Of a stretch of DNA of 64,000 nt, positions 1 through 64,000 are shown one piece after another; position 1 is the stretch's first letter, and every line of letters starts with the position of its first letter. The position numbers were made by a program, and so were the translations under genes. Source of the DNA: Blautia sp. SC05B48 (GTDB lineage Bacteria > Bacillota > Clostridia > Lachnospirales > Lachnospiraceae); assembly GCF_005848555.1 (NCBI RefSeq), contig NZ_CP040518.1, positions 1,797,001-1,861,000 of the forward strand. Direction: 5' to 3'. The notes beneath the pieces are model-generated. The model was not told where the DNA came from. It worked only from the letters and a program-made list of their open reading frames with translations, and ran no database searches.

Positions 1-2291
1 TTTCGGCTTGCACGGATCACGTAAGAATACTTATTTCCGATAGTGATCTTTGTGTCTTTGTATGAAGTAGTATTTGCGTTTAAAGTTTTGATCTTTGCGT
101 ATTTTCCGGAATTTGTTTTTCTGTAGAGAATATAATTCTGGGAATTCTTTACACGGTTCCAGCGGAGTGTACAGCTGTTCCAGGATGTGGAAGCCTTGAT
201 TGCCGGCGCTGTTAATTTCACAACCGCTGGAGCCGGAGTGCTGGTTGGTTTCGGAGTTGGAGTGTTGGTTGGTTTCGGAGTTGGCGTAACTGTCGGTGCC
301 GGAGCGGATATTTTAAAGGTCAGGGTCTGGCTTACAAAATATTTATTGATTCCGGTGACAGTTACAGATCCGGTACCAGTCTTTGTGTTATCCGCCCAGG
401 AAAGGACATAATCGGTACCTTCCTGAAGTGTAGCAGAGCCGTATTTTACAGTCGGTTTCGGCGTTACTGCATTACCACTGAAAATCTGTTCCGGAATGTC
501 CGAAAGATCACAGCGTTTTACAGATGTCATCTGCCTCGTTCCGGAATAATTCTGCTTGTAGGAAATAGAAAAACCAAGGATTTCATTGCAAGCAGAACAG
601 CGCAGGGAAGTGATCGAGTAATCGTCGGAGGTCAGCTGTACGCCATTATAGGTGATCACAAGATGATTCCGCAGGAAAGTGGTTACAGATCCATTTCCAC
701 AATTAGTATCCGGAAGTTCGATCGTCTCGCCGGAGAGCTTCAGTGGATTGATGGTGAAGTATTTGGAAAAACCGCTTCTGTAAATGCCGATACCGGTTAT
801 ATGGACACGAGGTCTGTTGGTTCTGGAACTTGCCATGGTGTTATCAAAATAAGAAAGGGTATAATCAACATCTTTCTTTAAAGTAACACCATTTAATGTG
901 ACCGTTGGCTCCGGCTTGAATTCTTTGCCAGGAGCATATTCATAATCCGGGATATCACCGATCTCAGCTTCTGTGATCGGGGTAAGATCGATGTAGAAAG
1001 ATTTATTTGTTTCACCGGTGAAATTTCCCTTACCGGAGACAGTAACATAAGCGTTTCCCTGTTGGGCATTGTTATGCCAGGAGAGTGTATAATCTACATT
1101 TTCTGTCAGGGTTATACCATTCCATGTGACGGTTGGCTTCGGGGTCAGTGGAGTTCCGGTATACAGATAGGAGGACTGGGAAAAAGTAACCTCTGCCTGA
1201 GAGAGATTGATCTGCCAGATACCGAAATTATTCGTCAGAGTTCCGGAATAAAGGCCAAGACCTGTGATCGTGAAAGTTCCCACACCGCTGTTTTGATTGT
1301 TGGAGAAAGACAGAGTGTAATCTTTTCCCTCAGTCAGTGTGCGGTCATGAAACTTAAGTACAGGGGAAAAAGTAATAGGCTTTCCGGTATACTTCCAGGA
1401 ACCTGTATAGGTCAGGGATGTTTCTTTGGAATCTTCCAGATCATAGTAGGCATTGAGATCTGCAGTCAGTATTTTGTCAGGGCAGGATTTCAGTGTTGCG
1501 GTAACTGTTGTGTTTCCTTTACTTTTCAGCCGGATCACACCACTCTGATCCACAGTAGCAACAGATGGATCACCTGTTGACCATGTAAAAGAAGACGGGT
1601 CGAGGCTGGAACTCATATAGCTGAATCCGTTACAGGTTGCATAAATGGTCAGAGTCTTCTGTTCTTCTGTGAATTTTACAGGAGAAGATACATTAAAATG
1701 GATGTTCATTAGGCGTGGAAGCACGGAAAGAACAGGGGAGACATTCTGGTTGGCAGGCTGTGTGCAGGTTTCTGCTGCGTGAGAAGAAAAGCACTGGATC
1801 CAGTAGAGATGACCGTTCTGTGAGTAGCAGCCGATTCCGGCAGAAACATTTTTGGAATTCATGATGTTCGTGTAATGTCCGGAAGATTCGATCCATGATT
1901 CCATAACTTCTTCAGGAGTTCCCTGGTTGATCGCAAGATTTTCACTTGGATCCTCAAAATAAGGAAAGGCTGAAAAACAGATGGAACCATTGGGACGGGT
2001 ATGACTGGCGTAAACGGTCAGTTCTTCTGCTCTGGTCATGGCGCATTCCAGAAGGTTCTTATCCATAGTGACAGGATTCCGGTTCTTTTTGGCACGCTCC
2101 TGATTTACCAGATCAAGGACCTGGTAAGCATAGTCATAGCGGCGGATACCCTGGCTGAGTTTCAGCTCAACTGTACTCTGGTCAGAGGCTGCCTGCACAC
2201 GGACCATGTGGACTGGTGCCAGCAGAAGAAGCAGGAGCAGCAGCGCCGGCCAGAATAAATGTCTTGTTTTTTCCTCTTTTGTCTCGTTCAT
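1..2291 (-). CDS. Secreted CAP-domain protein with Ig-like repeats (3' end beyond window)
   Basis: Reading the minus strand from an ATG at 2291 gives 763 codons without a stop, so the C-terminus lies outside the window. An AAGGA ribosome site sits 9 bases upstream. After a short basic N-terminus and one hydrophobic segment (about residues 14-28, signal peptide or anchor) comes a CAP/SCP domain (about 40-175), recognisable from HTRPNGS, SENLA and SGHYTNIM. Next is a Big_2-like Ig domain (about 205-270), then about five divergent repeats of roughly 75 residues sharing a VDYTLS core, a Pro/Thr linker (PTPKPTNTPTPKPTSTP, about 685-705), and the start of a fibronectin III-like module. It is the third gene of a minus-strand operon with an amidase and a serine hydrolase, suggesting a surface role. 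The molecular activity of bacterial CAP domains is largely unknown; substrate not predictable. Confidence 0.85.
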   Translation of the reverse strand, partial: MNETKEEKTRHLFWPALLLLLLLLAPVHMVRVQAASDQSTVELKLSQGIRRYDYAYQVLDLVNQERAKKNRNPVTMDKNLLECAMTRAEELTVYASHTRPNGSICFSAFPYFEDPSENLAINQGTPEEVMESWIESSGHYTNIMNSKNVSAGIGCYSQNGHLYWIQCFSSHAAETCTQPANQNVSPVLSVLPRLMNIHFNVSSPVKFTEEQKTLTIYATCNGFSYMSSSLDPSSFTWSTGDPSVATVDQSGVIRLKSKGNTTVTATLKSCPDKILTADLNAYYDLEDSKETSLTYTGSWKYTGKPITFSPVLKFHDRTLTEGKDYTLSFSNNQNSGVGTFTITGLGLYSGTLTNNFGIWQINLSQAEVTFSQSSYLYTGTPLTPKPTVTWNGITLTENVDYTLSWHNNAQQGNAYVTVSGKGNFTGETNKSFYIDLTPITEAEIGDIPDYEYAPGKEFKPEPTVTLNGVTLKKDVDYTLSYFDNTMASSRTNRPRVHITGIGIYRSGFSKYFTINPLKLSGETIELPDTNCGNGSVTTFLRNHLVITYNGVQLTSDDYSITSLRCSACNEILGFSISYKQNYSGTRQMTSVKRCDLSDIPEQIFSGNAVTPKPTVKYGSATLQEGTDYVLSWADNTKTGTGSVTVTGINKYFVSQTLTFKISAPAPTVTPTPKPTNTPTPKPTSTPAPAVVKLTAPAIKASTSWNSCTLRWNRVKNSQNYILYRKTNSGKYAKIKTLNANTTSYKDTKITIGNKYSYVIRASR

Positions 2292-2333
2292 GATGTTTTC
2301 CTTTTCGGTAAAAAATGTAGATGTTTTCTTTCG

Positions 2334-3488
2334 TTATTCGTTGTAGTAGCCATAGATCGCACGGCTGTCCTGTGCGATGGTGTTCTGTGCGGCTGTGGTG
2401 TCGTTAAGATCCTGTGACATAAAGCAGACTACCAGGTCGATTCCCTTGGCTGTGTCATAGATGATGCCGGCATCATTTTCTACGGTGTCCAGTTCACCGG
2501 TTTTGTTGGCAACCTTTACATTGGAAGGCATCTGAGCCGGGATCTTGTTTTTTCTGGTCTGCATTTTCAGGAGGCGGTACATGTATTCCGCTCCTGCAAG
2601 TGTGTCATTATTGTCGGTAGCAGTACCCTTGTCGATCTGGTAGATGGTCTTCAGGAATTTTCCGCAGTCTTTTGCAGAAGTGTAGTTATCTCCGTTGGAA
2701 TTATCTGCAAGAAGAAGACGTCCCATGGATGTGCTGGTGTATCCATGATCCTGGCAGAATTTGTTCACACGTGCCATTCCGGCTGCATCATCACCGCCGC
2801 CGAGGTAGTTGACAAGAGTGTTGGCTGCATCGTTGTCACTGACGGTGATCATGGAATTCAGCGCATTGTCCAGGGCATCTTTGCTGTATTTGGAGGAAAG
2901 ACTGTCATAATCTTCGTATACGGCACCCATGATATAGAGCTTGATCAGGCTGGCAGCCTGCATCTGCTGGTCATTGATGGCTCCCTCGGTATTTTTTGCA
3001 AGGTTGCATACATACACGGACCAGGTTCCGTTATCGGTGGGAAGAAGGGACTGTACCTGGTTCAGAAGGTTGTCCATACTGGAGTCTGAATTGTCTGTGA
3101 AAGTGCCTCCGCTGGATGGGGAAAGTGTTCCTTCTTCCTGAGTGGAAGAAGAACTGTCCTTGCTGCCGGAAGATTCGGAAGAATCGGAAGCTGCAGATGT
3201 ATCTGTGGATTCTTCCTGTACGGAAGGACCTTGGATTTCAGCTGAAGATGCTGCGGCAGCAGCGCTGGAAACGGTAGGATCATCAGGATAAAGAGCATCC
3301 AGCTGATCGGCTTTGCTGCTGAGCTCAGCGGCAGAATCAGAAACCTCCTGCACACTTTTCTGCAGCTTGTTAACTTTTGTCTGGAGAGAAGCAAGCTTGT
3401 CTAGGGAGCGGACATTCAGTGCCCCAAGTCCTGCCAGTGCGATGACAAGCACTGCGATCACAATATACAGAAATGTATTTTTTTTCAT
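2334..3488 (-). CDS. Membrane-anchored class A beta-lactamase-like serine hydrolase
   Basis: 384 residues. An N-terminal membrane segment (about 8-26) is followed by a short coiled coil, a Ser/Asp/Glu-rich linker (about 75-135) and a penicillin-recognising serine hydrolase domain. The three family motifs are present: SLIK (SxxK nucleophile), SDN in SDNDAAN, and KTG in NKTGEL. I do not see the ExxLN omega-loop glutamate of true class A beta-lactamases, so a DD-peptidase-like or non-hydrolytic cell-wall role is more likely than drug resistance. AGGAG lies just before the ATG. The gene begins 21 bases after the upstream amidase gene and lies 42 bases before the CAP-domain gene, so the three are probably cotranscribed. 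Confidence 0.85.
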   Translation of the reverse strand: MKKNTFLYIVIAVLVIALAGLGALNVRSLDKLASLQTKVNKLQKSVQEVSDSAAELSSKADQLDALYPDDPTVSSAAAAASSAEIQGPSVQEESTDTSAASDSSESSGSKDSSSSTQEEGTLSPSSGGTFTDNSDSSMDNLLNQVQSLLPTDNGTWSVYVCNLAKNTEGAINDQQMQAASLIKLYIMGAVYEDYDSLSSKYSKDALDNALNSMITVSDNDAANTLVNYLGGGDDAAGMARVNKFCQDHGYTSTSMGRLLLADNSNGDNYTSAKDCGKFLKTIYQIDKGTATDNNDTLAGAEYMYRLLKMQTRKNKIPAQMPSNVKVANKTGELDTVENDAGIIYDTAKGIDLVVCFMSQDLNDTTAAQNTIAQDSRAIYGYYNE

Positions 3489-3509
3489 ATATAAACAAAC
3501 TCCTTTTTA

Positions 3510-4535
3510 TTATTGGAAATAAGCATCGATTCCATTGGCGATCCCTTCTGCCATAGTCTGCTGGAAGGAAGAATCTGCCATTTTCAGATCATCGCTCTGG
3601 TTGGTCATAAATCCCATTTCCACAATAGTCACCGGAATCGTGCTCCAGTTGATGCCTGTCATGGAATCGGTGTAGATGATTCCGCGGTTCTGGAATCCGG
3701 TAGCTGCGCAGTAGGAATCCACAATGCATTTGGATAGTTTGTTGGAACTGTCATAGAGACTGGAAACATAAGGATTCTGCTGGGACGGACACATGGTCAG
3801 AGCACCGGAGACATCTGCAGAATCATCTCCGTTTGCATGGATACGGACACAGATCTCCGCACCCTGGGAAGCGACCAGCTCTGCACGCTCCTTGTTGCTG
3901 ATAGCGGCATCATTGTCTGTCCTTGTCATTATTACCTGGTATCCACGCTGTTCCAGGATATCCTTAAGCAGAAGAGAAACATCCAGGTTCAGCTGATACT
4001 CGGGGAGACCGCTGAAGGAACCTCTGGTTCCGGTGGAAGCCTTGGCCTTCATGGTGGAGGAACCTGGTCCGTTAGGCTCTGTGGCACTCATATCAACATT
4101 TTTGCCCTGATGTCCGGGATCAATCCCGACGATATGGCCGTTGGAAGCAGAAGATGTGGTGTCATCACCGCCATCCGTGAATCCTTCGCCGCCGGCTTCA
4201 CTGAAAACGGAAGGTTTGGTTGTTTTCTGGCTGTTTTCGGATTCCGGCGCCCGTTCGTGCTCTCCGGTGCTGTTTTTGACAGCTTTTTCTGTCTGTGCCC
4301 GCTGTTGCAGGTATTTGTCGGCTGCCTGTTTCTTTTCGATCTTAGCTGTATAAAGTTCGATGTCTTCTTTCATGGATTTCTGCTTTTGCTGGACCGGTTT
4401 GATCACGGATGCCATTTTCTGGTCAACTGCATCAATCTTCTGGTAGGTTTTATAGCTTAAACCAAAAAGCAGTCCAATACAGATAAGACCCGTCAGAAAC
4501 AGGACGATCGCCATCAGATGAGGCTTTTTTTCCAT
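3510..4535 (-). CDS. N-acetylmuramoyl-L-alanine amidase (Amidase_3), membrane anchored
   Basis: 341 residues. It has an N-terminal transmembrane helix (about 8-28), a coiled-coil stretch (about 33-85), a low-complexity linker, then an Amidase_3 zinc hydrolase domain (about 130-340). The expected ligands and catalytic residues are visible: His in GIDPGHQG, Glu in LPEYQLN, His in VRIHANGD, and Glu in IVEMGFMTN. It should cleave the bond between N-acetylmuramic acid and L-alanine outside the membrane. It is the first gene of a minus-strand operon; a good promoter lies at 4578-4606 between it and the divergent PadR operon. Confidence 0.92.
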   Translation of the reverse strand: MEKKPHLMAIVLFLTGLICIGLLFGLSYKTYQKIDAVDQKMASVIKPVQQKQKSMKEDIELYTAKIEKKQAADKYLQQRAQTEKAVKNSTGEHERAPESENSQKTTKPSVFSEAGGEGFTDGGDDTTSSASNGHIVGIDPGHQGKNVDMSATEPNGPGSSTMKAKASTGTRGSFSGLPEYQLNLDVSLLLKDILEQRGYQVIMTRTDNDAAISNKERAELVASQGAEICVRIHANGDDSADVSGALTMCPSQQNPYVSSLYDSSNKLSKCIVDSYCAATGFQNRGIIYTDSMTGINWSTIPVTIVEMGFMTNQSDDLKMADSSFQQTMAEGIANGIDAYFQ

Positions 4536-4577
4536 AAATTCATGTCCTTTCTGGGTGGATGTTTTGTATTTGTAAAT

Positions 4578-4606
4578 ATTATAAAGAAGGAGGTAGGAAA
4601 AAGCAA
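4578..4606 (-). promoter_or_regulatory. Promoter of the amidase operon
   Basis: On the minus strand a -35 TTGCTT (4601-4606) and -10 TATAAT (4578-4583) are 17 bases apart and lead into the amidase gene. Confidence 0.6.
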
Positions 4607-4620
4607 TTGTGAAATTGGTG

Positions 4621-4694
4621 TTGACAACAGGGAAAAGTGTGATATTATATATATAAAATAATTATATATAAAAATTTTATATATAAAATAATTA
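4621..4694 (+). promoter_or_regulatory. PadR-operon promoter and likely PadR operator
   Basis: TTGACA (4621-4626) and TATTAT (4643-4648) form a sigma-A promoter. Directly downstream, 4662-4686 is a 25-base palindrome, perfect apart from its centre base, built of alternating AT and A/T runs. A 16-base direct repeat (ATATATAAAATAATTA) occurs at 4649-4664 and 4679-4694, 30 bases apart or about three helical turns. Palindromes of this sort at +1 are typical PadR binding sites, so negative autoregulation is inferred. Confidence 0.65.
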
Positions 4695-4711
4695 CATAAA
4701 GAGGTGAGCGT

Positions 4712-5032
4712 ATGTATTACTATCCGGTGTCAGCTGTGCTGACGGAATGCCTGATCCTTTCCGTTGTGGAACAGCAGGATTCTTACGGGTATGAGATCAG
4801 CCAGACGGTGAAGATGGTTGCATCTATCAAGGAGTCAACATTGTATCCGATCCTGCGTAAGCTGGAGACAGGTGGTTATCTCACAACGTATTCCGAGGAG
4901 TTCCAGGGCAGGAAGCGAAAGTACTATTCCATCACGGAAGCCGGTCGTGAACAGTTGGAATATCTGAGAAAAGAGTGGAGAGAATACCGCGATACCATAG
5001 ATGATATTGTGGAAGGGAGACTTCGAAAATGA
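4712..5032 (+). CDS. PadR family transcriptional regulator
   Basis: 106 residues, a typical single-domain PadR (subfamily 2) winged helix. It has the hallmark N-terminus (ECLILSVVEQQDSYGYE), the recognition region with STLYPILRKLE, the wing (YYSITEAGREQL) and a C-terminal dimerisation helix. PadR proteins of this size usually repress their own operon and respond to membrane or envelope signals. Its stop overlaps the next start by 4 bases (ATGA), showing translational coupling to the DUF1700 gene. The promoter carries a strong palindrome. Confidence 0.92.
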   Translation: MYYYPVSAVLTECLILSVVEQQDSYGYEISQTVKMVASIKESTLYPILRKLETGGYLTTYSEEFQGRKRKYYSITEAGREQLEYLRKEWREYRDTIDDIVEGRLRK

Positions 5033-5712
5033 CAAGAAATGAATATATGGAGCAGCTGAAGAAATATCTGAAGCGGCTGCCGAAAGAAGATTATGACAAT
5101 GCCATTGAGTATTTTTCGGAATACTTTGATGAGGCAGGACCTGAGAATGAACAGCAGGTCATGGAAGAACTGGGACAACCCCGGGAAGCAGCAAGGGAGT
5201 TGCTTTTGAACCTTCTGCAGGAAAGTGTTGGTGGCGGCAAGGACAGTACCGGGGAAAAAACGGCAGCACTGCCGGAAGTCGGTTCCGTTGTCCAGGGGCG
5301 GAGTACAGCAGGGCAGAATGCCCATGATTCCACAAAAAATAAGCGTTCCCCGGGGAAGATCATCCTCCTTGCTATCCTGGTCCTCTGTGCGTCACCAGTC
5401 AGTCTGGTACTTCTGATCAGTGCGCTGACAGTACTGTTTGCAGTAGTTGTTGTGATCGCATCAGTGATCTTTTCCCTGGGTGTGACAAGTGTTGCAGCGA
5501 TAGCCGGAGGAATCCTGCTTGCCGGTTTTGGTGCGATGCTGATACTGAAGTCCGTGGCAGCAGCGTGTATGATGGCAGGCAGCGGATTTCTTATGGCAGG
5601 CGCCGGGATCCTGATCGGAATTCTTACCATATATATCTGTAAATGGTGTGCAACAGGAATCGGACGTCTGGTAAACAGATTTGTAAGAAAGAAGGTGCGT
5701 AAAGATGAATAA
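5029..5712 (+). CDS. DUF1700 (HAAS-domain) membrane protein
   Basis: 227 residues. The first ~65 residues match the HAAS/DUF1700 helical domain (MTRNEYMEQLKKYLKRL, then EYFSEYFDEAG and VMEELGQP). After a charged linker come four hydrophobic segments (about 105-205), glycine- and alanine-rich, ending in a basic tail. HAAS domains usually pair with PadR regulators and are thought to relay envelope state to them. It overlaps the PadR gene by 4 bases and the DUF4097 gene by 8 bases, so all three are one operon. Confidence 0.88.
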   Translation: MTRNEYMEQLKKYLKRLPKEDYDNAIEYFSEYFDEAGPENEQQVMEELGQPREAARELLLNLLQESVGGGKDSTGEKTAALPEVGSVVQGRSTAGQNAHDSTKNKRSPGKIILLAILVLCASPVSLVLLISALTVLFAVVVVIASVIFSLGVTSVAAIAGGILLAGFGAMLILKSVAAACMMAGSGFLMAGAGILIGILTIYICKWCATGIGRLVNRFVRKKVRKDE

Positions 5713-6709
5713 GATTGCAAAGACAGCACTGATGACAGGCACAGCACTCTGTGTGGCGGGAGTTGTACTTTCCACTGCCGGATATTTTGCTGGGGGAAAA
5801 GATTTCACATATGCTTCCGATCATTTCTATGTATCCGGAGGAAATTCTTCTGATAAAAACCTTGCAGTGATGGAAAAACAGCAGATCGATGATTTTACGA
5901 AACTGGATGTTGATTTCAGCAATCTTGATCTGGAAATCCGGACTTCCGATGATACTCATTATTATATGGAATACAAACTTGAAAAAACCGGAAAAAAAGA
6001 TCCTCTTACATGGGAAGATAAAGACGGGAAACTTACCTTAAAAGAGTATGAAGGTTCTTCAGGAAATTATTATATAACATATGATCTGGGAATCTTCAGA
6101 GAGCATGTAAAGAAAACAGAAACGCAGAAGTATTTAAACACAGTGATCCTTTATGTGCCGGAGAACGCAGAACTTTCGGAGGGCGATATCCATCTTTCGG
6201 ACGGAGATCTTAACGCAGAACAGCTGCTTTGTGAGAAAATGACAGTGAAGCTCTCAAATGGAGATATGAATCTGGACAGAGGTGAGTTTAAAGATTTCGA
6301 GGCGACACTTGGAGACGGGGAGCTTGAGATCGGGGATATCCGGACAGGATCTCTGAAACTGAAAAACAGCAACGGTGATGTGACGCTGAAAAGGGCAGCT
6401 CTTGGAGATGGGGAGATCAGCCTTGGAGATGGTGAGCTGCAGATCGGAGACAGCAGTTTTAACGGCGATATGGATATCAACAGTTCTGACGGTGATGTTT
6501 CCATTGAAATGAAAGCTGGCAGCGTGAAAAAAACCAACATACATCTGGAGACCACAGATGGCGATGTGGATGCTTCCGGCGTATCAGAAGGCAGAAGCAG
6601 TGAGGGGGATTCTTACTCTGTCTACGAGAATAAAGTGGATACTTCCGCACCGGCTCTGAATGTGAAATGCGGAGATGGAGATATTACCTTAACAGAATCA
6701 GAAAAGTGA
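5705..6709 (+). CDS. DUF4097 family beta-strand repeat protein
   Basis: 334 residues. A short cytoplasmic start, one membrane segment (about 10-28) and a large outside part made of repeated beta strands rich in SDGD, NGDV and GDGEL motifs, as in the DUF4097 adhesin-like beta-solenoid family. It is the third gene of the PadR/HAAS operon and overlaps the preceding gene by 8 bases. The family is associated with envelope-stress systems; the exact role is unknown. An intrinsic terminator follows at 6719-6757. Confidence 0.88.
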   Translation: MNKIAKTALMTGTALCVAGVVLSTAGYFAGGKDFTYASDHFYVSGGNSSDKNLAVMEKQQIDDFTKLDVDFSNLDLEIRTSDDTHYYMEYKLEKTGKKDPLTWEDKDGKLTLKEYEGSSGNYYITYDLGIFREHVKKTETQKYLNTVILYVPENAELSEGDIHLSDGDLNAEQLLCEKMTVKLSNGDMNLDRGEFKDFEATLGDGELEIGDIRTGSLKLKNSNGDVTLKRAALGDGEISLGDGELQIGDSSFNGDMDINSSDGDVSIEMKAGSVKKTNIHLETTDGDVDASGVSEGRSSEGDSYSVYENKVDTSAPALNVKCGDGDITLTESEK

Positions 6710-6718
6710 AAAAGAGTT

Positions 6719-6757
6719 CTGCATACATGGAACCCCACCTGTATGCAGACTTTTTTT
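6719..6757 (+). terminator. Terminator after the DUF4097 gene
   Basis: CTGCATAC (6719-6726) pairs with GTATGCAG (6741-6748), followed by a run of seven T. Confidence 0.8.
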
Positions 6758-6840
6758 ATGCCTGGTAAAGGCACGACAGAAAGCTTTGGAAAGAGGATTT
6801 CTCAGGCAAAAAATTCCTGCGTTTTTTTCTCTGAAATGTA

Positions 6841-6868
6841 TTGACAAATCCCTGTACTATGATATAAT
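6841..6868 (+). promoter_or_regulatory. cysK promoter
   Basis: TTGACA (6841-6846) and TATAAT (6863-6868) are 16 bases apart, with an extended -10 TG at 6860-6861. The leader to the cysK start is about 75 bases; no riboswitch was recognised in it. Confidence 0.75.
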
Positions 6869-6946
6869 TCAATCAAATCACAGAAAGCATATATAGTTAC
6901 TAGGAAATAGGGGGATGGATATAAGAGAAATAAGGAGGACACCATC

Positions 6947-7879
6947 ATGGGTAAAATTTACGGAAGCGCACTGGAACTGATCGGAAACACACCGCTTGTG
7001 GAGGTTAAGAACGTAGAGAAGTCTGAGGGACTTGAGGCTACAGTACTTGCCAAGCTTGAGTATTTTAACCCGGCAGGAAGCGTTAAGGACAGAATCGGTA
7101 AGGCAATGATCGAAGATGCAGAGCAGAAAGGTATTCTGAAACCAGGCGCAACCATTATCGAGCCCACATCCGGTAACACGGGAATCGGACTTGCAGCTAT
7201 CGCAGCAGCCAAGGGCTATAAGACGATCCTTACCATGCCGGAGACCATGAGTGTTGAGAGAAGAAACATTCTGAAAGCATACGGCGCAGAGGTAGTTCTG
7301 ACAGATGGAGCCAAGGGAATGAAGGGAGCCATTGCCAAGGCAGAAGAGCTTGCCAAAGAGATTCCGGGAAGCTTTATCCCAGGACAGTTCGAGAACCCGG
7401 CCAACCCGAAGGTACATGCAGCAACAACAGGTCCTGAGATCTGGAACGACACAGACGGGAAGGTAGACATTTTCGTAGCCGGTGTTGGTACAGGCGGAAC
7501 GATCACAGGTACAGGCGAGTATCTGAAGAGTCAGAACCCGAATGTGAAAGTAGTAGCTGTTGAGCCGGCAACATCTCCTGTACTTTCTGAGGGAAAAGCC
7601 GGCCCGCATAAGATCCAGGGTATCGGCGCAGGCTTCGTTCCGGATACACTTGACACCAAGGTTTATGACGAGATCATCACGGTAGAGAATGAGGATGCAT
7701 TCGAGACATCCAAACTCCTCACAAAAAAAGAGGGAATCCTTACAGGAATTTCTTCCGGTGCAGCTCTCTATGCTGCGATCCAGCTTGCAAAACGCCCGGA
7801 GAACAAGGGTAAAGTGATCGTAGCACTTCTTCCGGACAGTGGAGACCGTTACTACTCCACACCACTGTTTATAAAATAA
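6947..7879 (+). CDS. cysK: Cysteine synthase A (O-acetylserine sulfhydrylase)
   Basis: 310 residues, full length for CysK. It makes L-cysteine from O-acetyl-L-serine and sulfide using pyridoxal phosphate. Visible landmarks are the PLP lysine in [11 protein letters not shown] (Lys47), the substrate loop TSGNTG, the phosphate loop [12 protein letters not shown] and the C-terminal [16 protein letters not shown] precedes the ATG. The gene is monocistronic, with its own promoter and a hairpin terminator at 7935-7981. An Rrf2-type regulator lies downstream, a context that suggests sulfur or cysteine control. Confidence 0.97.
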
Positions 7880-8326
7880 TCGATCCGAAGACCGCTTCTT
7901 TTGCCCCGAAGCGAGACTCTGCGGGATTATTTGCGGCGCTCCTGAATGCCTGTTCAAGCAGGCTGCCGGAGCGCCGGTTTTATTCTTGATTTTGACGCAC
8001 GGCAAAGATATCTGACGCAGGACTTCACGCTATGATGGACTGGATTGTTTTCAGTAATTTATGGAATTGCTATAATTAAGTAAGCACTCTGTGGGGACGT
8101 GCTTGTATCTTGCAGCTTTTTCAGGTATAATAGAGAAAACGAATAAAACCTATTAACAATATAAAGAATAAAGTCTGCAAAGCAGACACTGCTATCTGTG
8201 CATCACAGAGAAGGGTGCCGGTCATGGAATACAGAGGAATATTTCCGGCTGAACAGCTGCACAATAACAGAAAGAGCAAAAGGCTATGAATCAGAAGAAT
8301 ACTGAAATATTGGAGGTAAATATTAC
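7880..8326 (+). other. 447-bp intergenic region: cysK terminator, Rrf2 promoter and structured leader
   Basis: GGCGCTCC (7935-7942) pairs with GGAGCGCC (7968-7975) before a T-rich stretch, a terminator for cysK. A promoter follows: TTGTAT (8103-8108), 17 bases, TATAAT (8126-8131). The ~190-base leader then has three successive hairpins: GTCTGC/GCAGAC (8173-8187), TCTGTG/CACAGA (8195-8209) and GCCGG/CCGGC (8217-8249). No terminator-like T-run follows the last hairpin, and I could not match it to a known riboswitch or T-box. Confidence 0.55.
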
Positions 8327-8761
8327 ATGAGGATTTCTACAAGAGGAAGATATGCGCTGAGACTGATGTTGGATCTTGCCACAAATTATACAGGAAAACC
8401 GATCCGACTGAAGGATGTGGCGAAGCGTCAGGGGATTTCCGATAAATATCTGGAGCAGATCATCTCCATCCTGAACAAAGCAGGCTTTGTCCGCAGTGTC
8501 CGTGGCCCTCAGGGCGGCTATGCACTGCAGCAGACCCCGGATAAATACACCATCGGAATGATCCTCCGTCTTACAGAGGGAAGTCTTTCCCCTGTGGAAT
8601 GTCTGGACGACAACGGGGCCATCTGTGACCGTGAGGAGAACTGTGTCACCCAGATCCTCTGGAAAAAGCTGGACGACGCCATCAAAGGTGTGGTAGATCA
8701 TATAACACTGGAAGACCTGATGAACTGGCAATCCGTGAAGGCGGACGAGTATATCATATAA
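8327..8761 (+). CDS. Rrf2 family transcriptional regulator (IscR/CymR type)
   Basis: 144 residues. The N-terminal winged helix (MRISTRGRYALRLMLDLA, then YLEQII and VRGPQGGY) is classic Rrf2. Three cysteines follow at 92, 100 and 106, close to the 92/98/104 set that holds the [2Fe-2S] cluster in IscR, although the first gap is longer. The position beside cysK suggests CymR-like control of cysteine metabolism, but B. subtilis CymR lacks these cysteines, so cluster or redox sensing is possible. A strong GGAGG precedes the ATG. Confidence 0.9.
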   Translation: MRISTRGRYALRLMLDLATNYTGKPIRLKDVAKRQGISDKYLEQIISILNKAGFVRSVRGPQGGYALQQTPDKYTIGMILRLTEGSLSPVECLDDNGAICDREENCVTQILWKKLDDAIKGVVDHITLEDLMNWQSVKADEYII

Positions 8762-8789
8762 AAAAGCTGCGTAAGCAGCTTTTTTTTTA
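8761..8789 (+). terminator. Terminator after the Rrf2 gene
   Basis: AGCTGC (8765-8770) pairs with GCAGCT (8775-8780), followed by nine T. Confidence 0.88.
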
Positions 8790-8798
8790 TCCCGTTTT

Positions 8799-8853
8799 TT
8801 AACCAACATTTTACAAAACTGCGATTTTATATTTTACCTTCCATTCCTATAAT
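8799..8853 (+). promoter_or_regulatory. pst operon promoter with possible Pho box
   Basis: TATAAT at 8848-8853 is a clear -10 but has no good -35, as expected for an activator-dependent promoter. Upstream are TTAACC (8799-8804) and TTTACA (8810-8815), 11 bases apart, and TTTACC at 8833. PhoP boxes in Firmicutes are 11-base-spaced TTAACA-like repeats, so this may be one; the spacing of the last element is imperfect. Confidence 0.4.
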
Positions 8854-8913
8854 AACACCTGTACTTAAGCAGTGAGCAAGTAAAAATGATCATAGAAATG
8901 AGGAGAAAAAATC

Positions 8914-9777
8914 ATGAAAAAAAGAATCGCAGGCATCTTAACAGCAGCACTTATCGGAACTACAGTAATGGGAACAGTTGTAATGGCAGCACCATCCGGA
9001 GCGATCGACGTAATTTCCCGTGAGGACGGATCCGGAACACGTGGAGCATTCGTAGAGCTGTTTGGAATCGAAGAAGAAAAAGACGGCGAGAAAGTAGATA
9101 TGACAACACAGGAAGCAAGCATCACAAACAACACAGATGTAATGCTGACCACAGTAGCAGGAGATGAGAATTCTATCGGATACGTATCCCTGGGTTCCCT
9201 GAACGATACAGTAAAAGCAGTAAAGATCGATGGAGCAGAGGCAACAGCAGAGAACGTTGCAGATGATACATACAAGGTAGCACGTCCGTTCAACATCGTA
9301 ACAGGCGACAAGCTCAGCGATGCAGCACAGGATTTCATTAACTACATCATGAGCTCTGACGGACAGGACATCATCGAAAAAGAAGGCTACATCAAAGTAG
9401 ATGAAAAAGCAGAGGCATACAAAGCCGGAGATGCAAAAGGCAAAGTCGTAGTTATGGGATCTTCTTCCGTAGGACCTGTAATGGAGAAGCTTGCAGAGGC
9501 ATATCAGAAAACAAATAAAAACATCACAGTAGAGGTTCAGGTCAGCGACTCCACAACAGGAATCAACAGTGCAGCAGAAGGTGTATGTGATATCGGAATG
9601 GCATCCCGTGATCTGAAGGACGAAGAGAAAGATAAAGGAATCAGCTCCGAAGCAATCGCAAGAGATGGTATTGCAGTAATCGTAAACAACGGAAATGACC
9701 TTGAGGAACTTTCCAGTGACCAGGTAAAATCCATCTTCACAGGCGACATCACAGACTGGGAAGACGTTACAAAATAA
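8914..9777 (+). CDS. pstS: Phosphate-binding protein PstS, circularly permuted
   Basis: 287 residues with a cleavable signal peptide ending near VMAAP; there is no lipobox, unusual for a Gram-positive binding protein. The segments that form the C-terminal half of ordinary PstS come first here: ISREDGSGTRGAF, then GYVSLGSLNDTVKAVK, then FINYIMSSDGQ...EGYIKV. The normal N-terminal half follows: VVVMGSSSVGPVMEKL, then DIGMASRDLKDEE, then IFTGDITDWEDV, with the stop right after WEDVTK. That is the point where ordinary PstS runs on into the SREDGSGTRG strand. So the protein reads as a circular permutation with a new linker (about 168-183). It is followed by pstC, pstA, pstB and phoU, which supports phosphate binding. 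Confidence 0.9.
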   Translation: MKKRIAGILTAALIGTTVMGTVVMAAPSGAIDVISREDGSGTRGAFVELFGIEEEKDGEKVDMTTQEASITNNTDVMLTTVAGDENSIGYVSLGSLNDTVKAVKIDGAEATAENVADDTYKVARPFNIVTGDKLSDAAQDFINYIMSSDGQDIIEKEGYIKVDEKAEAYKAGDAKGKVVVMGSSSVGPVMEKLAEAYQKTNKNITVEVQVSDSTTGINSAAEGVCDIGMASRDLKDEEKDKGISSEAIARDGIAVIVNNGNDLEELSSDQVKSIFTGDITDWEDVTK

Positions 9778-9819
9778 TCTCCCGAAATTGCGAAACTGAT
9801 TATTGAAGTATCTTCCACA

Positions 9820-9855
9820 GAGCGGCGATCATGACAAGGTCAGGAAAGCCGCTCC
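9820..9855 (+). other. Hairpin between pstS and pstC
   Basis: GAGCGGC (9820-9826) pairs with GCCGCTC (9848-9854) in the 129-base gap. No good T-run follows, so it probably acts as a processing or stability element that keeps pstS mRNA in excess over the downstream genes (inference). Confidence 0.4.
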
Positions 9856-9906
9856 GTTATATATCAGCACAGTGGATATCCACTGGAACAGAGAGAAAGG
9901 TGTCTT

Positions 9907-10764
9907 ATGAATCATTTAGGAGAAAAGGCCATGAAGGTCGTTTTTCTCATTGCGGCCTGTGCATCGGTTCTCGCAGTATTTCTTATCTGTGTGTTTCTTT
10001 TTGCAAATGGCCTTCCTGCAATGGGAAAGATTGGTCCCTTAAAATTCCTCTTCGGAACAGAATGGAGACCGACAAACGATAAATTCGGAATCCTGCCAAT
10101 GATCGTGGCAAGTATTTATGTAACTGCAGGAGCAATCCTTATCGGAGTTCCGATCGCACTTTTTACCTCCGTATTTATGGCAAGATATTGCCCGAAAAAA
10201 ATTTATAAACCACTGAAATCCGGTATTGAGCTTATGGCAGGCGTTCCATCCATCGTATATGGCTATTTTGGTCTGGTTCTCTTGGTACCGCTGATCCGCC
10301 AGCTGTTCGGCGGAACCGGAAGCAGTATGCTGGCAGCATGTATCCTTCTGGGAATCATGATCCTTCCGACGATCATCGGAGTTACGGAATCGGCAGTACG
10401 AAGCGTTCCGGAAAGCTACTATGAAGGCTCACTTGCACTTGGCGCAACAAAAGAAAGAAGCATTTTCTTTGTTATGCTTCCTGCAGCAAAGTCCGGAATC
10501 CTGGCAGGTGTTGTCCTTGGGATCGGACGTGCTATCGGTGAGACCATGGCTGTGATCATGGTAGCCGGAAACCAGCCACGTATGCCAAAAGGTCTTCTTC
10601 AGGGTGTACGTACCATGACTGCAAATATCGTAACTGAGATGGGATATGCATCAGGACTTCACAGAGAAGCACTGATCGCAACAGGAGTTGTACTCTTTGT
10701 ATTTATCCTGATCATCAACTTAAGTCTTTCATTGCTGAACAGGAGGGCGGAGCATGCAAACTAA
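9907..10764 (+). CDS. pstC: Phosphate ABC transporter permease PstC
   Basis: 285 residues with about six membrane helices. The inner-membrane permease signature occurs in GATKERSIFFVMLPAAKSGI and the phosphate-permease feature GIGRAIGETMAVIMVAGN follows. I chose the ATG at 9907; an ATG at 9931 with its own AGGAG would remove only eight residues. It overlaps pstA by 11 bases. With PstA it forms the membrane channel of the high-affinity phosphate importer. Confidence 0.95.
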   Translation: MNHLGEKAMKVVFLIAACASVLAVFLICVFLFANGLPAMGKIGPLKFLFGTEWRPTNDKFGILPMIVASIYVTAGAILIGVPIALFTSVFMARYCPKKIYKPLKSGIELMAGVPSIVYGYFGLVLLVPLIRQLFGGTGSSMLAACILLGIMILPTIIGVTESAVRSVPESYYEGSLALGATKERSIFFVMLPAAKSGILAGVVLGIGRAIGETMAVIMVAGNQPRMPKGLLQGVRTMTANIVTEMGYASGLHREALIATGVVLFVFILIINLSLSLLNRRAEHAN

Positions 10765-11668
10765 CGTATCAGTAACCGCAGATCCTGCGGCAGAAGCAAC
10801 CATGAAAAAAAGAAATACACTTACCATAGGAGACCAGCTGAAGTCCTATGCAAGACATCCTGGCGCGGGAGTCCTGGCATTCCTTACACTGCTGGGAGCG
10901 GTGATCACTTTTGCACTGCTGTTCTTCCTCATCGGCTATGTGCTTGTAAAAGGTATCCCCTATCTGAATGCAAGTCTGTTCAGCCTTACCTATACCTCAG
11001 AGAACGTTTCCCTTCTCCCGTCACTGATCAATACCCTGATCATGACACTGGTATCTCTGGCGATTGCCGCTCCGGTAGGAATTTTTGCAGCGATCTTCCT
11101 TGTAGAATATGCAAAAAAAGGCAGCCGCTTTGTAAAGCTGATCCGTATTACCGCAGAGACACTTTCCGGTATTCCATCCATCGTATATGGTCTGTTCGGT
11201 ATGCTGTTCTTTGTAACCACACTGCACTGGGGCATGTCTCTTCTTTCCGGCGCGCTGACCATGGTGATCATGGTACTTCCCCTGATCATGCGTACCGCTG
11301 AGGAAGCACTGAAATCTGTTCCGGATTCTTACCGTGAGGCAAGCTTCGGACTTGGAGCAGGCAAGCTCCGTACTATTTTTACGATCGTACTTCCCTCCGC
11401 AGTTCCCGGAATCCTGGCAGGTGTGATCCTGGCCATCGGACGTGTGGTAGGTGAGACTGCAGCACTTCTTTATACCTCCGGTACTGTTGCGGCAGTTCCA
11501 AACAGCCTGATGGGTTCCGGACGTACCCTGGCACTTCACATGTATGTGCTTTCCAGTGAGGGACTTCATGTAAACCAGGCATCTGCAACAGCAGTAGTCA
11601 TTCTGGCATTTGTACTTGTTATTAACGGACTGTCCGGTCTGGTAGCCAGAAAAATTGCGAAAGGATAA
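10754..11668 (+). CDS. pstA: Phosphate ABC transporter permease PstA
   Basis: 304 residues. A cytoplasmic N-terminus of about 45 residues is followed by six predicted helices. The EAA-type loop (SFGLGAGKLRTIFTIVLPSA) and AIGRVVGETAALLYTSG are typical of PstA. AGGAGGGCGG lies before the ATG, inside the end of pstC. It is the second permease subunit of the phosphate importer and pairs with PstC. Confidence 0.95.
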   Translation: MQTNVSVTADPAAEATMKKRNTLTIGDQLKSYARHPGAGVLAFLTLLGAVITFALLFFLIGYVLVKGIPYLNASLFSLTYTSENVSLLPSLINTLIMTLVSLAIAAPVGIFAAIFLVEYAKKGSRFVKLIRITAETLSGIPSIVYGLFGMLFFVTTLHWGMSLLSGALTMVIMVLPLIMRTAEEALKSVPDSYREASFGLGAGKLRTIFTIVLPSAVPGILAGVILAIGRVVGETAALLYTSGTVAAVPNSLMGSGRTLALHMYVLSSEGLHVNQASATAVVILAFVLVINGLSGLVARKIAKG

Positions 11669-11677
11669 TGATCGATC

Positions 11678-12436
11678 ATGAGTGAAAATACAAAAATTTC
11701 AATTGACAATATGAATCTCCATTACGGAAACTTTCATGCCCTGAAGGGAATCAATATGGAGATCCCGGAAAAAGAGATCACAGCATTTATCGGACCAAGC
11801 GGCTGCGGCAAATCCACACTTCTGAAATCCTTAAACCGTATGAACGACCTTGTGGAAGGCTGTTCCATCACAGGAAAGGTAGAGCTTGACGGGGAAGATA
11901 TTTACGGAGATATGGACGTGAATCTTCTGCGTAAACGTGTGGGAATGGTATTCCAGAAGCCCAATCCGTTCCCGATGAGCATTTATGATAATATTGCATA
12001 CGGTCCGAGAACACACGGTATCCGTTCCAAGGCAAAGCTGGATGAGATCGTGGAAAAATCTCTCCGTGATGCGGCAATCTGGGATGAGGTCAAGGATCGC
12101 CTGAAAAAAAGTGCTCTTGGAATGTCAGGCGGACAGCAGCAGCGTCTCTGCATTGCCCGTGCCCTGGCAGTACAGCCGGAGGTGCTTCTTATGGATGAGC
12201 CCACATCTGCCCTGGACCCGATCTCCACTTCCAAGATCGAGGATCTGGCAGTAGAGCTTAAAAAGGATTACACCATTGTCATGGTCACACATAACATGCA
12301 GCAGGCAACCCGTATCTCCGACAAGACAGCATTTTTCCTTCTTGGTGAGGTTGTGGAATTTGCGGATACAGACAAGCTGTTCTCCATGCCGGCAGATAAG
12401 CGTACAGAGGATTATATTACAGGAAGGTTTGGTTGA
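11678..12436 (+). CDS. pstB: Phosphate ABC transporter ATP-binding protein PstB
   Basis: 252 residues, full length. Walker A is GPSGCGKST (about 39-47), the Q-loop is in [14 protein letters not shown], the ABC signature is [15 protein letters not shown], Walker B is [13 protein letters not shown], and the switch His is in VTHNMQQA. It powers phosphate import through PstC and PstA. phoU begins only 4 bases after its stop. Confidence 0.97.
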
Positions 12437-12440
12437 GATT

Positions 12441-13124
12441 ATGTCAGAACGTTTTGTAAGACAGCTGGAAGAGCTTCACGTGGAACTGATCACCATGGGA
12501 AGTCTCTGCGAAAAAGCAATTTCACTTTCTGCCAAAGCTATTCAGGGTGAAGGCGGGATGACTCTCATTGGCAAGATCTTTGAGACGGAAAAAGAGATCG
12601 ATGCACAGGAAAAAGAGATTGAAAATCTCTGCATGAAGCTTCTTCTTCATGAGCATCCGGTAGCCGGAGATCTGCGATCCATTTCCGCAGCGCTGAAGAT
12701 GATCTCCGATATGGAACGCATCGGTGATCAGGCAGCAGATATTGCGGATCTGTCCAAGCATATCGAGGACAAAGCAGTTACCGGAGATATCATTAATATC
12801 CGGAAGATGGCAGAGGATACTGTCCGGATGGTTACAGAAAGCATCGATGCCTTTGTAAAGGGTGATCTTGAGCTTTGCAGAAAAGTTATTGACGATGATG
12901 ATAAGGTGGACGATGCCTTCAATGATATCAAGGAAAAGCTGGCCGAGGTTCTGAATAACGGAAAGCCGGATGCAAGTATCGGTCTGGATATCCTTATGGC
13001 TGCAAAATATTTCGAGCGTATCGGTGATCACGCCGTGAATATTGCAGAGTGGGTGGAATATTCCATCACAGGAAACCACAGAAGCGGTTCCAGCCATACA
13101 GATAACTATTTTGTTGAGGAATAG
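12441..13124 (+). CDS. phoU: Phosphate signalling protein PhoU
   Basis: 227 residues from the ATG at 12441, which fits the family length. Two related three-helix bundles are visible, each with the metal-binding E/DxxxD pattern (SDMERIGDQAADIAD near 92 and AKYFERIGDHAVNIAEW near 190). PhoU connects the Pst transporter to the PhoR/PhoB-type signal system and keeps it off when phosphate is plentiful. A kinase gene follows 34 bases later. Confidence 0.95.
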   Translation: MSERFVRQLEELHVELITMGSLCEKAISLSAKAIQGEGGMTLIGKIFETEKEIDAQEKEIENLCMKLLLHEHPVAGDLRSISAALKMISDMERIGDQAADIADLSKHIEDKAVTGDIINIRKMAEDTVRMVTESIDAFVKGDLELCRKVIDDDDKVDDAFNDIKEKLAEVLNNGKPDASIGLDILMAAKYFERIGDHAVNIAEWVEYSITGNHRSGSSHTDNYFVEE

Positions 13125-13158
13125 AAATAAGTAAGAGCAGATTGGAAAGGGCTGAGCT

Positions 13159-14841
13159 TTGAGTAAAAAAATATTTAAGTATATCATGCTGGTTTCCTCA
13201 CTGATCACAGTACTGGGACTGGCATTTGTCGTGGGGATCCTTTATCACTATTTTCAAGGACAGCTGATGGGTGAGCTGAAGAAAGAAGCCGTGTATATTT
13301 CCAGAGGTGTGGAAAGTGCCGGGACAGATTATCTGAAGAAGCTGAATGATGAGGATTCCAGGATCACCTATGTGGATGAAAGTGGAAAAGTTATCTACGA
13401 CAATGAGGCAGATGTGGAAAGCATGGATAATCACGGACACCGCAAGGAGATCCGTGAAGCAGAGATCAACGGAGAAGGTGCAGATGAAAGAATGTCATCA
13501 ACTCTTTCCGAAAAAACCATGTATTATGCAGTACGCCTTGAAAATGGCAATGTGCTGAGAGTTTCCAGTAACCAGGCTTCTGTATGGATGCTGCTCCTGC
13601 AGCTGCTTCCACCTTTTGTTGCAGTTCTGATACTTATGCTGCTCCTGTCCGGCGTATTTGCATCCAGGCTTTCCGGAAAGGTTGTGGAACCTCTTAATGG
13701 GCTTGATCTGGAGCATCCTGAGGAGAATGATGCCTATGATGAGGTACAGCCGCTTCTCAGCAAGATCGGCAGACAGAGCCGGCAGATCCGTCTGCAGCTT
13801 GAGGCAGCCAGAAGACAGCAGAAGGAATTTTCTATTATCACGGAGAACATGCAGGAGGGACTTCTTGTGATCGACCGTTATACCATGGTACTTTCTGTCA
13901 ACTCCAGTGTGGGAAAGCTTCTTAAGGTAAAGGAGATCAAAACAGGAGAAAGTGTATATCTTCTGAACCGCTCGGAGGAGTTCCGAGGTGTCGTTGGGCA
14001 GGTCCTTGAAGGAAAACATGAGAACAAGATCCTTCGTCTGGGTGGCAGTGAGATTCAGGTGATCGCCAATCCTGTCACAAGAGAAAACAAGACAGAGGGT
14101 GCGGTGATCCTTCTGGTGGATGTGACCGAAAAAGTAGAAAGGGAACAGCTGCGAAGAGAATTTTCCGCCAATGTTTCCCATGAACTGAAAACGCCGCTGA
14201 CTTCCATTTCCGGATTTGCTGAGATCATGCAGGACGGATTTGTGAAGGATGAGGATGTGAAGGTCTTTGCAGGACGCATCTATAAGGAAGCGCAGAGACT
14301 GATCCGTCTGGTTGGGGATGTGATCCGCATCTCCCGTCTGGATGAAGGCGGATTGCCGTATCAGTGGGAAAAACTGGATATTTACAGTCTGACTCACGAT
14401 ATTTTTTCTACCTTACATGAAGCTGCTGAAAAGCAGGAAGTGCATATGTATATGGAAGGCGGAAGTACAGTGCTGGATACAGTGCCGACGATCATGGAAG
14501 AGGTTCTCTATAATGTCTGCGATAATGCTGTCAAATATAACCGTCGGGGCGGAGAGGTCTTTGTGAGGCTGAAGGATGGCGAGGATGCAGTTCGCGTGAA
14601 TGTGCGGGATACAGGGATCGGTATTCCGAAGGAAGATCAGGAACGCATTTTTGAACGCTTTTATCGGGTGGACAAAAGCCATTCCAGGGAAATCGGCGGA
14701 ACCGGTCTTGGCCTTTCCATTGTGAAGCACGGGGTAAAAACTCTGAACGGCAGGCTGTGGCTTAACAGTGAACCGGGACAGGGAACCGAGATCATTATGG
14801 AATTTCCGAAACAACATATGGAAAAGGAAGCAGCAGAGTGA
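13159..14841 (+). CDS. PhoR-like sensor histidine kinase
   Basis: 560 residues starting at a TTG (13159) with GGAAAGG 8 bases upstream; the next ATG would cut into the first membrane helix. Two membrane segments (about 9-31 and 138-162) flank an outside sensor of ~105 residues. A PAS domain follows (about 225-320), then HisKA with the phospho-acceptor in VSHELKTPLTS (His about 340), then HATPase with DNAVKYN, DTGIGIP and GGTGLGLSIV. It lies 34 bases after phoU, so a phosphate-sensing role is likely. No response regulator gene is near it in this window. Confidence 0.9.
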   Translation: MSKKIFKYIMLVSSLITVLGLAFVVGILYHYFQGQLMGELKKEAVYISRGVESAGTDYLKKLNDEDSRITYVDESGKVIYDNEADVESMDNHGHRKEIREAEINGEGADERMSSTLSEKTMYYAVRLENGNVLRVSSNQASVWMLLLQLLPPFVAVLILMLLLSGVFASRLSGKVVEPLNGLDLEHPEENDAYDEVQPLLSKIGRQSRQIRLQLEAARRQQKEFSIITENMQEGLLVIDRYTMVLSVNSSVGKLLKVKEIKTGESVYLLNRSEEFRGVVGQVLEGKHENKILRLGGSEIQVIANPVTRENKTEGAVILLVDVTEKVEREQLRREFSANVSHELKTPLTSISGFAEIMQDGFVKDEDVKVFAGRIYKEAQRLIRLVGDVIRISRLDEGGLPYQWEKLDIYSLTHDIFSTLHEAAEKQEVHMYMEGGSTVLDTVPTIMEEVLYNVCDNAVKYNRRGGEVFVRLKDGEDAVRVNVRDTGIGIPKEDQERIFERFYRVDKSHSREIGGTGLGLSIVKHGVKTLNGRLWLNSEPGQGTEIIMEFPKQHMEKEAAE

Positions 14842-14876
14842 ACATAGGTCGTGCAGCGATGATGTTCACAGGCATG

Positions 14877-14929
14877 CAGCAGAGTGGAAGATGAAAGGCC
14901 GTTCTGTTGCATGTATCTGCTGTTTTTTA
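14877..14929 (+). terminator. Possible terminator after the kinase gene
   Basis: CAGCAGA (14877-14883) pairs with TCTGCTG (14916-14922) before six T; the loop is long, so confidence is moderate. Confidence 0.5.
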
Positions 14930-15057
14930 TATTATAGTATAGTATATTACTGGTTGGAAGCGGATGGTTTGACAGACCGGAAGGGTTATGCTATCTTATG
15001 TAATAATAATCAGAATAAGCAACAGGAAAGCGGATGATAACGGTCCGCTTTCTGTAT

Positions 15058-15084
15058 TATAATTGGTTCGGAATAATTCCGAAC
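15058..15084 (+). promoter_or_regulatory. -10 element followed by a 19-bp perfect palindrome
   Basis: TATAAT (15058-15063) is followed at once by GTTCGGAATAATTCCGAAC (15066-15084), a perfect odd-centred palindrome covering the expected transcription start. It looks like an operator controlling the CNNM-type transporter gene; the regulator is unknown. Confidence 0.6.
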
Positions 15085-15108
15085 GACTATACTGAGGGGA
15101 ATAAAAAT

Positions 15109-16437
15109 ATGATACAGGCAATTGTTTTACTGGTATTCCTGATCTTTCTGAACTCTGTTTTCGCAGGTGCGGAAATGGCGATTCTGTCCATGAATGAAGC
15201 AAAGATGAGGGAGCTGGCGGAAGAGGGAGATCACCGGGCGCAGATTTTGATAAAGCTCACAGAACAGCCGGCACATTTTATGACAGCGATCCGTGTAATG
15301 GTAACTACAGCAGGATTTCTGCAGAGCGCTTTTGCGGCAGAATATTTTGCACAGCCGATGACAGCAGCACTGATAAGGGCAGGAACAGATGTACCACAGA
15401 ATGTTCTGAAGATCGTATGCATGATTATTGTGACCATACTGCTTTCCTATGTAAGTCTTCTGTTCGGAGAACTGGTGCCAAGACGTTTGGGAATGAAAAA
15501 TCCGGATGAGCTGTCTCTGCGTCTGGCAGGACTTCTTAAGATCGCGATGATTGCAGTCTGGCCGGCTACCGCACTTCTGACAGTAACTGCCAATGGTGTG
15601 CTGTATCTGATGGGGATCAAACCGGAAGAAAAAGAGGAGCAGGCCACAGAGGAAGAAATCCGTATGCTGCTTACAGAGGGAAATGAACAGGGCAGCATCC
15701 AGCAGGAAGAAAGCGAGATGATCCAGAATGTTTTTGACCTGGATGATACTGCGGCAGATGAGATCTGTACACACAGAAGAGATGTGGTTGTCCTCTATAT
15801 GGAAGACTCCGATGAGGAATGGGAAAGGATCATCAGAGAGAACCGTCACACCTTTTATCCGGTATGCGGGGAAGATCAGGATGATATTATCCATATTCTG
15901 GACACCAGAGATTATTTCCGCCTGGATGACAGATCCAGAGAAGCTGTTCTGCAGCATGCCTGTTATTCACCGTTTTTTGTACCGGAATCCATGCGTGCCA
16001 ACCTGATCTTCCGGGAAATGAGGGAGAAACGGGATTATTTTGCAGTAGTGCTGGATGAATACGGCTGTTTTGTGGGGATCGTCACTCTGCATGATCTTGT
16101 GGAAACACTGGTGGGAGATATTGACGACAGGACGGATCTGCCGAAGCCGGATGATATTGAGAAGACAGGAGAACATATCTGGAAAATACAGGGGGGAGCG
16201 ATCCTGGATGATGTGGCAGAGGCTATAAATGTGGAGCTTCCTGTAGAAAAATATGATACCTTCAGCGGCTTTGTCTGTGGAGTTCTGGAACGTGTACCGG
16301 AGGATGGAGAACAGTTCCGATGCAGTTGGAAAAATCTGGATATTGTGGTAAATCAGGTCAGAAACCATACCGTTGTGGAGGGAATCGTTCATATTCAGCC
16401 AGAGAAAAAAGTGCAGGAACAGAAAGAAGAAATCTGA
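15109..16437 (+). CDS. CNNM/CorC-HlyC family transporter with CBS domains
   Basis: 442 residues from the ATG at 15109, which has GAGGGG upstream; an earlier in-frame ATG at 15034 would lie across the promoter and operator. The N-terminal DUF21 (CNNM) membrane domain (about 1-185) begins FLNSVFAGAEMAILSMNEAK; two CBS domains (about 195-330, including VLDEYGCFVGIVTLHDLVE) and a CorC_HlyC domain (about 350-430) follow. Proteins of this class (often named hemolysin, or MpfA in Gram-positives) export or balance magnesium or cobalt. A 19-base palindrome sits over the promoter. Confidence 0.9.
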   Translation: MIQAIVLLVFLIFLNSVFAGAEMAILSMNEAKMRELAEEGDHRAQILIKLTEQPAHFMTAIRVMVTTAGFLQSAFAAEYFAQPMTAALIRAGTDVPQNVLKIVCMIIVTILLSYVSLLFGELVPRRLGMKNPDELSLRLAGLLKIAMIAVWPATALLTVTANGVLYLMGIKPEEKEEQATEEEIRMLLTEGNEQGSIQQEESEMIQNVFDLDDTAADEICTHRRDVVVLYMEDSDEEWERIIRENRHTFYPVCGEDQDDIIHILDTRDYFRLDDRSREAVLQHACYSPFFVPESMRANLIFREMREKRDYFAVVLDEYGCFVGIVTLHDLVETLVGDIDDRTDLPKPDDIEKTGEHIWKIQGGAILDDVAEAINVELPVEKYDTFSGFVCGVLERVPEDGEQFRCSWKNLDIVVNQVRNHTVVEGIVHIQPEKKVQEQKEEI

Positions 16438-16512
16438 CAAAACCTTGTTCAGTCAGGCCATGGGACAGTTATCGGGGGGAGGATTTATGGACATTTTCTA
16501 ACATGTTGTCGC

Positions 16513-16541
16513 TTGAAAGAGTGTTAATATTGTGACATAAT
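16513..16541 (+). promoter_or_regulatory. Promoter of the TetR-family gene
   Basis: TTGAAA (16513-16518) and CATAAT (16536-16541) with a 17-base spacer. Confidence 0.55.
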
Positions 16542-16582
16542 AAGGAAATAACCCGAGGAAAGCTTGTGATGGGGGAGAGAAA

Positions 16583-17137
16583 ATGCCAGGTTTTACAAGA
16601 CAGATTATACTGCATACACTGACGGAACTTATGAACGAAAAACCATTGTCCAAGATTACGGTAAAGGACATCGTGGAACGCTGTGGAGTAAACAGGAATA
16701 CATTTTACTACCATTTCAGGGATATTCCGGATGCGGTGGAAGCAATGGTGAAGGAAGAGCTGAATGACATTCTGAAGGATCAGAAAGCACCGGAATCAGT
16801 CAGCGACTGTATGGAAATCCTTGTCAATGCAGTTCAGAAGAACAAAAAAGCCATGATACATCTGTACCGCTCGATTCAGAGGGATGTATTTGCCGATTAT
16901 CTGGATCATGCCACGGAGCGTGTGGTGGAGGAGCTGATCAACAGGGCGGTCGGAGACTTTGAAATGGATCAGGAGGATAGGCATCTTATAAGCCGGTATT
17001 ATAAATGCGTATTTGTGGGAGTGATCCTGGACTGGCTGCGGCATGATATGGATTATGATATCCTGTCAGATATGCATAAGCTGGAGTATATTTACGAGAA
17101 GAGCCTCGAGAGTCAGTACAAAAATCTGAAAGATTAA
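16583..17137 (+). CDS. TetR/AcrR family transcriptional regulator
   Basis: 184 residues. The N-terminal helix-turn-helix (KITVKDIVERCGVNRNTFYYHF) is typical TetR; the remainder is helical and resembles the TetR_C domain of DhaS-like regulators. GGGGGAG precedes the ATG. It has its own promoter and a hairpin terminator at 17206-17242, so its targets are not obvious; the CNNM transporter and the DUF308 gene flank it. Confidence 0.88.
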   Translation: MPGFTRQIILHTLTELMNEKPLSKITVKDIVERCGVNRNTFYYHFRDIPDAVEAMVKEELNDILKDQKAPESVSDCMEILVNAVQKNKKAMIHLYRSIQRDVFADYLDHATERVVEELINRAVGDFEMDQEDRHLISRYYKCVFVGVILDWLRHDMDYDILSDMHKLEYIYEKSLESQYKNLKD

Positions 17138-17205
17138 AAATATCCATTCACCTGTGGAACAGGAATGTCCTCGAATATTATTAAAATATAGAAACAGTTA
17201 ATTTT

Positions 17206-17242
17206 GAGCTGGTGTCTGAAATTTAGGCACTGGCTCTTTTTT
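17206..17242 (+). terminator. Terminator after the TetR gene
   Basis: GAGCTGGTG pairs imperfectly with CACTGGCTC, followed by six T. Confidence 0.65.
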
Positions 17243-17317
17243 GTCTGTTTTTTTAAACGACACGGTGATGTATAATTCAGTACAATAAATGAGAAAAAAT
17301 TATCAAGGAGGGAACGT

Positions 17318-17872
17318 ATGGATGACCTGAAACAGCTGAAGCTTGTAAAAAACATCTACATCGTCATGTCATTACTGTTCTGCGTGCTGGGTATTTTTCT
17401 GATGGCAAAGCCCAAAAGCTCTGTAAAAATGCTGTGCGTGCTTATGGGAATCATGCTGATCCTGTACGGAGCTATTAAGATCAGCGGATATTTCACGCGA
17501 GATGCTTTTTGTCTGGCATTTCAGTTCGATCTGGCTTTCGGGATCCTGCTGATGGCAGTGGGAGTGATCATGATAGCCAGAAAAAATTTCGCAGTGGATC
17601 TTATTTTTTCCGTGTTTGGAATCCTGATCCTGGCAGATGCCCTGTTTAAGATCCAGATGTCTGTAGATGCGAAGAGATTCGGTCTGGCGCTGTGGTGGCA
17701 GATCCTGCTGATCGCACTGGTCACCGGAGTAATCGGAGTTCTGGTTTTTATCAGACCATTTGAAGCAGCAGCTACGATGATGGCGTTGGTAGGATTTTCC
17801 ATTTTACTGGAAGGAATTCTTAACCTATGGGTCGGGATCCTGACGATCAAGATCATCAAGAGTCGGCTTTAA
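17318..17872 (+). CDS. DUF308 (HdeD-like) membrane protein
   Basis: 184 residues with six hydrophobic helices in three repeated pairs (LFCVLGIFLMAKP, FGILLMAVGVIMIARK and GVIGVLVFIRP), the pattern of DUF308/HdeD proteins. The function of the family is unclear; HdeD of E. coli is acid-stress related. AAGGAGGG precedes the ATG. The radical SAM gene follows 56 bases later and may be cotranscribed. Confidence 0.85.
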   Translation: MDDLKQLKLVKNIYIVMSLLFCVLGIFLMAKPKSSVKMLCVLMGIMLILYGAIKISGYFTRDAFCLAFQFDLAFGILLMAVGVIMIARKNFAVDLIFSVFGILILADALFKIQMSVDAKRFGLALWWQILLIALVTGVIGVLVFIRPFEAAATMMALVGFSILLEGILNLWVGILTIKIIKSRL

Positions 17873-17928
17873 ACATAAACATAAAAATAACCAATCACTT
17901 TAGATAATAACATAGGAGGAAATAGAGT

Positions 17929-19305
17929 ATGGGAATCGTAGACAAAGCAAAACAGGCAGCGATCGCAGCTACCGTAACAAAAGCACTGGATTATCTTGAG
18001 AAGGATCCGGAGACAAACATACCGAAGATCATGGAAATGGTTGATAAAGTAACGCCGGATGGCTGGTATGCAGGACAGAGAAATGCGATCCGTCACTCCA
18101 TCGAGGCAAAGGACAACTGGTATCAGCTGATCCTTCGTATGTATCAGCTGGATGCAGGCGTACGCCAGACATTCTTCCGCAACTTTATTGTAAATGCCAG
18201 TCTTAAGGGAAGCGCAACGCAGGAAAAGGTATCAGAAGAGAATGACTGCAATGTACCGTGGGCAATTCTTCTTGATCCTACCAGCGCATGTAACCTTCAT
18301 TGCACAGGATGCTGGGCAGCAGAGTATGGCCACAAGCTGAACCTGGATCTTGAGACCATCGATTCTATCGTAAAACAGGGTAAAGAGCTGGGAACCTATA
18401 TGTACATCTACACAGGCGGTGAGCCACTGGTCCGCAAAAAGGATCTCATTAAGATCTGTGAGATGAATCCGGACTGCGAGTTCCTTTCCTTTACAAACGG
18501 AACTCTTATCGACGAAGAATTCTGTCAGGAAATGCTCCGTGTGAAAAACTTCGTTCCGGCTATCAGCCTTGAGGGAACAGAGGCAACTACAGACGGACGT
18601 CGTGGAGATGGCGTATATCAGAAGGTTATGCATGCCATGGAGCTTCTGAAGAGTCACGGACTTCCGTTCGGTGTTTCCACATGCTACACATCCGCAAACG
18701 TAGATGCAGTAAGCAGTGAGGAATACTTCGATCATCTGATCGAGTGCGGTGCTTATTTTGCATGGTTCTTCCACTATATGCCGGTTGGAAATGATGCGGC
18801 AGCAGATCTTCTTCCCACACCGGAGCAGAGAATCAAAATGTATGACAGCGTCCGCAGATTCCGTGCCACAAAATCTCTCTTCACAATGGACTTCCAGAAT
18901 GATGCAGAGTATGTAGGCGGATGTATCGCAGGTGGCCGTCGTTACCTCCATATCAATGCAAACGGAGACGTGGATCCTTGTGTATTCATTCATTTCTCCA
19001 ATGCGAACATTAAAGAATGTACACTTCTTGAGGCGCTGAAGAGCCCGATCTTTATGGAGTATCACAAAGGTCAGCCGTTCAACAAGAACATGCTTCGTCC
19101 ATGTCCGATGCTTGAAAATCCTGAACTTCTCCGCAAGATGGTTGAGCGTGCAGGAGCGAAATCTACAGATCTTCAGTCACCGGAAACAGCGGAGCATCTC
19201 TGTGCAAAGTGTGATCACTATGCAGAGGTATGGAAGAAACAGGCCGATGAGCTCTGGAGTGAGAGCCAGGCGAAAAAAGCTGCAAAAAAATCAACAACTT
19301 GTTAA
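17929..19305 (+). CDS. Radical SAM protein with C-terminal cysteine-rich region
   Basis: 458 residues. An N-terminal helical part of ~105 residues precedes the radical SAM core, whose CxxxCxxC cluster motif is in SACNLHCTGCWAAEYG; GGEPL follows as the SAM-binding strand. The C-terminal part has further cysteines (GGCIAGG, DVDPCVF, LRPCPML, and a final LCAKCDHY), which may bind a second cluster as in SPASM-like proteins. The last residues are Lys-rich (KKAAKKSTTC). The substrate is not predictable; no peptide precursor gene was found next to it. Strong AGGAGG before the ATG. Confidence 0.88.
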   Translation: MGIVDKAKQAAIAATVTKALDYLEKDPETNIPKIMEMVDKVTPDGWYAGQRNAIRHSIEAKDNWYQLILRMYQLDAGVRQTFFRNFIVNASLKGSATQEKVSEENDCNVPWAILLDPTSACNLHCTGCWAAEYGHKLNLDLETIDSIVKQGKELGTYMYIYTGGEPLVRKKDLIKICEMNPDCEFLSFTNGTLIDEEFCQEMLRVKNFVPAISLEGTEATTDGRRGDGVYQKVMHAMELLKSHGLPFGVSTCYTSANVDAVSSEEYFDHLIECGAYFAWFFHYMPVGNDAAADLLPTPEQRIKMYDSVRRFRATKSLFTMDFQNDAEYVGGCIAGGRRYLHINANGDVDPCVFIHFSNANIKECTLLEALKSPIFMEYHKGQPFNKNMLRPCPMLENPELLRKMVERAGAKSTDLQSPETAEHLCAKCDHYAEVWKKQADELWSESQAKKAAKKSTTC

Positions 19306-19312
19306 TTAATAC

Positions 19313-19341
19313 TTGATATAGATGTTGGGATACTGTATAAT
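19313..19341 (+). promoter_or_regulatory. Promoter of the NCS2 permease gene
   Basis: TTGATA (19313-19318), 17-base spacer, TATAAT (19336-19341). Transcription should start near 19348. Confidence 0.75.
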
Positions 19342-19347
19342 GAACCC

Positions 19348-19511
19348 GTTTTTCAGGAGTCTGAAATAACAGTTCAGATAAGAGTGTCGAAAAAGAAGAG
19401 ACACGATACGTGTACTGACAGATAACAGGGCGGTTATATTCAGCAGTGGGTATAACTGCCTTCTTTTTTATGTTATCGTCAGGACATAGGGAAAGAAAGG
19501 ATGGATTCATT
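19348..19511 (+). promoter_or_regulatory. Attenuator-like leader of the permease gene
   Basis: The ~160-base leader has hairpins TCTGAA/TTCAGA (19360-19378) and GTGTC/GACAC (19384-19404), and then an intrinsic terminator: GGCGGTTATA (19429-19438) with TATAACTGCC (19451-19460) and TTCTTTTTT. A terminator placed before the gene implies control by premature termination. I could not match it to the purine riboswitch core or a PyrR site, so the ligand is unknown. Confidence 0.6.
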
Positions 19512-20963
19512 ATGGAAAAACAGGAGAAAAACACAGCCAGCCCTTATGAGCTGGACGGACGCCCGCCTCTTAAGGTGGCAATTCCCCTTGGACTGCAGCA
19601 CGTGCTTGCCATGTTTGTGGGTAATCTTACCCCGCTTCTGATCATCACAGCTGCCTGCGGGATCGAAGCAGGAGGGGATCTTCAGGTTGCATTACTTCAG
19701 AATGCAATGCTGATCGCAGGAATTGTTACACTTGTACAGGTCTTTACGATCGGACCGGTCGGTGGCAAGCTTCCTATCGTTATGGGAACAAGTTCAGGCT
19801 TCATCGGCGTATGTCAGAGTGTTGCCGGAGTTATGGGAAATGGTGTCATTGCCTATGGTTCGATCATGGCGGCCTGCTTTATCGGCGGTCTTTTTGAGAC
19901 TGTTCTGGGAAGCTTTCTGAAGCCCTTAAGAAAATTTTTCCCATCTGTTGTAACAGGTACGGTTGTACTTTCAATCGGTCTTTCACTGATCGGTGTGGGA
20001 ATCAGCTCTTTTGGTGGCGGAAATTCCGCAAAGGATTACGGTTCTCTTGAAAACCTTTTCGTAGGCTTTGTAGTTCTGATCGTGATCATTGTACTGAAGC
20101 ATGGAACAAAAGGCTTCACAAGCTTTTCTTCAATCCTCATCGGTATTATCGTGGGATACATTCTGGTAAGTATCATGGCTATGGTACTTCCTACAACATT
20201 TACATATGTAGATGACACAGGTGCTGCTGTGGAGGCTACAAAGGCCTGGGTTCTCAACTGGGACAAGGTTGCTCAGGCAAAATGGTTTGCGGTACCGGCA
20301 CTGATGCCTGTAAAATGGGTATTTGACGCACGTGCGATCGTGCCGATCCTGATCATGTTTATTGTAACTGCAGTTGAAACAGTTGGTGATATTTCCGGAA
20401 TCACAGAGGGTGGTCTTGGAAGAGAGGCTACAGACAAAGAGCTTTCCGGTGGTGTTATGTGTGACGGACTTGGATCTTCCTTCGCAGCACTGTTCGGTGT
20501 GCTTCCGAACACATCCTTCAGCCAGAACGTTGGTCTGGTTGCAATGAATAAGGTTGTAAACCGTTTCTGTATCGCTACAGGAGGAATCTTCCTGATCGCA
20601 TGCGGACTGTTCCCGAAGCTTGCAGCACTGATCTCCATCATGCCGCAGAGTGTTCTTGGCGGCGCTGCTGTTATGATGTTCTCATCCATTGTTGTCAGCG
20701 GTATCCAGTTAATTACCAAGTGGCCGATAGGACCGAGAAATGTTACGATCGTTTCCGTAGCACTTGGTCTTGGTTATGGACTTGGCTCCAATACAGCGAT
20801 CCTGGTGCATCTGCCACAGGCGATCAGCCTGATCTTCGGCGGTTCCGGTATTGTTCCGGCAGCGGTATTTGCTATTATTCTTAATATTGTTCTTCCGAAG
20901 GATGAGAAGAGTGAGATCGAGAGAGCTGAGGAGATGCTGGAGAAGGTAAAGAATAAAGAATAA
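19512..20963 (+). CDS. NCS2 family nucleobase permease (xanthine/uracil type)
   Basis: 483 residues from the ATG at 19512; the longer in-frame start overlaps the attenuator. About 14 membrane helices. The nucleobase-ascorbate transporter signature QNVGLVAMNKV follows PNTSFS, and the N-terminus PPLKVAIPLGLQHVLAMFVGNLTP is typical. Cation-coupled uptake of a purine (xanthine or urate, PbuX-like) is most likely; uracil cannot be excluded. A terminator-like leader suggests ligand-controlled expression. Confidence 0.88.
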   Translation: MEKQEKNTASPYELDGRPPLKVAIPLGLQHVLAMFVGNLTPLLIITAACGIEAGGDLQVALLQNAMLIAGIVTLVQVFTIGPVGGKLPIVMGTSSGFIGVCQSVAGVMGNGVIAYGSIMAACFIGGLFETVLGSFLKPLRKFFPSVVTGTVVLSIGLSLIGVGISSFGGGNSAKDYGSLENLFVGFVVLIVIIVLKHGTKGFTSFSSILIGIIVGYILVSIMAMVLPTTFTYVDDTGAAVEATKAWVLNWDKVAQAKWFAVPALMPVKWVFDARAIVPILIMFIVTAVETVGDISGITEGGLGREATDKELSGGVMCDGLGSSFAALFGVLPNTSFSQNVGLVAMNKVVNRFCIATGGIFLIACGLFPKLAALISIMPQSVLGGAAVMMFSSIVVSGIQLITKWPIGPRNVTIVSVALGLGYGLGSNTAILVHLPQAISLIFGGSGIVPAAVFAIILNIVLPKDEKSEIERAEEMLEKVKNKE

Positions 20964-21497
20964 AAATAGAGTTTTTCTTTTTGGGAGAGACTGTTGGACT
21001 TTTGGGGTCTGATGGTCTCTTTTTTTTATGAGGTTTATTTTTTTGAAAAAGGTGATGCTTGGGAAGCAGTGGAAGTTTGCGAGGGGGAAAGCACTCAGAG
21101 TTAGCGAAGCCCGCTTTTCCCCCTCGCGCTCCCCCTTTCCGGGCACGCAGTTGTTCGAGGTTGTGGGGATGTGTGGAGTTACTGACAGGGCGATGGATGC
21201 TGCGGTATCGGGAGCGAAAGGCTGGGGCGCTGGATGGTTGTGTATAGTTTTGACAGGGTGGGAAAGAGTTTAAGAGGGACGGGAAGGCGGCCCGATTGCG
21301 GGCCTGTTCCCTGGTTCTGGGAGGTGGTTGATCAATGTATTGTAGACGTTCAGGCTATGCTGTGGGCCTGTTTCCTGGTTTTGGGAGGGGGTGATTTGAT
21401 TGGGAATGGAGAAGTAAAGATATAAGTTGAATAGGGAGAGTGAAGCTGTTATAGTAGAGTTATAAAGCAAAAATGGGAAAATATTTTGAGGGAAAAG
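20964..21497 (+). other. 534-bp intergenic region: terminator and dispersed repeat copy 1
   Basis: AGAGAC (20986-20991) and GTCTCT (21015-21020) followed by T-run end the permease transcript. From about 21075 to 21330 lies the first copy of the dispersed repeat. A segment like GCGGGCCTGTTCCCTGG near 21299 recurs at 21363 in altered form. The last ~100 bases are AT-rich and lead into the GIY-YIG gene. Confidence 0.6.
21075..21330 (+). repeat. Dispersed hairpin repeat, copy 1
   Basis: Its head is a long hairpin: GCGAGGGGGAAA (21079-21090) pairs with TTTCCCCCTCGC (21116-21127), with a loop containing GCACTCAGAGTTAGCGAAGC. The body includes CTGACAGGGCGATG and its tail a palindromic GGCCCG...CGGGCC with CTGTTCCCTGG. 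The head matches copy 2 (from 23206) almost exactly, and head and tail match copy 3, which is inverted (23468-23690). Confidence 0.8.
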
Positions 21498-22772
21498 ATG
21501 GCTGAAAAGAATAGTAAAGATAATATTTTTGAGATTGAGAAACTGTATTCGGAATCGGGAATATACATAATATATAATAAAAATAAAAAAACTGCTTATA
21601 TTGGACAAGCTAAAGACATGAAAGAAAGAATGCGTCAGCATTTAGATGCTTTATATTCAAATAAAATAAAGCGAGTATTTGATAATAAAAATTTGTTGCG
21701 CGAATTCAACAGTGAAGATAATTACTATTTGTATAGATGCATTGTTAAAGTAGATGAGGCACAATTAGATATTGAGGAAAGTTTATACTTTCAAGCTGCT
21801 TTAAGATATTTTGGCAAAGAATCTGTTCATAATAAAGCTGATTTGACAGAGAAGTACAATCCACGGGAAGATGAATTAAATCAGGCTGTAGAACAAATTA
21901 AAAGAACTATAATGGAAGAGCTGAAAACGCCTATTATTCAGATTAATAATGAAACAAAAAGGAGAATTAATCAGGATATAATTGGTAAATATGAAAAGGA
22001 TATCATTTTAGATGCCTGCACAAAACAAGTAAAAAAATGTGAAGAACAAATCGAATTTCAACGAATAAGTATTAAGGATTTATACGAAAAGGGTAAATTG
22101 GATCATATTATTGTAGGTAAAATGGGTGATTATATTGGAGAAGATAATAAAGCACAGAGCTTCACAGATATAATCGTGGAGAAGTTAGCCTGTATAACTG
22201 ATCATAAAAAATGCCTGTGGGCAGCAAATTTACCGAATATTGCTAAGATAAATAATTTTATTGATAAATATGGCTTCGGAGATGAAAAAAGAGTGTATGC
22301 CATATTTGCATTGACATCGTCGAAATATAAATCAAAATTCAAATTAAAAAAATATATTCATAAGGATACGGGGCTTTTTGACACTGCTCCGGAAAGGAAA
22401 AGAGCTAAAGCACTTATTATTGATAAATTTATGTCTGTAAAAGAAGATTTTGATTTTAGTAAATTTGTTCAAAATTATTATTACCATTCTAAGCCTAGAG
22501 AAGATTGGCAAAGTCAGAGAATATTAATGAATGAAGAAATTGGCTCTTTTACACAGTTGCCAGCTAAAATTGTTTCTAAAAAAGAAGCTATTATTAATAA
22601 TGCTGATTTGCAAAAGGAATTGGAGATTAATAAATTTGATGTACAAGAAATAGATAAATTTAAAAAATCAATTCCAGATGAGAAAGTGGTATTCAGTGAT
22701 GCTAAAGGTGCTTCATATTTTATAATTGCCGAAGTAATTAAGGCGGATTGGATTTACCCGATAGAAGAATAA
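21498..22772 (+). CDS. GIY-YIG domain protein in an AT-rich island
   Basis: 424 residues from the ATG at 21498 with GAGGGAAAAG upstream. A GIY-YIG nuclease domain is at the N-terminus: SGIYIIYN, then KKTAYIGQAKDMKERMRQH (about residues 19-52). The remaining ~330 residues, Lys/Ile/Asn-rich, I do not recognise; a helical middle part and a C-terminal part containing DAKGASYFIIAEV follow. Its base composition is far more AT-rich than the neighbours, it has its own terminator (22851-22886), and repeat copies lie on both sides. These are signs of acquisition; a nuclease or defence role is an inference only. Confidence 0.8.
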   Translation: MAEKNSKDNIFEIEKLYSESGIYIIYNKNKKTAYIGQAKDMKERMRQHLDALYSNKIKRVFDNKNLLREFNSEDNYYLYRCIVKVDEAQLDIEESLYFQAALRYFGKESVHNKADLTEKYNPREDELNQAVEQIKRTIMEELKTPIIQINNETKRRINQDIIGKYEKDIILDACTKQVKKCEEQIEFQRISIKDLYEKGKLDHIIVGKMGDYIGEDNKAQSFTDIIVEKLACITDHKKCLWAANLPNIAKINNFIDKYGFGDEKRVYAIFALTSSKYKSKFKLKKYIHKDTGLFDTAPERKRAKALIIDKFMSVKEDFDFSKFVQNYYYHSKPREDWQSQRILMNEEIGSFTQLPAKIVSKKEAIINNADLQKELEINKFDVQEIDKFKKSIPDEKVVFSDAKGASYFIIAEVIKADWIYPIEE

Positions 22773-22850
22773 ATCAATATTTTACAGTGAAATCATATGA
22801 GACAGACCTTATCAGAGCTGGCAGTTCAGAAGGAATGTACGATTAGAGAC

Positions 22851-22886
22851 GAGACCGTCGGGAAATATTTCCTGACGGCCTCTTTT
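22851..22886. terminator. Bidirectional terminator between convergent genes
   Basis: GAGACCGTC pairs with GACGGCCTC (one mismatch), with an inner GGAAATATTTCC-like palindrome and TTTT after it on the plus strand. It separates the GIY-YIG gene from the convergent cysteine-rich gene. Confidence 0.75.
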
Positions 22887-22894
22887 GGCAGGGG

Positions 22895-23083
22895 TTAATA
22901 ATTGTAGGCTCCCTCATAAGCGTTACACCGTTCCTTCCGGTGACTCTGCTCCACACAGGAACTGCAGCGGTCGCAGAATTCCTGCTCGTAACAGGTAGAA
23001 CAGACACACCCTTTACAGGCATCTCGGTCATAAGCCGGTGTGCAGGTGAAAGGAAGGGTATCCTTTGCTGTTTCTGTTTTCAT
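22895..23083 (-). CDS. Cysteine-rich microprotein
   Basis: 62 residues with nine cysteines clustered in CKGCVCSTC and CDRCSSC and two flanking singles. AGGAG lies 8 bases before the ATG, and a terminator follows, both supporting a real gene. The pattern suggests zinc or iron-sulfur binding, or a small redox protein. I know no named family for it. Confidence 0.6.
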   Translation of the reverse strand: MKTETAKDTLPFTCTPAYDRDACKGCVCSTCYEQEFCDRCSSCVEQSHRKERCNAYEGAYNY

Positions 23084-23202
23084 AAGATCACGCTCCTTTT
23101 TCTTACATTATAATCCTGTAAAAAGAGCGTTTCAACAAAGTTTTTGATTCCTTTTCCGGAATCCTTTTCATAATCCTTTTCAGGGGAACACTCTGGCGTG
23201 GG

Positions 23203-23345
23203 GCAGTTTGCGAGGGGGAAAGCACTCAGAGTTAGCGAAGCCCGCTTTTCCCCCTCGCGCTCCCCTTTTCCGGGCACGCCGCTGTTGGACGATTGTAGAG
23301 ATCCGTGAATTTGCTGACAGGGTGATGTATGCTACACTATCGGAA
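23203..23345 (+). repeat. Dispersed hairpin repeat, copy 2 (partial)
   Basis: GCGAGGGGGAAA (23210-23221) pairs with TTTCCCCCTCGC (23247-23258), same orientation and nearly the same sequence as copy 1 through GGGCACGC; similarity continues weakly through CTGACAGGGTGATG to about 23345. Confidence 0.8.
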
Positions 23346-23467
23346 GCGAAAACCAGAGCTGAAGAATGACTGCGAATGAAAAAAACAGAGTGGAAGAGTA
23401 ATCATATACAGCATCTGACAGAAAAAGAAACGAAAAAACGGTCTGCGCAGCAAACCCGTTCCTGAAC

Positions 23468-23690
23468 ATCCCAGGGAACAGGCCCGCTGTGCGGGCCGCT
23501 TTCCCGTACGCCAAAACAAAAAAATCGGCTCAGCCCAACACTACCAATACAGCAGCATACAGGACCAAGCCGAAAAAATACACACATCTCCACAACGCAG
23601 AACAGCGGCGTGGCCAGGAGGGGAAGAGCGCGAGAAGGGGAGACGGCCTTCGCAACTATGAGTGCTTCCCCTTCTCGCAAACTGCCGCAC
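23468..23690 (-). repeat. Dispersed hairpin repeat, copy 3 (inverted)
   Basis: On the minus strand the hairpin head (23630-23678) reads GCGAGAAGGGGAAGCACTCA, homologous to copies 1 and 2 with compensating changes in both arms of the stem. The tail GGCCCGC tgt GCGGGCC (23481-23497) with CTGTTCCCTGG matches copy 1. It ends about 75 bases from the methyltransferase stop codon. Confidence 0.75.
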
Positions 23691-23765
23691 GCCAAAGTGC
23701 TCCCCCGAAGGGGAACTCCGCCGCACGCGAGTGCCAGAACATCAGGACAACACAATATCCTGATC

Positions 23766-24629
23766 CTACCGGGAGGAGCTCCACCGTCCGGAAGCTCCGC
23801 AAGGAAGCACCAGCCCACTCTCCGTCACAGGAAGCCCGATTTCCTGAGATTCCACATTACCTTTCCAGGGCTTCAGTTCGGTAGCCAGCATATAAGTCAG
23901 CACAGCCGGTGCAAGACCTGTAGTATAGGAATTCACCAGGAAAAACAGCGGATCATCACTGAGGATCTTCGTACAAAGCTTGATCAGCGGATGGATCGCA
24001 TCCTCGATCTTCCAGATCTCGCCCTTAGGTCCGCGGCCGTAAGAAGGCGGATCCATAATGATCGCATCGTAATGATTACCTCTGCGGATCTCACGCTCTA
24101 CGAACTTCACGCAGTCATCCACAAGCCAGCGGATCGGCGCACCGGAAAGTCCGGAAGCAGCAGCATTCTCTTTTGCCCAGTTCACCATACCCTTGGAAGC
24201 GTCCACGTGAGTAACGGAAGCACCGGCTGCAGCTGCAGCCAGAGTAGCGCCGCCGGTATAGGCAAAAAGATTCAGCACCTTGATCGGGCGTCCTGCATTG
24301 CGGATCTTTTCACCGAACCAGTCCCAGTTCACAGCCTGCTCCGGGAAAAGTCCTGTATGCTTGAAGCTGAAAGGCTTCAGATTAAAAGTAAGGTCCTTGT
24401 AATGGAGCTCCCACTGATGAGGCAGATCAAAGAACTCCCACTCACCGCCGCCACGGCTGCTTCTGTGATAATGTCCGTTCATATGCTTCCAGCCACGGTT
24501 TTTGCGGGGAGTATCCCAGATTACCTGCGGGTCCGGACGAACCAGAAGATAATTTCCCCAGCGCTCCAGCTTTTCTCCTTTTGATGTATCAATAACTTCA
24601 TATTCTTTCCATCCATCTGCAATCCACAT
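23766..24629 (-). CDS. Class I SAM-dependent rRNA methyltransferase (RlmI/RlmK-like)
   Basis: 287 residues from the ATG at 24629, preceded by AAAGAGG. The SAM-binding motif is VLNLFAYTGGATLAAAAAGA, followed by HVDASKGMVNWAKENA, and the catalytic-type motif is MDPPSYGRGPKG. Closest known group: 23S rRNA cytosine methyltransferases of the RlmI type, lacking the N-terminal PUA domain. The C-terminus usually ends in LPCGASGRW plus a residue or two; here it ends GASGRWSSSR, with the last codons next to a dispersed repeat. An upstream extension to 24752 lacks a ribosome site. Confidence 0.88.
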   Translation of the reverse strand: MWIADGWKEYEVIDTSKGEKLERWGNYLLVRPDPQVIWDTPRKNRGWKHMNGHYHRSSRGGGEWEFFDLPHQWELHYKDLTFNLKPFSFKHTGLFPEQAVNWDWFGEKIRNAGRPIKVLNLFAYTGGATLAAAAAGASVTHVDASKGMVNWAKENAAASGLSGAPIRWLVDDCVKFVEREIRRGNHYDAIIMDPPSYGRGPKGEIWKIEDAIHPLIKLCTKILSDDPLFFLVNSYTTGLAPAVLTYMLATELKPWKGNVESQEIGLPVTESGLVLPCGASGRWSSSR

Positions 24630-25022
24630 GATGATCAATACCTCTTTCATAATAGTAAATTTATAAGATATATATATCATTTTTATATAGCATTTCCGGA
24701 GATCACTGTACCAGATCCGGCCGATCGGGACGTGAATCCATAAAAACGCCATAATAATGTTTTTTCCAGTATAGAGGAAAAATGGATGCTGTGCAAGAGA
24801 AGTGCAGGATTTTCCACGAAAGATTTGACAACAGCGCTTTTACATACTAAAATGTACGCAGAGATTTTCTGCTGGGGCATAGGCTTCCCGCTTCCGTGAA
24901 ACTGTGGCTGTTTTTTGCGGAAGAGATTTTGCAGAGAATTCCTGACAGACAGAAATCGTTAACAGAAGAAACACAGCAACCGCAGATATGAAACTGTACA
25001 CAAAAAGAGGAGAAGCAAACTT
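24630..25022 (+). other. 393-bp intergenic region with aminotransferase promoter
   Basis: TTGACA (24825-24830), 17-base spacer, TAAAAT (24848-24853) is a good promoter for the aminotransferase downstream. The ~165-base leader contains CTTCCG...CGGAAG (about 24891-24924) but no recognised riboswitch. Nothing else was seen. Confidence 0.6.
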
Positions 25023-26306
25023 ATGAAAAAATATTGTGAGATGAGCAGGGAAGAGCTACTCGATTTAAAGAAAGAACTCGACCGTAAGTTCGACGAGATC
25101 AAAGCCGAAGGTCTGGCACTGGATATGTCCCGTGGTAAACCTGCACCGGATCAGCTTGATCTTTCCATGAAAATGATGGAAGTACTTGCAGGGGATGCAG
25201 ATCTGAAATGTGAGACCGGTGTGGACTGCCGTAACTATGGAGTCATCGACGGAATCCCGGAAGCCAAGAGACTTCTCGGTGAGATGTCAGAGGTAGAGCC
25301 TGAGAACATCATCATCTATGGTAACTCAAGTCTGAACGTAATGTTCGATACCATTGCACGTTCCTATTCCCACGGAGTAATGGGAAATACACCATGGTGC
25401 AAGCTTGACAAGGTGAAATTCCTCTGTCCTGTACCAGGATACGACCGTCATTTCCGTATCACAGAATTTTTCGGCATTGAGATGATCAACATTCCGATGT
25501 CTCCGGAAGGCCCGGATATGGACATGGTTGAGAAATATGTCAATGAAGATCCGGCAGTAAAAGGAATCTGGTGTGTTCCGAAATATTCCAATCCGCAGGG
25601 CTACACATATTCCGAAGAAACAGTTAAGCGTTTTGCGCATCTGAAGCCGGCCGCACCGGACTTCCGTATTTACTGGGATAACGCTTACAGCATCCATCAT
25701 CTCTATGATGACAATCAGGATTTCCTTCTTGAGATTCTTGATGAGTGTGCAAAAGCAGGAAATCCGGACATTGTTTATAAATTTACTTCTACCTCCAAGG
25801 TAAGCTTCCCTGGTTCCGGTATCGCAGCAGTTGCTGCATCCAAAGCGAACCTGGATGACTTCCGCAAATACATGACTGTACAGACCATCGGACACGACAA
25901 ACTGAACCAGCTTCGTCACGTTCGTTTCTTCAAAGATATCAACGGACTGCATGAGCATATGAAGAAACACGCAGACATCCTTCGTCCGAAATTCGAGCTT
26001 GTTCTCGCAACACTGGATAAAGAACTTAATGGACTTGGAATCGGTGAGTGGACCAAACCTCACGGCGGATATTTCATTTCCTTTGATTCTATGGAAGGCT
26101 GTGCGAAAGCCATCGTTGCCAAAGCAAAAGAAGCAGGCGTTGTTATGACTGGAGCCGGCGCAACCTATCCATATGAAAAGGACCCGAAAGACAGCAATAT
26201 CCGTATTGCGCCAAGCTACCCAAGCGTTGAGGAACTTGGCAAGGCAGCAGAGGTGTTTGTTCTCTGTGTGAAGCTTGTAAGTGTGGAAAAACTTCTGGAG
26301 AAATAA
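25023..26306 (+). CDS. PLP-dependent aminotransferase, aspartate subgroup Ic type
   Basis: 427 residues. The N-terminus (GLALDMSRGKPAPDQLDLS) and the motif CVPKYSNPQGYTYS identify the PF12897-like aspartate aminotransferase family. The PLP lysine is in TSTSKVSFPGSG. It should transfer the amino group between aspartate and 2-oxoglutarate, though related members differ in specificity. AGGAG precedes the ATG. The next gene, an L,D-transpeptidase, follows after 72 bases. Confidence 0.88.
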   Translation: MKKYCEMSREELLDLKKELDRKFDEIKAEGLALDMSRGKPAPDQLDLSMKMMEVLAGDADLKCETGVDCRNYGVIDGIPEAKRLLGEMSEVEPENIIIYGNSSLNVMFDTIARSYSHGVMGNTPWCKLDKVKFLCPVPGYDRHFRITEFFGIEMINIPMSPEGPDMDMVEKYVNEDPAVKGIWCVPKYSNPQGYTYSEETVKRFAHLKPAAPDFRIYWDNAYSIHHLYDDNQDFLLEILDECAKAGNPDIVYKFTSTSKVSFPGSGIAAVAASKANLDDFRKYMTVQTIGHDKLNQLRHVRFFKDINGLHEHMKKHADILRPKFELVLATLDKELNGLGIGEWTKPHGGYFISFDSMEGCAKAIVAKAKEAGVVMTGAGATYPYEKDPKDSNIRIAPSYPSVEELGKAAEVFVLCVKLVSVEKLLEK

Positions 26307-26378
26307 ATCGATCACATCAGACTGCCCGGTATTTCAGCATGCGTAATACCGGGCAGTCATAACTATTGGAGAGAGCTC

Positions 26379-27779
26379 ATGGATGAGGAAAAAGAAAAAA
26401 TGAAAACAGGCAAAAAGTTGGTCATTGCACTGATCATGGTCCTGCTGATCCTTACAGCAGGGGCTTATGGATATGGTGTACACTATTTTACAGATCATTT
26501 TCTGCCGGGATCTCAGGTGAATGGTTTTAACTGCTCTTATAAAACTGCGGATGAAACAGAAAAGCTTCTTGCAAAGGAAGTGCAGGCATATGTCCTTACC
26601 GTTGAGACAAGAAACAACGGAAAAGAGAGCATTACCGCAAAAGAAGCCAGCCTGGTCTACAAGCCGGATGGCGGAGCCAAAAAGCTGATCAGGAAACAGG
26701 ACCGGTACAAATGGTTCCTTGCTTTTAATCAGAAGAAAAAATATACACTGGCAGCGGATACTGCTTATGAAGATCAGAACAAGCTGACAGAGGCTGTGAA
26801 GAACCTGAAATGCATGCAGAAGGACAATATGGAAAAGCCTGAAGACGCATGCATTAAGGATAATGGCGAAACCTACGAGATCCAGCCGGAAAAAGAAGGA
26901 ACGACCCTGGATACAAAAAAGGTTCAGAAGGTGATCCGTGCAGCTGTTTCCGCAGGAGACAAAAAAGTCAGTCTGGAAAAGAAAAACTGCTACAAAAAAC
27001 CATCGATATATAAAGACGATGAAGCTCTGAAAAAAGACTGTGACCAGATGAACAAGCTTACCAGCTGCGTGATCACCTATGATTTTTCGGACCGGTCTGA
27101 ACAGCTTGATCGAAATACCATCAAAGACTGGCTGGTCAGGGACGCAAACGGAGATTATATAGTAAACAAAGACCAGGTTGCAGCTTATGTGAACAGCCTG
27201 GGATATAAATATGATACCTTTGGCTGCACGAGGACATTTACCACCTACGATGGCCGCCAGAAAACCATCAAGGGCGGTGATTACGGATGGGCTATCGATC
27301 AGACCACAGAGACTGAATGGCTTTATAATGCCATTCTTGCAGGAACCACAGAAGTGAGACAGCCGGCTTATGCTTACAGTGGACTTTGCAGAGATACCAA
27401 TGATATCGGAAATACATATGTAGAGATTGACCTGACCAACCAGAGAATGGTATTCTATAAAGACGGACAGCTTCTGGTAGATACACCGGTAGTTACCGGC
27501 TGTGTCCGAAAGGGCCATTCCACACCAACCGGATGCTTTGCACTGGATGCCATGCGTTCACCGGCAGTTTTGAAGGGACCTGGATATGCATCACCGGTTA
27601 CATACTGGATGCCGTTTTCCGGAGGAGTCGGAATCCATGACGCAAGCTGGCGTTCACAGTATGGTGGGCAGATCTATATCACAAATGGTTCTCATGGCTG
27701 TGTAAACACCCCGAAGGATAAGGCGGCAATCATTTATAATAATATTAGTGTAGGAGTACCGATCGTAGTTTATGAATAA
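26379..27779 (+). CDS. L,D-transpeptidase with peptidoglycan-binding domain
   Basis: 466 residues. One membrane helix (about 10-32), then a YoaR/VanW-associated putative peptidoglycan-binding domain (PG_binding_4, about 60-315) and a YkuD catalytic domain (about 345-466). The active-site motif is GSHGCVNTP with the catalytic Cys; the companion His is in GVGIHDASW. It makes 3-3 cross-links or attaches proteins in the wall, acting outside the membrane. The cluster continues with ddl and murF, both on the D-Ala-D-Ala branch. Confidence 0.93.
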   Translation: MDEEKEKMKTGKKLVIALIMVLLILTAGAYGYGVHYFTDHFLPGSQVNGFNCSYKTADETEKLLAKEVQAYVLTVETRNNGKESITAKEASLVYKPDGGAKKLIRKQDRYKWFLAFNQKKKYTLAADTAYEDQNKLTEAVKNLKCMQKDNMEKPEDACIKDNGETYEIQPEKEGTTLDTKKVQKVIRAAVSAGDKKVSLEKKNCYKKPSIYKDDEALKKDCDQMNKLTSCVITYDFSDRSEQLDRNTIKDWLVRDANGDYIVNKDQVAAYVNSLGYKYDTFGCTRTFTTYDGRQKTIKGGDYGWAIDQTTETEWLYNAILAGTTEVRQPAYAYSGLCRDTNDIGNTYVEIDLTNQRMVFYKDGQLLVDTPVVTGCVRKGHSTPTGCFALDAMRSPAVLKGPGYASPVTYWMPFSGGVGIHDASWRSQYGGQIYITNGSHGCVNTPKDKAAIIYNNISVGVPIVVYE

Positions 27780-27846
27780 GAGATTAAAAGAAATATTAAA
27801 AGAATACGAAGAAAGAAAACACAAGATCATCAAGGGAGATGAAAGT

Positions 27847-28887
27847 ATGAATATCGTTGTATTGGCAGGCGGAACCAGTACAGAAAGAGAGATTTCCATC
27901 GTAACAGGAACAGGTGTCTGCAAGGCACTTCGTAAAAAAGGCCATAATGCCATTCTTGTAGATATTTTCTGCGGACTGGAGCCGGTGGACTGGGATGAGC
28001 CCTTTGGAGATAAAGATTATGAGGTAGATTCTGCGGCAGAGTATATGAGAAGCTTCGATGATGATATCGAAGAGATCAAACGCACAAGAAGAAGCTTTTT
28101 CGGACCGAATGTACTGGAATTGTGTCAGGCAGCAGACATTGTATTTATGGGACTTCACGGTTCCAACGGAGAGGATGGAAAGGTTCAGGCAACCTTCGAT
28201 CTTCTGGGAATCCGTTACACAGGAACCGGATATTTAAGCAGTGCCCTTGCTATGGATAAGGGTCTCACTAAGAAGATCTTTCTCATGGATCAGGTACCGA
28301 CACCGAAGGGCGTTTCCATGCTGAAAGAAAACTGTACAAGAAACATCCATGATCTTGGTATGGAATTTCCTGTTGTTGTAAAAACATGCTGCGGTGGTTC
28401 AAGCGTAGGTGTTTATATTGTAAACAATCAGAAAGAATATGAGGATGCCATTGATGGTGCTTATTCTTATGAAGATGAGGTAGTTGTTGAAGAGTATATC
28501 AGGGGCCGTGAGTTTTCCGTTGCAGTTGTAGACGGAAAGGCTTATCCGATCATCGAGATCGCACCGAAGCAGGGCTTTTATGATTATAAGAACAAATATC
28601 AGGCAGGATCCACAGTAGAAACCTGTCCGGCTGAGATCTCACCGGAACTGACTGAGAAAATGCAGCATTATGCGGAAGCTGGCGCAAAGGCTCTCTGCAT
28701 TGAAGGCTATGCACGTTTTGACTTCATGATGAAAGAAAACGGTGATATGTACTGCCTGGAGGCAAACACACTTCCGGGAATGACACCCACCAGTCTGATC
28801 CCGCAGGAAGCAAAGGTCCTGGGAATCGACTATCCGGATCTCTGTGAAGAACTGATTCGCATTTCTTTTAAGAAATACAGAAAATAA
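27847..28887 (+). CDS. ddl: D-alanine--D-alanine ligase
   Basis: 346 residues from the ATG at 27847 with AAGGGAG upstream; a start at 27772 is possible but lacks a well-spaced site. ATP-grasp ligase: N-terminal VVLAGGTSTEREIS, then GLHGSNGEDG, the ATP loop region VVKTCCGGSSVGVY, EEYIRGREFSVAV, and the metal-binding LEANTLPGMTPTS. It joins two D-alanines for peptidoglycan precursors. murF follows 64 bases later, and an L,D-transpeptidase precedes it. Confidence 0.93.
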   Translation: MNIVVLAGGTSTEREISIVTGTGVCKALRKKGHNAILVDIFCGLEPVDWDEPFGDKDYEVDSAAEYMRSFDDDIEEIKRTRRSFFGPNVLELCQAADIVFMGLHGSNGEDGKVQATFDLLGIRYTGTGYLSSALAMDKGLTKKIFLMDQVPTPKGVSMLKENCTRNIHDLGMEFPVVVKTCCGGSSVGVYIVNNQKEYEDAIDGAYSYEDEVVVEEYIRGREFSVAVVDGKAYPIIEIAPKQGFYDYKNKYQAGSTVETCPAEISPELTEKMQHYAEAGAKALCIEGYARFDFMMKENGDMYCLEANTLPGMTPTSLIPQEAKVLGIDYPDLCEELIRISFKKYRK

Positions 28888-28951
28888 AATATCTGACCGT
28901 AACTCCTCCTGTTGTCAGGAGGAGTTTCTGGCAAAAGAAAGGATTTTATTC

Positions 28952-30340
28952 ATGAAAAATCTTACATTGGAAAATATCACAAAAGTCTGCAATGGTATTT
29001 ACCACGGCCCGCAGGAAAAACTTCAGGAGGAAGTGACTGCGATCACAACTGACAGCCGTAAGGTGGAAAAAGGAGGTCTTTTTGTACCGGTAGTAGGAGA
29101 GCGTGTGGATGCTCACTGTTTTATCCCGCAGGTAATGGAAGCAGGTGCACTTGCAACCTTATCCGAGAGAACTCTTGAAGGAGCGGATCATCCGTATATC
29201 CAGGTAGGTTCCTCCCTTCAGGCAGTAAAAGACATTGCGGAGTTTTATCTGGAGCAGCTTGATATTCCTGTTGTGGGAATCACAGGAAGCGTTGGAAAGA
29301 CCAGCACAAAAGAGGTGATTGCCTCTGTGCTGAAGGAAAAATACCGTACACTGAAAACTCAGGGGAATTTCAACAATGAGCTGGGACTTCCACTGACAGT
29401 ATTCCGCCTTCGTGATGAAGATGAGATCGCAGTTCTGGAAATGGGGATCAGTGATTTCGGTGAGATGACCCGTCTTGCAAAGATCGCAAAACCGGACACC
29501 TGCGTGATCACAAACATCGGAACCTGTCATCTGGAAAACCTTGGGGACAGAGACGGCGTCCTGAAGGCAAAAACAGAGATTTTTCAGTATGTGAAGAAAA
29601 ATATCGTACTTAACGGTGATGATGATAAGCTCTCCACAGTAAAGGAATACAACGGTATGCAGCCGGTATTTTTCGGAAACGGAGAAAATGCTTCTGTTAC
29701 CTGTGAAAATGTGGAAAGCCGTGGCCTGAAGGGAATGAGCTGTGACATCTGTCTGAAGGGAAAAATGGCAGAGAACGGAGAACTCCAGACATTTCATGTA
29801 GATATTCCAATGCCGGGACGTCATATGGTATCCAATGCGCTGGCAGCAGCAGCTGTGGGCAGACTTTACGGACTGAATGCAGAGCAGATCAAAAATGGCA
29901 TCGAAAGCCTGGAACCGGTCAGCGGAAGATTCAATATGATCGAGACCGATAAATTCATGATCGTAGATGACTGCTACAACGCAAACCCCATGTCCATGAA
30001 GGCTTCCCTGGATGTTCTTCAGGACGGACTTGGAAGAAAGGTTGCCATCCTTGGCGATATGGGTGAGCTTGGAACTGATGAAGCTGCACTTCATGAAGGT
30101 GTAGGCGTTCATGCAGGTCAGTGCAGGATCGATGCATGCATCTGCGTAGGACCACTTGCAGCCCATATCGCGGAAAAAGCATCTCAGACCAATCCGGACC
30201 TGACAGTCATCCGGGAAAAAGATCTGGAAAGCCTTCTTAAGAACCTGAACACATATGTGAAACCTGGAGATACCATCCTCGTAAAGGCTTCTCACTTCAT
30301 GAAATTTGAAAATGTAGTCAAAGCACTGCAGGAAATGTAA
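28952..30340 (+). CDS. murF: UDP-N-acetylmuramoyl-tripeptide--D-alanyl-D-alanine ligase MurF
   Basis: 462 residues, normal length. The P-loop is GITGSVGKTSTKE, followed by the Mur ligase features FNNELGLPLT and EMGISDFGEM, and the C-terminal domain begins near the motif DDCYNANPMSM. It adds the D-Ala-D-Ala made by Ddl to the UDP-MurNAc-tripeptide in the cytoplasm. It sits directly after ddl, so the two steps are coexpressed. AAAGAAAGG precedes the ATG. Confidence 0.96.
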   Translation: MKNLTLENITKVCNGIYHGPQEKLQEEVTAITTDSRKVEKGGLFVPVVGERVDAHCFIPQVMEAGALATLSERTLEGADHPYIQVGSSLQAVKDIAEFYLEQLDIPVVGITGSVGKTSTKEVIASVLKEKYRTLKTQGNFNNELGLPLTVFRLRDEDEIAVLEMGISDFGEMTRLAKIAKPDTCVITNIGTCHLENLGDRDGVLKAKTEIFQYVKKNIVLNGDDDKLSTVKEYNGMQPVFFGNGENASVTCENVESRGLKGMSCDICLKGKMAENGELQTFHVDIPMPGRHMVSNALAAAAVGRLYGLNAEQIKNGIESLEPVSGRFNMIETDKFMIVDDCYNANPMSMKASLDVLQDGLGRKVAILGDMGELGTDEAALHEGVGVHAGQCRIDACICVGPLAAHIAEKASQTNPDLTVIREKDLESLLKNLNTYVKPGDTILVKASHFMKFENVVKALQEM

Positions 30341-30489
30341 AAAGACCGAAAACAGGGGCAGCATTTGACGAACGAAAATTCTTTCCAGTTAAGTTATATA
30401 GAAGTATAATATTCCTAAGGCGATGAGCAGTGCAGCTATAGAACAAAAGTACGCTCAGGTACTGTGCGGCAGTGAAAAAGGGAGGGCTT

Positions 30490-31089
30490 ATGCTGGAGAT
30501 GATCATGAAGCTGAACATCCCGCTTTACGTCATGACATCCATGGGATGTATCGGCGGTCTGGGGATGCTGGCAACAAACCTTACCTACCGAAGAATGATC
30601 CGAAATACGCAGCGATTACAGAATCTGAAAGAAAAATGGCTGAACCTGTGGAAGTCAAGGGACAGGCTCTGGCATCGGATGAACCGATTTGTGTGGTATC
30701 CGTCACTGTTTTGTACATTTCTTCTGGGACTGTCTGTTTTTCTCAACAGCAGACTGGGATACAGAGAAGGATTGCCTATGCTTTATCTCTATATAGGGGC
30801 AGCAGTGCCGGTAGTACTGCTTCTTCTTCGTCAGGCATTGGACTTTTCTTATAAGGAAGAGCTTGTGATGGCTTCTCTTGCAGATTATGTGGAACAGGTC
30901 CGTACCTGGGTAGAGGAAGTACCGGTCGCAGAAAAACCGGATCCTGTTTTGCAGGAAGAGATCGTAGATAAGATCACCAGAAGTATCCGTCAGACGGCTG
31001 CTACCGGAAGCCACTTCAGCAAGATGCTTTCTCCGGAGGAGGAAGAGATCATGCGGGAGATCATACGGGAATTTATGAATGCAGAGTAA
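30490..31089 (+). CDS. Membrane protein of unknown function
   Basis: 199 residues from the ATG at 30490 with GGGAGG upstream. Three hydrophobic segments are visible (about 10-30, 68-88 and 96-113), the first followed by a basic amphipathic stretch. The C-terminal ~80 residues are soluble, acidic and probably helical (LSPEEEEIMREIIREFMNAE). I do not recognise a family. It follows murF after a 149-base gap and may have its own promoter. Confidence 0.7.
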   Translation: MLEMIMKLNIPLYVMTSMGCIGGLGMLATNLTYRRMIRNTQRLQNLKEKWLNLWKSRDRLWHRMNRFVWYPSLFCTFLLGLSVFLNSRLGYREGLPMLYLYIGAAVPVVLLLLRQALDFSYKEELVMASLADYVEQVRTWVEEVPVAEKPDPVLQEEIVDKITRSIRQTAATGSHFSKMLSPEEEEIMREIIREFMNAE

Positions 31090-31199
31090 GAACAGAACCT
31101 GTTATATCTGAGAAAATACTGACATGCGCATAAGGATATTCCTGAATAAGGAGAGCGGATGCAGTGATTTCCAGAAATGCTGCAGATTAACCGAATCAG

Positions 31200-31279
31200 G
31201 TAAGTCCCCTGCCTCAATTGCGAAAAGCAATAAGCAGCGGAGGGCTTGAGGATATCCGCTTGACGAAATATATACTTAC
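31200..31279 (+). other. Possible small structured RNA
   Basis: Nested complementarity occurs in a gene-free stretch: GTAAGT (31200-31205) with ACTTAC (31274-31279), CCTCAA (31212-31217) with TTGAGG (31246-31251), and ATTGC (31217-31221) with GCAAT (31227-31231). The intrinsic terminator at 31285 follows directly. No known RNA family was recognised. Confidence 0.3.
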
Positions 31280-31284
31280 AAAAA

Positions 31285-31335
31285 AACTCTCCGGCAGATA
31301 CGATTCTTTGTATCCGCCGGAGAGTTCTTTTATGT
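31285..31335. terminator. Bidirectional terminator between convergent genes
   Basis: AACTCTCCGGC pairs with GCCGGAGAGTT (31316-31326), with A-run before and T-rich sequence after. It serves the plus-strand transcript and the minus-strand glutamate dehydrogenase gene. Confidence 0.85.
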
Positions 31336-31376
31336 ATGCAGTTGTGTAAGATAAGGAATTTATCAGCTATACCGCC

Positions 31377-32645
31377 TCAACCCATGGAGATCGGGCCGCC
31401 ACGGAGCTTGCCGGCTGTGGTGATCCTCTTGATCGCAACCATGTAAGCTGCCATACGGAGCGTTACATTTTTCTCCTGGCTGAGAGCATAAACTTCATTA
31501 AAGGCAGTAAGCATGATCTTCTGAAGCATCTTGTTAACTTCATCAAGATCCCATGTAAGGTTCTGGATGTTCTGTACCCACTCGAAGTAGGAAACAACAA
31601 CACCGCCTGCATTGGAAAGGATATCCGGGCATACGATGATTCCTCTGGAATTCAGGATCTCGTCAGCTTCAACAGAAGTCGGTCCGTTGGCAGCCTCGAT
31701 GATCAGTTTTGCCTGGATGCGTCCGGCGTTATCTTCTGTGATCTGATTCTCAAGGGCAGCCGGGATCAGAACATCACATTTGCAGGTGATAAGGCCGTCA
31801 TTTGTAACGTGGGAAACGCCCTCTGCCTCGTATTTATCAAGAGTATTTCCTTCGGAAATAAATTTGCGGATCGCAGGAATATCAAGTCCGTCCTCGCAGT
31901 AAAGACCACCGGTGTAATCACTGACAGCAACCACCTTCTGACCATTCTTATAAAAAATCTCAGCGGCAGTTCCGCCTACATTTCCCATACCCTGAACAGC
32001 GATAGCGGCGTGTGCAGGATCAACATGATTCTTTTCCATGCACTGATAAGCGATGATGGTAACTCCGCGTCCGGTAGCTTCTACACGGCCGACAGAACCG
32101 CCGATCTCGATCGGTTTACCGGTAACAACACCCGGAACAGTATGGCCTGTGAACATGCTGTAGGTATCCATGATCCATGCCATGACCTCACCATTTGTAT
32201 TAACATCCGGAGCTGGGATATCCTTATCCGGTCCGATGATCGGAAGGATACGAGTTGTATAACGACGAGTCAGACGGATCAGCTCAGCTCTGGAAAGCTT
32301 GGAGGGGTCAACCTTAATACCACCCTTGGCGCCGCCGTAAGGGATATTTACAACAGCACATTTAAAAGACATCCATGCTGCAAGTGCCTTTACCTCGTCC
32401 ATGTCGGAATTCTGATGGTAACGGATGCCGCCCTTGCACGGTCCACGTGCGCTGGAATGCTGAACACGGTATCCCTCGAATACTTTAATAGAACCGTCAT
32501 CCATACGGATTGGGATAGAAACCTTAAGCTCACGCTCCGGGTAGCAAAGTGTTGCGTAATCTTCATAACTGAGACCAAGTGCCTCTGCAGACTGCTTCAG
32601 GACAGAGAGCATATTGTCGTATGGATTATACTTTTTATCTGCCAT
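31377..32645 (-). CDS. gdhA: Glutamate dehydrogenase (Glu/Leu/Phe/Val family)
   Basis: 422 residues from the ATG at 32645, with AGGAG 8 bases upstream. The substrate and catalytic region GGIRYHQNSDMDEVKALAAWMSFKCA (Lys residues included), VVNIPYGGAKGG, and the dinucleotide fold AVQGMGNVGGTAAEIF are clear. It interconverts glutamate and 2-oxoglutarate plus ammonia; the length and NAD-type fold suggest a catabolic or NAD-linked enzyme, not proven. The upstream region is very AT-rich with a palindrome GAATAATATTATTC (32690-32703), a possible operator. A divergent RpiR regulator lies upstream. Confidence 0.93.
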   Translation of the reverse strand: MADKKYNPYDNMLSVLKQSAEALGLSYEDYATLCYPERELKVSIPIRMDDGSIKVFEGYRVQHSSARGPCKGGIRYHQNSDMDEVKALAAWMSFKCAVVNIPYGGAKGGIKVDPSKLSRAELIRLTRRYTTRILPIIGPDKDIPAPDVNTNGEVMAWIMDTYSMFTGHTVPGVVTGKPIEIGGSVGRVEATGRGVTIIAYQCMEKNHVDPAHAAIAVQGMGNVGGTAAEIFYKNGQKVVAVSDYTGGLYCEDGLDIPAIRKFISEGNTLDKYEAEGVSHVTNDGLITCKCDVLIPAALENQITEDNAGRIQAKLIIEAANGPTSVEADEILNSRGIIVCPDILSNAGGVVVSYFEWVQNIQNLTWDLDEVNKMLQKIMLTAFNEVYALSQEKNVTLRMAAYMVAIKRITTAGKLRGGPISMG

Positions 32646-32918
32646 TGTTACCACTCCTTTGAAAATAAATATTTTTAATTTTGGTATTAAGAATAATATT
32701 ATTCATCTGATGAACAGAGTATATCATAATGAATTTGAATAGTAAATAATTTTATTCATTAAAATATATATAAAAATATTTATATTCTTTTGGGCGTTTT
32801 TACATAACCATATGTTAAAATAAAAACAGTGCATAACAGAATAGAATGTGAACATTCGATTTACTGCTTTACGACAGATGTATCAAGTATAAAATCAGTA
32901 AGACCAGGAGGATATTTC

Positions 32919-33782
32919 ATGGAAAATCAGTTACAGAAGCTGATCATTTCAGCACAGCTGACACCAAAGGAAAAAGAAGTTGCAGACTATGTTCTTGAAA
33001 ATCTGCAGAAATGCTGTTTTATGACGTCAACAGAGCTGGCCGGGGTGCTGAATGTGAGCTATTCCTCCGTGATCCGGCTTACCAAGACACTGGGCTTTAC
33101 CGGGTATCCGGACTTTCAGAATTTTCTGAGGGAGAGCTATGCGGAACAGTCCAGGGATGTGGATGCCGGAATCCTCATTCCTGCGGAACGTATCGAGGCG
33201 ATCAAGAAAAAGGAGCACAAGGCAACGGTTCAGGATACGGTATGTGCCTATACTCTCAGCAATATCCAGAGTACCATCGCCGGCAATACCGAAGAACAGT
33301 ACCGTAAAGCCACCAGTATCCTCATCAACAGCGATGTGAAATATATTTTTTCCTCAAGAGGATCAACCTGTGTGGGAGAATTTTTGAATACGATCCTCAG
33401 ACAGACACTTCCTCATGTATATAATTACGGAAGTCATGGACAGAACATGTTTGATTTTGCCAGTGATCTGAAAAAAGGTGATGCTGCTGTTTTTATCACC
33501 TACTCCAGGTATTCCAGGCTGATGTATCTCACTGCTGAGATGGTACATAAGCAGGGGGCATCCATTATCCTTTTGACAGACAAGCCTACCTGTGAAACAG
33601 CCAAGTTTGCGGACGTGGTACTGACGGCCAGAGGCGACAGCAGTGAATTCTATAATTCCTATGTAGCAGGAATGTTTGCCGCAGAAATGCTCTGCGCTTA
33701 TATATGCAGAGAAACAAACTACTCCAATCAGGAGCTGCTGGAGCGCATTGATGAATATACCTCCCAGATTGGGAATTTTTAA
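32919..33782 (+). CDS. MurR/RpiR family transcriptional regulator
   Basis: 287 residues from the ATG at 32919 with AGGAGG upstream. An N-terminal HTH_6 domain (STELAGVLNVSYSSVIRLTKTLGFTGYPDF, about 30-62) is followed by a SIS sugar-phosphate binding domain (about 125-260; RGSTCVGEFLN, then AAVFITYSRYSRLMY). RpiR proteins sense phosphosugars. It is divergent from gdhA by 273 bases of AT-rich DNA, so it may control that gene (inference). Confidence 0.88.
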   Translation: MENQLQKLIISAQLTPKEKEVADYVLENLQKCCFMTSTELAGVLNVSYSSVIRLTKTLGFTGYPDFQNFLRESYAEQSRDVDAGILIPAERIEAIKKKEHKATVQDTVCAYTLSNIQSTIAGNTEEQYRKATSILINSDVKYIFSSRGSTCVGEFLNTILRQTLPHVYNYGSHGQNMFDFASDLKKGDAAVFITYSRYSRLMYLTAEMVHKQGASIILLTDKPTCETAKFADVVLTARGDSSEFYNSYVAGMFAAEMLCAYICRETNYSNQELLERIDEYTSQIGNF

Positions 33783-33789
33783 AAAAAGA

Positions 33790-33830
33790 GAACGCAGGAT
33801 AAGCATTCGTGGCTTTCCTGCGTCCTTTTA
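33790..33830 (+). terminator. Terminator after the RpiR gene
   Basis: AACGCAGGA with inner AAGC pairs with GCTT and TCCTGCGT, followed by CCTTTT. On the minus strand it also ends the small gene that starts at 34105. Confidence 0.7.
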
Positions 33831-33838
33831 CATGTTAC

Positions 33839-34105
33839 TCAGTCTTCCTCGATCACCTGGATCTCCAGGTAGTCGAATTCAATATGTTCAATGAAATTAT
33901 CCTGATAAAAACGGGCCTTATCATGCTTTTTGAAATCCCGCACCGTGGCATCCAGCCAGATAGGATTTCCCAGATCCATTTGATAGCAGATTTCCTCAAG
34001 TCCGTGAAAAATCTTGTGGGTTCTGGTATCATCGCTGTCATCACAGACAACGGTGTCCTGAAGCATGCGATTGTCTTTCCATATTTTTCCCCATAAACGA
34101 AACAT
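33839..34105 (-). CDS. Small conserved protein of unknown function
   Basis: 88 residues from the ATG at 34105, with GGAGG 8 bases upstream. The start is basic (MFRLWGKIWKDNRML) and the rest acidic and aromatic (VVCDDSDDTRTHKIFHGLEE, then FDYLEIQVIEED). I recall very similar small proteins in other Lachnospiraceae, which supports a real gene; none has a known function. It is transcribed towards the RpiR gene and away from the hydratase gene. Confidence 0.75.
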   Translation of the reverse strand: MFRLWGKIWKDNRMLQDTVVCDDSDDTRTHKIFHGLEEICYQMDLGNPIWLDATVRDFKKHDKARFYQDNFIEHIEFDYLEIQVIEED

Positions 34106-34332
34106 AAACAGTACCTCCGTATTGAAACTGCCACAGCCGGCAGAATATAAATATCCGTCCGATATGGTCTTCAGTATAGCGGATTTTGCAGGGAAAGTAA
34201 AGCACAGGGCAGCAACGCTTGTACGCAAAACAATGCACCAGGTATGCTCGCTTTTATTGACTAATGTGTAAAAATCCTCTATAATAAACGAAATTATGAA
34301 AAAAAGAATCATTACAGATTGGAGGAACCGAA

Positions 34333-36591
34333 ATGAAACTTTACGATACCGGCGTTTATCTTCAGAACGGACAGGAAATCATTCCCGAGAACCAGGCTGA
34401 TCTGCCTGTAGCGAAAGAAGAGGCTGCTAAGAATACCATCGCATATTCTATTCTTAAGGCTCACAATAAATCTGATAACATGGAGAAGCTTCAGATCAAA
34501 TTTGATAAACTGACTTCCCATGATATCACATTTGTAGGAATCATCCAGACTGCGAGAGCTTCAGGACTTGAGAAGTTCCCGGTACCATATGTACTGACCA
34601 ACTGTCATAACTCCCTCTGTGCAGTAGGCGGAACCATCAATGAAGATGACCACATGTTTGGTCTCACCTGTGCCAAAAAGTACGGCGGAGTTTATGTACC
34701 GCCTCATCAGGCAGTTATCCATCAGTTTGCAAGAGAAATGCTTGCAGGCGGCGGAAAGATGATCCTCGGCTCCGACAGTCATACAAGATACGGAGCACTT
34801 GGAACCATGGCTATGGGAGAAGGCGGACCGGAGCTTGTAAAACAGCTTCTCTGCCAGACATACGATATTAATATGCCAGGCGTAGTTGCTATTTATCTGA
34901 AAGGTGCTCCACGTCCGGGTGTAGGACCGCAGGATGTTGCGCTTGCCATCATCGGCGAGGTTTTTGCCAACGGCTATGTGAAGAATAAAGTTATGGAGTT
35001 CGTTGGACCTGGAGTTGCCAGCTTAAGCGCAGATTTCCGTATCGGTGTTGATGTTATGACAACAGAAACCACATGTCTTTCCTCCATCTGGCAGACAGAT
35101 GCGAAGATCGAGGAATTCTATGCGATCCACGGAAGACCGGAGGATTACAAAGAACTGAAACCGGGCAACGTTGCATACTATGATGGCTGTGTAGAGATCG
35201 ATCTCAGTGAGATCAAGCCAATGATCGCAATGCCGTTCCACCCGAGTAACACCTACACCATCGATGAGCTGAAGGCAAACCTTGACGATATCCTTGCAGA
35301 TGTGGAGAAGAGAGCACAGGTAAGCCTTGACGGAAAGATTCCGTTCACATTGAGAGATAAGGTAGTTGATGGCAAGCTTTATGTTGAGCAGGGAATCATT
35401 GCCGGCTGTGCAGGTGGCGGATTTGAGAATATCTGTGCAGCAGCAGATATCCTCAAGGGCAAAAATATCGGCCATGATGCCTTCACCTTAAGTGTATACC
35501 CGGCAAGTACTCCGATCTACATGGAGCTGGCTAAGAACGGTGTTCTTGCAGAACTGATCGGAACAGGTGCAGTTGTGAAAACTGCATTCTGCGGACCGTG
35601 CTTTGGCGCCGGAGATACACCTGCAAACAATGCATTCAGTATCCGTCATACAACCAGAAACTTCCCGAACCGTGAAGGCTCCAAGATCCAGAACGGTCAG
35701 ATTTCTTCTGTTGCACTTATGGATGCACGTTCCATTGCGGCTACAGCAGCAAACAAGGGATTCCTTACCTCAGCAGAGGAGTTTGGCGGAAGCTATTCCG
35801 AGCATAAATACTACTTCGATAAGTCTATCTACGATAACCGTGTATTTGACAGCAAGGGCGTGGCAGATTCAAGCGTAGAGATCCAGTTTGGACCGAATAT
35901 CAAAGATTGGCCGGAGATGGCTGCACTTGCAGACAACCTGATCCTGAAGGTTGTTTCTGAGATTCACGATCCAGTTACTACCACTGACGAGCTGATCCCG
36001 TCCGGTGAGACATCCTCCTACCGTTCCAACCCGCTTGGACTTGCAGAGTTTACATTGTCCAGAAAGGATCCGGCTTACGTTGGCCGTGCAAAAGAGATCC
36101 AGGCAGCACAGAAGGCAATCCAGGCAGGTAGCTGCCCGGCAGAGGCTGTTCCGGAACTGAAACCGGTTATTAAAACCATCAACAAGACTTATCCGGATGT
36201 AGATAAGACCAACCTTGGCGTAGGAAGTACCATCTTTGCAGTGAAACCGGGCGATGGCTCTGCCAGAGAGCAGGCTGCATCCTGTCAGAAGGTACTTGGC
36301 GGCTGGGCAAACATTGCCAATGAGTATGCAACCAAGAGGTATCGTTCCAATCTGATCAACTGGGGTATGCTTCCATTCCTGATCCCGTCCGGAGATCTTC
36401 CGTTCAAGAACGGTGATTATCTGTTCTTCCCGGGAATCCGCAAGGCGGTTGAGGAAAAAGCAGATGTGATCAAGGGCTATACCGTTGAAGGTGATTCTTT
36501 GAAGGAGTTCGAGGTAACTCTGGGTGAGCTGACAGACGATGAGAGAGAGATTATCCTTAAGGGTTGTCTGATCAATTATAATCGTAAATAG
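34333..36591 (+). CDS. Aconitase-superfamily hydratase (YbhJ-like)
   Basis: 752 residues, near the length of E. coli YbhJ (about 750) and shorter than AcnA. Aconitase landmarks are visible: [20 protein letters not shown], the cluster cysteines in AGCAGGG and CGPCFGAG, and the C-terminal swivel part with [26 protein letters not shown]. The [4Fe-4S] ligands are therefore present. It may act as aconitase or on a related hydroxyacid; no citrate synthase or isocitrate dehydrogenase gene adjoins it. GGAGG precedes the ATG, and a terminator follows at 36694. Confidence 0.88.
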
Positions 36592-36693
36592 ATGCAGGGA
36601 TTGAACATATGCAGAGCGTGAAGGCGTTGGAGCTGTGTTCATGAATATGCTGCAGAGAGGAATATAGTAATTTAAGAATTTCCGTATTGTTTT

Positions 36694-36738
36694 GCAGACT
36701 GGTGACCATTTTGATCAAGGTTGCCGGTCTGCTTTTTT
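36694..36738 (+). terminator. Terminator after the hydratase gene
   Basis: GCAGACTGG (36694-36702) pairs with CCGGTCTGC (36724-36732), with six T after it. Confidence 0.85.
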
Positions 36739-36863
36739 ACTTTTAGAGGTGTGGTTGTGGGAAGTTTTTAGGGTTGTGGATACTTATGACGATGCGGACA
36801 CCTCACGCTGACATTCCCAGAGACAAATTCCAGCCTCGGTAAAAATATCAAGAAAAGCTCAAC

Positions 36864-36932
36864 AAATGATGACCGTCTCAACACTCTTCGTTATTCAATT
36901 TTTCTTCTTCTTCGTTCTTTCGAATAAAGTTT
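36864..36932 (+). repeat. Left arm of a 69-bp inverted repeat
   Basis: Reads inward from AAATGATGACCGTCTCAAC to CGAATAAAGTTT. Its reverse complement occurs at 38365-38433 with a single mismatch (T/C within the CTTCTTCTTC run). Confidence 0.9.
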
Positions 36933-36941
36933 ATCTCAATC

Positions 36942-37001
36942 CCCTGCGAACATTGCAAAGTACAAACATTGTAAAGTACAAACATTGCAATGTTTGCAGG
37001 G
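36942..37001 (+). repeat. 16-bp stem enclosing 16-bp tandem repeats
   Basis: CCCTGCGAACATTGCA (36942-36957) pairs with TGCAATGTTTGCAGGG (36986-37001), one mismatch. Overlapping it is a 16-bp unit, ACATTGCAAAGTACAA, in 2.5 tandem copies (36950-36965, 36966-36981, 36982-36990). Confidence 0.8.
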
Positions 37002-37057
37002 CCAATGCAGTCACACAGAAATTTTTCTAACTAACTTTCCATGTTCGAAAGTCAGGG

Positions 37058-37239
37058 CGGGAAGGACGGGCGGGGCGGGTGACTCTGCAGGAGTCGTAGT
37101 ACTTCTTAGGCCGCGGGGAGGCTGCGTTGCTGGAAAAATCCCAGCTGTTTGAGCGTCAGCGAGTTCTGGGATTTTTTCAGCGGTTTTAGCAGAATCCCTG
37201 CAGCCTTAGAAGCCTCACCCGCCCCGCCCGTCCTTCCCG
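37058..37239. repeat. GC-rich 25-bp inverted repeat around a terminator-like hairpin
   Basis: A 25-bp arm (37058-37082, starting CGGGAAGGACGGGCGGGG) is perfectly inverted at 37215-37239. Inside it TTCTTAGGC and GCCTTAGAA also pair with one mismatch. The centre is AAAAATCCCAG (37134-37144) with CTGGGATTTTTT (37166-37177), which would stop transcription from both sides. The loop is CTGTTTGAGCGTCAGCGAG. Confidence 0.8.
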
Positions 37240-37390
37240 ACCGTCCGTTCGCAACATACCATCCCGTTCTTCACAACTTCACAATAGCATAAATTAACAG
37301 AAAATAATAAAAAATACAAACAAATTATAAAATATAAACACCTAACAAAACAAATAAATAAAAACAATAGCATAAAAACACAAAAATGTA

Positions 37391-37419
37391 TTGACAAATA
37401 CCCGCAACGATGTTATTAT
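37391..37419 (+). promoter_or_regulatory. Strong sigma-A promoter in the gene-free region
   Basis: TTGACA (37391-37396), 17-base spacer, TATTAT (37414-37419). No coding region follows within 1.2 kb. Confidence 0.65.
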
Positions 37420-37425
37420 AAGACC

Positions 37426-38471
37426 ATCAAAAACAACAAGAGAAAAATAAAAAAAGAAAATCATTCAATTCATAGCATAGATGCACATGAAGGATGAAGA
37501 AAGGAAAAGGTGATTCCAGTGGGAACATGAACAAACACCATCATCAATATGAGAGTGACAGGAACCGAATTTCCTGCAAGAAAGACCTGATACAGATCAC
37601 ATATGATACACCTTAAGAAAACAGAAGTTTCTTTTAGGAAATATAAATAAGATTCTCTTAAATCTTACTTATATTTTAAGAAATCAGAAACAAAAGGAAA
37701 TCAGTATTTCAGGTAATATAGAATCGGTAACTCATATTGAACAACTGTCACACACCTGATACAAAGATTTTAGGAAATATGTAAAGAAATATTTCCCGAA
37801 AGAGTAAAACCCTCAACTCACCGGTTCGTTGGAAAGAAGAGATTCCAAGAACAAACGTGAAGATGAGAACGATACTTTGAAATGCATATCAGAACCATTA
37901 GGATATGGATTGAAGCTTTGCATCAGAAGAATATCTGAGAGGATATTAAAAACAGAAGAATCGGGCAGGAACTTTTTTCCAGGATACTTTAAAGAACTGC
38001 AGAGGAGAAAATCCCAATAGGTCGATTTGAATCAGCAGATCACAAAGTACAGAGATAACAAATGGTTTTGAATTTAAGAAGTTAAGTCCAGAATTGTTTA
38101 GTGAACAGGAAAAAGTATAACCACCGAAATTCTTCAGATAAACAGGAAATCAAACATCGTAAAAGATGATTTCCAATCTATAAAACTTTCTAAATAATCG
38201 AGGAGATATACTTACATATATCAGTCGTTTATGAGCAGGAAATAAAAAAGAAGAGAGAATCTGAAAAAGAAAAATTTCAAAATTGAATAAAGAGAATCGA
38301 AATTATTTTATAAAGTATATAAAATCAGAGATTTCGATTGATAAATATAATAAGTATAACAAGAAAACTTTATTCGAAAGAACGAAGAGGAAGAAAAATT
38401 GAATAACGAAGAGTGTTGAGACGGTCATCATTTTTGGAAACTGTAAAAGTAAAAAAAGTGATGACCGTCTC
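37426..38471 (+). ncRNA. Candidate large structured noncoding RNA
   Basis: About 1 kb behind a strong promoter without coding signals. Stable stems seen: ATATAAATAAGATT (37641-37654) with AATCTTACTTATAT (37661-37674), one mismatch; GGAAATC (38145-38151) with GATTTCC (38168-38174); AATCGAAAT (38295-38303) with ATTTCGATT (38331-38339), enclosing ATTTTATA (38305-38312) with TATAAAAT (38318-38325); GAGACGGTCATCA (38418-38430) with TGATGACCGTCTC (38459-38471). No clear terminator T-run ends it, so the 3' end is a guess. I cannot match it to a known family such as ROOL, GOLLD or OLE from sequence alone. AT-richness makes chance pairing easier, hence the low confidence. Confidence 0.35.
38365..38433 (-). 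repeat. Right arm of the 69-bp inverted repeat
   Basis: Inverted copy of 36864-36932, 68 of 69 bases the same. A shorter direct copy of its outer 13 bases (TGATGACCGTCTC) stands at 38459-38471. No target-site duplication was found next to the two arms. Confidence 0.9.
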
Positions 38472-38656
38472 GTTGTGTATATAAGATTGCATATGTTAAG
38501 TATATAATCGTTCCGAAAAGCCCTGGATAAAATAATATGATCCGATCAGAGATCAAAATTTTCAATCAGAGATTTTCCGAACAGTTATATTTATCAGTTG
38601 CCATCAAAAACATCATCAGTTATACTTCTGTGAGAAAGGAAGTAAGATGAGAAAAT

Positions 38657-39355
38657 ATGTGGAATTATCAGATTGAAGAAAATATTTTATATGAAGACAA
38701 AGAAATCCTTGTGTGCAGAAAAACAGCAGGAATGCCGGTGCAGGCAGCAAAAATAGGAACAATGGACATGGAAAGTGCCCTGAAAAATTATCTGGTTAAA
38801 AAAACACCGGGGAAGATCCCATATCTGGGAGTAGTGCATCGCCTTGATCAGCCGGTAGAAGGCATTCTTGTATTTGCGAAAACATCCGAAGCAGCAGGAA
38901 ATTTGAGTAAACAGATGATGGCAGGAGGCGCCGGAAAATATTACCTGGCAGTAACAGAGGGAAAAGCAAAGAACTCAGAAGGGACTCTTACAGACTATCT
39001 GAAAAAAAATGGAAAAGCCAACATGTCTCAGGTTGTGTCTGCAAATACACCGGGAGCAAAAAAAGCAATCCTTCATTATAAAGTTCTGGATCAGCAGGAG
39101 ATAAACGGAAAATCCCGGACACTTCTTAAGATCAGGCTGGAAACAGGTCGACATCATCAGATCCGTGTGCAGCTCTCTCATGAGGGAATCCCCCTTCTGG
39201 GAGACCGGAAATATAATCCTTCAGGAGAAAAAGGTACATCACTGGGACTTTGTTCCAGTTGTCTGGAATTCAAACACCCCAGAACAGGAAAAATGATGAA
39301 GTTTGAAACAGAGCCACAGGGAAGCGCGTTTCTGGATTTTGTGAAAAAAATGTAA
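38657..39355 (+). CDS. RluA family pseudouridine synthase
   Basis: 232 residues, catalytic domain only (no S4 domain). The catalytic motif is VVHRLDQPVEGILVFAKT with the essential Asp in HRLD; later motifs RLETGRHHQIRVQLSHEG and GLCSSCLEF are also typical. It isomerises uridine in rRNA or tRNA; the target base is not predictable. The best ribosome site (AAGGAAG, 38636) fits an ATG at 38647, which opens only a 9-codon frame overlapping this start, so translation may be coupled or weak. Confidence 0.9.
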   Translation: MWNYQIEENILYEDKEILVCRKTAGMPVQAAKIGTMDMESALKNYLVKKTPGKIPYLGVVHRLDQPVEGILVFAKTSEAAGNLSKQMMAGGAGKYYLAVTEGKAKNSEGTLTDYLKKNGKANMSQVVSANTPGAKKAILHYKVLDQQEINGKSRTLLKIRLETGRHHQIRVQLSHEGIPLLGDRKYNPSGEKGTSLGLCSSCLEFKHPRTGKMMKFETEPQGSAFLDFVKKM

Positions 39356-39383
39356 AAACTCTGGACGGAAATACGAAAAAGTG

Positions 39384-39389
39384 TATAAT
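39384..39389 (+). promoter_or_regulatory. -10 element for the binding-protein gene
   Basis: TATAAT at 39384-39389; the -35 TGGACG at 39362-39367 is weak (16-base spacer). Confidence 0.4.
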
Positions 39390-39495
39390 GTAAAAAGCAA
39401 GTAACCAAATGTAAGTTTTTTGTAAAGTATAAGTTACTGTGGACGGACAAGGCAGACGATAAAGAACAGTAACCAGCGAGGAAGAGGAGATTACA

Positions 39496-40593
39496 ATGAA
39501 AAGAGCTGCAGTAGCGTCAGCAGCCTTGTTGGCTGTGGCAACCCTGCTGACAGGCTGTCAGAAAGAAGAAGTAGAAAAGCTTGTTGCACCGCTTGTAGCA
39601 GATGTCCAGGAAACCCCTGAAGCAACCGAAGTGGAAGAAGAAAAAAGCCCGCTGATCCCTGAGATCGATGACACTCTTTCTATTGAAGAAGGTGCCAGAA
39701 TAGCTGTTGTCAGCAAAAGCAAAAAAGGTGAGTTCTGGAATAAAGTAAAAGAAGGAATGGAAGCTGCTGTCAAGGACGTAAATGAGGCGTACGGTTTCAA
39801 AAAAGACAAGCAGATCACGATGACCTTTGAGGGTCCGGATGATGAAGAGGACGTAGAAAGTCAGATCAATACTCTTGATGCAGTGATCGCTGAGAATCCA
39901 TCTGTAGTGTGTCTTTCTGCCGGAGACATGGATTCCTGTCAGGCACAGCTGGAAGCAGCGAAAGAGAACGGAATCCCGGTGGTCGCATTTGATTCCAATG
40001 TCAGTGATACGAAGCTGGTCAGAGCTTTCCGTGGGACAGACAATACACAGATCGGCAAATATGCAGCATATAAGCTTGGCAGCGCCATTGGAAAAATGGG
40101 AAATGTGGCTGTTTTTTCTGCGCAGGAGAAAACACAGAGCGCTCAGGAACGTGTAAAGGGATTTCTGGATAATATTGCAAATTATACGGATATTAAAGTG
40201 GTGGAAACCGTATATTCTGACCAGGTTGATGATATGAAGGAAGCCATGAAGGAAGTTCTGGATAAATATCCGGCACTGGATGGTGTTTTCTGCACCAATG
40301 CCGAGGTTTCTGAAATGTTTCTGGAGGTAAATAAGGACACAGGAGAAAATAAAGTTGCTATGGTAGGCGTAGATGCAACCAGCAAACAGCAGGAAGCAAT
40401 CCAGAAAGGGGAAGAACTGGGAGTGCTTTCCCAGAATCCTTATGCGATGGGATATCAGACCATGTGGGCGGCTATTCAGTCTACTGCACCGAAGAAGGAA
40501 ACAAAGATTGATAAGAAGGTTTTACTTGATCCGGTATGGATCGATGCTGAGAATATCAAAAGCGAAGACATTACAAATTATCTGTATAATTAA
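39496..40593 (+). CDS. Sugar-binding lipoprotein of ribose/galactose (type I) class
   Basis: 365 residues. A lipoprotein signal ends in the lipobox LLTGC (Cys ~21), followed by an acidic linker. The binding domain (about 65-365) has the RbsB/MglB features: RIAVVSKSKKGEFWNKVKEG, NTLDAVIAENPSVVCLS, GIPVVAFDSN, and DGVFCTNAEV. It should bind a sugar or related small molecule outside the cell. No permease or ATPase gene accompanies it here, so it is an orphan that either shares another transporter or feeds a sensor. A strong terminator follows. Confidence 0.88.
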   Translation: MKRAAVASAALLAVATLLTGCQKEEVEKLVAPLVADVQETPEATEVEEEKSPLIPEIDDTLSIEEGARIAVVSKSKKGEFWNKVKEGMEAAVKDVNEAYGFKKDKQITMTFEGPDDEEDVESQINTLDAVIAENPSVVCLSAGDMDSCQAQLEAAKENGIPVVAFDSNVSDTKLVRAFRGTDNTQIGKYAAYKLGSAIGKMGNVAVFSAQEKTQSAQERVKGFLDNIANYTDIKVVETVYSDQVDDMKEAMKEVLDKYPALDGVFCTNAEVSEMFLEVNKDTGENKVAMVGVDATSKQQEAIQKGEELGVLSQNPYAMGYQTMWAAIQSTAPKKETKIDKKVLLDPVWIDAENIKSEDITNYLYN

Positions 40594-40654
40594 CAGATAA
40601 TTTGTAATTTGGTCGGATGAGGCAGTTCACATTTATCACCTGTTCATAACTGAA

Positions 40655-40712
40655 AGCCATCAGTCCGATGAAGATGTAAAGAACATTTTCATCGGGCTGA
40701 TGGCTTTTTTGA
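40655..40712 (+). terminator. Terminator after the binding-protein gene
   Basis: AGCCATCAG...CCGATGAA pairs with TCATCGG...CTGATGGCT, then six T; a very stable stem with an inner ATGT/ACAT. Confidence 0.92.
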
Positions 40713-40895
40713 ATAAAAATAAAAAATATGAATAGAATAAACAAATAAAAAGTGCGCGAAAAAATGGCAAAAATATAACATATATGACGAGTTTTTGACA
40801 CAATACAAATAAATTTCTCGTTAAATTGCATAATAAACGTTGTTTTAAAAAAGTGATTGTGGTACAATTTGGATATGCAGAGAGGCGGTGATCAG

Positions 40896-41204
40896 ATGAT
40901 CCAGGAAACGATCAAGGCAGTGAAAGAGGCGGAGGCAAAAGCGCAGCAGAAGATAAAGGATGCATCCGTCCGTGCACAGAGTATCATCAGCGAAGCTGAG
41001 AAAGAGGCAGAGAATATTATCAGAAAGTCGGAAACAGTCGCCGGCGAACAGGCGGCATCTGATATGAAAGCAGCCGAGGAACGTGCACACAGTACAGAGA
41101 ACACTGTCGTTGGACAAGTAGAGGAGGAGCTTGCAGCTTTGAAAAAGAAAGCGGAGTCGAAGCACGAGCAGGCTATCCAGGCAGTAATGGACAGTTTGTT
41201 CTGA
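40896..41204 (+). CDS. V-type ATPase peripheral stalk subunit G (NtpF/AhaH-like)
   Basis: 102 residues from the ATG at 40896, with AGGCGGTG upstream. Almost entirely one Ala/Glu/Lys-rich coiled coil (EAEAKAQQKIKDASVRAQ onwards). It is the first gene of the operon and pairs with subunit E to make the peripheral stalk. TTGACA at 40795-40800 may belong to the operon promoter, but no well-spaced -10 was found. Confidence 0.8.
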   Translation: MIQETIKAVKEAEAKAQQKIKDASVRAQSIISEAEKEAENIIRKSETVAGEQAASDMKAAEERAHSTENTVVGQVEEELAALKKKAESKHEQAIQAVMDSLF

Positions 41205-41220
41205 GAGGGGGAGTGCGAAA

Positions 41221-43702
<2,482 letters not shown>

Positions 43703-43722
43703 TTCATCAGGAGGGGCAGAGC

Positions 43723-44316
43723 ATGACAGGATTAGAGAAGATGGTAAGCCAGATTCTTGAAGAGGCCGATGCTTCTGCAGCCGTTACGATCAGTGATGCG
43801 GAGAAAAAAGCCGCAGAGATCCTCAGGGAAGCCGGAGAAAAGGCAGATAAGATCCGGCAGCAGAGAGAAGAACAGTCCAGGGCAAAGGTAAAAAGCTATG
43901 AAGAGCGGACAGCTTCCGCTGCAGATATGAAGAAGCGTACCGCAGTTCTTGCAGCCAAGCAGGAGCTGATCGGAAATGTGATCGCAGATGCCTGTGACCG
44001 TGTGAAGAATCTGGATGAAGAAAAATATTTTGGGATCCTTAAGAATATGGCTGAGAAATATCTTCTTCCAAGAGAAGGAGAGATCTGTTTTTCAAAAAAG
44101 GATCTGGAACGTATGCCGGCAGGTTTCCGTGAGGAAATAAAGAGCCTGGCACAGAAAAAGGGTGGTGTGCTGGAAATTTCCGGTGAAACCCGAAACATAG
44201 ACGGAGGTTTTATCCTGATATACGGCGGCATTGAGGAAAACTGTTCCATTGATGCCATGTTCGCAGAGAAGCGGGATGAGCTTCTGGATCAGGTAAGAAA
44301 GATTTTGTTTGCGTAA
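43723..44316 (+). CDS. ntpE: V-type ATPase subunit E
   Basis: 197 residues from the ATG at 43723 with AGGAGGGG upstream. N-terminal coiled coil (about 10-75, ITISDAEKKAAEILREAGEKA), then a globular C-terminal domain with GGFILIYGGIEENCSIDAMF, the family's conserved end. It forms the peripheral stalk with subunit G. Confidence 0.92.
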   Translation: MTGLEKMVSQILEEADASAAVTISDAEKKAAEILREAGEKADKIRQQREEQSRAKVKSYEERTASAADMKKRTAVLAAKQELIGNVIADACDRVKNLDEEKYFGILKNMAEKYLLPREGEICFSKKDLERMPAGFREEIKSLAQKKGGVLEISGETRNIDGGFILIYGGIEENCSIDAMFAEKRDELLDQVRKILFA

Positions 44317-44343
44317 AACACCATCGCAAAAAGGAGGGCGTGA

Positions 44344-45318
44344 ATGATGTTTGGTGAAGATTATGCCTATGCGGTGGCGCGGATACGTGTTCTGGAGACC
44401 GGACTTCTGAATCAGGCGGCGATCGAGCAGCTTCTGGCATGTCAGGATGAGCAGCAGTGCCTTCAGATCCTTACAGAGAAGGGCTGGGGAAACGGTGATC
44501 CTGCAGCCGGTGCGGACGCCATTCTTTCCCGGGAGAGAGAAAAGATCTGGGAGATCATGGATTCGCTGGTAGCGGACCGATCTGTGTTTTCTGTTCTTTC
44601 TTATCAGGATCTTTTCCACAATCTGAAAGCGGCTGTGAAGGCAAGCATCCTGCAAGGGGCAGCGCCGAATATTTTTTTCAGCGACTGTTCCATTGACGGA
44701 GAGGATATGGTGAAATTCCTGAAGGATAAGGAATATGATCGTTTTCCTGAGGATATGCGGGAAGCGGCAAGAGAAGCCTATGAGACCTTTTTGCACACAA
44801 GAGACGGACAGCTTGCGGATATTATCGTAGACAGGGCAGCACTGGATGCCATAAAAAAAGCCGGAGAACGGTCAAAAGAAGAGATCGTCCGGCAGTATGC
44901 GGAATCCACGGTAGCGGTAGCAGATATCCGGATCGCAGTCCGTGCCTGCAAAACAGGAAAAAGTTCGGACTTTATGAAAAAAGCCATGGCAGAATGTGAC
45001 ACACTGGATAAGGAGAGACTGATCCACGCGGCAGTAAGCGGAATGGATCAGATCATGGGTTATCTGGCAGAAACGAAATATGGGGACGGAGCTCTGGCAC
45101 TGGCGGAATCAGCTTCCGCTTTTGAGAGATGGTGTGATAACCAGATCATGGAGACCATCCGCCCTCAGCTGTACAATTCATTTTCACTGGGACCGCTGGT
45201 AGCTTATGTGCTTGCCCGTGAAAATGAGATCAAGACGGTGCGGATCATTCTCACCGGAAAGCGCAGCGGCCTTCCGGAAGAGTTTATCCGGGAAAGGGCA
45301 AGGGAAATGTATGTATAA
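44344..45318 (+). CDS. ntpC: V-type ATPase subunit C (d subunit)
   Basis: 324 residues, all helical, with the start FGEDYAYAVARIRVLETGLL and the end ENEIKTVRIILTGKRSGLP that mark the V/A-type subunit C/d family. It joins the central shaft to the c ring. AGGAGG precedes two adjacent ATGs (44344 and 44347). It overlaps the next gene by 8 bases. Confidence 0.93.
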   Translation: MMFGEDYAYAVARIRVLETGLLNQAAIEQLLACQDEQQCLQILTEKGWGNGDPAAGADAILSREREKIWEIMDSLVADRSVFSVLSYQDLFHNLKAAVKASILQGAAPNIFFSDCSIDGEDMVKFLKDKEYDRFPEDMREAAREAYETFLHTRDGQLADIIVDRAALDAIKKAGERSKEEIVRQYAESTVAVADIRIAVRACKTGKSSDFMKKAMAECDTLDKERLIHAAVSGMDQIMGYLAETKYGDGALALAESASAFERWCDNQIMETIRPQLYNSFSLGPLVAYVLARENEIKTVRIILTGKRSGLPEEFIRERAREMYV

Positions 45319-45631
45319 GATCGCAGTTTTAGGTGATTATAACAGCATTTACGGGTTTGCGGCTCTTGGCCTTGATACTTTTCCGGTGGAGGATCCCGCA
45401 GAAGGTAAAGAGAAGCTTAACCGTCTGGCGGCCGGTGAATATGCGGTTATTTATATTACGGAACAGCTGGCGGCCCAGCTTTCCGCAGAGATCAGTAAAT
45501 ACAGTGAGGAGCTGATGCCTGCGATCATTCAGATTCCCGGAATTTCCGGAAATACAGGTGCAGGTATCGAAAATGTAAAGAAATCCGTGGAGACGGCAGT
45601 TGGCTCCGATATTCTTTTCAGTAATGAGTGA
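45311..45631 (+). CDS. ntpG: V-type ATPase subunit F
   Basis: 106 residues from the ATG at 45311, inside the end of subunit C. The start MYKIAVLGDYNSIYGFAALG and the motif VIYITEQLAAQL are typical. It is part of the rotating central stalk with subunit D. Its short length is normal for the family. Confidence 0.92.
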   Translation: MYKIAVLGDYNSIYGFAALGLDTFPVEDPAEGKEKLNRLAAGEYAVIYITEQLAAQLSAEISKYSEELMPAIIQIPGISGNTGAGIENVKKSVETAVGSDILFSNE

Positions 45632-45655
45632 CAAGAAAGCAGGTGATTGGTTCAG

Positions 45656-47425
45656 ATGAGCAGAGGAACCATTAAGAAGGTGGCAGGACCGCTGGTAATT
45701 GCCAAGGGTATGCGGGATGCAAATATGTATGACGTGGTTCGTGTAAGCAGCCAGCGTCTGATCGGTGAGATCATTGAGATGCATGAAGATGAGGCTTCCA
45801 TACAGGTATATGAGGAGACTTCAGGACTTCGTCCGGGAGAACCGGTAGAGTCCATGGAGGTGCCCCTTTCCGTGGAGCTTGGTCCTGGCCTTATTACAAG
45901 CATTTACGATGGAATACAGCGTCCGCTGGATGACATCATGAAGGTAGCAGGCAGCAACAACCTGAAACGAGGCGTTGAGGTTCCTGCCCTGAAGCGGGAT
46001 AAAAAATGGAATTTCATTCCGGTTGCGAAGGTGGGAGATCAGCTGGAGGGCGGCGATGTTCTTGGAACCGTTCAGGAGACTATCGTTGTTACACAGAAGA
46101 TCATGGTACCTCCCAATATGAAAGGTACTCTGAAGGAAATTAAATCCGGCGAGTTTACCGTGGATGAGACCGTTGCAGTTCTTTCCACAGCAGACGGCGA
46201 TAAAGAGCTGACCCTGATGCAGCACTGGCCGGTACGACGTGGCCGTCCATATAAGAAGAAACTTCCGCCAGCCAAGCCTCTGGTAACAGGACAGCGTGTT
46301 ATTGATACCATGTTCCCTATTGCCAAGGGTGGTGTGGCAGCAGTTCCCGGCCCGTTCGGAAGCGGCAAGACGGTTATCCAGCATCAGCTTGCAAAATGGG
46401 CTGAGGCAGATATCGTGGTCTATATCGGCTGCGGTGAGCGTGGAAATGAGATGACAGACGTTCTGAACGAGTTCCCGGAGCTGAAGGATCCGAAAACAGG
46501 ACAGTCTCTGATGGAGCGTACGGTTCTGATCGCCAATACCTCAGATATGCCGGTTGCAGCTCGTGAGGCGTCGATCTATACAGGTATTACAATTGCGGAG
46601 TATTTCCGTGATATGGGATATTCCGTAGCATTGATGGCAGATTCTACTTCCAGATGGGCTGAGGCTCTCCGTGAGATGTCCGGACGACTGGAGGAGATGC
46701 CAGGCGAGGAAGGTTATCCTGCATATCTTGGTTCCCGTCTTGCACAGTTCTATGAGCGTGCCGGACATGTGATCTGCAGTGGAAAAGACGGAAGAGAGGG
46801 TGCCCTGACAGCGATCGGCGCCGTATCTCCTCCAGGTGGTGATATCTCCGAGCCGGTTTCCCAGGCGACACTTCGAATCGTAAAGGTATTCTGGGGACTG
46901 GACGCAAACCTTGCATACAAACGTCATTTCCCGGCGATCAACTGGCTGACCAGCTATTCTCTGTATCTGGACAGCGTTGGCGGATGGTTTGACGAAAATG
47001 TAGCGAATGACTGGATGAAGCTCCGTCAGAGAATGATGACCCTTCTTCAGGAAGAGGCAGAGCTGGAAGAAATCGTAAAGATGGTAGGTATGGATGCGCT
47101 TTCTCCGGGTGATCGACTGAAAATGGAAGCAGCCCGTTCCATCCGAGAGGATTTCCTCCACCAGAACTCTTTCCACGAGATCGATACCTACACATCTCTG
47201 GAAAAACAGCACAATATGATGCGTCTGGTACTTGCATTTTATGATGCGGGTCTGGATGCGCTGAAACAGGGCGCAGATATTAATGATATCGTAAAGCTTC
47301 CGGTACGTGAGCAGATCGGCCGTTATAAATATACAAAAGAAGATCAGCTGGCAGCAGAATATGAGAAAGTAACCCGCCAGCTTGCAGCAGAGACTGCGGA
47401 ACTTCTGGGAAAGGAGGGCCTGTAA
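45656..47425 (+). CDS. ntpA: V-type ATPase catalytic subunit A
   Basis: 589 residues from the ATG at 45656 with GCAGGTGA upstream. Walker A is GPFGSGKTV (about 232), Walker B region ends in [18 protein letters not shown], and the catalytic Glu is in [11 protein letters not shown]. The subunit-A-specific non-homologous region (about 115-190) is present, which separates it from F-type beta. It hydrolyses or makes ATP in the V1 head with subunit B. Confidence 0.97.
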
Positions 47426-47426
47426 A

Positions 47427-48800
47427 ATGCCAAAAGAATATAGGACCATACAGGAAGTTGCCGGCCCTTTGATGCTGGTACGAGGCGTTGAAGATGTGGC
47501 ATTTGACGAGCTGGGCGAGATTGAACTTGCCGATGGCGAAACAAGAAGATGCCGTGTTCTGGAGATTGATGGAAGCAATGCGCTGGTACAGCTCTTTGAG
47601 AGTTCCACAGGTATCAACCTTTCCAACAGTAAAGTACGTTTTCTGGGACGAAGCATGGAGCTTGGTGTATCCGGCGATATGCTGGGCCGTGTCTTTGACG
47701 GACTAGGCCGTCCCATTGATGACGGTCCGGAGATCCTTCCGGAAGAGAGAAGAGATATCAACGGCCTGCCGATGAATCCGGCAGCCAGAAGTTATCCGGA
47801 GGAGTTTATCCAGACGGGTGTATCTGCGATTGACGGACTGAACACCCTGGTACGTGGACAGAAACTTCCGATCTTCTCCGCATCCGGTCTTCCTCATGCA
47901 CAGCTTGCGGCACAGATCGCGAGACAGGCGAAGGTTCGCGGAAAAGACGAGCAGTTCGCCGTTGTATTTGCTGCCATGGGTATCACTTTCGAGGAGTCAA
48001 ACTTCTTCGTAGAGAGCTTTAAGGAAACCGGAGCTATAGACCGTACTGTTCTTTTTGTAAACCTGGCAAATGACCCGGCTGTTGAGCGTATCGCTACTCC
48101 GCGAATGGCACTGACAGCAGCAGAATATCTTGCCTTCGAAAAAGATATGCACGTACTGGTAATCCTTACAGATATCACAAACTATGCGGATGCTCTCCGT
48201 GAGGTTTCCGCAGCGCGTAAAGAGGTTCCGGGCCGTCGTGGATATCCCGGATACATGTATACAGACCTTGCTTCTCTCTACGAGCGTGCAGGCCGTCAGA
48301 AAGGAAAATCAGGAAGTATCACCATGGTTCCGATCCTGACTATGCCTGAGGATGATAAGACCCATCCGATCCCGGACCTTACCGGTTACATCACAGAGGG
48401 ACAGATCATCCTGAGCCGTGAGCTTTACCGTAAGGGAATCACACCGCCCATCGATGTTCTTCCGTCTCTGTCACGACTGAAGGATAAGGGTATCGGTGAA
48501 GGCAAGACAAGAGCAGACCATGCAAACACCATGAACCAGCTGTTTGCCGCATATGCTCGTGGTAAAGAGGCCAAAGAGCTGATGACCATTCTTGGTGAGG
48601 CAGCTCTCTCTGACATTGACCTGATCTATGCAAAATTTGCGGATGCTTTCGAGAAGGAATATGTTTCCCAGGGCTATCAGGCTAACCGTGATATTGAGGA
48701 AACACTGGCCATCGGCTGGAAGCTGCTTTCCATTCTTCCGAGAAGCGAGCTGAAACGTATCGATGACAAATTCCTTGATCAGTATTACGGAAAAGTATAA
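47427..48800 (+). CDS. ntpB: V-type ATPase regulatory subunit B
   Basis: 457 residues from the ATG at 47427, one base after the stop of subunit A, with AAGGAGGG upstream. It has the nucleotide-binding fold without a functional P-loop ([20 protein letters not shown]), plus [15 protein letters not shown] and [17 protein letters not shown], which are diagnostic of subunit B. It forms the hexameric head with subunit A. Confidence 0.97.
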
Positions 48801-48814
48801 AGGGGGGATGATTT

Positions 48815-49489
48815 GTGGCATCAACACAGGTGAATCCTACCCGTATGGAGCTTACGAAGCAGAAAAAGAAGCTGGTGACTGCAGTACGTGGCCATAAGCT
48901 TCTGAAGGATAAGCGGGACGAGCTGATGAGACAGTTCCTGGATCTGGTACGGGAGAATATGGAGCTGCGAAAAAAAGTAGAAGCCGGTATCCGAAGCGCC
49001 AACACCAATTTTGTCATTGCAAAAGCAGGAATGTCGGAGGAGACGCTGAATACGGCATTGATGGCTCCCAAGCAGGAAGTTTATCTGGAAACCGGAAAAA
49101 AGAATGTCATGAGTGTGGATATTCCTGTTTTTGAATACAAAACAAGAACACCGGATGCCAACGATATTTATTCCTATGGCTTTGCTTTTACATCCAGTGA
49201 TCTGGACGGAGCGGTAAAATCCCTGGCAGACATCCTGCCGGATATGCTTCGTCTGGCAGAAGTGGAAAAGGCCTGTCAGCTTATGGCTTCCGAGATCGAA
49301 AAAACAAGGCGTCGTGTAAATGCCCTGGAGCATGTCATCATACCGGAAGCACAGGCAAACATCAAATACATCACCATGAAGCTGGATGAGAACGAGAGAA
49401 GTACCCAGATCCGACTGATGAAGGTGAAAGATATGATGCTGGAGGAGGCACATCATTATAAGGAGCGGGAGGCAGAGCGCGGAGCGTAA
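48815..49489 (+). CDS. ntpD: V-type ATPase subunit D
   Basis: 224 residues from a GTG at 48815 with AAGGGGGG upstream. Two long helices at the ends form the rotor coiled coil (PTRMELTKQKKKLVTAVRGH at the start; RRVNALEHVIIPEAQANIKY near 165). It is the central axle. It is the ninth and last gene of the operon; a terminator follows. Confidence 0.95.
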   Translation: MASTQVNPTRMELTKQKKKLVTAVRGHKLLKDKRDELMRQFLDLVRENMELRKKVEAGIRSANTNFVIAKAGMSEETLNTALMAPKQEVYLETGKKNVMSVDIPVFEYKTRTPDANDIYSYGFAFTSSDLDGAVKSLADILPDMLRLAEVEKACQLMASEIEKTRRRVNALEHVIIPEAQANIKYITMKLDENERSTQIRLMKVKDMMLEEAHHYKEREAERGA

Positions 49490-49843
49490 AGCGCAGCCAT
49501 CCTGAAAGAAAAAGAAAAGTTTATATAGAAAGTTTTAAGTAACGGGAAGGAGATGTCCCTGTACTGTGTGAAATTTCGGCAGTGCAGGGGCGTTTTATTT
49601 ATAAAATATTTAGCTTTTGTTATTAGAAAATCAAGAAAAATACAGTATAATAGATAATAAGTAAATCAGACAGCTGCAGATGCAGAAATATAAAAGAAAG
49701 CTGCTCTGTCTGCTGAGAAATAAAGAAATAAAAAATAAAGAAAGAGGAGAAAGCTGATCTGACCAGGTAAACTGCCGGGCAGCTGCATGGCTATGAACAG
49801 ATGGCAAAGCAGATTGCGGTAGCGTCTGATCAGTAAGAGGTAT
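49490..49843 (+). other. 354-bp intergenic region with operon terminator and a promoter
   Basis: CCCTGTACTG (49557-49566) pairs with CAGTGCAGGG (49580-49589), followed by GCGTTTTATTT, ending the V-ATPase operon. TATAAT near 49647 is a likely -10 for the PAP2 gene. The ~190-base leader shows nothing else I recognise. Confidence 0.65.
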
Positions 49844-50398
49844 ATGAATATTTTACAGTCAATACAACAGCTGGACGGAGAAATCCTTCTCCTGATCCAG
49901 CGATATTTAAGAACGGATATGCTGACACCATTTATGAAATCTGTTACATTTCTGGGAAACGGAGGATGGTTCTGGATCCTCTGTGCAGTTGTTCTTCTTG
50001 CTGTTCCAAAGACAAGAAAAACAGGCTATGCGGCAGCCTTGTCCCTGATCTTCGGGGCGATCGTTACCAACCTGCTTCTCAAAAATATAGTGGCAAGACC
50101 AAGGCCTTTTGCGGAAATCGAAGCTCTCATCCCTATGATCACCAAACCGAAGGATTTCTCTTTTCCGTCAGGTCACACCACAGCATCCTTTGCCGTTGCT
50201 CTGGTAATGCTCCGGATGCTTCCGAAGAAATTCGGAATCCCGGCAGTAGTCCTGGCAGCACTGGTGGCATTTTCCAGACTGTATCTTGGTGTCCATTATC
50301 CGACAGATGTTCTGACCGGATTCGTGATCGCGCTGGTGGGAAGCATGTTGTCAGTATGGATCGTGCGAACGAAACCGGAAGACAAACAGGTACATTAG
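49844..50398 (+). CDS. PAP2 family membrane phosphatase
   Basis: 184 residues with five to six membrane helices. The three acid-phosphatase motifs are present: KNIVARPRPF, PSGHTTASFA and SRLYLGVHYPTDV, with both catalytic His. Likely substrates are undecaprenyl pyrophosphate or lipid phosphates at the outer face of the membrane. It appears monocistronic. Confidence 0.92.
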   Translation: MNILQSIQQLDGEILLLIQRYLRTDMLTPFMKSVTFLGNGGWFWILCAVVLLAVPKTRKTGYAAALSLIFGAIVTNLLLKNIVARPRPFAEIEALIPMITKPKDFSFPSGHTTASFAVALVMLRMLPKKFGIPAVVLAALVAFSRLYLGVHYPTDVLTGFVIALVGSMLSVWIVRTKPEDKQVH

Positions 50399-50554
50399 CA
50401 TTGTCCATAGGAAATATGAAGCACTTTACCTGGACAAAGTATTGACACGCTGAAGCAAGACGGGGTAAAATTGTAGACAGTACAACAGATTCTGACTATG
50501 GTAGAAATAATGATATGAAACCCTGTAAAATCGGATAAAAGGAGAGAGCACAAA

Positions 50555-51745
50555 ATGATATCAGAAAAAATGAAACCCTACGTAAAAAATAATTCCGCCA
50601 TCCGTATGATGTTTGAGGAAGGAAACCGCCTCCGTGCGAAATACGGCGCAGACAAGGTTTTTGATTTCAGTCTCGGAAATCCAAGTGTACCGGCACCGGA
50701 CAGCGTCCGCGAAGCAATTATCGAGCTTGTAAACACTACGGATCCGACTATTCTTCACGGCTATATGAGCAATGCAGGTTTTGAGGATGTACGCCAGACC
50801 ATCGCAGAATCCCTCAACAGACGTTTCGATACAAAATTTTCCGCAAAGAATCTGATCATGACCGTCGGTGCTGCAAGCGGACTGAATGTGATCCTGAAAA
50901 CAATCCTGAATCCTGGAGAAGAGGTGATCGTTTTTGCGCCATATTTTCTGGAATACGGTGCATATGTCCGCAATTATGATGGTGTCCTTGTGGAAATCTC
51001 TCCAGATACCACAACCTTCCAGCCAAATCTCGCTGAGTTTGAACAGAAGATCACACCGAAGACAAGAGCAGTTATCGTAAATACCCCGCACAATCCTACC
51101 GGAGTTGTATATTCAGAAGAAACGATCAAGAAACTTTCCGCAATCCTGGAAGCAAAACAGAAAGAGTTCGGAAGTGTGATCTACCTGATCTCCGATGAGC
51201 CATACCGTGAGCTGGCTTATGATGGCGTGGAGGTCCCATACCTGACGAAATATTATAACAATACTGTTGTGGGCTATTCCTACAGCAAATCTCTTTCCCT
51301 TCCGGGTGAACGTATCGGATATCTGGTGATCCCTGATGAGGCAGACGGAAGCGAAGAGCTGATCTCTGCAGCAACCATTGCAAACCGTACACTTGGCTGT
51401 GTAAATGCACCGTCCCTGATCCAGAAGGTAGTTGCAAAATGTGTAGACGCCAAGACTGATCTTGTAGCTTATGATAAAAATCGGCAGGCACTTTATAATG
51501 GCCTGAAAGAATGCGGATTTGAGTGTATCAAACCACAGGGTGCCTTCTATCTCTTTGTAAAATCTCCGGTTGAAGACGAAAAAGCCTTCTGTGAAGCCGG
51601 TAAGAAATATAACATCCTTATGGTACCGGGAAGCTCCTTCGCATGCCCCGGTTATGTGAGACTTGCATATTGTGTATCCTATGAGACAATTGTGAATTCT
51701 CTTCCTGAATTTAAAAAACTTGCAGCAGAGTATGGATTGAAATAA
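50555..51745 (+). CDS. Pyridoxal phosphate-dependent aminotransferase (class I)
   Basis: 396 residues. Fold type I motifs: FDFSLGNPSVPAP near the start, NTPHNPTGVVY (Asn of the cofactor site), ISDEPYRELAYDG (Asp-Glu-Pro-Tyr), and the PLP lysine in YSYSKSLSLPGERIGYL. Aspartate-type amino donor is most likely, but members differ. AGGAG before the ATG; a bidirectional terminator at 51771-51820 follows. Confidence 0.9.
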   Translation: MISEKMKPYVKNNSAIRMMFEEGNRLRAKYGADKVFDFSLGNPSVPAPDSVREAIIELVNTTDPTILHGYMSNAGFEDVRQTIAESLNRRFDTKFSAKNLIMTVGAASGLNVILKTILNPGEEVIVFAPYFLEYGAYVRNYDGVLVEISPDTTTFQPNLAEFEQKITPKTRAVIVNTPHNPTGVVYSEETIKKLSAILEAKQKEFGSVIYLISDEPYRELAYDGVEVPYLTKYYNNTVVGYSYSKSLSLPGERIGYLVIPDEADGSEELISAATIANRTLGCVNAPSLIQKVVAKCVDAKTDLVAYDKNRQALYNGLKECGFECIKPQGAFYLFVKSPVEDEKAFCEAGKKYNILMVPGSSFACPGYVRLAYCVSYETIVNSLPEFKKLAAEYGLK

Positions 51746-51770
51746 ACGATCATTACCAAGCAGTTGAATA

Positions 51771-51880
51771 AAAGATCCCCGGTACAGTCTGTTCATGCAG
51801 CCCTGTATCGGGGATCTTTTGCAAGAGGGAATAAGCAAATGAAACGTAGTCGGGAGTGAATAGACTCCCGACTGTGTTTC
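51771..51880. terminator. Two hairpin terminators between convergent genes
   Basis: AAAGATCCCCG (51771-51781) pairs with CGGGGATCTTTT (51809-51820). Next, GAAAC plus AGTCGGGAGT (51841-51857) pairs with ACTCCCGACT plus GTTTC (51864-51880). The first serves the plus-strand aminotransferase; the second probably ends adhE on the minus strand. Confidence 0.82.
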
Positions 51881-51900
51881 ATTAAAAGGATGTTCCACAT

Positions 51901-54537
51901 TTATTTGGCTTTTTTCTTTTCTTTATTTGGCATTTCTCCGTAGTAAGCTTTCAGATAGATATCTTTCAGCTCGGATACAAGCGGATATCTCGGGTTGGCA
52001 CCGGTACACTGGTCATTGAAGGCCTGCTCGGACATCTCATCCAGAGTTTCCAGGAAATGTTTCTCATCTACGCCGTAATCACGGATCGTCGGCAGGATCT
52101 CGATAGTTCTCATAAGCTCATCCAGTTTAGCAAGAAGTTTTTCGAATACTTCTGCATCGTTCTTGCCTGTAAGACCTACAGAACGTCCGATCTCAGCGTA
52201 GCGTGCAAGTGTCTTCGGATACTGATACTGTGGGAAAGTACCCATCTTAGTCGGAACCTCAGCACTGTTGTAACGCATAACATCCAGAAGAACAACTGCG
52301 TTTGCGATACCGTGTGGCAGGTGGTGGAAAGCACCGAGCTTGTGAGCGAGAGAGTGGTTAACGCCGAGGAATGCATTGGCGAATGCAAGACCTGCCATGC
52401 AGGAAGCGTTAGCCATGTGATCTCTGGCCTCTACGTCATTGCCATCTTTATATGCACGCGGCAGATACTCAAATACAAGCTTGATCGCTTTCAGTGCAAG
52501 ACCATCGGTGTAATCGGAAGCCATCATGGAAACATAAGCCTCAATGGCATGTGTCATAACATCGATACCGGAAGCACGGGTAAGTCCCTTCGGTGCGCTC
52601 ATCATGTTATTGGTATCTACGATCGCCATATCCGGGAGAAGCTCGTAATCAGCCAGTGGCCATTTAACGCCGGTATCCTGATCTGTGATGATGGCGAAAG
52701 GAGTAACCTCGGAGCCTGTACCGGAAGAGGTCGGGATCGCTACGAAGTAAGCTTTTTTACCCATCTTCGGGAAGGTATAAACTCTCTTACGGATATCCAG
52801 GAAGTCCATGGACATATCGGAGAAGTCAGCGTCCGGATTCTCATAAAGCATCCACATAACCTTGCCGGCATCCATTGCGGAACCGCCGCCAAGAGCGATG
52901 ATGCAGTCTGGCTCAAAGGCTGTCATAGCCTTGGCACCGGCTTTGGCGGAAGCGAGAGACGGGTCAGGAGCTACATCAGAGAAGCATGTATGAACGATGC
53001 CCATCTGATCCAGTTTATCTTCGATCGGTTTGGTGTAGCCATTCTTGTAGAGGAAGGAGTCTGTTACGATGAAGCAGCGTTTCTTGCCCATAACAGTACC
53101 GAGCTCATCAAGAGCAACCGGCATACAGCCCTTCTTAAAGTAAACCTTTTCCGGGGTTCTCATCCAGAGCATATTCTCTCTCCTTTCAGCAACAGTCTTG
53201 GTATTGAGAAGGTGTTTGACACCAACGTTCTCGGATACGGAGTTACCGCCCCAGGAACCGCAGCCAAGAGTAAGGGATGGAGCAAGCTTGAAGTTGTAAA
53301 GGTCACCGATACCACCCTGGGAAGAAGGGGTATTGATAAGGATACGGCAGGTTTTCATAGTTGCTTCGAATTTATCCATCTTCTCTGTTTCATTTACGTT
53401 GATGTAGAGGGAAGAGGTATGACCATAGCCGCCGTCTGCAACGAGCTGCGCAGCCTTTGCAACAGCATCGTCAAAATTCTTGGCCTTGTACATGGCAAGT
53501 ACAGGGGAAAGCTTCTCGTGTGCGAATTCTTCGCTGATATCAACGGACTCAACCTCACCGATCAGGATCTTGGTCTCAGCCGGTACAGTAACGCCTGCCA
53601 TTTCAGCGATAGTAGCAGCCTTCTGTCCTACGATCTTGGCATTCAGTGCACCGTTGATAAGGATGGTCTTTCTGACTTTCTCGATCTCGTCTTTTTTAAG
53701 GAAGTAGCATCCTCTGTAAAGGAACTCTTCCTTCACTTCTTTATAAATGCTCTCCAGAACAGTTACGGACTGCTCGGAAGCACAGATCATACCATTGTCA
53801 AAGGTCTTGGAGTGGATGATGGAGTTAACTGCAAGACGGATATCTGCGCTGTCATCAATAATGGCAGGTGTATTTCCGGGTCCTACACCAACAGCCGGTT
53901 TACCGGAGGAGTAAGCTGCTTTGACCATTCCGGGACCACCGGTGGCAAGGATGATATCTGCGTTCTGCATTACCATGTTGGTAAGGTCAAGGCTTGGGAT
54001 ATCGATCCATCCGATGATTCCTTCCGGCGCACCTGCGGCAACAGCTGCTTCCAGAACAACTTTTGCAGCTTCAATAGTGGATTTCTTAGCACGCGGATGC
54101 GGGCTGATGATGATCGCATTACGGGTTTTCAGGGAAATAAGAGATTTATAGATTGCTGTGGAGGTCGGGTTGGTTGTAGGGATAACTGCTGCGATCAGTC
54201 CTACAGGTTCCAGGATCTTCTTAAGTCCGTATGCCTTGTCTTCTTCTACAACACCACATGTCTGAGTGTTCTTATATGCATTGTAAACATACTCTGCTGC
54301 GTAATGGTTCTTGATAACCTTGTCTTCCATGATACCCATGCCTGTTTCCTCAACAGCCATTTTGGCAAGTGGGATACGCATCTTGTCAGCAGCAGTAGCA
54401 GCTGCCTTAAAGATCTTGTCGACCTGCTCCTGTGTGTAGGTAGCAAAGATCTTCTGTGCCTCTTTCATTGCAGCCATTTTCGCGGTCAGGGCTTCTGGAG
54501 TGTCGATGATGGTAGGGATAGTTTCTTTCTTTGCCAT
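51901..54537 (-). CDS. adhE: Bifunctional acetaldehyde-CoA/alcohol dehydrogenase AdhE
   Basis: 878 residues from the ATG at 54537, which has AGGAGG 8 bases upstream; an ATG 21 bases earlier has no such site. The N-terminal aldehyde dehydrogenase half (about 1-430) has the catalytic Cys in DNGMICASEQS. The C-terminal iron-dependent alcohol dehydrogenase half (about 455-870) has GGGSAMDAGK and the iron ligands in GVNHSLAHKLGAFHHLPHG. It turns acetyl-CoA into ethanol, reoxidising two NADH. Two Rex-like operators and a long leader lie upstream. Confidence 0.97.
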   Translation of the reverse strand: MAKKETIPTIIDTPEALTAKMAAMKEAQKIFATYTQEQVDKIFKAAATAADKMRIPLAKMAVEETGMGIMEDKVIKNHYAAEYVYNAYKNTQTCGVVEEDKAYGLKKILEPVGLIAAVIPTTNPTSTAIYKSLISLKTRNAIIISPHPRAKKSTIEAAKVVLEAAVAAGAPEGIIGWIDIPSLDLTNMVMQNADIILATGGPGMVKAAYSSGKPAVGVGPGNTPAIIDDSADIRLAVNSIIHSKTFDNGMICASEQSVTVLESIYKEVKEEFLYRGCYFLKKDEIEKVRKTILINGALNAKIVGQKAATIAEMAGVTVPAETKILIGEVESVDISEEFAHEKLSPVLAMYKAKNFDDAVAKAAQLVADGGYGHTSSLYINVNETEKMDKFEATMKTCRILINTPSSQGGIGDLYNFKLAPSLTLGCGSWGGNSVSENVGVKHLLNTKTVAERRENMLWMRTPEKVYFKKGCMPVALDELGTVMGKKRCFIVTDSFLYKNGYTKPIEDKLDQMGIVHTCFSDVAPDPSLASAKAGAKAMTAFEPDCIIALGGGSAMDAGKVMWMLYENPDADFSDMSMDFLDIRKRVYTFPKMGKKAYFVAIPTSSGTGSEVTPFAIITDQDTGVKWPLADYELLPDMAIVDTNNMMSAPKGLTRASGIDVMTHAIEAYVSMMASDYTDGLALKAIKLVFEYLPRAYKDGNDVEARDHMANASCMAGLAFANAFLGVNHSLAHKLGAFHHLPHGIANAVVLLDVMRYNSAEVPTKMGTFPQYQYPKTLARYAEIGRSVGLTGKNDAEVFEKLLAKLDELMRTIEILPTIRDYGVDEKHFLETLDEMSEQAFNDQCTGANPRYPLVSELKDIYLKAYYGEMPNKEKKKAK

Positions 54538-54974
54538 GTGGAATCCTCCTGTTTTCATATGATAATGGTCTGTGGTCCTGCGGGCTTATCCTTTTTTCGC
54601 CGGCAGGTGCTGCAGAGTTTTGTAAGTTCCCGCGCTGCGTTTCGTTGTTGATTCAATCTGATTGAATTTTCTGCTTTGATACTGATATAGTATCAAAATT
54701 CTGAAAAAAACGCAAATTCTGAATTTTGCCACTATGTGCAAAATGACGAACAGAAAATTCGGGGAAAATACTGTAAATTTTACTTTGCAGAACGCTGAAT
54801 TATTGGAAAAATCTTAAAAAAATTTTTGAAATTCAGCACTGTGAACAAAAAACATGTTAAAAAATTGTCAGCACTGACAAAAAACATGCACACATATGAA
54901 GGGTGGGCAAAAGATAAAACGCAACATGTGGTTAAAACATTAACGTTAAACTTTTGTCAAACGATCATATACAC

Positions 54975-55003
54975 ATTATAATTTAACTGATTTTAGACGT
55001 CAA
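54975..55003 (-). promoter_or_regulatory. Promoter upstream of adhE
   Basis: On the minus strand TTGACG (54998-55003), 17-base spacer, TATAAT (54975-54980). The start would be near 54968, leaving a leader of about 430 bases. Confidence 0.6.
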
Positions 55004-55011
55004 TAGAGAAT

Positions 55012-55062
55012 TCGATAAATAATTAACAAAAATAAAGAAAGATTTTGATAAATAATTAACAA
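55012..55062. promoter_or_regulatory. Two Rex-like operators
   Basis: TTGATAAATAATTAACAA at 55045-55062 and the same with TC in place of TT at its start at 55012-55029; a 21-bp direct repeat (55014-55034, 55047-55067) with a 33-bp period. The half-sites match clostridial Rex sites (TTGTTAA-N4-TTAACAA type). Rex senses the NADH/NAD ratio and commonly controls adhE, so this fits. The sites lie upstream of the -35, an uncommon place for a repressor. Confidence 0.65.
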
Positions 55063-55183
55063 AAATATCGCGCCATGGTAAAGTATAGAATCATAAGAAA
55101 TAAAAAAACTTGAAACTGTTCAAATTTTCAGAACAATTAAGCGAAAAGTATCAGGATTTTACGACAGAAAACGGATTTTCCGG

Positions 55184-55227
55184 CAGAAAAAAACTGCCAT
55201 ACGGGAAATTCTTCCCATATGGCAGTT
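55184..55227 (-). terminator. Terminator of typA
   Basis: On the minus strand AACTGCCATATGGGAA pairs with TTCCCGTATGGCAGTT (one mismatch), followed by a run of seven T. Confidence 0.88.
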
Positions 55228-55289
55228 GTATAAATGTGGTTCATGCGGAATATTACCGGTGAACCGTACTAAATAACAGTCAAAACCTA

Positions 55290-57122
55290 TCAGCTCTTGC
55301 GGAATGCGGCACGTTTTCTGTCTCTGGAGTCCAGAATACGTTTACGGATACGAAGGCTTGTCGGTGTTACCTCAAGAAGCTCATCCTGGTCGATGAACTC
55401 AATGGCCTGCTCAAGACTTAAGATCTTTGGCGGAACAAGCTTCAGTGCATCGTCAGCGGAAGAGGAACGGGTGTTGGTAAGGTGCTTGGTCTTGCAGACA
55501 TTCAGTTCGATATCCTCGGCCTTTCCGTTCTGTCCGATGACCATACCGCTGTAAACCTTCTCGCCAGGTCCGACAAAGAGAGTACCACGCTCCTGAGCAG
55601 AGAAAAGACCGTAGGTAACAGTTTCGCCTGCCTCGAATGCGATGAGGGAACCCTGTTTACGGTACGGGAAGTCTCCCTTGTATGGTGCGTATCCGTCAAA
55701 CATGGTGTTCAGGATACCGGTACCCTTGGTGGAGGTAAGGCATTCGTTACGGAATCCGATCAGTCCACGGGAGGGGATGGAGAACTCGAGACGTACAGTT
55801 CCGTCGCTTGCTGTGCTCATACCCTGAAGCTCACCTTTACGCTCGCTGAGTTTCTGGATGATAGTACCGGAAAATTCTTCCGGAACGTCAACGTATGCGA
55901 TTTCGATCGGCTCCAGTTTACGTCCACGCTCGTCTGTGTGATAGAGAACCTCCGGTTTGCTGACTGCAAACTCGTATCCCTCACGGCGCATGTTCTCAAT
56001 AAGAACGGAGAGGTGAAGCTCACCACGGCCGGAAACCTTGAAGCACTCGGTTGTATCGGTGTCTTCTACACGAAGGCTGACGTCTGTGTTCAGCTCACGG
56101 TAGAGACGGTCACGAAGGTGACGGGAAGTGATGTATTTACCTTCCTGTCCTGCAAGAGGACTGTCGTTTACAAGGAAGTTCATGGAGATTGTTGGCTCGG
56201 AAATCTTCTGGAACGGAATGGACTCCGGGTTGTCTCCTGCACAGAGGGTATCTCCAATGTGGATATCCGCGATACCGGAGATTGCAACAATAGCTCCGAT
56301 GGTAGCGCTTTTAACTTCAACTTTGTTCAGTCCGTCAAATTCGTAGAGTTTGCTGATCTTTACGCGCTCGTGTTTGTCAGGGTCATGATGGTTCAGAAGC
56401 ATCAGCTCCTGGTTCACGGAAATGGTTCCGCGCTCAACCTTACCGACACCGATACGGCCTACATACTCATTGTAGTCGATGGTGCTGATAAGAACCTGCG
56501 TATCTCCGTCCGGATCTCCCTCCGGAGCAGGAATCGCATCAAGGATGGTCTCAAAAAGCGGAGCCATATTCTCAGGTTTGTCCTCAAGGTTACGAACTGC
56601 ATAGCCGGCTTTTGCGGAGGCATACAGGAACGGGCAGTCCAGCTGTTCGTCAGATGCGTCCAGATCCATGAGAAGCTCCAGAACCTCGTCGACAACCTCC
56701 TCCGGACGTGCTTCCGGACGGTCGATCTTATTGATGCAGACAATAACATGCAGGTTCAGTTCGAGAGCTTTACGAAGTACAAATTTAGTCTGAGGCATGG
56801 CACCCTCGAAGGCGTCCACAAGAAGAATAACGCCGTCTACCATCTTCAGCACACGCTCTACCTCGCCGCCGAAGTCCGCATGACCTGGAGTATCGATGAT
56901 ATTGATTTTTACATCCTTATAATGAACTGCGGTGTTTTTGGAGAGAATCGTAATGCCGCGCTCACGCTCAATATCGTTGGAGTCCATGACACGTTCCTGG
57001 ACTTCCTGGTTCTCACGGAAAACACCGCTCTGTTTCAAAAGCTCGTCAACAAGTGTTGTTTTACCGTGATCGACATGGGCGATAATGGCCACGTTACGAA
57101 CATCTTCACGCTTGGTCTTCAT
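55290..57122 (-). CDS. typA: Translational GTPase TypA (BipA)
   Basis: 610 residues from the ATG at 57122 (AAAGGA upstream), the normal length. GTP-binding motifs: [33 protein letters not shown] and NKIDRPEA. The C-terminal part has the TypA-specific [19 protein letters not shown] and the last domain ends [14 protein letters not shown]. It is a ribosome-associated GTPase important in stress and cold. Upstream extension to 57182 lacks a ribosome site. Confidence 0.96.
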
Positions 57123-57323
57123 ATAATCCAAATCCTTTCTTTCCATATATAAGTAATCTTTTTTGTTAAAAATGATGTCCAAATTTATAGTCTATCACAT
57201 TTTTGTGAGATTACAAGACATAAAAAAATATTTTTGGTTTTTCATTTTTCAGGCATATTATACCGTAAATACACATAGATTGATATAGACGAAATACACG
57301 AAGAGGAAGGAGAGCTACTTATT

Positions 57324-57950
57324 ATGGCAGATAAAATTATTGAAAACAATCAGGTATCCGTTATGGGACGGATCGCTACGGGGTTTACTTTCAGCCATCA
57401 GGTCTTTGGAGAAGGATTTTACATGATGGATATCCTAGTAAAACGTCTCAGCGATTCGGAGGACAGGATCCCGGTGATGGTGTCTGAGCGGCTGATCGAT
57501 ATCACACAGGATTATGTGGGAGAATATATCGAGATCCACGGACAGTTCCGATCCTATAACCGTCATGAAGAAAAGAGAAACCGGCTTGTGCTTTCAGTCT
57601 TTGCCCGGGAAGTGAAGTTTGTGGGGGAGGACGAAGAAACTGTGCCGGTCAATCAGATCTTTCTGGACGGATATATCTGTAAACCGCCTGTATACAGAAA
57701 AACACCGTTGGGAAGAGAGATCGCAGATCTTCTGATGGCAGTCAATCGACCTTACGGAAAATCCGATTACATACCATGTATATGCTGGGGAAGAAATGCC
57801 AGATATGCTTCTGCTTTTGAAGTAGGCGGGCATGTACTGATCTGGGGCAGGATCCAGAGCAGGGAGTACATGAAACGGATTAGTGAAAACGAAACAGAAA
57901 AAAGGATTGCCTATGAAGTTTCGGTGAGTAAATTGGAATATGTTGAGTAA
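57324..57950 (+). CDS. Single-stranded DNA-binding-like protein with two OB folds
   Basis: 208 residues. The first part (about 8-100) and the second (about 105-208) each look like an OB fold; the second resembles SSB strongly (NQIFLDGYICKPPVYRKTPLGREIADLLMAVNRPYGKSDYIPCICWG). It lacks the acidic SSB tail. A role in DNA repair or a specialised SSB is possible. Related proteins occur in other Clostridia. AGGAAGGAG before the ATG. Confidence 0.8.
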   Translation: MADKIIENNQVSVMGRIATGFTFSHQVFGEGFYMMDILVKRLSDSEDRIPVMVSERLIDITQDYVGEYIEIHGQFRSYNRHEEKRNRLVLSVFAREVKFVGEDEETVPVNQIFLDGYICKPPVYRKTPLGREIADLLMAVNRPYGKSDYIPCICWGRNARYASAFEVGGHVLIWGRIQSREYMKRISENETEKRIAYEVSVSKLEYVE

Positions 57951-58081
57951 CATTGGATATATTTTGGAATAGTGGTGAGAACATTAAGGTAACACTTGCA
58001 TTTCCAGCCAATCTGCGGTAATATTAAAAAAATCAGAAAAATGGGGAATTACCGGTTTCACTAACAGTAAGAGGAAAAATC

Positions 58082-58587
58082 ATGGAAAGAGAAATAACAG
58101 AGGTTTATTGCGGGAACGGGAAAGGAAAGACAACTCTGGCTGTAGGCCGGGGCTGCGCTTTGCTACACAGGGAAAAAGTGTGATCATCATACAGTTCCTC
58201 AAGGGCAGGGAACGCAGAGAACTGGATTTCCTTGAGGAACTGGATAATTTTGATTTCAAGATTTTCCGTTTCGAAAAAATGGACACCTGCTATAATGACC
58301 TGAGTGAGCAGGAAAAGGCAGAAGAGAGAACGAATATTCTCAATGGCCTTAATTTCGCACGGAAGGTAATTGCTACCAGAGAGTGTGATTTTCTGCTGCT
58401 GGATGAGATCCTCGGGCTTATGGATAAAGGAATCGCTCCAGTTGAGACGATCATCGATATGCTTAAGCAGAAGGATGAAAGTATGCATATAATTATGACC
58501 GGACGCTGGCTTCCGGATGCTTTGAAGCCCTATGTGGATAGTATTACCACGATAACAACAGAGCTGACTGACCAGGAACGGGAATAA
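58082..58587 (+). pseudogene. CobO-type cob(I)alamin adenosyltransferase, frameshifted
   Basis: Starts at the ATG 58082 with AAGAGG upstream. The first frame reads EVYCGNGKGKTTLAVGRG (a CobO P-loop) and then meets a stop at 58181. From the GGGG run at 58149-58152 the next frame continues the family exactly: LRFATQGKSVIIIQFLKG, later FLLLDEILGLMDKG and HIIMTGRWLPDAL, to the stop at 58587. Adding one G in that run would restore a normal protein of about 168 residues. So it is a one-base deletion, a sequencing error, or rarely a programmed slip. The product would adenosylate a corrinoid. Confidence 0.85.
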
Positions 58588-58622
58588 GCAATATTTCACA
58601 GAAGAAAGAAGGAGGAAGACAA

Positions 58623-59519
58623 ATGGCAATTTTTAAAGGAACAGGCGTTGCAATCGTAACACCTATGCATGAAGACGGTAAGGTGAATTTTGAGAAACTT
58701 GAGGAGATCCTTGAGGATCAAATCGCGAACAGCACAGACGCCATCGTTATCTGTGGAACAACAGGAGAATCTTCTACTCTGACACACGGAGAGCATCTTC
58801 AGACAATTAAGTTCACAATTGATAAAGTTAACAAACGTGTGCCTGTTATCGCAGGAACAGGTTCCAATTGTACAGAGACAGCGATCATGATGTCCAAGGA
58901 AGCAGCTTCCTATGGCGCAGACGCTCTTCTTATTGTAACACCTTACTATAACAAGGCTACACAGAAGGGTCTTATCGCTCATTACACAGCAATTGCCAAT
59001 GCAGTTCCGGAAACTCCGCTCATCATGTACAACGTACCGAGCCGTACAGGCTGCAACATCCAGCCGGCTACAGCAGCTTACCTTGCAAAGAATGTAAAGA
59101 ACATTGTCGGAATCAAGGAAGCAACAGGAGATCTTTCCCAGATCGCCAAGATGATGTCTCTGGCAGACGGACAGCTTGAGCTTTACTCCGGAAATGATGA
59201 TCAGGTACTTCCGATTCTTTCTCTTGGCGGACTTGGAGTTATTTCCGTACTTTCCAACGTTGCACCGAAGTTTACACATGACATGGTCATGAAATATTTC
59301 GACGGCGACACCAAGGGAGCAACAGAGGATCAGCTGAAAGCTCTTCCGCTGATCAATGCGCTGTTCAGCGAAGTAAATCCGATTCCTGTTAAGACAGCTA
59401 TGAACCTTATGGGAATGAACGTAGGGCCGCTTCGTATGCCGCTCTGCGAGATGGAAGAGGACACAAAGGCAGCTCTTGCAAAAGAGATCGAGAAATTCGG
59501 CCTTAAGCTTGCTAAGTGA
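58623..59519 (+). CDS. dapA: 4-hydroxy-tetrahydrodipicolinate synthase
   Basis: 298 residues, normal length. GTTGESSTL binds pyruvate, NVPSRTGC holds the catalytic Tyr loop, and the Schiff-base lysine is in VGIKEATGD (about Lys165). It joins pyruvate and aspartate semialdehyde in the lysine and diaminopimelate pathway. AAGGAGG precedes the ATG. dapB follows 35 bases later. Confidence 0.97.
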   Translation: MAIFKGTGVAIVTPMHEDGKVNFEKLEEILEDQIANSTDAIVICGTTGESSTLTHGEHLQTIKFTIDKVNKRVPVIAGTGSNCTETAIMMSKEAASYGADALLIVTPYYNKATQKGLIAHYTAIANAVPETPLIMYNVPSRTGCNIQPATAAYLAKNVKNIVGIKEATGDLSQIAKMMSLADGQLELYSGNDDQVLPILSLGGLGVISVLSNVAPKFTHDMVMKYFDGDTKGATEDQLKALPLINALFSEVNPIPVKTAMNLMGMNVGPLRMPLCEMEEDTKAALAKEIEKFGLKLAK

Positions 59520-59554
59520 TCTGACTGTAAGCGAAAGGTAAAGGAGAATATACT

Positions 59555-60310
59555 ATGGTAAAAATCATCATGCACGGCTGCAACGGACATATGGGCCAGG
59601 TCATCAGCGGCATTGTGGAGAAAGATCCGGATGCTGAGATCGTAGCAGGTATTGATATTGCAGATCAGGGAAAAAACAGCTATCCGGTATTCACCGATAT
59701 TGACGCATGTCAGGTGGAGGCAGATGCGATCATTGATTTTTCTTCCGCAAAGGCAACAGACAAGCTTCTTGAGTACAGCGCGGCACGCCAGATCCCGGTT
59801 GTTCTGTGCAGTACCGGCTTAAGCCAGGAGCAGCTTGCAAAAGTGGAAGAAACATCCCGGAAGGTAGCAGTGCTGAAATCCGCAAACATGTCTCTTGGTA
59901 TCAACACACTTCTGAAGCTGGTTCAGGACGCAGCTAAGGTTCTTGCAGCTGCAGGCTTTGATATGGAGATCGTAGAGAAGCATCACCGCCTGAAATTAGA
60001 CGCACCAAGTGGTACTGCACTTGCGCTGGCAGACAGCATTAATGAAGCTATGGATAACCAGTATCATTATGTATATGACCGCAGCCAGAAACGTGAAAAA
60101 CGCGATGATAAGGAGATCGGTATCTCCGCAGTTCGCGGCGGAACTATCGTAGGTGAGCATGAGATAATTTTTGCAGGTCAGGACGAAGTGATCGAGTTCA
60201 AGCATACTGCATATTCCAAGGCTATTTTTGGAAAAGGTGCTGTAGAAGCAGCCAAATTCCTTGCCGGCAAACCGGCAGGACGTTATGATATGAGCGACGT
60301 GATCGGCTGA
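59555..60310 (+). CDS. dapB: 4-hydroxy-tetrahydrodipicolinate reductase
   Basis: 251 residues. GCNGHMGQVI is the nucleotide-binding loop; EKHHRLKLDAPSGTALALAD holds the substrate-binding and catalytic His/Lys; RGGTIVGEHEIIFAG follows. It performs the second step after DapA with NAD(P)H. The start has AAAGGAG. A terminator follows at 60355. Confidence 0.97.
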   Translation: MVKIIMHGCNGHMGQVISGIVEKDPDAEIVAGIDIADQGKNSYPVFTDIDACQVEADAIIDFSSAKATDKLLEYSAARQIPVVLCSTGLSQEQLAKVEETSRKVAVLKSANMSLGINTLLKLVQDAAKVLAAAGFDMEIVEKHHRLKLDAPSGTALALADSINEAMDNQYHYVYDRSQKREKRDDKEIGISAVRGGTIVGEHEIIFAGQDEVIEFKHTAYSKAIFGKGAVEAAKFLAGKPAGRYDMSDVIG

Positions 60311-60354
60311 TTCTGACAGATTGAGCCGCAACAGAATAAAATTACAGGTAATAC

Positions 60355-60392
60355 AGACGGGGTTCGTGTAAGATCGGACCCCGTCTTTTTTG
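60355..60392 (+). terminator. Terminator after dapB
   Basis: AGACGGGGT (60355-60363) pairs with ACCCCGTCT (60378-60386) and a T-run follows. Confidence 0.9.
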
Positions 60393-60489
60393 GATGAAAT
60401 TGCGGTTTTTGAAATTTTTCCCAGAATAGGATAGCGGAAAAAGTGCCATATTAGGAATACAGAATTTTTTAGAAAAAGGAGAAGATAAT

Positions 60490-60948
60490 ATGAAAAAATG
60501 GAAGGCGATTCTTTTTGGTACTTTGCTTACCCTGTCTCTGTGTACATTTACAGCCTGCGGCACAGAGGTAAACAATGCGGATGAAACAGTGGATGAAAAA
60601 GATAAAAACACGAAGGATAAGGAAAAAGATACAAACGAAAATACTGCCGCAGAAGATGAAACTATGGAAGAAAAAGCAGACAATGACGGTGTGAAGGACA
60701 ATGGAGAGAGCATTAAGGATTCCGGCACGGATAACAATGAGATGTCCGATGGAAATATTACCGTGACGCCTGCAGGAAATGAAAATAACGGGACAGCAGC
60801 ATCCGGAGCTGCGGATGCTGACAGAAACGAAAATGACGGAACGGTATCCGGTGAGCTGGGTGACAGTGTAAAGGACCTTGGCGACGGCGTAGGTAATGCA
60901 GTGGATGATATCGGAAACGCAGTGGGAAATGCGGTAGAAGGAAGATAA
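60490..60948 (+). CDS. Small acidic lipoprotein of unknown function
   Basis: 152 residues. The signal peptide ends in a lipobox (FTACG, Cys ~22). The rest is highly charged and low in complexity (Asp/Glu/Lys/Asn-rich), then ends with a repeated [20 protein letters not shown] pattern that may form an amphipathic helix. No family recognised. AAAAAGGAGAAG precedes the ATG. Confidence 0.75.
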
Positions 60949-61028
60949 CAGATATTTTACCACAGCATTGCATAAAACTGTTTCAGATGCTATTATCAGT
61001 GCATGGAAAGAAAACGGAGGACAGGATT

Positions 61029-61799
61029 ATGAAATTCAGACCATGCATTGATATACATAACGGAAAGGTAAAACAGATCGTAGGAGGAAGCCTGAATGAT
61101 CAGGGGGATCAGGCGGCAGAAAATTTTGTGTCAGAGCAGGATGCGGCATTCTATGCAGAGCTTTATAAGAAGGCAGGGTTAAAGGGCGGTCATGTGATCC
61201 TTCTGAACGGAAAGGATTCTCCGAACTACGAAGCAACGAAAGCCCAGGCACTTCTGGCTCTGGGAAAATATCCCGGAGGGCTTCAGATCGGAGGCGGTAT
61301 CTGTCCGGAGAATGCGGCCGAATATCTGGAGGCTGGCGCCAGCCACGTGATCGTAACTTCCTATGTGTTTAAAAACGGAGTGATCTCCTGGGAAAATCTG
61401 GAGGAAATCCGTGATGCAGCAGGGAAAGAACATCTTGTACTTGATCTGAGCTGCCGCAAAAAAGATGGCAAATATTATATTGTCACAGATCGATGGCAGA
61501 AGTTTACAGAAGAGATCGTGACATCGGAGCTGATGGAAAGACTCGGAAGCTTCTGCGACGAATTTCTGGTCCATGCAGTGGATGTGGAAGGAAAGGCCCG
61601 AGGTGTGGAAACAGAGCTTGCAAAGCTTCTGGGACAGTATGCAGCTCATCCGGTGACCTATGCAGGCGGTGTGGGTTCTATGGCAGATATTGAAGAACTT
61701 CGAAAAGCAGGGCAGGGCAGATTGGATGTAACTGTTGGCAGTGCTTTGGATATTTTTGGCGGAAGCATATCCTTTGAAGCTCTGGCAAAAATGAAATAG
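61029..61799 (+). CDS. hisA: HisA, eukaryotic (HIS6) type: ProFAR isomerase
   Basis: 256 residues from the ATG at 61029 (GAGGACAGGATT upstream). It resembles yeast HIS6 rather than the usual bacterial His[80 protein letters not shown] and [10 protein letters not shown]. It converts ProFAR to PRFAR in histidine synthesis. It stands alone, outside any his operon in this window. Confidence 0.92.
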
Positions 61800-62005
61800 T
61801 ATACACAAATAGTGAAGCAGAAGCTTTTGTCCCATCAATCTTCTGGCACTGGTGTGCAGATATACATTTGTAATGAATTAATTAGATGAAATACTCTAAT
61901 AGTTGCGCATTCACGACAAAAAAAACATTTTGAAGGAATATATCGAATAAATTTGGAAAAAATTTATGAAATTTTTGAAAAGTGATGTTAAAATTCAATT
62001 TAATA

Positions 62006-62014
62006 TGTTATAAT
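62006..62014 (+). promoter_or_regulatory. Extended -10 promoter of hpf
   Basis: TGTTATAAT (62006-62014) is an extended -10 with no well-spaced -35; the leader is about 25 bases. Confidence 0.55.
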
Positions 62015-62046
62015 AGCAACATAAAACAGCAAAGGGGATGGAAGTC

Positions 62047-62574
62047 ATGAAATTTATTATTAGTGGAAAGAATATAGCAGTAACCGAAGGACTTAAAACA
62101 GCTGTTGAGGACAAGCTTGGTAAACTTGAAAGGTATTTCACTCCTGAAACTGAGATTTCAGTAACCTTAAGCGTTGAGAAGGATCGCCAGAAGATCGAGG
62201 TAACGATCCCTGTGAAAGGTAACATTATCCGTTCCGAGCAGGTAAGCAACGATATGTATGTATCCATCGATCTGGTTGAAGAGGTAATTGAGCGTCAGCT
62301 TCGTAAATACAAGAACAAGATCGTTGACAAGCAGCAGGAATCCACAAACTTCCAGAAGGCATACCTTGATAAGGATTATGAAGAGGATGAGGAAGTTAAG
62401 ATCATCCGTACCAAGAAATTTGGGATCAAACCAATGTATCCGGAAGATGCATGCGTACAGATGGAGCTTCTCGGACATAATTTCTTTGTATTCTTTAATG
62501 CTGAGACAGAGCAGGTTAACGTAGTTTATAAACGTAAAGGAAATACTTACGGACTGATCGAACCAGAGTTCTGA
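62047..62574 (+). CDS. hpf: Ribosome hibernation promoting factor, long form
   Basis: 175 residues from the ATG at 62047; AAAGGGG lies 9 bases upstream, while an ATG at 62038 is too close to it. The N-terminal HPF/RaiA domain (about 1-95) binds the 30S subunit; the C-terminal domain (about 120-175, IIRTKKFGIKPMYPEDACVQ, HNFFVFFNAET) drives 100S dimer formation in long HPFs. It protects idle ribosomes. No large leader RNA precedes it. Confidence 0.95.
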   Translation: MKFIISGKNIAVTEGLKTAVEDKLGKLERYFTPETEISVTLSVEKDRQKIEVTIPVKGNIIRSEQVSNDMYVSIDLVEEVIERQLRKYKNKIVDKQQESTNFQKAYLDKDYEEDEEVKIIRTKKFGIKPMYPEDACVQMELLGHNFFVFFNAETEQVNVVYKRKGNTYGLIEPEF

Positions 62575-62610
62575 TAGGGGATTTTATTATCACAACTGAA
62601 TATTGAATGG

Positions 62611-62660
62611 AAGGCTCCGGGAATCTGTGTGAGAAATCGGCAGGTTTCCGGAGCCTTTTA
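62611..62660 (+). terminator. Terminator after hpf
   Basis: AAGGCTCCGG (62611-62620) pairs with CCGGAGCCTTTT (62648-62659). Confidence 0.85.
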
Positions 62661-62689
62661 TGTCACAGCAAAATCAGGCTTCTTTTCTG

Positions 62690-62718
62690 TTGCAAGCAAT
62701 AGGGGAGAACTATATAAT
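62690..62718 (+). promoter_or_regulatory. Promoter of the first secreted-protein gene
   Basis: TTGCAA (62690-62695), 17-base spacer, TATAAT (62713-62718). Confidence 0.65.
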
Positions 62719-62747
62719 GAAGACATATGCGAAAGGAGGAAGGGGAA

Positions 62748-63617
62748 ATGAAAAAGAAGCTTCCTGTGGTAATCTTAAGTGCAGCTCTTGGCATGACCAT
62801 GATACCGGCTACCTGTATGGCAGCGGAATTTAACAGTGGTGACACCACAAAAGAACAGACTGTGGAGGACCTGGAACTGATTTCCGGAGAAAACAATACA
62901 AAGGATTCCCAAAAGTCAGAAATACAATGGACAGGATTTAAATGGGACAGCTATTCCCAGGCAGAAATAACGCTTACGTCAGTCGTTAACGGTGTCTGCT
63001 ATTATAAATGGGCAGAGCGAGGGGACGACGGAAATTCCCAGGTACCTCAGATCGAGACCGGAAATACCGTGAATGATGAGGTTTTGATCAGTGAGGATGA
63101 AGAGTTCGGGATCACACTTGCAGACCTGGATACAGACCAGGCAGTTGATCTGTATATCCAGATTGAGGATGAGAAGGGGAAATTAAGTGATCTGAAGCGG
63201 ATGGAACTGGATCAGGACAGCCGCCCGGCGAAAAAAACAGATTCTGCAAAAAAACATAAAGCAGCCAAACCAAAGGCGGAGGACAGTACGGTAGAGGGGC
63301 TGGATTCTCCTCTGAAATTCTATCCGGATACATTTTACGATTTTAAGGTTATCGGTGCAGGTACCGATAATGAAGATCCGGAAAACGGAGACATTAAGTG
63401 GGTGCCTGTTTACTGGAGTACATCTGCGAATCCGAATTCCAACCGGATCCGGAGCACCTGGAAGATCGGTTCCAAGGAAGGAATCGACCAGGAGGGAACA
63501 TTTAATCTGTATGTTTTCTTCCGCAAATATACCTGCAAGGATTCCAAATGGCAGTCTACGGATAAGATACAGTCTGTACAGTACAAGTTTCAGTCAGCCT
63601 CACTTTCTGAAAAATAA
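62748..63617 (+). CDS. Secreted protein of unknown function, paralog of the next gene
   Basis: 289 residues from the ATG at 62748 with AAAGGAGG upstream. The signal peptide ends near CMAAEFNSGD. A beta-rich first module (about 55-155: VCYYKWAERGDDG, LYIQIEDEKGK) and a second (about 185-289: FYDFKVIGAG, VYWSTSANPNSNRIRSTWKI, FNLYVFFRKYTC) are joined by a Lys/Ala-rich linker (SAKKHKAAKPKAE). The modules may be Ig-like; no catalytic motif was seen. The next gene begins with a closely similar signal and mature start. Confidence 0.78.
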   Translation: MKKKLPVVILSAALGMTMIPATCMAAEFNSGDTTKEQTVEDLELISGENNTKDSQKSEIQWTGFKWDSYSQAEITLTSVVNGVCYYKWAERGDDGNSQVPQIETGNTVNDEVLISEDEEFGITLADLDTDQAVDLYIQIEDEKGKLSDLKRMELDQDSRPAKKTDSAKKHKAAKPKAEDSTVEGLDSPLKFYPDTFYDFKVIGAGTDNEDPENGDIKWVPVYWSTSANPNSNRIRSTWKIGSKEGIDQEGTFNLYVFFRKYTCKDSKWQSTDKIQSVQYKFQSASLSEK

Positions 63618-63687
63618 TATTGTGTAGAGTGCGAATATCTCCTTGACATAATAAATATGTAACACATGGAGAAAAGGAGGAAGGTAA

Positions 63688-64000
63688 ATGAAGAAAAAAG
63701 TTCTGGCGCTTTTTTTAAGTGCCGCGCTTTGTGTGACGGTGCTTCCGGCAACCGGTATGGCTGCAGAGTTTGGCAGCGGTGATGCAGAAATCGTAGAAAA
63801 TGCTGCTGACAGCCAGGAGATGTTTTCCGCAGAGGAAACTACAGAGCCTATGGGAGAGACCGGGCAGCCTGCAGAAGACAGTGAGGATATTTCTGAGGGA
63901 ACTGTGGATAACTCTTCCGGTGTAATCATGGAAGATGTGGAAAATACGGAAAATGCGGAGAACAGCGAGGATGCTTTCGGCGAAGCTGAGGAAGGAGTTT
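63688..64000 (+). CDS. Secreted protein, 5' end only
   Basis: 104 codons before the window ends, no stop. AAGGAGG precedes the ATG. The signal peptide (MKKKVLALFLSAALCVTVLP, ending near GMAAEFGSGD) is clearly related to that of the gene before it. The mature part so far is acidic and low in complexity (Glu, Asp, Ser, Asn). Such N-termini usually lead into long repeat-bearing surface proteins, an inference. Confidence 0.8.
   Translation, partial: MKKKVLALFLSAALCVTVLPATGMAAEFGSGDAEIVENAADSQEMFSAEETTEPMGETGQPAEDSEDISEGTVDNSSGVIMEDVENTENAENSEDAFGEAEEGV

Follow-up and report, generated by a model that had tools for sequence, protein, structure and literature searches.

Organization of the locus downstream of the aconitase gene

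The analyzed window is a 64,000-nucleotide stretch of DNA from Blautia sp. SC05B48 and forms part of one contig of 3.73 Mb. Between the aconitase gene acn and the gene for an rlu-type pseudouridylate synthase lies a segment that is almost certainly the gene for a large structured noncoding RNA. The features of the locus, in the order of their positions, are:

34333-36591, plus strand: acn, the aconitase gene (Pfam PF00330), the upstream neighbor conserved in synteny
about 36694-36739: hairpin with a T-tract following acn
36864-36932, minus strand: left arm of the inverted repeat, a putative relic duplication of the RNA tail in inverted orientation, upstream of the promoter
37046-37251, no strand assigned: dispersed hairpin repeat separate from the RNA, located between the left arm and the promoter
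37290-37390, plus strand: stretch rich in A (68%) in front of the -35 element, possibly an UP element
37391-37419, plus strand: predicted promoter, TTGACA-17-TATTAT
37426-38471, plus strand: large structured noncoding RNA gene of about 1,046 nt, with the start predicted from the promoter and the end from the terminal hairpin
38365-38433, plus strand: right arm of the inverted repeat, which coincides with the 3' portion of the RNA and extends as far as the 5' strand of the terminal hairpin
38418-38471, plus strand: terminal 18-bp hairpin (38418-38435 with 38454-38471), a likely terminator or 3' end
38657-39355, plus strand: rlu-type RNA pseudouridylate synthase gene (Pfam PF00849), the downstream neighbor within the genus and part of the wider family

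The initial annotation of the window singled out the inverted repeat as near-perfect and as bounding a gene-free area. The first description is accurate: the two arms are reverse complements that differ at a single position of 69, for which chance is a negligible explanation, and the longer pair 36859-36932/38365-38438 matches at 96% over 74 positions. The area also lacks a convincing protein, as was noted. The longest open reading frame on the RNA strand encodes 63 amino acids, and among 29 relatives, in which open reading frames range from 18 to 75 amino acids, no conserved one was found. The area was rightly flagged as needing an explanation; it contains a conserved structured RNA. However, the arms do not bound a unit. 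The conserved unit runs from the promoter at 37391 to position 38471; its start is 458 bp inward of the left arm, and its end lies past the right arm. The outer 13 bases of the repeat do occur for a third time at 38459-38471, because this sequence belongs to the 3' strand of the terminal hairpin, the 5' strand of which is the outer end of the right arm.

The promoter matches the consensus at 11 of 12 positions, carries a TG in front of the -10 element, forming an extended -10, and is kept in 31 of 32 loci from the same genus. Two close relatives, G005 and G016, have a different gene upstream of the RNA, but retain the RNA together with about 90 bp before the promoter. The A-rich stretch is kept in both genomes, whereas the sequence further upstream is unrelated. 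At the opposite end of the gene, the terminal hairpin is 96% paired in 29 relatives. The sequence following it in the window is not T-rich, and the 3' end of the RNA may therefore be made by processing. Judged by sequence, the RNA has a promoter of its own and a defined 3' end, apart from any coding gene. The GC content of the RNA gene is 31%, compared to 45.5% for the window.

Three further sequences vary around the gene. The hairpin repeat at 37046-37251 belongs to a repeat of approximately 140-206 bp with several more copies in the genome, which are 69-81% identical, and is also found in related species. About 105 bp located 3' of the terminal hairpin (38481-38585) are present in the window genome and in G004, but absent from G005 and G016. 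G004 has an additional insertion of about 230 bp between acn and the left arm.

Conserved structure and distribution of the RNA

RNAalifold predicts about 20 helices from 29 sequences. In the MAFFT alignment of these sequences (A2), 108 pairs belonging to 14 helices, most of which contain compensatory changes, were counted, and 95.3% of the cells are paired, a percentage biased in favor of the structure, which was derived from the aligned sequences themselves. When the pairing partners are slid by one column, pairing falls to 37-46%. Double changes provide stronger evidence than pairing percentages because the structure came from the same sequences. They occur in 61 of the 108 pairs, compared to a mean of 28.2 in shuffled alignments, and the observed number was not reached in any of 500 shuffles. 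The structure includes two domains:

37544-37553 with 37731-37740, plus strand: domain 1, helix A, 97-100% paired, with double changes in 6 of 10 pairs in alignment A4 and 7 of 10 pairs in alignment A5
37555-37560 with 37746-37751, plus strand: domain 1, pseudoknot helix B, which crosses helix A
37564-37568 with 37724-37728, plus strand: domain 1, helix C, with double changes in 5 of 5 pairs in A2
37756-37766 with 37916-37926, plus strand: closing helix of domain 2, which spans 37756-37926
37769-37801, 37824-37852 and 37881-37911, plus strand: inner hairpins of domain 2

Pseudoknot helix B is 100% paired both in A4, which contains 22 sequences and has double changes in five of its six pairs, and in the 29 sequences of A2, where all six pairs have double changes. 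In domain 2, an alignment of 18 sequences (A1) contains double changes in 28 of 39 pairs, a number reached in 0 of 500 shuffles. Taken across these alignments, the compensatory changes support an extensive conserved secondary structure of the RNA. An additional helix, 37463-37470 with 38397-38404, suggests that the 5' and 3' parts of the RNA are closed onto each other; the closure is unproven since the helix has zero compensatory changes, and five of its eight pairs depart from pairing solely by unpaired cells.

A DNA search with positions 37380-38480 against 36 other genomes of the genus identified the RNA in 32 of them. In most of them, the gene is situated between acn and rlu, and the syntenic order is aconitase gene, RNA, rlu-type pseudouridine synthase gene, and the gene for a periplasmic-binding lipoprotein. 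A covariance model of domain 2 (R1) gave weak matches in five other genera of Lachnospiraceae. The promoter and several conserved motifs occur in all five loci, four of which have acn upstream and rlu downstream of the RNA. A model of domain 1 that includes helices A and C and leaves out helix B (R2) matched 56 of 397 sampled Lachnospiraceae genomes, from 47 of 334 genera, under strict filtering of the model searches, which may miss diverged members. In 341 genomes of the class, the R2 model had matches only within Lachnospiraceae, and in 249 genomes of the phylum it matched only the RNA of the window.

The loci from other genera share features that were not part of the R2 model. Helix B is paired in 98.95% of the cells in 49 newly found loci. 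Of 46 testable loci from other genera, 45 have the promoter pattern no more than 460 nt in front of the RNA core, compared to 1.2% in shuffled sequences. A long stem occupies the place of the terminal hairpin in nearly all of them, and T-rich sequence often follows it. Nearly all matched genomes have a single locus. The RNA is kept across many genera of Lachnospiraceae. G142, a genome from another genus, has two matches to the core model (L200 and L218) and is the sole such case among the 56 genomes. A scan of contigs with the rlu protein retrieved mostly rlu relatives that do not adjoin acn; among the rlu contigs checked, only three have clear RNA features, and these belong to same-genus genomes already counted.

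Alternative explanations and the origin of the left arm

The gene located 3' of the RNA varies between genera and is encoded on the opposite strand in some loci (L156, L191, L200, L218, and L231). Given these differences in the following gene, the RNA is probably a stand-alone molecule acting in trans. That the RNA serves the downstream gene as a very long cis-regulatory leader is an unlikely alternative; it retains some weight because rlu usually follows the RNA in the genus, on the same strand and, in the window, 185 bp downstream. Another set of genera has a long same-strand gene of unknown function in this position. Nevertheless, the downstream gene is inconstant across the family and convergent with the RNA in some genomes, and a long stable hairpin closes the RNA before the downstream gene begins. 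Furthermore, an RNA of 0.5-1.1 kb with a pseudoknotted core is far above the size of known leaders.

At least 14 genomes from other genera have, 3' of the RNA and in the same orientation, a gene that encodes a large protein of approximately 820-1,100 amino acids with a conserved start resembling LDKYEYRVKTEQMLEYME (loci L208, L210, L213, L216, L217, L220, L224, L226, L228, L229, L235, L236, L238, and L239). Pfam searches with this protein gave only sub-threshold matches.

It is also very unlikely that the RNA is a strongly diverged member of ROOL, GOLLD, OLE, HEARO, or a housekeeping RNA family, even though the large known classes resemble it in size, ornate folding, and the possession of a stand-alone promoter. 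Neither the window nor 23 other loci matched a family in Rfam 15 at gathering thresholds or at relaxed E-values; the scans returned only, for the window, weak and implausible microRNA-type matches on simple hairpins and, for one of the other loci, tRNAs. The 6S RNA, tmRNA, and RNase P RNA were ruled out, as each is found elsewhere in the window genome. The chromosomal position of the gene differs from those of ROOL and GOLLD, which are reported to be encoded by phages and prophages, and the segment has no match in the phage and plasmid collections. Two 17-base motifs from the core occur in eight viral contigs; the core model matches none of these, consistent with a chance occurrence of the motifs.

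No description of the RNA was found in the papers searched, although an earlier partial report may exist. Fragments of it could be among the 3,161 candidates for structured RNAs that PMC8040213 catalogues from human microbiomes.

The left arm has a much narrower distribution than the RNA. Among 32 same-genus loci that were read directly, it was present, besides the window, only in G004, the nearest relative of the window genome (97% identical). A search of 64 genomes of the genus likewise identified a separate left copy, among the matches listed, only in the window genome (G000) and G004. The left arms of the two genomes have one mismatch to the right arm in common, and that of G004 has one more, whereas their right arms are identical. 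The shared mismatch and the identical right arms place the copying before the split of the two species. The left-arm copy thus dates to the common ancestor of these sister species, a lineage that already had the RNA.

Inverted duplication is the most likely origin of the left arm, perhaps through a strand switch at the terminal hairpin. The arm is positioned 3' of the hairpin and T-tract that follow acn, and 5' of the RNA promoter. No plus-strand promoter was found in front of it, and because it also lies upstream of the RNA promoter, the left arm is probably not transcribed. The initial annotation had listed long-range pairing of an RNA among the explanations of the repeat. This idea was correct in that a conserved structured RNA is present, although it includes only the right arm; pairing between the arms is unlikely because the promoter is located between them and the left arm is outside the predicted transcript. 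The left arm would be a neutral inverted duplicate of the RNA tail. The combination of an RNA gene with a left arm that is an inverted copy of its tail is very probably the correct description of the segment.

The same arm geometry would fit a switch in which the 1.4 kb between the arms inverts and flips the RNA gene, and 69 bp of near-identical inverted homology are a plausible substrate for recombination. On the minus strand the left arm has the sequence of the RNA tail, and the flipped gene would thus acquire a near-complete tail, but without the 3' strand of the terminal hairpin. However, the two arm-bearing genomes have the segment in the same orientation, other relatives do not have the left arm, the arms of G004 have already diverged (two mismatches), and no recombinase gene was seen between the arms or directly beside them. 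Inversion is very unlikely.

It is barely credible that a small non-autonomous, MITE-like element inserted after acn, with the arms as its terminal inverted repeats, even though long near-identical inverted arms flank a protein-free segment: a target-site duplication is absent, as already stated in the initial annotation, and the flanking sequences beyond each arm do not match each other; the genome contains no second copy of the segment; the arms do not coincide with the conserved unit; the phage and plasmid collections yielded no match; and, in place of empty sites, relatives keep the interior and right arm at one syntenic site without the left arm, and the segment therefore did not arrive as a unit.

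Putative function and comparison with known large RNAs

Transcription from position 37426 would be high-level, judging from the strength of the promoter and the A-rich stretch upstream of it, and the transcript would stop, or be trimmed, at the terminal hairpin. The RNA would fold into a compact knotted structure and act in trans, as an RNA complex or as the core of an RNA-protein particle, instead of serving as a leader of the next gene. By analogy with ROOL, GOLLD, and OLE, a structural or scaffold role can be proposed tentatively. The RNA most likely belongs to an undescribed class of large, stand-alone structured RNAs. There is an even chance that the RNA represents an undescribed class from Lachnospiraceae, ranking with ROOL, GOLLD, and OLE, which functions in trans as an RNA-only or RNA-protein particle and has been kept through the history of the family at or near one locus.

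Very few classes of bacterial noncoding RNA of nearly 1 kb have strong structural support, and those that do have been found to build unexpected RNA assemblies. The gene described here is chromosomal, occupies a conserved locus, and is carried by many common gut commensals, some of them probably culturable, which makes its function directly testable. The RNA is AT-rich, and pipelines that seek GC-rich intergenic regions would therefore miss such genes. This suggests that more RNAs of this kind are still unseen.

Among the known systems, OLE is likewise a large structured chromosomal RNA, found in Firmicutes, that occurs once per genome. However, the taxonomic range and neighbors of OLE differ from those of the new RNA, which has no match to the OLE family in Rfam. 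The raiA motif RNA (ModT) is also a structured stand-alone RNA of Bacillota and Clostridia (PMC11706538), but its Rfam model has about 210 nt, compared to about 1 kb for the RNA described here, and does not match the window. GOLLD belongs to the same size class of over 800 nt and has a similarly ornate fold. In contrast to the new RNA, for which no phage association was detected here and which does not match GOLLD in Rfam, GOLLD is phage-encoded, and its expression is linked to lysis (PMC12286853). ROOL, GOLLD, and OLE all form ordered RNA complexes (PMC12286853). ROOL (Rumen-Originating, Ornate, Large) shares with the new RNA its large size, stand-alone noncoding character, many helices, pseudoknots, occurrence in gut bacteria, and unknown function. 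The Rfam scans gave no match between the two in sequence or structure, and their locations differ: like GOLLD, ROOL is carried by prophages and phages in the vicinity of tRNA islands (PMC12286853), while the new RNA is found on the chromosome next to acn in a large part of Lachnospiraceae.
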